The position numbers were made by a program, and so were the translations under genes. This document shows, piece after piece, positions 1-32,010 of a stretch of DNA of 32,010 nt; within the stretch, counting starts at the first letter, position 1; the number at the start of each line of letters is the position of its first letter. The stretch is from contig CANBWJ010000005.1 in NCBI GenBank assembly GCA_947373115.1, positions 1 to 32,010 on the forward strand, read 5' to 3'. The notes beneath the pieces were generated by a model. That model worked only from the letters and a program-made list of their open reading frames with translations, was not told where the DNA came from and did not search any database. This stretch comes from Opitutia bacterium (GTDB lineage: Bacteria; Verrucomicrobiota; Verrucomicrobiia; Opitutales; UBA953).

Positions 1-80
1 ATGAGATTCGAACTCACGGTACCCTTTTGGGGTACACCCATTTAGCAAACGGGCGCTTTCGGCCACTCAGCCACCTCTCC
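1..80 (-). tRNA. tRNA-Ser (anticodon GCU), 3' end truncated by window edge
   Basis: Reverse complement reads GGAGAGGTGGCTGAGTGGCCGAAAGCGCCCGTTTGCTAAATGGGTGTACCCCAAAAGGGTACCGTGAGTTCGAATCTCAT: D-arm GGCTGAGTGG, anticodon loop TTGCTAA, long class II variable arm, T-loop GTTCGAATC. Confidence 0.93.
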
Positions 81-108
81 AGGTCCGTTCGCATTTGAAC
101 GGAAAAGA

Positions 109-137
109 GAGATAAAGCACCCCATGATTGAGGTCAA
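109..137 (-). promoter_or_regulatory. sigma70-like promoter of the tRNA-Ser gene
   Basis: On the minus strand TTGACC (132-137) - 17 nt - TATCTC (109-114), about 28 nt upstream of the mature tRNA 5' end. Confidence 0.5.
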
Positions 138-267
138 GCGTATGCGAATCAACTAAGCGTTCGGCTTTAAACATTATACTTTTGCACAGCGACACCGTCG
201 CAATTTGCACTTTTACACCTTTGCATTGAAACAATTCCCCGTGCCCACCTACCCCTCGGCATCTACC

Positions 268-726
268 TTATCTCGCTACATCACCACGGCCAATCACCTT
301 GATGCCGTGGCGTTGTAAAACCGAAGCGGCCAACTCTTGGGCCTCCGTACGCACCACCAAGCCCTGTCGTCCATTGGGACGGGATAAAAATGGGTACACG
401 TAGTAAATATTAATTTCTGCTTTCAGTAAGGCCGAGGTCACGTCTTTGAGCTGTGCCTCAGAATGCAACTCAATCGCCACCACGGAAACCGCATCGTAAG
501 CGAAACGGTGATCAATTAAAACTTGTTCCGCGCGCTCGTGGTAGTCGACCACGATGCGAATAATCGTCGAGTCAGTCGTATCCACCAAGCACATGGCCAT
601 GATATGAATGTCGGCTTGGGCCAACGATTCGACCAACTCATTCAGACGTCCGACTTTATTTTCGACGAAAATAGAAAATTGGCGAACGGGTCCTTGGTCG
701 GGTTCGTTGGTCGTTTCGGCAGCCAT
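268..726 (-). CDS. Tandem ACT-domain protein
   Basis: 152 aa; QFSIFVENKVGRLNELVESLAQADIHIMAMCLVDTTDSTIIRIVV is an ACT-domain signature, followed by a second ACT-like half (HSEAQLKDVTSALLKAEINIYYVYPF). Confidence 0.85.
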   Translation of the reverse strand: MAAETTNEPDQGPVRQFSIFVENKVGRLNELVESLAQADIHIMAMCLVDTTDSTIIRIVVDYHERAEQVLIDHRFAYDAVSVVAIELHSEAQLKDVTSALLKAEINIYYVYPFLSRPNGRQGLVVRTEAQELAASVLQRHGIKVIGRGDVAR

Positions 727-806
727 AGCTTTTTAATGACAGGTTTATTCACATTCTCCAGCCCCTTTTAGATTGATTACCCATTGGCACCGCAAACGCT
801 CGGCTC

Positions 807-2675
807 ATGATTTGCATTTTAGGCATCGTCTTGGCTCAAGCCACCGCCCAACTGCCCGAAACCATCGTCGTTGAATCGCGTCAAACCGCCCCACTCGTCG
901 AGTCCTCTCCCTCTGTCTCCAAAGTCACCATCAATGATGCCACCGACGCTGGCTACGTAACCCTTTCATCGGTCATCGCCACCACCCCAGGCGTCTTCGC
1001 CACTGAACAATCCGGCGAAGGCTCCCAAGCCTCCCTCTTCTTTCGGGGCACGAACTCCAGTCAATCCGTCATCCTGCTCGACGGCCGCCGCCTACCCGAA
1101 GGATTCTCGGGCTCCTACGAAATTGGACGGTACCGCATCTTCGGCCTCAGCTCTATAGAAATTCTCCGCGGCCCTTCTTCCTCTCTTTATGGTGCCAACG
1201 CCCTCGGCGGCGTGGTCGACCTCCGCCTTGCCGAACCCCTCACGTCTACCGAGCGCGGCACAAAAAGTATTTTTGAAGTTGGGTCCTACGGCAGGTACTC
1301 ACTCGCGCTCTCTTATTTAACCAACAACGCCCGCGAACAAAGGGCCGCAACGTACGGCACCGCAGTCTCTGTCACGACCTCACACAACGATGGCTGGCGC
1401 GACAATAGCCAACGCGACAATTACACCGCTCTGGTGAAATCAGAGTGGAGACTCTCGCCCCACCTCGTGCTGGATTTGCTGGGCTCATTTGACCGTGGAA
1501 ATTCGGGCTTACCTGGCCAAGCAACCTCCACCCTGGCGGCTGATCCCAATGATTGGCAAAAAGACAACGGCTGGATGCTCTCACCCGGCTTACGTTATCA
1601 AGACACCCAAACCAACGCCGCCCTCTTCTGGTCGCACGGCGACACCACCGTTAAAAATTACGTCGACGGTACCAATTATTACGGAGCCTATTTGTATTAT
1701 CAAAAGTTTGTCCTAAAGCGCGATGAGGTCACCGCCTTTGTAGATCAAAAGTTCAGTCGCAATTTAACCCTCGGCCTCGGTGCCACCTTTGAGAGCAGCT
1801 ACTTCGACCAGCAAGACCTTGCCGCGGGAAGCTCTACCTGGACCGACACCATGGAGTCGCTCGGCTTCTGGGGTCGGGCCGACTGGACCGCGACTGCCAA
1901 TGACCGCATCAAGGCTTCACTGCGTCACGATTCCTTTACCGATTTCGCAAGCAAATCCACATGGGAACTGAATTACAGCCGCAAGCTCACGAAACAATTT
2001 TATGCCCACGCCAAGGTGGCGACTTCGTATCGCGCTCCTTCTGCCAATGACCTTGCCTATGGGACCTCGGGCGGCCTTCCCCTGCGACCCGAATCCAATC
2101 GCGGCAGCGAAATTGGCCTACGTTACGAAAGCGAAAAACGCAACCGACTCAACTGGACCCTAGTGGCCTTTAAAAATGAACTGACCGACCTCATTGATTT
2201 TGACCCAAACGATAACTACAAGAGCTTCAATATCGCCCAAGCCGAAACCCGCGGCGTGGAGTTGGGCGTTGAAAGTCAGTTAACTAAAAATCTCCGAGTC
2301 TTTGCCGCTGCTACGACACTCAAAACTGAAGCCCTGTCCGACTACCTAGGCATCGTCGCCAAGGGCCAAGCCCTTCTTCGCCGTCCAACCTTCACCCTCA
2401 ACCTTGGCACCGAGTTCACCCCTAATGAAAAATGGGTCGGAGGCATCGCCCTCAACCACATCGAAGGCCGCGACGATTTCGACTGGGATACCGGCACCCG
2501 CGTCCCTCTCCCGAACGCCAATTACTGGCGTACCTGGATTCGTTACACTTTAAATAACGGCCAAGATATTTCCCTGCGCATCGAAAATTTAACTGGCGAA
2601 ACCGCCCCCCCATCTGCCCTCGGCTACGGTGCCCAGCCTCGCTCTGTTTACCTTTCGTTTACGGCAAAATTCTGA
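807..2675 (+). CDS. TonB-dependent outer-membrane receptor (BtuB/colicin-receptor-like)
   Basis: 622 aa; plug region (SSVIATTPGVFATEQSGEGSQASLFFRGTNSSQSVILLDGRRLP...IEILRGPSSSLYGANALGGVVDL) and C-terminal aromatic-ending beta strand (SVYLSFTAKF). Confidence 0.92.
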   Translation: MICILGIVLAQATAQLPETIVVESRQTAPLVESSPSVSKVTINDATDAGYVTLSSVIATTPGVFATEQSGEGSQASLFFRGTNSSQSVILLDGRRLPEGFSGSYEIGRYRIFGLSSIEILRGPSSSLYGANALGGVVDLRLAEPLTSTERGTKSIFEVGSYGRYSLALSYLTNNAREQRAATYGTAVSVTTSHNDGWRDNSQRDNYTALVKSEWRLSPHLVLDLLGSFDRGNSGLPGQATSTLAADPNDWQKDNGWMLSPGLRYQDTQTNAALFWSHGDTTVKNYVDGTNYYGAYLYYQKFVLKRDEVTAFVDQKFSRNLTLGLGATFESSYFDQQDLAAGSSTWTDTMESLGFWGRADWTATANDRIKASLRHDSFTDFASKSTWELNYSRKLTKQFYAHAKVATSYRAPSANDLAYGTSGGLPLRPESNRGSEIGLRYESEKRNRLNWTLVAFKNELTDLIDFDPNDNYKSFNIAQAETRGVELGVESQLTKNLRVFAAATTLKTEALSDYLGIVAKGQALLRRPTFTLNLGTEFTPNEKWVGGIALNHIEGRDDFDWDTGTRVPLPNANYWRTWIRYTLNNGQDISLRIENLTGETAPPSALGYGAQPRSVYLSFTAKF

Positions 2676-2730
2676 GTGTGAATTACCCTTTCTTGCCAAC
2701 CCGGCCACTGGCAGATTAAAGTCCACATTC

Positions 2731-3183
2731 ATGAGTCGGTATTACTTTGCCTACGCCTCCAATCTAGATGCCGCCCAAATGGAGCGACGTTGCCCTGGGG
2801 CACAATACCGCGGCAAAGCCCTTCTGCCTAAACACCGACTCGCGTTCACGCACCCTAGCGTAACCTGGGGCGGCGGCTCGGCTGATATTCTCGAAGACGA
2901 AATCTCTCCCGGCGTCTGGGGTGCCGTCTACGAATTGAATGCCGAAGACTGGGCACGGCTCATCGATGCCGAAGGTCCCAATTACCGTCGCACCAAAGTT
3001 ACCGTTCTAGAGGCTGGAGTCGAAGACTGCCCCCTGGAATGCGATGCCTTTAAGGTGATTGATGCCACCGGCCCACACCTGCCCTCTAAGCTCTATCACG
3101 AGAAAATCGTGAGTGGTGCCTTAGCCCGCGGTCTACCTGCTGGGTGGGTCACTTGGCTAAAAGGTCTATCTAATAAAGGCTGA
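2731..3183 (+). CDS. Gamma-glutamylcyclotransferase-like protein
   Basis: Start reset to ATG 2731 (MSRYYFAYASNLDAAQMERRCP); YASNL substrate loop and DAEGPNYRR catalytic-Glu motif typical of GGCT-like proteins. The track start at 2629 overlaps the upstream CDS. Confidence 0.82.
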   Translation: MSRYYFAYASNLDAAQMERRCPGAQYRGKALLPKHRLAFTHPSVTWGGGSADILEDEISPGVWGAVYELNAEDWARLIDAEGPNYRRTKVTVLEAGVEDCPLECDAFKVIDATGPHLPSKLYHEKIVSGALARGLPAGWVTWLKGLSNKG

Positions 3184-3191
3184 CCTAAATG

Positions 3192-3208
3192 GGGCTTTTT
3201 GAAAGCCC
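3192..3208 (+). other. Short hairpin downstream of GGCT gene, possibly nested in a larger fold (3185-3228)
   Basis: GGGCTTT-TTG-AAAGCCC stem-loop inside CTAAATG (3185-3191)...CATTTAG (3222-3228); no T-tract, so not a clear terminator. Confidence 0.35.
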
Positions 3209-3272
3209 AGCGAGTTAATCACATTTAGTCGGAACATTCTCGACTGGGATGTAATCTCATTATTCTCGTCCT

Positions 3273-3302
3273 TACCCCTATCCCTTACCCTACCCCTATC
3301 CC
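3273..3302 (+). repeat. 12-bp direct repeat TACCCCTATCCC (3273-3284, 3291-3302) directly abutting a start codon
   Basis: Two perfect copies separated by TTACCC, the second ending at the base before ATG 3303. Confidence 0.8.
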
Positions 3303-4853
3303 ATGTCTTCCCTCCACCGTCGCACCTTTCTCAAAAACACGGCACTAGCCACCGCCATGGTCGGTCTCAGCGCTCGCACCTTCGCTCAATCAACGGGTTC
3401 CAATTCGGACATACGCGTCGCGGTTGTTGGTTTTCGTAGTCGCGGACTCGAACACATCAAGGAACTAAAGAAAGTCCCAGGCGTGCGCATCGTGGCGCTC
3501 TGCGATGTTGATTCCGATGTGCTCGCCAAGGGCCTTGTCGATTGTCCCGGAGCCGTCGGATACACCGACATGCGAAAGATGCTCGAAAACAAAAATATCG
3601 ATGCCGTCTCCATTGCCTCACCCAATCACCTGCACGCCCTTCAAGGTATTTGGACCCTGCAAGCCGGCAAACACCTCTACATCGAGAAACCCCTTTCTCA
3701 TAACATATTCGAAGGTCAACAACTCTTGGCCGCAGGTGCTCACTTTAATAACTTAGTCATTCAAGCCGGCACCCAAAGCCGCTCCGGTAATGGCATTCGT
3801 GCCGCCGTTAAAGACGTTCACGCCGGCCTTTACGGAAAAGTAAAAGTCGCTCGTGCACTCTGCTATAAGCGCCGCAAATCGATCGGACCCGCCAAGAAAC
3901 GCGAAATCCCTTCGAACATCGATTATGATTTGTGGAATGGTCCCGCCGACATCCAAGAATCCATTCGGGGCAACCAAACCGATAAACTAATTGAGACCTC
4001 GAGCATGGGCCCAGTACACTACGATTGGCACTGGTTCTGGAATTATGGCGGCGGCGACATGTGCAACCAAGCCGTTCATGAAGTCGATATCGCGCGCTGG
4101 TTCCTCAACACTCACGAAGTCGCCCCCGAAGTGATGTCCATCGGCGGACGCCTGGGTTACAGCGATTGCGGCGAGACCCCCAATAGCTTCCTGTCTATTC
4201 ATAATTACGCCAACGCCCCACTCATTACTGAAGTTCGTGGCCTGCCTTCAGACGGAAAGCCGAGTGGGCAAACTTCAGACGGACATCCTATCGGGCAAAT
4301 GGACACCATTCACAAGCTCAGTAACTCCAGCATCGGCATTGTTATCGAATGTGAAAATGCCACCCTGATTGTGCCGGATTACTTCTCCTGCAAAGCCTTT
4401 GATGCCGCAGGCAATGTCATTAAATCCTACGGAAAACAAGTCAGCCAAGTCGACATGTCCGGCGGCGCCTCAGGCCACCACGCTAACTGGATCGAATGCA
4501 TCCGGGCAGGCTCCAATTCCGACATTCATGCCCCGCTTCAAGAGTGTCACGTGTCCACAAACTTAGTACATGCCGCCAACATCTCTTACCGCCTCGGTGC
4601 CAAGAAGAGCGCCGGCGAAATTGCCGAATCAATTAAATCAAGTAGTGGACTTTCCGAAGCTTTTGGACGACTCAAAGACCACCTCGGTACGAACGGCGTT
4701 AAACTCGACGAGGCCACCGTCACCTTGGGCCTGGCTCTCAATCAAGACCCTAAGACCGAACTCTTCACCGGACCTAACGCCGAAATCGCTAATCGCGACT
4801 TACTGGCGAAACGCGAAGGCCGCGGTGCCTTTAAAATTCCTACTCGTTTCTAA
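3303..4853 (+). CDS. Gfo/Idh/MocA-family oxidoreductase with Tat signal
   Basis: 516 aa; Tat motif RRTFLKNTALATAMVGLSARTFAQ; Rossmann region IRVAVVGFRSRGLEHIKELKKVPGVRIVALCDVD; EKP motif in YIEKPLSHN. Confidence 0.92.
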   Translation: MSSLHRRTFLKNTALATAMVGLSARTFAQSTGSNSDIRVAVVGFRSRGLEHIKELKKVPGVRIVALCDVDSDVLAKGLVDCPGAVGYTDMRKMLENKNIDAVSIASPNHLHALQGIWTLQAGKHLYIEKPLSHNIFEGQQLLAAGAHFNNLVIQAGTQSRSGNGIRAAVKDVHAGLYGKVKVARALCYKRRKSIGPAKKREIPSNIDYDLWNGPADIQESIRGNQTDKLIETSSMGPVHYDWHWFWNYGGGDMCNQAVHEVDIARWFLNTHEVAPEVMSIGGRLGYSDCGETPNSFLSIHNYANAPLITEVRGLPSDGKPSGQTSDGHPIGQMDTIHKLSNSSIGIVIECENATLIVPDYFSCKAFDAAGNVIKSYGKQVSQVDMSGGASGHHANWIECIRAGSNSDIHAPLQECHVSTNLVHAANISYRLGAKKSAGEIAESIKSSSGLSEAFGRLKDHLGTNGVKLDEATVTLGLALNQDPKTELFTGPNAEIANRDLLAKREGRGAFKIPTRF

Positions 4854-4856
4854 ATC

Positions 4857-5621
4857 ATGAAAGGATTCCTTGCCCTCGCACTTATTCCGTTGGCCGCAAT
4901 CGCGGGCGACACCGCCACGAAGGCTGCAAGTGTTTCGCTCGATAACACACTGACCGACGCCGAAAAGACCGCTGGTTGGGTGCTTTTATTCGATGGAAGA
5001 ACCACGACGGGATGGCGCTCATCCAAGGGTCCTGATTTCCCTAAAGAAGGCTGGAGCGTCATTGATGGCATGTTCCACACCATCTCAACTGGCGGCAAAG
5101 AATCCGCTGCCGCTGGCGATATCATCACCACCAACGCCTACAAACAATTCGAAGTATCCGTTGATTTCAAACTCACCAAGGGAGCCAACAGTGGTTTGAA
5201 ATATTACGTTCAACCGAATCTAAACAAAGGCACGGGATCTTCCTTTGGACTCGAGTTCCAAATGCTCGACGACGAAAATCATCCCGATGCTAAATTGGGT
5301 CGCGACGGCAATCGCACCATCGCCTCTCTCTACGACCTCATCACCGCTAAAAACAAAAAGCCTAATCCTGTCGGCCAATGGAACACGGCCTACGTCATCA
5401 CCAAGGGTTCCAAAGTTGAACATTGGCTCAATGGTACCCTCGTAGTGTCGTATGATCGCTCCACCGACGAATTCCGCGCCCTGGTGGCCAAAAGTAAATA
5501 CGGCGACACTGCGAAATACGGTGAACACTTTGGCGAATGGGAATCGGGGCACATTCTCCTGCAAGAACACGGCGATGAGGTTTGGTACAAAAACATTAAG
5601 CTGCAGGATTTAAGCAAGTAA
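4857..5621 (+). CDS. DUF1080 (3-keto-disaccharide hydrolase-type) secreted protein
   Basis: 254 aa; signal peptide then GWVLLFDGRTTTGWRSS...FEVSVDFKLTKGANSGLKYYVQPN...VWYKNIKLQDL, typical DUF1080 motifs. Confidence 0.9.
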   Translation: MKGFLALALIPLAAIAGDTATKAASVSLDNTLTDAEKTAGWVLLFDGRTTTGWRSSKGPDFPKEGWSVIDGMFHTISTGGKESAAAGDIITTNAYKQFEVSVDFKLTKGANSGLKYYVQPNLNKGTGSSFGLEFQMLDDENHPDAKLGRDGNRTIASLYDLITAKNKKPNPVGQWNTAYVITKGSKVEHWLNGTLVVSYDRSTDEFRALVAKSKYGDTAKYGEHFGEWESGHILLQEHGDEVWYKNIKLQDLSK

Positions 5622-5642
5622 GACGGGGTCTAACCACCTGCT

Positions 5643-5687
5643 ACAAGTCACGAGGTGCTTTTCAGCGCCTCGTGACTTGTGTTTTTA
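5643..5687 (+). terminator. Rho-independent terminator after Gfo/Idh-DUF1080 operon
   Basis: ACAAGTCACGAGG (5643-5655) pairs perfectly with CCTCGTGACTTGT (5668-5680), extended by inner pairs around a TTTTCA loop, followed by GTTTTTA. Confidence 0.88.
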
Positions 5688-5710
5688 GGGGCTGTCTCTA
5701 TTGGTAGGCC

Positions 5711-6790
5711 ATGGCCAAAAAGTCCGCTTCCTCTCATAATTTTCCCGATTTCTTACTCGCCCTGCTCGAAGCGAAATCCCCCACCGGGCACGAATTCGCC
5801 GCTCAAGCCGTCATCGATGAAAACGTCGAGCACTTCGCCGACACCTACCGCAAAGACACCCTCGGTAATCGCATCGCCGAGCTCAAAGGCAAAGGCGGCC
5901 CCACTCTGATGTTCGCGGGTCACATCGACGAAATCGGCCTCATCATTTCACACATCGACGACAAGGGCTTTTTATATTTTGAATTTCTCGGCGGCCACGA
6001 CCACGTGATCCCCTCCGGTCGTCGCGTTCACATTCTCACACGTAATGGACCTGTCCTCGGCGTTACGGGCAAACGCGCCGTACACTTACTTTCACCCGAA
6101 GATCGTAAACGCGTCCCCGAACGCCACGACATGTGGATCGACATTGGAGTGACCAGTCGCACCGACGCCCTCAACATCGTCCGCATCGGCGACCCCGCTG
6201 TCTATGCCGACGGTCCCGAAATCCTACGTGGCTCCATCGGCGTAGCCCGTGCGTTCGACGACAAAGCAGGTGCCTACGTTTGCATGGAAGCGTTCCGCCG
6301 ACTCTCCAAAGAATCGGGCCTCGTGGCCCGAGTGGTCTCCGTCGCTACCACCCAAGAAGAAATTGGCACCCGCGGCGCTCAGGTCGCCGCTCAAGGCATC
6401 AACCCCCAAGTCTCCATCACCGTCGACGTCGGTCACGCCACCGATCACCCCGACGCAGACAATCGTAAATTCGGTCGCTTCACTTTATCGGGCGGACCCA
6501 TCATTAGCCGCGGTCCCAATATCAACCCCCTCGTCTTCGACCAAATGGTCGCCGCCGCAGAGTCCGTGGGCATCCCATACCAAATCGCCGCTGAATCGCG
6601 CCCCACGGGCACCGACGCTCGTGCCATTCAGATGGCCAATGGTGGCGTGGCCTGTGGCCTCGTTTCCATTCCCCTGCGTTACATGCACACCCCGGGCGAA
6701 GTGGTCGACCTCGCCGTAGTCGAACAATGCGTCCAACTGCTGGTGGAGTTCGCCACCCAAGTTAAGAAAAACCAAAGCTACGCCTGGTAA
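5711..6790 (+). CDS. M42-family metallopeptidase (glutamyl aminopeptidase-like)
   Basis: 359 aa; LMFAGHIDEIGLIISHID, RAFDDKAGAYVCMEAFRRL, VATTQEEIGTRGAQ, DVGHATDHP metal and catalytic motifs of M42. Confidence 0.93.
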   Translation: MAKKSASSHNFPDFLLALLEAKSPTGHEFAAQAVIDENVEHFADTYRKDTLGNRIAELKGKGGPTLMFAGHIDEIGLIISHIDDKGFLYFEFLGGHDHVIPSGRRVHILTRNGPVLGVTGKRAVHLLSPEDRKRVPERHDMWIDIGVTSRTDALNIVRIGDPAVYADGPEILRGSIGVARAFDDKAGAYVCMEAFRRLSKESGLVARVVSVATTQEEIGTRGAQVAAQGINPQVSITVDVGHATDHPDADNRKFGRFTLSGGPIISRGPNINPLVFDQMVAAAESVGIPYQIAAESRPTGTDARAIQMANGGVACGLVSIPLRYMHTPGEVVDLAVVEQCVQLLVEFATQVKKNQSYAW

Positions 6791-6853
6791 GGACTGGCTC
6801 GGAAAACTGCGTTACAGGTTTGCAGGTGGATAACGGCCCCTCAAGGTAACCCC

Positions 6854-8287
6854 ATGGCATCCGCCCCCACCCTCGTTTGGTTTCGGCAAGACCTTCGGCT
6901 GGCCGACAACCCAGCGCTACAAGCGGCGATTGAAGCGGGAGGAGAAATCATCCCGGTTTATATTCATGATATTAAATCCGAGGGACATTGGGCCCCAGGC
7001 GGCGCCACCCGCTGGTGGCTGCACCACGCCCTGATCGACCTCGCCGAGCAATTTTCGAAAACGGGCGCGACACTGATCATCCGCCAAGGTGATAGCTTAG
7101 AAGAACTACAAAGTATCATCAAAGCAACTGGCGCCACCCAGGTTTTTTGGAATCGTCGCTACGAACCACTCATCGTTCTACGCGACACCCAAATTAAAAC
7201 TGTGCTACGCAATGCTGGCCTCAAGGTTGAATCGTACAACGGCTCACTCTTGCACGAGCCGCATCGCATTAAAAACCTTTCGGGTAATCCTTTCCAAGTT
7301 TTTACGCCGTTCTGGAAAAACTGTTTAGCTAATTTAAAATTCGGCGAACCCACGAAAGCGCCCAAGAAATTAAAAGGTTTAGCGCAGTCATTGCCATGTG
7401 CCTCGGTTGCTTCACTCAAGTTGCTGCCTAAAATTAAGTGGGACACCACCATGAGCACTTTCTGGAACCCCACTCGTGTGGGCGCCGAGAAACGCTTGAA
7501 GGATTTCATCGCGGCACCAGTTAAAGATTACAATACGGCACGCGACATCCCCGATCTCGATGGTACCTCACGCCTTTCGCCCTACCTACACTTTGGCCAG
7601 ATTTCGCCGCTGGAAATTTATACGGCGGCCAAGGCCTCGCCTCACGCCGAAACCAAAAGCGGCGAACGTTACATTGCCGAAATCGGCTGGCGGGAATTTG
7701 GCTACCACCTCCTACATCATTTTAACCACACGCCAGAAAAAGCCCTACGCAAAGAGTTCGACGACTTCCCCTGGCAGCCCGACACCAAACTAGTACGTGC
7801 CTGGCAAAAGGGTCAGACGGGCTTCCCGATTGTCGACGCCGGCATGCGACAACTCTGGCAAACGGGCTGGCAACACAATCGCGTGCGCATGATCGCCGCC
7901 TCGGTGCTCGTGAAACATTTATTACAACCCTGGCAAGCGGGCGCGGCCTGGTTCTGGGACACGCTCGTTGATGCCGACCTCGCCTCTAATACCCTTGGGT
8001 GGCAATGGGCGGGCGGCTGCGGTGCCGATGCGGCTCCGTACTTCCGAGTCTTTAATCCTGTTCTCCAGGGCGAGAAATTCGACCCCGAGGGAGCCTTTGT
8101 GAGGCAGTATGTACCCGAGTTGGCCAAGATGCCTGCCGAGTGGATTCACAAGCCCTGGGAGGCCCCTGCCGAAGTACTTAAGGCAGCTGGCGTGACGCTG
8201 GGTATCAACTACCCAAAGCCAGCCATCGGACTCACCGAAGGACGCGACCGCGCCCTCGAAGCATTCAAGAACTTACGCGGTAAATAA
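6854..8287 (+). CDS. phrB: Deoxyribodipyrimidine photo-lyase (cryptochrome/photolyase family)
   Basis: 477 aa; N-terminal TLVWFRQDLRLADNPAL, C-terminal FAD domain (GWREFGYHLLHHFNHTPEKALRKEFDDFPW, GQTGFPIVDAGMRQLWQTGWQHNRVRMIAASVLVKHL). Confidence 0.95.
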   Translation: MASAPTLVWFRQDLRLADNPALQAAIEAGGEIIPVYIHDIKSEGHWAPGGATRWWLHHALIDLAEQFSKTGATLIIRQGDSLEELQSIIKATGATQVFWNRRYEPLIVLRDTQIKTVLRNAGLKVESYNGSLLHEPHRIKNLSGNPFQVFTPFWKNCLANLKFGEPTKAPKKLKGLAQSLPCASVASLKLLPKIKWDTTMSTFWNPTRVGAEKRLKDFIAAPVKDYNTARDIPDLDGTSRLSPYLHFGQISPLEIYTAAKASPHAETKSGERYIAEIGWREFGYHLLHHFNHTPEKALRKEFDDFPWQPDTKLVRAWQKGQTGFPIVDAGMRQLWQTGWQHNRVRMIAASVLVKHLLQPWQAGAAWFWDTLVDADLASNTLGWQWAGGCGADAAPYFRVFNPVLQGEKFDPEGAFVRQYVPELAKMPAEWIHKPWEAPAEVLKAAGVTLGINYPKPAIGLTEGRDRALEAFKNLRGK

Positions 8288-8337
8288 AAGCGGTATTGTC
8301 CTTGTCGGGCGATGGACATTGCCGTGGATTAATCGTC

Positions 8338-8682
8338 ATGAACGAATCGAATCCCAGCACCTGCCCCGAGTGCACGATGAACGAAATCATTAGTCACACG
8401 AAACACTGGGAATGTGCGACCTGCGGACACGAATGGCCCAAGCCTGAAACCCCGAGCGAGTCCGACGGACCTCGCATCGTCAAAGACGCCAATGGTACCA
8501 TCTTAACAGATGGAGACACGGTCGTTCTTATTAAAGATTTAAAGCTTCGCGGCTCCTCCGGCGTCATTAAAGGCGGTACCAAGGCCAAGAATATTCGGCT
8601 CGTCGACGGTGACCATGAAATCGATTGCAAAATCGATGGCACCCCAATCGGACTTAAGGCCGAGTTTGTAAAGAAGGCCTAA
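8338..8682 (+). CDS. phnA: PhnA-domain protein (zinc-ribbon, YjdM/PhnA-like)
   Basis: Start reset to ATG 8338 (MNESNPSTCPECTMNEI); CPEC...CATCGHEW zinc ribbon plus VKDANGTILTDGDTVVLIKDLKLRGSSGVIKGGTKAKNIRLVDGDHEIDCKIDG. Confidence 0.9.
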   Translation: MNESNPSTCPECTMNEIISHTKHWECATCGHEWPKPETPSESDGPRIVKDANGTILTDGDTVVLIKDLKLRGSSGVIKGGTKAKNIRLVDGDHEIDCKIDGTPIGLKAEFVKKA

Positions 8683-8720
8683 AACAAAAGAGCCCCGAAA
8701 ATTCGGGGCTCTTTTGTTTT
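8681..8720. terminator. Bidirectional intrinsic terminator between convergent phnA and PEP-CTERM genes
   Basis: AAAACAAAAGAGCCCCGAA / TTCGGGGCTCTTTTGTTTT near-perfect 19-bp inverted repeat with A-tract on one side and T-tract on the other. Confidence 0.92.
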
Positions 8721-8736
8721 ATACGCCGAAGGTAGA

Positions 8737-9459
8737 TTAGGCCTTAACTGCTTTGCGGCGACGAACTGCCACTGCAGCAAGGGCAAGTACGCCTAAGCCT
8801 AGACCGTAAGTAGAAGGCTCAGGAACGGGAGGGGTGTTGACATTTGAACCAATCAAGAAGCCACCCGAATAAGTTGTGTCAGCACCGTTTGCAACAGTGA
8901 CTATGAAGGCAAGTTCTGTAACGTGATTCCAATCAAAATTGCGATTCGCTAGAAAAGAATTAAAAACCTTTGGGTATTCTACAGGGCTCCCAGTCACTGC
9001 GTTCACCGACTGATTCCAGCTTGCACTATATCCTTCCCAGTCCGCAACTATCCATGTTAAATGAGTCGAGAGATCGGAAGAAACAATAGTTTGAGTGAGC
9101 CAGTTATTCGGATTAATACTAATACCATTCGGGTCCACGGTCGTATAATCTAGAACAAATCGGGATGAATAAGCCGGGGTGCTTAAAGTCAAAGTGCCAT
9201 TACCAGGCATAGAAATCGATGTGTGCTCTGAGTTACTTGACGCACCACCTGTTACAGAAAGCGTACGATAAAAAAGACCATTTCCCGTTAACACCGGGGA
9301 ATTCGTAGTATTAGCAGTGTTACTGCCACTAACTGATATTCCGGCTGCGGAGTTAAAGTTATCAATTGGGGTGTACGTAACCGTACTTGCAGCCAAACGG
9401 CTGGAAATAAGTGCGAAGGCTAAAAGTTGAGGGAATTTCATAGGGGGCTTGAATGACAA
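8737..9459 (-). CDS. PEP-CTERM sorting-domain protein, otherwise unknown
   Basis: 240 aa; N-terminal signal, C-terminal VPEPSTYGLGLGVLALAAVAVRRRKAVKA (PEP motif, TM helix, basic cluster). Confidence 0.9.
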   Translation of the reverse strand: MSFKPPMKFPQLLAFALISSRLAASTVTYTPIDNFNSAAGISVSGSNTANTTNSPVLTGNGLFYRTLSVTGGASSNSEHTSISMPGNGTLTLSTPAYSSRFVLDYTTVDPNGISINPNNWLTQTIVSSDLSTHLTWIVADWEGYSASWNQSVNAVTGSPVEYPKVFNSFLANRNFDWNHVTELAFIVTVANGADTTYSGGFLIGSNVNTPPVPEPSTYGLGLGVLALAAVAVRRRKAVKA

Positions 9460-9529
9460 ATTTCTACTAAGAAAGTAATTCTGTGCAACATATTATCAGT
9501 CTGTCGACTCAAACCACAAAAGAGCGAAA

Positions 9530-12500
9530 TCACCCAAAATACTCCACCCCACCCTCAAAAAGGGCCTGGTACTTGTTTCCAGGAATATTTTTAGCAACGT
9601 TCGCACCGCGGCGCTCACTGTGCCCCATCTTGCCAAGGATGCGTCCACAGGGACTCATAATACCTTCAATCGCCTGGGCCGATCCATTCGGATTAAATTC
9701 AATGGCATTCGAAGGGACGCCCAACGGGTCACAGTACTGGAAGGCGACCTGTCCATTGCGGGTGAGTTCGGCGATGACTTCCGGTGAGGCCGTGAAACGT
9801 CCTTCACCATGCGAAAGCGGAATATTATAAAGTTGCCCCACTTCTAAACGAGATAACCAAGGCGACTTCACTGAAGCCACACGGGTATGAGCGTAACGCG
9901 AAATGTGTCGGGCAATACGATTATGGAAAAGCGTCGGGGCTTGGGCGTCGACATCGCGAATTTCACCAAAGGGCACCAGCCCGAGCTTAATCAGCGCCTG
10001 AAATCCGTTGCAGATGCCCAAGGCTAAGCCATCGCGCGACTTTAGCAGATCCATGGTCGCGTCGCGCACCACGGGAGATTTAAATACGGCAGCAATAAAT
10101 TTACCCGAACCGTCGGGTTCATCACCGGCCGAGAAACCGCCAGGAATCATCAAAATCTGCGAACGCTTAATCGCTTCAGCCAAGGCTTGCAGCGATTCCG
10201 CCAAGCCGCTGCCATCTAAATTTCTCAGGACTAAAATTTCGGGTTCGGCACCAGCCTGACGGAACGCACGGGCCGTATCGTACTCACAATTACTTCCAGG
10301 AAACACTGGTATGATAACGCGCGGACGAGCCACCTTAACCTTGGGCTTCAATCCCGAACGTACCGCAAAAGAAATAGTCTCTGGCTTACCTTCAGGCTCG
10401 GTTGCACGTGTGGGGAAGACCGACTCCAATACGCCTTCATGAGCTGCTAAAAGTTTTTCAACCGCAATGACCAAACCAGGCCATGCGATTTCCGCTTGGG
10501 CCGTGGTTTTTCCTAAAACTTGATGCGGCAAGCCACCGAGGTCCGATGGTGACGCCACCTCGAGTAACACAGATCCATACGCAGGGACTAAGAATTCAGC
10601 CGTTGGTGCAGCGTCTAATGCAATACCAATACGATTACCAAAAGTCATACGGGCGAGTGCGTGCCCCACTCCACCCTGACGCACCGCTGTCGCCGCGCGC
10701 ACTTTGCCGGCTTTAATTAAGTGATAAACCGCAACCAGACGTTCACGGGCAATTTTCAGGTCTGGCAATTGAGCCGAAGTGCGCGGCACATTGACCAACA
10801 CCACCGTCGAACCAGCTTGTTTAAATTCAGCGGAAATCACTTCCGAGGCCTTACCCGGCACAATGGCAAAAGAAACCAACGTGGGCGGCACATCGAGGTC
10901 CTTGAATGAGCCTGACATACTGTCTTTTCCGCCTATCGCAGCCGTACCAAATTCAAGTTGTGCCTCCAATGCACCCAATAACGCGACCAACGGCTTGCCC
11001 CAACGCTTAGGGTCTTGTCCGAGTTTTTCAAAATACTCCTGCAAGGTCAGACGTGCACGTGCCGGATTTCCACCCGCCGCCGTCAGACGTGCCAAAGATT
11101 CCACCACGGCACACACCGCACCGTGACCAGGCGACCATTGTGCGACCTCCGGATTAAATCCATAAGACATAATCGTACAGACATCAGTCTCACCATTCAG
11201 TACGGGAAGTTTCGCTGCCATCGCCTCCTGTGGCGTGCTCTGCGTGACTCCACCATAGGGATGCAGCACGGTATTCGCACCAATCGAAGCATCGAAACGC
11301 TCCACTAAGCCACGCTGTGAGGCATTGGGTAAAGCTGAAAGGGTCGCGACTAAATCTTCCGCCGTGATTGCCTTAGCCGAAACTTGGAAAGGACTTTTAC
11401 TTTCATCGGGAGCTTGCACCTGAGCAGTCGAAGTTTGGGTGACGCCATTGGTATCGAGAAAATCGCGTGCGATATCCACCACGCGTTGCCCGCGCCACTC
11501 CATGATAAGTCGACCCGTATCGGTAACGTCGGCCACTAAAACGGCTTCGAGGTTTTCACGTCGCGCGGCCGCTAAAAATGCAGGCACGTCCTTGGGCTCA
11601 AGCACGACTGCCATGCGCTCCTGGGATTCAGACAAAGCAATCTCCGTGCCGTCTAAGCCATCGTATTTCAAAGGCACCCGATCCAAATGAATATGCAACG
11701 ACGGGGCCAATTCACCAATCGCCACGGAAACTCCGCCCGCACCAAAATCATTACAACGTTTAATTAATCTGCTGACCGCTGGGTCGCGGAACAGTCGTTG
11801 CAGTTTACGTTCGGTTGGTGCGTCACCCTTTTGCACTTCCGCCGAATTCTGTAAAGCGGTCTCAGTATGCTCCTTCGACGAACCCGTGGCACCGCCCACC
11901 CCATCGCGTCCCGTTCGGCCACCGACTAAAACAATCACGTCGCCAGGAGCCGGCACTTCGCGCCGCACACAATCCCGAGGGCCCGCCGCGACTACCGCGC
12001 CGATTTCCATGCGCTTTGCGACGTATCCCGGGTGGTAGTGCTCCGAAACCAAACCGGTCGCGAGACCGATTTGATTACCGTAAGATGAATAACCGGCCGC
12101 TGCACCGGTGGTAATTTTACGCTGCGGCAATTTACCAGGCAAAGTTTGGTCATACGGAGTTAATGGATTCGCCGCACCCGTTACGCGCATGGCTTGATAA
12201 ACATAGGATCGACCCGATAGTGGGTCGCGAATGGCACCGCCTAAACAGGTAGCCGCACCACCAAAAGGCTCAATCTCCGTAGGGTGATTATGAGTTTCGT
12301 TTTTAAACATCACCAACCACTCTTGAATTTTTCCATCAATTTCCACCGGCACCACAATCGAAGCCGCATTCACCTCTTCGGAGTCTTCCATGTCATCCAA
12401 GATGCCGCGGTGCTTCAATTCGCGGCCACCAATGGTCGCGATATCCATTAAACAAATCGGCTTACCTTGGCGGTTAAGACCCAGACGAACATGCTTGTAT

Positions 12501-13258
12501 CGCTCCCAGGCCAAGCGGAAGGGCTCCAGTAATGGCGAAGGCTCAAATTCAACCGCCGTTAATTCCGCTAAAAAAGTGGTGTGACGACAGTGGTCCGACC
12601 AATAAGTATCGAGCAACTTAATCTCCGTGAGCGTGGGCTCACGCTTCGCTTCATCGCGAAAATACTTTTGGCAGAAAACCAAATCTGCATCGGACATCGC
12701 TAAGCCCAACTGCTTACGCAAAGCAATGAGCTCAACCGCTGACTTAACCAAGAAACCTGGCAGCGAAGCCACTGCCTGGGGCGACGGGGCGACTCGACGT
12801 AACGATGTAGGCTTGGTTAATGCGGCCTCACGCGAATCAACCGGATTAATTAAATAAGCCTTAATACGTTTAATGTCCGAATCAGAAAGTTTTCCAGACA
12901 GCACAAACACTCGAGCGGCCGCAACGGTGGGGCGATCACCGCCGCCCACAATTTGTAAACACTGTGCCGCTGAATCCGCCCGCTGATCAAACTGACCGGG
13001 CAAGTATTCAACTCCGAAAGCGATTTCGCCCGACGCCAAGGAAAACGACTCACTGCTAACATCATCCACCGGAGGCTCCGCAAAAACCGTCGGGACGGCC
13101 AACTGGATTGCCGTTTCGCCGGCGCCTTCAATATCATAGCGCTGCAAAATCCGAACGGACTGCAAATCGGTCAAGCGGAGGGAGTCGCGCAGGTCACGCA
13201 ACAACGCTTCGGCTTCTGACCGAAAGGCCGGCTTTTTTTCGACAAAAAGGCGTTTCAT
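9530..13258 (-). CDS. purL: Phosphoribosylformylglycinamidine synthase, single-chain form with glutaminase domain
   Basis: 1242 aa; DTYWSDHCRHTTF, FKNETHNHPTEIEPFGGAATCLGGAIRDPLSGR, C-terminal GATase PVFPGSNCEYDTARAF and LGICNGFQALIKLGL. Confidence 0.96.
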   Translation of the reverse strand: MKRLFVEKKPAFRSEAEALLRDLRDSLRLTDLQSVRILQRYDIEGAGETAIQLAVPTVFAEPPVDDVSSESFSLASGEIAFGVEYLPGQFDQRADSAAQCLQIVGGGDRPTVAAARVFVLSGKLSDSDIKRIKAYLINPVDSREAALTKPTSLRRVAPSPQAVASLPGFLVKSAVELIALRKQLGLAMSDADLVFCQKYFRDEAKREPTLTEIKLLDTYWSDHCRHTTFLAELTAVEFEPSPLLEPFRLAWERYKHVRLGLNRQGKPICLMDIATIGGRELKHRGILDDMEDSEEVNAASIVVPVEIDGKIQEWLVMFKNETHNHPTEIEPFGGAATCLGGAIRDPLSGRSYVYQAMRVTGAANPLTPYDQTLPGKLPQRKITTGAAAGYSSYGNQIGLATGLVSEHYHPGYVAKRMEIGAVVAAGPRDCVRREVPAPGDVIVLVGGRTGRDGVGGATGSSKEHTETALQNSAEVQKGDAPTERKLQRLFRDPAVSRLIKRCNDFGAGGVSVAIGELAPSLHIHLDRVPLKYDGLDGTEIALSESQERMAVVLEPKDVPAFLAAARRENLEAVLVADVTDTGRLIMEWRGQRVVDIARDFLDTNGVTQTSTAQVQAPDESKSPFQVSAKAITAEDLVATLSALPNASQRGLVERFDASIGANTVLHPYGGVTQSTPQEAMAAKLPVLNGETDVCTIMSYGFNPEVAQWSPGHGAVCAVVESLARLTAAGGNPARARLTLQEYFEKLGQDPKRWGKPLVALLGALEAQLEFGTAAIGGKDSMSGSFKDLDVPPTLVSFAIVPGKASEVISAEFKQAGSTVVLVNVPRTSAQLPDLKIARERLVAVYHLIKAGKVRAATAVRQGGVGHALARMTFGNRIGIALDAAPTAEFLVPAYGSVLLEVASPSDLGGLPHQVLGKTTAQAEIAWPGLVIAVEKLLAAHEGVLESVFPTRATEPEGKPETISFAVRSGLKPKVKVARPRVIIPVFPGSNCEYDTARAFRQAGAEPEILVLRNLDGSGLAESLQALAEAIKRSQILMIPGGFSAGDEPDGSGKFIAAVFKSPVVRDATMDLLKSRDGLALGICNGFQALIKLGLVPFGEIRDVDAQAPTLFHNRIARHISRYAHTRVASVKSPWLSRLEVGQLYNIPLSHGEGRFTASPEVIAELTRNGQVAFQYCDPLGVPSNAIEFNPNGSAQAIEGIMSPCGRILGKMGHSERRGANVAKNIPGNKYQALFEGGVEYFG

Positions 13259-13380
13259 GAATTCCCCTACCTTGTCGGAAATTTAGCCGGGAGGACGATA
13301 CTAAACTGTCATTTGTTAGTAAATGAGGCACGGACTTTAACGTAACCGCAAACCTTCGACCACAAAGCATGTCCGGCCGA

Positions 13381-13788
13381 TTAGTACCGGCTTATCAATA
13401 CAATCACAATTACCACAATCACCACCATCGCTATACCTAAATACACCGGACGCATGGCGGTGTTCGAACCAGACATGCCCCCTTCATGATTTTGATACAG
13501 GGTCGTGCCCGCCCGGGTAATACCCTGGATAACCACGTCTGGATAAGCTCGTCCCGGAACCTCAATGACCGTCCCCACCGCCAAGCCCAGGCGAATGAGC
13601 TCTTGATACGCCAAGGTTTTCCGTTCGGTTGAAAAACCATCAAAGGCATTACACTCGCGACCGATGAACAAACGCTCTAGGGCGAGCATGGCATCGGCCG
13701 AGATATAATGTCGTTTTCTTTTTCTTGGTTTAGGCGTGCTCAATGGAAGTGACTTATCTTCAGTTGTAGGTATTGTAAAGTCAGACAA
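13381..13788 (-). CDS. Hypothetical protein with C-terminal transmembrane helix
   Basis: 135 aa, putative TTG start; basic N-terminus (KPRKRKRH), C-terminal helix YLGIAMVVIVVIVIVLISRY. Confidence 0.6.
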   Translation of the reverse strand: MSDFTIPTTEDKSLPLSTPKPRKRKRHYISADAMLALERLFIGRECNAFDGFSTERKTLAYQELIRLGLAVGTVIEVPGRAYPDVVIQGITRAGTTLYQNHEGGMSGSNTAMRPVYLGIAMVVIVVIVIVLISRY

Positions 13789-13838
13789 TAATTCGATCCG
13801 TCTATTCTACATTCTACAGTTAGCCTCGCAAGGCCGTC

Positions 13839-14639
13839 ATGCCTAAACATTTAACCAAACCACAAAAGTCAATCGCCGTCGCACTTTCTATTGCCGGTTC
13901 GGACAGTGGGGCGGGTGCGGGCATTCAAGTCGACCTCCTGACTTTCGCCGCCCAAGGCGTCTACGGCACCACTGCCATCACCTGTTTAACGGCCCAAAAC
14001 CCCCAAGGCGTCAGCGCTGTGCATGCCGCACCCGCCGCCTTTGTCATCGAACAATGCGAGCAAGTGTGCCGCTACTACGCACCCCAGGCCCTCAAAACGG
14101 GCATGCTCTTCAACCAAGGCATCGTCGAGGCCGTGGCTGATTTTATAAGAAAAAATAAAATTACCGCGGTGGTCGATCCCGTCATGGTGGCTACCAGCGG
14201 CGCCACCCTCCTAACCGACGAAGCCGTTGCTTCACTCAAGTCCCAACTCATCCCCTTGGCCACCTTGGTCACACCCAACTTGGATGAGGCGGCGATATTA
14301 TTGGGCCGCCCGGTCAAGGGAGGCGATCAGTGCGAAGCCGAGGCCCTCGCCCTCGCCCAAATTTATCGTGTACCCTTTTTGCTCAAAGGTGGACACGGCC
14401 AAGGGCAGCTGCTGGTCGACACCCTCGCCTGGCCCGATGGTCGTACGGCTAAATTCACCGCTAGTCGCATCGAAAAAATCGATACACACGGGAGTGGCTG
14501 CACCCTCTCGGCCGCCATCACCGCCCGCCTAGCCTTGGGGGAGGACCTCCTGACCGCTGTAAAAGCTGCCCATACTTACCTTCAAAAAGGCATGCAGAAT
14601 CCTCTATTTGTAGGCGGCTCAAACCAGATTCGACACTGA
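13839..14639 (+). CDS. thiD: Hydroxymethylpyrimidine/phosphomethylpyrimidine kinase
   Basis: 266 aa; ALSIAGSDSGAGAGIQVDLLTFAAQGVYGTTAITCLTAQN, VVDPVMVATSGATLL, LVTPNLDEAAILLG, DTHGSGCTLSAAITARLA. Confidence 0.94.
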   Translation: MPKHLTKPQKSIAVALSIAGSDSGAGAGIQVDLLTFAAQGVYGTTAITCLTAQNPQGVSAVHAAPAAFVIEQCEQVCRYYAPQALKTGMLFNQGIVEAVADFIRKNKITAVVDPVMVATSGATLLTDEAVASLKSQLIPLATLVTPNLDEAAILLGRPVKGGDQCEAEALALAQIYRVPFLLKGGHGQGQLLVDTLAWPDGRTAKFTASRIEKIDTHGSGCTLSAAITARLALGEDLLTAVKAAHTYLQKGMQNPLFVGGSNQIRH

Positions 14640-14776
14640 AATTATAGGGGTTTAGTGATTGGAAGACGGGTCCGCGCCAGTGTCTATTATGAGCCGGGTC
14701 GCTCCATTTCCCTTGCCCCCATTAGTTCCCTATCTTTTCTACCCTATTCGAAGCAGCCTAAAGCCTGCCGCCGACC

Positions 14777-16585
14777 ATGACTAAAAAGAAAACAGCCTCC
14801 AAAACCTCCAACCGCTCCTCGTCCGCCTCCACCTCCACTGGCGGCGTCAAAATGCGCGGCTGTGATGTCATGGTTCGCTGCTTAGAAAACCTCGGGGTCG
14901 ACACGATCTTTGCCTACCCAGGTGGTGCCTCCATGGAGCTCCACCAAGGGCTCACCCGTTCGAAAAAAATTCGTACCATTTTACCACGGCACGAACAAGG
15001 CGGTGCCTTTATGGCGCAAGGCTATTCGCGAGCCACGGGCAAACCAGGCGTTTGCATGGCGACCTCCGGACCGGGCGCCACCAACCTCGTCACGGCCATT
15101 GCCGATGCGCACATGGATAGCATTCCGCTCGTGTGCATCACCGGACAAGTTTACCAGCAGTTCATCGGACGTGCCGCTTTCCAAGAAACCGACTTCTATG
15201 GCATGACGCTTCCCATCGTGAAGCACTCGTTCCTCGTTCTCGATTATAACGAGCTACCGATGATCATGTACAAGGCTTTCAAGATCGCGACCACTGGTCG
15301 CCCTGGACCCGTTGTCATCGACATCCCTAAAGACGTCCAACAACACGAGTGGGTGCCCGTTTTTCCAAAGTCGATTAACGACTTGGAAATCCTTGGCTTA
15401 CAAGTTCCGCCTAAAGCACCCGATGCCCAATTTAACACGGTTTTACGCCTCATCGAGAAGGCCAAACAACCCGTACTCTACGTTGGGGGAGGCATTCTTT
15501 CCGCCCACGCCCACAAGGAATTAATGGCTTTTGCCTTGGCCACCGGCATTCCCGTGGCGAGCACACTCATGGGTCTCGGTGCTTTCCCTTCGGATCACCC
15601 ACAATCACTTTATTGGTACGGCATGCACGGCACCGTTGCCGGCAACTGGGCCGTCTGTAAGAGCGACTTACTCATCGTTCTCGGTGCTCGTTTTGACGAT
15701 CGTATCACCGGCGCCATCGAAAAGTTTGCTCCCGACGCCACGATTGTCCACGTCGACATCGATCGCTCCGAACACCACAAAAATAAATTCGCCGATTACC
15801 CGATTCACTCGGACGTGAAACATGCGCTCCTGCGCCTGTGCGCACTATCCAAGAAAGGCTTCAAGAAACCCAACCTGAAGAAATGGTACACAACCATTAA
15901 CGGCTGGAAAAAACAACACCCCTTCCCCTTCAGCTACGACCGCAAAGGCTCCAAGCACATCCTGCCCCAGGAGGCCATCGAGACGCTCTTTAAGGAAACC
16001 AAAGGTGAAGCGATTATTTCCACGGGCGTCGGCCAACACCAAATGTGGGCCCCGCAGTACTACCAATTCAATAAGCCACGCACGTTCATTAGCTCCTTAG
16101 GCGCTGGTACCATGGGCTTTGGCTTGCCTGCAGCCATCGGCGCGAAGGTCGCTTGCCCCAAGAAACAGGTCATCGATATCGATGGCGACGGATCATTCTT
16201 GATGAACATCCAAGAGTTGGCGTGCATGAAAATCGAAAAAATCAACGCGAAGGTCATGCTCCTCAACAATCAGCATTTAGGCATGGTCGTGCAATGGGAA
16301 GACCGCTTCTACGCCGGCGTACGCGGACACACGGTTTTAGGTGATGCCACCAACATCGGAAGCCCCGATAACCCAGCGGGACTCTACCCTGACTTTGTTA
16401 AAATTGCCAACGGCTTTGGCATCAAGGCCCGTCAAGTCATCAAGCGTGAAGAGTTACGTGACGCCATTCGCGAAATGCTCGCGCACGACGGACCCTACCT
16501 GCTCGACGTCATCGTTCCTTACACCGAACACGTTCTGCCATTCATTCCGCAGAAAAAGTCGGCGATGGAAATTTTGACGAAGTAA
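14777..16585 (+). CDS. ilvB: Acetolactate synthase large subunit (ThDP-dependent)
   Basis: 602 aa; [103 protein letters not shown]. Confidence 0.92.
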
Positions 16586-16588
16586 GGT

Positions 16589-17512
16589 TTACAGTCCAGC
16601 CAACCAGCGCTCAGCTTCAATCGCGGCCCGACACCCCATGCCCGCTGCCGTGATGGCTTGGCGATAAACGTGATCGGCACAATCGCCGGCGACAAAGACG
16701 CCCGGAACTTTCGTGCTCACAGTATTGTCCTCAGCGATAAAATAGCCATTTTCATCCACGCTCAGTGCGGGCGTGAACGCCTTGGAATTGGGAATGTGAC
16801 CAATCGCAATAAACACGCACTTACAGGGGATATCACGGTTTTTTCCCGAGGCATCTTGGACCCGCAAGCTGTGCACTTTGCCATCGGCACCGCCCAGCAC
16901 CTCGAGAGGCGCACAGTTCAGCGCGAGTTCAATTTTTTCGTGAGCCTTTACGCGCTGCACCATGATTTCGGAAGCGCGGAATTTATCGCGACGGTGCACT
17001 AAAATCACTTTCGACGCAAAGCGCGTCAGAAACAAAGCTTCTTCACAAGCGGAGTCGCCACCACCGACCACGACCACCGGCACATCGCGATAAAACGCAC
17101 CATCGCAGGTCGCGCACGTCGTCACGCCATTGCCGCCGTAATATTCTTTTTCGCCAGGAATACCGAGCAAGCGCGGCGAGGCACCCGTGGCGATGATGAC
17201 CGCTTTCGCTTCATACGTGGCTTCACCGCCCACGAGTTTTTTGACGGGGCCCGAGAAATCAACGGAGTCGATACGATCCCAAGCAAAGCGGGCACCGAAA
17301 CGCTCCGCCTGTGCTTTCATATTTGAAATGAGTTCATTGCCATCAACGCCGTGGACGAAGCCTGGAAAGTTTTCGACTTCCGAGGTCGTGGTTAATTGTC
17401 CACCAGGTTGGCCACCTTCGAGCACCAAAGGGGTGAGCCCTGCACGGGCAGCGTAAATTGCGGCGGTCAGGCCAGCGCAGCCCGTACCTAAAATTAAGAC
17501 GTTTTCAGCCAT
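16589..17512 (-). CDS. trxB: Thioredoxin-disulfide reductase
   Basis: [40 protein letters not shown], active-site CATCDG, NADPH site [22 protein letters not shown]; start reset to internal ATG (complement of 17510-17512). Confidence 0.95.
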
Positions 17513-17650
17513 AGGGAATAACCCCATCTTGGAGTCTCTCCGCTAACGGCAAGGCGGAAAACACTCCCCCCGCGAAGTTTTGCATCGATTCCATACCGCA
17601 ATGAGATTGCTGATGGCGCAAGAAAACCCTGAATTAGCAGGCGAGCACCC

Positions 17651-18328
17651 ATGTCTCTCTTTATCCGTAACGCCAGTATTGCCGACTTGCCCGCAATTCT
17701 AGAAGTAGAAAAAAGCTGGCCCGAGAGCGGCCGTGCCAGTGCGGATAAATTTATCGCCCGGATTCAGAAATTCGCTCAAGGTTTTTTCCTCGTCTGCAAA
17801 ACTTTACCCAACGGCGAGGAAAAAGTCGTGGCGACCGTTACCTCCATGCCACTGTGGTTCGACCCAAATCAGGTCAGTCAGTTTACGTCGTGGGATAAAG
17901 TCACCCATCATGGCATGCTGGACGACTGTAACCTTAACCATAAAAATGCACTTTATATCATCTCGGGCGTAATCGATAAAGCGCACCGCGGGGAAAATAT
18001 CTTTGAGCCTGGGGTACTTCGCGTCGCCCTGCAGGCTCAGAATCTTGGCATGCGCTACGTTATCGCGGGTGCCGTTATTCCCGGATATCGAAAGTATTGT
18101 CAAAATCATCAGGAGATCCCCGCCTGGGAATACTGCCAACAACGGAAGGGCTCTAAGCTCGTTGATCCACTTTTAGCCATGTACGAAGGGATCCAATTTC
18201 GCATACCCCATGCTTCACACGTGGTACCTGAATACTATCCCGACGACGCCAGTCGCAATTATGCGGCAATCGTCGTAAGGGATTTATCCACAGACCCACT
18301 GAGTGAAACTAAATTCTTACGTGACTGA
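17651..18328 (+). CDS. GNAT-family acyltransferase, resembling the GNAT domain of GNAT/carbon-nitrogen hydrolase proteins
   Basis: 225 aa; FIRNASIADLPAILEVEKSWPE, YIISGVIDKAHRGENIFEPGVLRVALQAQNLGMRYVIAGAVIPGYRKY, EYYPDDASRNYAAIVV. Confidence 0.72.
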   Translation: MSLFIRNASIADLPAILEVEKSWPESGRASADKFIARIQKFAQGFFLVCKTLPNGEEKVVATVTSMPLWFDPNQVSQFTSWDKVTHHGMLDDCNLNHKNALYIISGVIDKAHRGENIFEPGVLRVALQAQNLGMRYVIAGAVIPGYRKYCQNHQEIPAWEYCQQRKGSKLVDPLLAMYEGIQFRIPHASHVVPEYYPDDASRNYAAIVVRDLSTDPLSETKFLRD

Positions 18329-19703
18329 TAAATTCTTCAAACTTACCATTCGGTCCACGAGGAATATCCGGCAAGAAGGTATAGAAAATTTCAAAGGGGT
18401 AACCCAAGTGACGCTGCATCATTAAAGTCACCCGTCCCTGCTCTTCGCTCGTGAGCTCTCGCTCCAAGACTAGTTTTATTTCTACACTCTTAAGTGAGTG
18501 TTGCACACATTGAAACTGCGAGACTTTCACTCCCGTCTCTCGCATGATTTGCCCGTGCTCACCCAAATAAGGGAAGAGACTATAAAGGCTCTCGCCCCCA
18601 GGCATAATCAAACGATTCCGCTGCCGTCCGTGAATACGTTTAATCACCGGCAAGCCGCGCCCACACGGACACGCTGGACCAAACTCCGCATAATCGCCTA
18701 CTTCATATCGAATTAAGGGCGTCGCAAAGTTGTTAAGGCTAGTAATAAGCACCCGCCCCGTCACCCCAGCCGGACAGGCCTTACCCTCGTCATCCACAAT
18801 CTCCAGAATAACGTTTTCCGCTTGCACGTGGAAATGGTCCGCTTGCGGACATTGCACAGCCAAATACCCCGCCTCTTCACAGGTATACATGTCAACGACT
18901 ACAGCACCCCATGCGTCGACTAAAGCCTTGCGCATGGCCGCAGTTAGAGTCTCCCCCACCACCCGCAGTTGCCGAACCTGGGGCAACTTTAGTCCACTTT
19001 CTTGCACGTAATTCGTGAGCGCTAAAAGGTTGGAAGGAAATGAAATCAGATAATCGGGCTTCTCGCGCTGCAACCACTCTAACTGTTCGGACAATTTTGC
19101 GGTTACGTTTAAAAGTGAAGTGGCTCCCGTGGCGAAAATCGGCTCCACGACTTCGCCCCAATTCTGGCCAGCCGCCCCCTCCGGCGGCATTGCGACTCCC
19201 GGACTCGCCCAACGAATGGCACAGAGCTTACCCGAAAAATCCCTCTCGTGCCAAAGGTGCTCCCGTAGTGCAAACGCTAACCATGAAAGGTGCGTAACGG
19301 AAGTGCGCCCAAACCGAACCGGCCTCCCCGTCGATCCAGAGGTTGTACCGAACTGAATCTTACCGTGTTCGAACGGCAAATTATTGGTCACGAAATGATC
19401 GCCCGCTTCTTGGACGTCTTTGCGGCGCGTAATCGGCAAGCGTGCTAAAAAATCTTCGTCAATAATTTCAGGAAGGGCTAAGCCCAACTTTGCCCAAGCG
19501 TCACGGTAGTAGGCCACCGATTTCTGCGCGTGCTTTAAAATCAGATTAAGCTGTTGTAATTGGGCCTTTCTCATCTCTTGAGCCGACCACCATTGCGAAC
19601 GCTCTAACTGAAAAAGCATCGCAAGTCGCAAGGCGTTCGGTGGTGCCGGCAAGGCCACCAGTTGCTGACTGGGGACAAGCGATTTAACAATGCGAGGGGT
19701 CAT
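18309..19703 (-). CDS. Adenylate-forming enzyme, phenylacetate-CoA ligase (PaaK)/CapK-like
   Basis: 464 aa; IQFGTTSGSTGRPVRFGRTS ATP-binding loop, MYTCEEAGYLAVQCP, LIRYEVGDYAEFGPACPCGRGLPVIKRIHGRQRN. Confidence 0.85.
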   Translation of the reverse strand: MTPRIVKSLVPSQQLVALPAPPNALRLAMLFQLERSQWWSAQEMRKAQLQQLNLILKHAQKSVAYYRDAWAKLGLALPEIIDEDFLARLPITRRKDVQEAGDHFVTNNLPFEHGKIQFGTTSGSTGRPVRFGRTSVTHLSWLAFALREHLWHERDFSGKLCAIRWASPGVAMPPEGAAGQNWGEVVEPIFATGATSLLNVTAKLSEQLEWLQREKPDYLISFPSNLLALTNYVQESGLKLPQVRQLRVVGETLTAAMRKALVDAWGAVVVDMYTCEEAGYLAVQCPQADHFHVQAENVILEIVDDEGKACPAGVTGRVLITSLNNFATPLIRYEVGDYAEFGPACPCGRGLPVIKRIHGRQRNRLIMPGGESLYSLFPYLGEHGQIMRETGVKVSQFQCVQHSLKSVEIKLVLERELTSEEQGRVTLMMQRHLGYPFEIFYTFLPDIPRGPNGKFEEFISHVRI

Positions 19704-20899
19704 GCTGGGACAATTTCTACAACTAATTCATCCAAACTCCGGAACGCTGAAAGCGTCCGCCAATGGTGACGAACGGGTCGCAGTTCTTTGACTAAAGGCA
19801 GGAAAGCTTGAAAAGCGATTTGGGCTTCTAATCTCGCCAAAATTGAGCCCATACAGCGGTGTAAACCAACCCCAAAAGCAATGTGTCGATTATCCGCTCG
19901 GTGAATATTGAATAACTCCGGGTCATTAAAGACGGCCGCATCTTGATGCGCCGCCCCCACAAGCGCTGTCATCATCGTGCCTCGGGGGATAATAAAATCG
20001 CCAAATGCGACCTCTTCATGCGTCCACCGACTCAACTTCTGAACGGGCGCATCGTAACGTAATATTTCTTCGATGGCTGCCGGAATTAATTCGGGGTGCT
20101 GCTTCAGCTCGCTAAAAACCGCGGGGTGGTCCGCCAGCAATTGAATCCCACTGGCAATCAGGTTTTTCGTGGTCTCGTGACCCGACCAGAGCAGGAAAAT
20201 TAATCCGCTATTTAACTCCGCCGCCGTCAATTGCATGGGGTCGTTGTGCAACATTCGAATCAATGAATGCGGGGGCAATTCTTCTGCTCGTGCGAGTAAC
20301 CCATCAAAATAATCGGTCATCAACTTCACCACCTCCGCTCCCGTCTGCATTCCCTCGTGCGTCCCCGAATCCATTGCAGCCGTGAGCTTCGCCGACCACT
20401 GGTAAAACAAATCCATATCGGCGGCAGGCACGCCCAGAATCTCAGCAATCACCATCACCGGAAGAGGATAACAAAAATTCTTTAAAAGCTCCACTTCGCC
20501 CCGCAGCGGATACTTGGTTAAAAGTTCGTGCGCTCGTCGAAGGATAAAAGGCTCCACCGCTGCAATGGCCGCGGGCGTGAATGGCATCGTGAATGCCCTT
20601 CGCACCACATCGTGCCTCGGTTGATCCATAAACAGCATCCAATGACTGACGGTCTGCTCAACGGACCCCAACGTCTGACCCGCCTTGGAAAACGGACCCA
20701 CCCCGTCAGGGGGGTTGCGCTTAAATTGCTTACCACCCAACAACCTCGAGCAATCTTCGTGACGGGTAACATAAACCACTCCCTCATGATTCATGAAGAC
20801 GGGTGTATTTTTTATAAAATCACGGTAATGTCTATGGATATTGTCCTGGAAATCTGCGGACCCAAAATTAGGGCTAAGCTTAGGGATTACGGCAGACAT
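19700..20899 (-). CDS. Cytochrome P450
   Basis: 399 aa from ATG (complement 20897-20899, MSAVIPKLSPNFG); heme motif FGVGLHRCMGSILARLEAQIAF, I-helix LLWSGHETTKNLIASG, ExxR in EEILRYDAPV. The longer ORF-track start (21223) overlaps secA and is unlikely. Confidence 0.93.
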   Translation of the reverse strand: MSAVIPKLSPNFGSADFQDNIHRHYRDFIKNTPVFMNHEGVVYVTRHEDCSRLLGGKQFKRNPPDGVGPFSKAGQTLGSVEQTVSHWMLFMDQPRHDVVRRAFTMPFTPAAIAAVEPFILRRAHELLTKYPLRGEVELLKNFCYPLPVMVIAEILGVPAADMDLFYQWSAKLTAAMDSGTHEGMQTGAEVVKLMTDYFDGLLARAEELPPHSLIRMLHNDPMQLTAAELNSGLIFLLWSGHETTKNLIASGIQLLADHPAVFSELKQHPELIPAAIEEILRYDAPVQKLSRWTHEEVAFGDFIIPRGTMMTALVGAAHQDAAVFNDPELFNIHRADNRHIAFGVGLHRCMGSILARLEAQIAFQAFLPLVKELRPVRHHWRTLSAFRSLDELVVEIVPA

Positions 20900-21107
20900 C
20901 TTAATGCATCGGCAAAATGAGGTGACGAAGGACTTTTGCAACCCATCGCTGAGATGTATGGAAATAGGCGGCAAAGGTAGCCGATACAGTGCAGACGGCT
21001 GAAGACAGATTTTAGCCCGATTTTTTGCCAAAATAACCCAAATTAGGTGAATTGGGCTTTGACTCACACTGAGCCGAGGTGGTTTGCTACACCTCGCGTC
21101 AGGACCC

Positions 21108-24107
21108 ATGTTTCTAAGTCTCATCAAGCTCTTTGCCGGCAGCCACAATCGGAGGTTCCTCCGTAAATGTGGACCCCTTGTCTCCCGCATTAATGCCCTC
21201 GAGTTAGAGTACCAAAAGCTCACCGACGCTCAAGTTCAGGGCAAGACCGCCGAACTCAAAGCCCGTCTCGCTCGCGGTGCGAGCATTGACTCCCTCCTGC
21301 CCGAAGCTTTTGCCGTGGTGAAAAACGCCGCCCGTCGACTCAAGGGCACCACCGCCATCGTCTGCGAACACGAGCAGACCTGGAACATGGTACACTTCGA
21401 TGTGCAACTCATCGGCGGTATCGCCCTGCACCAAAATAAAATCGCCGAAATGGCCACCGGTGAAGGTAAGACATTGGTCGCCACCCTGCCCCTTTACTTA
21501 AACGCCCTCACGGGGAAAAATTGTCAGCTCGTCACGGTCAATGATTACCTTGCACGACGTGACTCCGAGTGGATGGGTCACCTCTACCGCTGGCTAGGTC
21601 TGACCGTTGGTTGCATCCAAAATCAAATGAACAACGAAGACCGTCAAGCGGCCTATCGTTGCGACATCACCTACGGTACCGCCTCCGAGTTTGGCTTCGA
21701 TTACTTACGCGACAATGGCATGGCACTCAGCGCCGGCGAACAAGTCCAACGCGACCACTACTACTGCATCGTCGATGAAATCGACTCCATCCTGATCGAC
21801 GAAGCCCGCACGCCACTCATTATTTCTGGCCCCGTCACCGAGGAACGCGAACCGCCCTTCCCCCGCCTAGTGGATGACGTTAAAGCCCTCTTTGAAGCCC
21901 AAACTAAACTCGTTACGCGCCTCATCAACGAAGCCGAAACCGAGCTTAGCAAAATCACGGAAAACAAAGAGCCTTCGGAAATCACGCTCGATAAACTCTG
22001 GCTCGCCGCCCACGGCATGCCACGTAACAAAACTTTTGCGCGCCTCATGGAAAATGGTCGCTGGCGCAAATCACTCGAGAAGCACGAAGGCATCCTAGCC
22101 AGCGAAGTGGAGAAAGATCGCCGCTACCACTTGAAGGAGCGTCTTTACTTCTCCATCAGCGAACGCGACCACGAATCCGACCTAACCCAGTTGGGTCGCG
22201 ACACCCTTCGCCCCGGCAATCCCGACGCGTTCGTCCTCCCCGATCTCCCCACTCGCTACGTCGAACTCGATAAAGACGAGTCCCTCACTCCCGAACGCCG
22301 GGCGGAATTACGCAATGAAGCCGAACAGGCCTACGTTCGCGCCTCGGAAGACATTCACGCTATCGGCCAACTCATTAAGGCCTTCGCACTCTACGAATGC
22401 GACCGCCACTACGTGGTCCAAGAAGGCAAGGTTCTCATCGTTGATGAAAACACAGGTCGTATCATGACGGGTCGTCGCTGGAGCGATGGCCTGCACCAAG
22501 CGGTCGAAGCCAAGGAAGGCGTCGCAATGGAAAAAGAGAATAAAACCTACGCCACCATCACGATTCAGAATTATTTCCGCATGTACCGCAAACTCTCGGG
22601 CATGACGGGCACTGCCGAAACGGAGGCCACTGAATTTAATGAAATTTACGGGCTAACCGTCGTCACCATCCCCACCAACCAGCCGTGCATTCGGATCGAC
22701 GCCAACGACATCGTCTTTAAGACCCGTCGCGAAAAATACGCTTACGCCGTTAACGAAGTTAAGGAATCGCATAAGCGCGGACAACCTGTGCTCGTAGGCA
22801 CCGCCTCCGTCGAAGCCTCCGAAACCTTAAGTCGCATGCTCACCCTGAGTCGCATTCCGCACAAAGTTCTGAACGCGAAAAACCATGAGCATGAAGCCGA
22901 CATCGTAGCCCTCGCCGGACAAAAAGAGGCGGTGACGATCGCAACTAACATGGCTGGACGTGGCACCGACATTCGTCTCGGTGAAGGCGTTCGCGAACTC
23001 GGTGGCCTTTACGTGCTCGGCACCGAGCGCCATGAATCCCGCCGCGTGGACCGTCAGCTCCGCGGCCGCTGCTCGCGCCAAGGTGACCCCGGTCGCACCC
23101 GCTTCCTGATCGCCCTCGAAGACGACCTCATGCGTCTCTTCTCCAACGCAGGCATTATTTCCTCGATGCTCGAAAAATCTTTCAAGGAAGGCGAGCCCCT
23201 CGAACACCCTCTACTCAATCGCTCGATTGGCACTGCTCAAAAACGCGTGGAAGGCCAAAACTACTCCCAACGTAAGCGCCTCTTGCAATACGATGACGTG
23301 CTCAATCACCAGCGTCATATTATCTACAGCCTGCGCAATCGCGCCCTGGCCGAGGGCCAATCCCGTCAGTCCATCCTCGAAATCATCAGCGAGGAAATCG
23401 ATGACCGACTCAACACCGCCTTCCCCGACGAAACCTCCACCGCCGAACGCAATGGTGCTGAAGCTTTCGTGGGTTGGTTTGTGAGCACCTTCCCGATTCG
23501 TCTGACGGTCGAAGAAATCATTCCGCTCAACCGCGACCTCGCGACGGCCTTCGTCATGAAGAAAATCTCCGAGCTCCACGCGAGCCGCGAGAAACACGAA
23601 CCCAAGGAAGTAGTCCAACACATCGAGAAACACATCTTAATTCGCTCCATCGATCGCAACTGGCAGAATCACCTAACCGAGATGGACGAACTTCGTCGGG
23701 CGGTTTCACTCCGTGGCTACGCCCAAAAGGATCCGCTCAACGAATATAAAAGCGAAGCTTACCGTGCGTTCGAACAACTCATGCGACAACTTCGCACCGA
23801 AGTTTGCACCGGGCTCTTCCGAACCGCTTCTTCGATGGAAGCCCTTGAAGCACTGATTCGTTCTTCTCAAGGCCAAGCCGTGGCGACGGGACCCGCCGAG
23901 CCCGGCACCCCCGAAGATACCACTTCGTCCAATGCCATGAGTGCCCAACCGAAGGCCGAACCCTTCCGTCGCAGTGCCAACAAGATTGGTCGTAATGATA
24001 TCGTTCGCATTCGCAAAGGCGAAGAGACCCTCGAACTCAAATGGAAAAAAGCTGAGCCCATGGTGCGCGACGAGGGCTGGCGGTTAGTGCAAGAGGTCTC
24101 CGAATGA
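21108..24107 (+). CDS. secA: Preprotein translocase subunit SecA
   Basis: Start reset to ATG 21108 preceded by AGGA; IAEMATGEGKTLVATLPLYLNALTGKNCQLVTVNDYLARRDSEWMG, DYLRDN, ATNMAGRGTDIRL, RRVDRQLRGRCSRQGDPG. Confidence 0.97.
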   Translation: MFLSLIKLFAGSHNRRFLRKCGPLVSRINALELEYQKLTDAQVQGKTAELKARLARGASIDSLLPEAFAVVKNAARRLKGTTAIVCEHEQTWNMVHFDVQLIGGIALHQNKIAEMATGEGKTLVATLPLYLNALTGKNCQLVTVNDYLARRDSEWMGHLYRWLGLTVGCIQNQMNNEDRQAAYRCDITYGTASEFGFDYLRDNGMALSAGEQVQRDHYYCIVDEIDSILIDEARTPLIISGPVTEEREPPFPRLVDDVKALFEAQTKLVTRLINEAETELSKITENKEPSEITLDKLWLAAHGMPRNKTFARLMENGRWRKSLEKHEGILASEVEKDRRYHLKERLYFSISERDHESDLTQLGRDTLRPGNPDAFVLPDLPTRYVELDKDESLTPERRAELRNEAEQAYVRASEDIHAIGQLIKAFALYECDRHYVVQEGKVLIVDENTGRIMTGRRWSDGLHQAVEAKEGVAMEKENKTYATITIQNYFRMYRKLSGMTGTAETEATEFNEIYGLTVVTIPTNQPCIRIDANDIVFKTRREKYAYAVNEVKESHKRGQPVLVGTASVEASETLSRMLTLSRIPHKVLNAKNHEHEADIVALAGQKEAVTIATNMAGRGTDIRLGEGVRELGGLYVLGTERHESRRVDRQLRGRCSRQGDPGRTRFLIALEDDLMRLFSNAGIISSMLEKSFKEGEPLEHPLLNRSIGTAQKRVEGQNYSQRKRLLQYDDVLNHQRHIIYSLRNRALAEGQSRQSILEIISEEIDDRLNTAFPDETSTAERNGAEAFVGWFVSTFPIRLTVEEIIPLNRDLATAFVMKKISELHASREKHEPKEVVQHIEKHILIRSIDRNWQNHLTEMDELRRAVSLRGYAQKDPLNEYKSEAYRAFEQLMRQLRTEVCTGLFRTASSMEALEALIRSSQGQAVATGPAEPGTPEDTTSSNAMSAQPKAEPFRRSANKIGRNDIVRIRKGEETLELKWKKAEPMVRDEGWRLVQEVSE

Positions 24108-25744
24108 CCTCCGGTCGCTCGGCATTCCTTCGCAACCCCATCGTGCAATCCTGGGTCGGCATCGGACTGACTGCCGTTTTACTTTTCTTTTCCTTTCCGC
24201 CCGTCGGACATCCCTTCATCGCTTTTATCGCACTCGTTCCCGCGATCCTGGCTTCAACGCAAAACCCTTCATTCTCCTGCTGGCGGAAAGCGGCTTTCAC
24301 TTGCAGCTGGATCCTTTGGATCAGTCTACTCATCTGGCTGCGCCACGTCTACCCGCCACTCGGTTACATCGGCCTCATTTTTTTGACCGCGTACTGCGCC
24401 CTTTATTTATTCAGCTGGCTTATTTTTTTACGCTGGGTTTTTCCAACGACGAAAGGTGCAAGCATCGGTTATCGCGTTCTCGTTCTTCTAGGTACCGCTG
24501 GAGCCTGGGGGACGCTGGAATGGATTCGTGGAAATTTCTTAACTGGATTCGCTTGGCTCCCCCTTTCCGCCAGCCAGGAATCTAACCCTGTTTTACTCAG
24601 CCTCTGCTCGTGGGTCGGACCCTACGGACTCTCCGTCCTACTGGTCATGATCAACCTGGGGCTCGCCAGCTGGATTATTCGTATGGTGCGCTTAGCCCGA
24701 GACACCCATGTAACCAGGCCCGCCACCACGACCGATTGGCTCTCACGCCTCACCCCCGAACTTTACCTCGGACTTTCACCCCTGCTCTTAGGCTTCGTCG
24801 TTTTTGGCAATAACATCCAAAGCCGCATGAATTACCCTACCGATTCGCTGATGGTTGGTATAGTGCAGACGGACTTTGATCCCAACGCCAAGTGGGATTC
24901 CCACCGCCTCGAAAATCACCTCCAAAAAATTACCGAGTTCACCAAGGCAGCCGCCCTGCCCGACAGCCAGGGGCAGCGCCCCGATTTTATTCTTTGGCCC
25001 GAAGCCGCCCTGCCGCTGACGCTAAATAATTATCGTTACGTGGAAATACTCCGCGAACTGTCGCAGCAAACTCAGACCCCCCTCGTGATTGGTGCAATTG
25101 ATAAACGCGATGAGGGCTACAGCAACAGCGTCGCCGTAGTCACCGAGCGCGGAATTCAATCTCCCGTTTACGCCAAACGACACTTAGTGCCTTTCGGGGA
25201 ATACGTCCCCATGGCCAGCGTTTTACCACTCCGAAAAGTTGTACCCATCGCTGAAGATTGCGTTGCTGGAAATAGCCCCTCTCTCCTCACCGTGACCAAT
25301 CGCCAAGGCCAAAGCTTCCAAGGTGGGGCATTGGTTTGCTATGAAGATGTTTTTCCTGAACTCGCCCGTGAACACGCCCTCGCGGGAGCCGACTTCCTCA
25401 TCGTGGTCACCAACGACGCTTGGTACGGACGCGAGATGGGTGCTTATCAACACGCCGCACACTCCGCCCTCCTCGTAGCCTCCACTGGCTTACCGATGGT
25501 ACGTTGCGGTAATGCCGGCTGGAGCGGCAGCATCAATGCCACTGGCCTCAGTCAGGCGGTGACCGCCTCAGGTCAGCCCGCAGACACGATTTATTTTGCC
25601 GGTCAACGCAAGCTCAGCCCCATTATCCCGAAGCCCAAAGGCTTACCGCACACTCCCTGGGTCCGTTACGGTGATTGGGCTATCGCACTGGGAACCGCAC
25701 TCGCAGCCCTTGCGCTTTATCGACGACGCCAATTGGCCAATTAG
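24104..25744 (+). CDS. lnt: Apolipoprotein N-acyltransferase
   Basis: 546 aa; N-terminal TM helices, then CN-hydrolase domain with FILWPEAALP (Glu), VYAKRHLVPFGEYVP (Lys), GALVCYEDVFPELARE (Cys). Overlaps secA by 4 nt (ATGA). Confidence 0.93.
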   Translation: MTSGRSAFLRNPIVQSWVGIGLTAVLLFFSFPPVGHPFIAFIALVPAILASTQNPSFSCWRKAAFTCSWILWISLLIWLRHVYPPLGYIGLIFLTAYCALYLFSWLIFLRWVFPTTKGASIGYRVLVLLGTAGAWGTLEWIRGNFLTGFAWLPLSASQESNPVLLSLCSWVGPYGLSVLLVMINLGLASWIIRMVRLARDTHVTRPATTTDWLSRLTPELYLGLSPLLLGFVVFGNNIQSRMNYPTDSLMVGIVQTDFDPNAKWDSHRLENHLQKITEFTKAAALPDSQGQRPDFILWPEAALPLTLNNYRYVEILRELSQQTQTPLVIGAIDKRDEGYSNSVAVVTERGIQSPVYAKRHLVPFGEYVPMASVLPLRKVVPIAEDCVAGNSPSLLTVTNRQGQSFQGGALVCYEDVFPELAREHALAGADFLIVVTNDAWYGREMGAYQHAAHSALLVASTGLPMVRCGNAGWSGSINATGLSQAVTASGQPADTIYFAGQRKLSPIIPKPKGLPHTPWVRYGDWAIALGTALAALALYRRRQLAN

Positions 25745-25747
25745 GAA

Positions 25748-26497
25748 TTAGCGACGGCTCTTACCACCACCCGAGGGGGCTTCACCTTCGGGACCTTCGG
25801 CTTCTTCCGCGCCTTCATCTTCGTCCCACTTTAACTTGCCCTCGAATTCCTTATCGAGCTTCTCGTCATCTTCCACTTCAGGCAAATCAGCGATATCTTC
25901 CGCCGCCGAACTTGCACGTGCTGGCTTATCGTCATCATCATCTTCACCAGGAACTTCGTGACCTTGTGGTACGAATTCTAAAATGTCGGTAATTTCTTCG
26001 AACGGGTGAATGTCGCGTCCTTCAATCATGGCCTGGTTGCGCAATTCACTGAGCTGTTCATCCACGTCTTCAATGGTGAGCTTTTGTTCGAGCTTAATGG
26101 TGTCGTTGATTAACTTTACCCGCAGACGCATGATATGCTCTAAGAAGTCAGCGTAAGAACCCTTGTCCCCGTCCTTGATGTTCGGGAGGGCGAAGAGTTG
26201 CTCTTCGGAATCTAAAATGTGTTCGGCCACGCGTGCGAGACGCACAACCTCATCCTTGTCGCTGATCGAGTGAACTTGGAACGGCACAAAAGCGGCCTCG
26301 AGAATTTCATTCGATAAACCGTATTCGCGCAACGGATCCATCATATCCAAAACCCATGGAAGCTGAAAGGGGTCTAAGATGCCTAAACCGTCTGGCTCGT
26401 AGTGCTTGGGGTCTGAATTTTCTTTCACCCACCAAGTGCCCTTTTCTTTGTTATTACGAATCGTGCACCAAAGCAGCTTAGAGGTCGTGACAGCCAT
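25748..26497 (-). CDS. Hypothetical protein with highly acidic, disordered C-terminal tail
   Basis: From internal ATG (complement 26495-26497, MAVTTSKLLWCTIRNNKEKGTWWVKENSD); tail rich in D/E (GEDDDDDKPARASSAAEDIADLPEVEDDEKLDKEFEGKLKWDEDEGAEEAEGPEGE). Confidence 0.75.
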   Translation of the reverse strand: MAVTTSKLLWCTIRNNKEKGTWWVKENSDPKHYEPDGLGILDPFQLPWVLDMMDPLREYGLSNEILEAAFVPFQVHSISDKDEVVRLARVAEHILDSEEQLFALPNIKDGDKGSYADFLEHIMRLRVKLINDTIKLEQKLTIEDVDEQLSELRNQAMIEGRDIHPFEEITDILEFVPQGHEVPGEDDDDDKPARASSAAEDIADLPEVEDDEKLDKEFEGKLKWDEDEGAEEAEGPEGEAPSGGGKSRR

Positions 26498-26613
26498 GGG
26501 TGGTTGATTTGGCGAAGTTCTCGTTGGAGTCAAGAAGGGCAATTTTTATTCCTTTTTAGGCCAACCCCTCCTTCTCCGCTTTCCTTCTAAGATTTCACCC
26601 GTACGGTGAGGGA

Positions 26614-27666
26614 ATGTCTTTTCTGTACGAAAAAGTACTCTCCAAGGCACTCTACGCCATGGACCCCGAAAAGGCCCACCAAGTGGGGCTGCGCGGCATG
26701 GGGCTGCTGGGTGCGATAGCCCCACTGCGTTCACTCATGGAACGCTCCCTTCTGCCGACTGGAGCCAAGCCAATCCAGGCTTTTGGTTTATCTTTCCCCA
26801 ATCATGTGGGTCTGGCAGCGGGCTTTGATAAAGATGGCATCGGCTGGCGCGGAGCGGCAGCCCTCGGCTTCGGCCACGTCGAAGTCGGCACGGTTACCAG
26901 ACATGCTCAAGCGGGCAATGAACGCCCACGCGTTTTTCGTTATCCCAATTTAAAAGCGGTCGTTAACTCCTACGGCTTTCCCAATGCCGGTGCGGAAGCC
27001 CTTCTGCAGCGATTGTCGAAACAGCCGGGTCGTGGCCAACGAGTCTGTCCACTCGGAATTAATATCGGTAAATCTAAAATCACCCCACTCGAAGAAGCAC
27101 AGGAAGATTACCTCTACTCTTTTAAATTACTCGCACCACTGGCCGACTACCTCGTCGTCAACATCAGCAGTCCCAACACGCCCGGACTCCGCGCCCTGCA
27201 GGATCGAGCCCCACTCGTGCAATTACTCTCCACGCTCTCACGCGAGAACCGCCAAACGGTCGGTGGCCCCGTGCCCTTACTTCTGAAAGTCGCACCCGAT
27301 CTCAACCCGCATCAACTCGAAGACATTCTTTCCGTCGTCAGCGAAACCGGCTTTGCCGGCATCATCGCCACCAACACCACGATTACCCGACCTCCAGGCA
27401 CCGAAGCCTGCGTAACCAAGGGCGGCCTCAGCGGTCAACCGCTCCTCGAGCGTTCACTCAAAGTGGTGCGCTTCTTACACCAAACTTCCAGAGGCAAGAT
27501 TCCCATCATTGGTTGCGGTGGTATCACGTGTGCAGCTGATGCTGGACGATTCATGGACGAGGGTGCCTGCCTGGTGCAGGTTTACTCTGGACTCGTTTTC
27601 AAAGGCCCAAGCCTAGCGACTGAAATCTCCGAGGGGCTGGCGTGGCGTCAACGCCCCTGGATCTAA
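26614..27666 (+). CDS. pyrD: Dihydroorotate dehydrogenase, class 2 (quinone-dependent)
   Basis: 350 aa; NHVGLAAGFDKDGIGWRGAAALGFGHVEVGTVT, NSYGFPNAGAEALL, VVNISSPNTPGLRALQ, PIIGCGGI. Confidence 0.96.
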   Translation: MSFLYEKVLSKALYAMDPEKAHQVGLRGMGLLGAIAPLRSLMERSLLPTGAKPIQAFGLSFPNHVGLAAGFDKDGIGWRGAAALGFGHVEVGTVTRHAQAGNERPRVFRYPNLKAVVNSYGFPNAGAEALLQRLSKQPGRGQRVCPLGINIGKSKITPLEEAQEDYLYSFKLLAPLADYLVVNISSPNTPGLRALQDRAPLVQLLSTLSRENRQTVGGPVPLLLKVAPDLNPHQLEDILSVVSETGFAGIIATNTTITRPPGTEACVTKGGLSGQPLLERSLKVVRFLHQTSRGKIPIIGCGGITCAADAGRFMDEGACLVQVYSGLVFKGPSLATEISEGLAWRQRPWI

Positions 27667-27669
27667 AGG

Positions 27670-28212
27670 TTATTTCTTGCGCAGCGGAATGTGCACTTCC
27701 GACTGCTTAAAGAAGAACGGGACGAACGGACTATTCCAATAAACAGCGTAAGGCTCACCCGACGTTTCGTATTCTTTCTGCGTCAGCAACCAAGCCTTCA
27801 ACGTCGCCAATCCTTCTGCGTAATTCTCTTCACTGTAGGAGCCGCGAATACCGACTGCCGCCACTAATCGCTCCGGCATAGTTTGGAATTTCACTTCCGC
27901 GTTTGGCTGCAAATCCGTGCGCACTGAAGACACGGGATCCATATAAAAGACCATCACTCCCGGCTGCATCCTCGCCTCCACGGGTGCGGTCATTGGCAAA
28001 TCGTTCGTACGAAGGTAGCGGAAAAGCTTTCCGAACATTTGATTATTACTGGAAAAATAACCCTCCGCCGAATCGGTCAGCATCAAGCGGGCAGCGGGCA
28101 AAGTCTTTACCTCGCAAACCCCCGGAGCGGTCCGCGGGTAAGCTTCCTCGGTACCGCGGGCGAATGATGGTAAAAGTGAAGACATAAGGATAAGAAAGAG
28201 GGGTGCTTTCAT
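27670..28212 (-). CDS. SOUL heme-binding-family protein, exported
   Basis: 180 aa; signal peptide MKAPLFLILMSSLLPSFARG; FGKLFRYLRTNDLPMTAPVEARMQPGVMVFYMDP and YEVYWNSPFVPFF-type C-terminus (YAVYWNSPFVPFFFKQSEVHIPL). Confidence 0.82.
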   Translation of the reverse strand: MKAPLFLILMSSLLPSFARGTEEAYPRTAPGVCEVKTLPAARLMLTDSAEGYFSSNNQMFGKLFRYLRTNDLPMTAPVEARMQPGVMVFYMDPVSSVRTDLQPNAEVKFQTMPERLVAAVGIRGSYSEENYAEGLATLKAWLLTQKEYETSGEPYAVYWNSPFVPFFFKQSEVHIPLRKK

Positions 28213-28307
28213 CTGTTATTGAGTATATTCGATATCACCAAGATAGCAATGAGTAGGTGGAGATTGACGCTCCTTGCGTCCCCCTGAAAAAGGCTTTTCT
28301 TCATACC

Positions 28308-28988
28308 ATGCCCAATCCGCTAGAAAAACCGTCTTACGGGTCACGCCTAGGACATAATTTCCTGACCGGCATGTTCCTAGTCCTACCCATCGGACTCACG
28401 TTCTACGTGGTTTCAATCTTGGTTGGACTCATCGCCGCACCCGTTCAATCCGTCCTGCAAACCTTGTTGCCGATTGTCCTCAAAGATTCGGGCTACACAC
28501 CTGATTTTTCGTCCGGCCCGATGTACGGCGCCTTGGTACTCGTCTCTGCCCTCATCATGGCGGTGATACTGATCAGCCTCGGTTGGCTTTCGAAACGAAT
28601 CTTCGGTCGACTGTTTAAAGCCTGGTTTGCCTTCATCATCGAACGCATGCCCGGCTTGGGGGCACTTTATAATACCATTAAACAAATGGTCGATGCCCTC
28701 AGCGGTCGTAATAAAGACACGTTCCGTCGCGTGGTGCTTGTCCAGTATCCCCGAGCTAATTGCTGGAGCATCGCCTTCGTCACTCAAGAAAATCCTGAAA
28801 CCCTCTCTAATGCCATCGGCCAAAAAGTGGTGAATGTGTTCGTACCCTCTGCACCTGCACCGACCGCTGGCTTCGTCCTCCAAGTACCCGTCGATGAAAT
28901 TAAAGAAACTAAACTCACCGTCCCTGAAGCCATCGGACTGCTCATGAGTTTCGGTGCCGTTGTTCCACAGTCTAAGCTTAAGAGTTAA
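28308..28988 (+). CDS. DUF502-family membrane protein
   Basis: Start reset to ATG 28308 (MPNPLEKPSYGSRLGHNFLTGMFLVLPIGLTFYVV); IPxxGALYNTIKQMVDALSGRNKDTFRRVVLVQYPR and NVFVPSAPAPTAGFVLQVPVDEI. Confidence 0.9.
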   Translation: MPNPLEKPSYGSRLGHNFLTGMFLVLPIGLTFYVVSILVGLIAAPVQSVLQTLLPIVLKDSGYTPDFSSGPMYGALVLVSALIMAVILISLGWLSKRIFGRLFKAWFAFIIERMPGLGALYNTIKQMVDALSGRNKDTFRRVVLVQYPRANCWSIAFVTQENPETLSNAIGQKVVNVFVPSAPAPTAGFVLQVPVDEIKETKLTVPEAIGLLMSFGAVVPQSKLKS

Positions 28989-29591
28989 ATGTCCGCCGCC
29001 ACGCTGCGATGCCTCGTTCTCGGGCGTGACCCCTCAGGCGAATCACACACCCTGCTCACCTTACTTGAACCGTCTCAAGGCTTAGAGCGTTGCCTTATTC
29101 GTCAAACACGTAGCAAACAAACGACCGCACCTGATTTGTTCGACGAGTGTGAAATCACCCTCGAACGCGCCAAAGATGGCGGCAACCGTTTTGCCCGCGA
29201 CTATCGACTGCTCCATCGCTTCTCTGGCATCGCTAAAAATCATCGCACCCTCGAACGCGCCTGTCGCTTTGCCAACATGGTGCGGCGTAATCCGCCGCCA
29301 CCTGAATCCGCCGAAGTCTGCTACCGCATCGCACTCGAGACTTTCACTGCGATGGCCGAACGCCCTCGACCCGATTGTGCTTACTTCAAGGGACTCTGGC
29401 TCATGATTAAAGACGGTGGCTGGCCCGTGCATGAACATTGGCTCGGCAATTTAGGGAGTCGCCAAGCCCAAGCAGCGTCCATTCTCACACAGCCACTCGA
29501 TGCCCAAAGCACCGATGAAGAAGCGGTGACCAAACTTTCGATCGACCTTGAACGCTGGGCCGCTGGGGAAATTCACTTCGTGCTTCCCTGA
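28989..29591 (+). CDS. RecO-like DNA repair protein (divergent)
   Basis: 200 aa; N-terminal OB-fold-like ATLRCLVLGRDPSGESHTLLTLLEPSQGLERCLIRQTRSKQTTAPDLFDECEITL...RDYRLLHRFSGIAKNHRTLERACRFANMV, a RecO-like pattern, with helical C-terminus. Confidence 0.58.
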   Translation: MSAATLRCLVLGRDPSGESHTLLTLLEPSQGLERCLIRQTRSKQTTAPDLFDECEITLERAKDGGNRFARDYRLLHRFSGIAKNHRTLERACRFANMVRRNPPPPESAEVCYRIALETFTAMAERPRPDCAYFKGLWLMIKDGGWPVHEHWLGNLGSRQAQAASILTQPLDAQSTDEEAVTKLSIDLERWAAGEIHFVLP

Positions 29592-31885
29592 TGCGGATCG
29601 ATATCAAAGCCAAACGCATCGAGGTCAGCGCCCAAGAGTTTGCCACCTTCCGTCCGGGACCAGGCGCCGGCGCCAGCAGCTCACCCTGGCGTGCCGAAGC
29701 GGGCCGACAATGGCACGAAACCATGCGCCTGCAGGCCACCGCCGAAAATTCGGCGTGGGTTTTTGAACAACCCAGCCAGTGCGAAATCTCCGCCTTGGGC
29801 TGGAAGATTATCGTCACGGGTCGCACCGATCAACAATGCTTCACCGACGGCCGATTGCACATTCGGGAAATTAAAACCGTTATCACGACCCTACCCCGTC
29901 GTCCCGAATTCCTGCAACAACGCTACGCCCACCACTTCCTGCAACTCGGCACCTACTGCCACGCCGCTCGCTTTCTTCCGAGCATTCAAGAAGTCATCGG
30001 CGAACTCGTTTTTGTCGACCCCACCGACGGCACCAAGCAAACCGTGCCGTTACCCGCAAGCGCCGAAAGCGATTTACTCAAACAGGCTGAAGTCATCGCC
30101 GCTCACGCCGAAAACCGCCGGGCAAGTCACGCCCGCCTCCTCAACCTCCCACACCGAATTCCATTCAAGGAACCTCGCCCCGAATGGCTTCAGTCCTGCG
30201 CCGACCTTGAACAGGCAACCCTCGAATCGCGCCAACGCCTCATGGTCGCACCGACTGGCTTTGGTAAAACTTCTGCCGCCCTTCATCACGGGCTTTCCTT
30301 ATTACGCAGTGGTAGCGTAGGCCGACTGCTCTACGTGACCGGTAAAGGCACTGGTCAATTACAAGTCTTATCCGAACTGCGACGCCTTGCGCCATCCACT
30401 GAATTGCGCGCCCTCGTTCTTCGTCCTCGTGCCGAGCACGAGGTCGATGGCATGCCCGATGACATCGAAGAGATTCGCAAGAATTGGGCCCGCGCCGCCA
30501 TTGACCCCCAAGCCCTCCTCGCTGACGGCGCTGAGCTCCAACGTATTCGAGAGATCGGAAGGATTGCGGGCGTTCCTCCATGGGACATCACCAAGGCGAT
30601 GCTGGCACATGCCGAAGTGATTATCTGCGACTACAATTACGTCTTTTCACCGCGCAATCGCGCCGCCCTCGAGACCATTCCGGGATGGAACGATGGTGAT
30701 ACGATGTTGATTGTGGATGAAGCGCATAATCTCCCCGAGCGCGCGGCTGAGTGCCTCTCGATTCGCGATGATGCCAACGCAGCTGCCGTCTTCGCGCACA
30801 CGCTCCTGCAGTGCAAAGCCCCCGAGGCCTGGTGTCAGACGACTCAAGCCTGGGCCGATTTTTTACAACGTCTCCCGAAAGCCGATGCACTTTCACCCGA
30901 CGATCGCATGGAGGCGATGACACTCGCCGAGAAACTCGCCCGACTCGGCGAAACTTTCCCTTTAGACACCGACAACTTACCCGAGCCCGCACGCAATGCC
31001 GTTTGGAATGCAGCGCTCTGGTTAAAGCGACTCGAAGAAGCCGACCTCGGTTGGCTCCTCTGGTCTCCCAAAGCGGGCCAACTCAGCCTCGACTGCCTCA
31101 CCGCCGCCAAAGCGACCGGTGAACGCCTAACAGCGTTTTCCCATTTTCTACTAATGACGGCCACCCCAGGCCCCAAAGGTTCATTAGCCAACGAATGCGG
31201 ACTGGATCCCGATTTATTACACCGCACCGATGCCCTAGCACCTTGGCGCCACGGCGCGTACACCGTGGCGATTGATGGTCGGGTCGACACCCGACTGAAA
31301 ACTCGCGACAGCCATAGCAACCGTACAGCCGTTGCCCTCATCAAACTTTCCAACGAGGGTGCCGTCGCCGCCTTCTTCCCTTCTTATAAATACGCCGAAA
31401 CCATTGTAACCGAGATTCGGCGACTCCACCCCGAAGCCGCCATCGCCCTTCAACCCCGCGGACTCGGCCCCGATGGCACCGCCCGCTTCGTCGAAGATGC
31501 CCTCAAGCCCTCCGTCATACTTTGCCTCATCCTCGGCGGTTCACTGGGCGAAGGCGTCGATATGCTCGGCGGAAAAATTCGTTCCGCTGTCGTCGTCGGA
31601 CCCGCCCTCCCCGAAGTCAACGCCCTGCAAGAAGCGCGTCGCAAAATGTTCGTGGAAGATGGTGCCGAAGACCCCTTCGCCCTCGCCTACATCCGCCCCG
31701 GCATGCGCAAAGTGAATCAAGCCCTCGGACGCCTAGTCCGCGCCCCAGGCCACACGGCTCGCGTGCTCCTGCATTGCCGTCGGTTCGCCGACGAGAGTTA
31801 TAAAAACCTCCTCTCCAACGAATACGGCGAACCCGAAATCGTGACCGACGACGAGGGGTTCAATCAGTGGATTACGAAGAGCTGA
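29591..31885 (+). CDS. PD-(D/E)XK nuclease - DinG/XPD-family (DEAD_2) helicase fusion
   Basis: 764 aa; N-terminal GRTDQ (D80), REIKTV (E93/K95), QLGTY (Q118/Y122) nuclease motifs; Walker A VAPTGFGKTSAAL, DEAH in MLIVDEAHNLPERAAE, motif III FLLMTATPGP, motif V GSLGEGVDMLGG, motif VI NQALGRLVRAPGHTARVLL. Confidence 0.87.
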   Translation: MRIDIKAKRIEVSAQEFATFRPGPGAGASSSPWRAEAGRQWHETMRLQATAENSAWVFEQPSQCEISALGWKIIVTGRTDQQCFTDGRLHIREIKTVITTLPRRPEFLQQRYAHHFLQLGTYCHAARFLPSIQEVIGELVFVDPTDGTKQTVPLPASAESDLLKQAEVIAAHAENRRASHARLLNLPHRIPFKEPRPEWLQSCADLEQATLESRQRLMVAPTGFGKTSAALHHGLSLLRSGSVGRLLYVTGKGTGQLQVLSELRRLAPSTELRALVLRPRAEHEVDGMPDDIEEIRKNWARAAIDPQALLADGAELQRIREIGRIAGVPPWDITKAMLAHAEVIICDYNYVFSPRNRAALETIPGWNDGDTMLIVDEAHNLPERAAECLSIRDDANAAAVFAHTLLQCKAPEAWCQTTQAWADFLQRLPKADALSPDDRMEAMTLAEKLARLGETFPLDTDNLPEPARNAVWNAALWLKRLEEADLGWLLWSPKAGQLSLDCLTAAKATGERLTAFSHFLLMTATPGPKGSLANECGLDPDLLHRTDALAPWRHGAYTVAIDGRVDTRLKTRDSHSNRTAVALIKLSNEGAVAAFFPSYKYAETIVTEIRRLHPEAAIALQPRGLGPDGTARFVEDALKPSVILCLILGGSLGEGVDMLGGKIRSAVVVGPALPEVNALQEARRKMFVEDGAEDPFALAYIRPGMRKVNQALGRLVRAPGHTARVLLHCRRFADESYKNLLSNEYGEPEIVTDDEGFNQWITKS

Positions 31886-31900
31886 TTAGCCCTTCGCAAA

Positions 31901-32010
31901 CTAGCGCTTGATGGTGCGCCAAATACCGACGCCGAGCACCGTGACGATGCCTATCGCCAACGCAACGGCACCCCAGTGAATACTAATACCCTTAGCCACG
32001 AAACCAGTGA
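31901..32010 (-). CDS. Partial CDS: C-terminus of a protein ending in a transmembrane helix
   Basis: Minus-strand frame open to window edge: ...TGFVAKGISIHWGAVALAIGIVTVLGVGIWRTIKR*, stop at complement of 31901-31903. Confidence 0.5.
   Translation of the reverse strand, partial: TGFVAKGISIHWGAVALAIGIVTVLGVGIWRTIKR

Follow-up and report, generated by a model that had tools for sequence, protein, structure and literature searches.

An EndoDinG-type nuclease-helicase without iron-sulphur cysteines, encoded beside a RecO-like gene in Opitutales

The locus and its two enzyme modules

The window analysed here is the whole stretch of 32,010 nucleotides that begins contig CANBWJ010000005.1 of an Opitutia bacterium. 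A 764-aa ORF with an ATG start lies at 29591-31885 on the plus strand. The features of the locus, with the evidence for each in brackets, are as follows.

28257-28988, plus strand: DUF502 membrane protein gene, the first of a conserved DUF502-recO-EndoDinG cluster (PF04367, E 2.8e-29; conserved order)
28989-29591, plus strand: RecO-like gene, 200 aa (RecO_N, PDB profile match, conserved adjacency)
29591-31885, plus strand: EndoDinG-type nuclease-helicase, 764 aa (ORF, Pfam, AlphaFold2, Foldseek)
29684-30016, plus strand: PD-(D/E)XK nuclease core, aa 32-142, with H42, E59, D80, E93, K95, Q118 and Y122 (AlphaFold2 topology, conservation, PDDEXK_1 in orthologues, Foldseek, phrog_1706)
30248-30271, plus strand: Walker A / motif I APTGFGKT, aa 220-227, in helicase motor domain 1 (sequence, conservation)
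30410-30598, plus strand: pseudo-Fe-S region, about aa 274-336, cysteine-free in the window protein (alignments; folded in the AlphaFold2 model)
30716-30727, plus strand: DEAH box / motif II, aa 376-379 (sequence, conservation)
31718-31741, plus strand: motif VI QALGRLVR, aa 710-717, in Helicase_C_2 motor domain 2 (sequence, Pfam, conservation)

The RecO-like gene and the nuclease-helicase gene overlap in the sequence TGATG (29589-29593), where the stop codon of the first (TGA, 29589-29591) shares its last letter with the start codon of the second (ATG, 29591-29593). The preliminary description of the locus had mentioned neither the RecO-like gene with this overlap nor the missing Fe-S cysteines described below.

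The preliminary description had proposed a Cas4/RecB-like nuclease fused to a complete DinG/XPD-type helicase, and sequence, structure models and fold searches all agree with this. The helicase is indeed complete, with its motifs at the residues listed above. Both Helicase_C_2 (5.7e-23) and DEAD_2 (1.8e-11) scored above the Pfam cut-off, and the best solved relatives of this part in PDB searches were DinG/XPD proteins. K226 of Walker A, the DEAH box and the motif VI arginines were invariant or had a single exception among 128 Opitutales and up to 36 distant homologues. The same was true in the nuclease domain for G38, H42, E59, G77, D80, E93, K95, Q118 and Y122. The distant homologues in the alignment came from Clostridia (Firmicutes), Bacillus, Geomonas, Paraburkholderia and Lokiarchaeia, and identity outside the genus was 24-40%. 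Judged from these alignments, strong purifying selection acts on both active sites, that of the nuclease and that of the helicase.

The nuclease motifs GRTD80Q, R-E93-I-K95-T and Q118-LGT-Y122 were found exactly where the preliminary description had placed them. Across about 127 Opitutales orthologues D80, E93, K95 and Q118 did not vary, and nearly all of the roughly 33 distant homologues have them too. Two residues that had not been mentioned, the motif-I histidine H42 and E59, were also invariant. The alpha-beta-beta-beta-alpha-beta core looked for by structure prediction is present in the AlphaFold2 models, which were made for the full-length protein (pLDDT 88.9, pTM 0.88, 24 aligned sequences) and for the N-terminal domain alone (pLDDT 91.0, pTM 0.84). 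It consists of a helix (32-52), three strands (57-68, 71-85 and 88-96), a second helix (105-126) and a last strand (134-142). Helix 32-52 carries H42, and helix 105-126 carries Q118 and Y122. Among the first three strands, the first has E59 at its start, the second contains D80 and the third E93 and K95.

The N-terminus of the window protein alone gave no Pfam match, and a phmmer search of the PDB with this single sequence gave none either; a profile was required. PDDEXK_1 (PF12705) matched 15 of 18 orthologous N-termini (best 1.4e-9), and genome searches placed it above cut-off at the N-terminus of, for example, the orthologues in genomes G049 and G146. The nuclease core itself was matched by phrog_1706 (E 0.0013). 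With the N-terminal domain as query, Foldseek returned the DinG structure 9KQH, then Cas4 4IC1 (E 1e-7), human EXO5, MGME1, AddA/AdnA, RecE and lambda exonuclease. The fold and the order of catalytic residues are those of the Cas4, EXO5 and AddAB nucleases, which stand alone or are joined to a UvrD-type motor, whereas the nuclease of the window protein is joined to a DinG/XPD motor. The relationship to Cas4 4IC1 is structural only: the four Fe-S cysteines of Cas4 were looked for in the nuclease domain, and aa 1-190 contain no conserved cysteine.

Family placement and the iron-sulphur site

Nuclease-helicases of this architecture are already known. EndoDinG is a subgroup of DinG-like proteins defined by an N-terminal endonuclease domain, with DinG of Bdellovibrio bacteriovorus HD100 as its representative, whose endonuclease activity is mentioned as unpublished (Cheng 2025, PMC11981726). 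As in EndoDinG, the window protein has an N-terminal PD-(D/E)XK domain with the residues H, E, D, E and K in the same order (H42, E59, D80, E93, K95), followed by MD1 and MD2 with Walker A, DEAH and motif VI. The structural relatives reported for EndoDinG, namely Cas4, EXO5, AddA and RecE, are also the same (PMC11981726). EndoDinG as published has a conserved CCCC Fe-S motif, in contrast to the window protein and its family, in which all four ligand positions lack a cysteine. In the accessible part of that description, pseudo-Fe-S domains are listed only for CasDinG, CasDinG-HNH and some ExoDinG (PMC11981726). Since the N-terminal domain is the naming criterion, the window protein is classed from its sequence as a cluster-less variant of EndoDinG and not as a typical member.

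The closest solved structure, 9KQH (released 2025-12-03), contains Finegoldia magna DinG together with ssDNA and ADPNP. Its profile match covered positions 7-759 (E 2.3e-79), and Foldseek aligned it end to end with the full-length model (770 columns, E 6e-40), ahead of XPD and DinG structures. It is a full-length homologue with 20% identity in the Foldseek alignment, and its nuclease motifs align with those of the window protein. F. magna DinG keeps cysteines in the Fe-S region, unlike the window protein. The literature search found no accessible paper describing 9KQH and no published biochemistry for it. The preliminary description knew of no well-characterised member of this architecture; this is no longer current, as the EndoDinG group has been named (PMC11981726) and the structure of a full-length homologue solved. 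The crystallised sequence of 9KQH reads GRAAG at the position of D80, where nearly all homologues have GR-x-D, and is probably an engineered nuclease-dead mutant.

Other nuclease-helicases are less similar. ExoDinG (Staphylococcus aureus DinG, 8ZEF/9II8) also carries a nuclease N-terminal to a DinG-like motor and a pseudo-Fe-S domain. Its N-terminus is a DEDDh 3'-5' exonuclease, in contrast to the PD-(D/E)XK fold of the window protein. Motors of the DNA2 type come from another helicase superfamily. DNA2 and the Bad helicase-nucleases, as described, share the single-chain nuclease-helicase logic, and the Bad enzyme contains an Fe-S cluster (PMC7430649).

Four cysteines were present in the Fe-S region of distant homologues and outgroups and of Opitutaceae, and three, with the first ligand lost, in several Opitutales families. 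Most Opitutales outside the family of the window have three or four Fe-S cysteines, and some members of other families have none. Intermediates with one or two ligand cysteines were not clearly seen in the alignment; one row (L143) has a shifted cysteine and a few rows align poorly. H283, which adjoins the first ligand position, is kept in nearly all Opitutales whatever their cysteine state. The idea that this histidine replaces the first cysteine was dropped because the four-cysteine Opitutaceae have the sequence EHC, which places the first ligand one residue after H283. The cysteine-free state required 5-7 changes on the trees. Several independent losses of the cluster are nevertheless not claimed, since a single origin was not rejected (AU p = 0.605).

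The iron-sulphur cluster of a typical DinG family member is, by this pattern of ligands, absent from the window protein. One possible explanation is that its loss removed helicase activity and left an ATPase that merely positions or regulates the nuclease. E. coli DinG and archaeal XPD are stated to lose helicase activity when the Fe-S motif is disrupted (PMC12345164), and all four cysteines are missing in the family of the window. However, every helicase motif is still invariant and the pseudo-Fe-S region is predicted to fold. Cluster loss alone also does not imply lost unwinding, since the cluster-less SaDinG and PaCasDinG keep their helicase activity via a pFeS domain (PMC12345164). A motor that no longer unwinds is therefore unlikely, and by analogy with these cluster-less DinGs the pseudo-Fe-S domain, folded in the model, has probably kept its contacts with DNA.

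Gene neighbourhood and inheritance

The gene is chromosomal, with secA, lnt, pyrD, DUF502 and recO in its surroundings, and the scanned part of the window encodes housekeeping metabolism. An acidic 264-aa ORF without a Pfam family lies beside pyrD (25748-26542, minus strand) and is 79-86% identical in same-genus relatives. The ORFs found by inspection downstream in relatives were unremarkable (permease, ABC ATPase and lysyl-tRNA-synthetase-like).

The RecO-like protein is short and divergent, and is kept across Opitutales at about 22-40% identity. It matched RecO_N (E 0.004) and TIGR00613 (E 0.018), both below cut-off, and its best PDB profile match was RecO 8ab0 (E 0.016). The RecO assignment is thus weak for each single sequence, and the gene is the best RecO candidate in the Opitutales genomes examined. 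Standard annotation may list recO as missing in these genomes.

The linkage of the nuclease-helicase to this gene is conserved. Among 90 assessable Opitutales loci left after dereplication, 56 have a RecO-like gene immediately upstream in the same orientation, and 6 others have RecO elsewhere. The remaining 28, each with at least 1.4 kb of upstream sequence, show no RecO, and none of the 22 assessable loci outside Opitutales had a RecO-like gene upstream. The RecO-like gene is thus not a universal partner. In the accessible part of the EndoDinG description no mention of a recO neighbourhood was found (PMC11981726). The cluster-less branch and the pairing with recO are the new points here.

In one family (f20) and some others, recO and the nuclease-helicase are separated by a single gene of about 280-320 aa. 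At five loci (L011, L017, L021, L024, L029) its product is apparently secreted, with the common core TDA.S.KIIE.H...LGG. A similar gene precedes the nuclease-helicase at L023, where recO went undetected.

The nearest named relatives were mostly from freshwater Opitutae/Opitutales MAGs. A match was found in 97 of 177 Opitutales genomes (85 of the 135 good-quality ones) and a homologue in 50 of 289 genomes sampled across the phylum. Where a genome had more than one match, these came from a single gene in pieces or from fragments on broken contigs; the gene thus appears to be single-copy. It is dispensable: one genus of the same family (g2) lacks it, as do most of the smallest genomes listed. Identity declines smoothly with kinship across Opitutales. 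Phage and plasmid records gave distant matches only, with none above 30% identity among the matches listed. Vertical descent with losses fits this pattern better than a mobile defence gene does.

Most Opitutales genomes also carry AddAB or RecBCD-type genes. Adjacent ORFs of AddB and AddA size occur in the same genus (e.g. G128:C13:129744-132315). In the genome of the window, whose assembly is only 82% complete, the search gave no RecB-type match. A replacement of AddAB/RecBCD by EndoDinG was dropped as an explanation because the two coexist in most genomes of the order. The nuclease-helicase would therefore add to the main end-processing machine and not substitute for it, and there is no unique resection gap for it to fill.

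Another possible explanation for the protein is a role as an anti-phage or anti-MGE effector, in which ATP restrains the nuclease-helicase and foreign ssDNA releases it. This is modelled on Hna (9YHN), a single chain with a DinG/XPD-like SF2 helicase lacking Fe-S and a PD-(D/E)XK nuclease. Hna confers phage resistance, showing that a cluster-less protein of this kind can be a defence effector (PMC13381803). It appeared among the Foldseek matches to the full-length model (rank 43), and the PADLOC typeIV_DinG model matched the helicase part (2e-53). However, Hna is distant (13% identity) and has the reverse domain order, an N-terminal helicase followed by a C-terminal nuclease. The window gene is single-copy and spread across Opitutales, its neighbours include a recO-type gene and no defence genes, and its phage and plasmid matches are remote. 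An Hna-like defence role is improbable on these grounds. The preliminary description had suggested repair or anti-MGE defence; of these, repair agrees with the genomic evidence, which lends defence no support.

A third explanation is that the nuclease fold is catalytically dead and serves only to bind DNA. The failure of Pfam to recognise the window N-terminus on its own would fit this. It is very hard to reconcile with H42, E59, D80, E93 and K95 being invariant in about 127 orthologues, as an inactive site would not need them, and we give this explanation little credence.

Membership in type IV CRISPR systems, as a CasDinG, is the least credible explanation and was rejected on genomic context and architecture: the PADLOC score (PDLC01439, aa 190-743, window 30158-31819) speaks for it, but CasDinG is described in the accessible text without a PD-(D/E)XK N-terminus (PMC11981726), 9KQH and archaeal and eukaryotic XPDs outrank CasDinG structures in Foldseek, and in the flanks examined no csf genes were noticed and the identified neighbours were housekeeping genes. 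This PADLOC model appears to derive from a broad set of DinG-like sequences. Since it matches the helicase of a chromosomal EndoDinG so strongly, defence scans probably give false CRISPR type IV calls in Opitutales.

Proposed role in repair

We consider it likely that this EndoDinG is a single-chain repair enzyme, in which a metal-dependent PD-(D/E)XK nuclease precedes a DinG/XPD-type 5'-3' ssDNA motor; the activities of both modules are inferred from their domains and intact catalytic residues. A housekeeping role in repair is favoured over anti-phage defence because the gene is single-copy, chromosomal, apparently vertically inherited and coexists with AddAB/RecBCD. The linkage to recO suggests processing of gaps, flaps or ends before RecA loading or annealing. 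The motor would load where gaps, flaps or resected ends expose single-stranded DNA and be driven 5'-3' along it by ATP, while the attached nuclease would cut the displaced or threaded strand. The RecO-type partner encoded upstream could then promote RecA loading or annealing on the single-stranded DNA produced.

A more specific and tentative possibility is that the cluster-free EndoDinG of Opitutales is the dedicated, operon-encoded and redox-insensitive partner of a divergent RecO and prepares gaps and ends for RecO and RecA. If true, EndoDinG would be a processing enzyme of the RecFOR pathway that works alongside AddAB/RecBCD. The EndoDinG family has been named and is functionally almost uncharacterised, and the conserved recO-EndoDinG pair provides its first pathway hypothesis. 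The orthologues with four, three and no cluster cysteines also form a natural series that bears on the purpose of the Fe-S cluster in XPD/DinG helicases.
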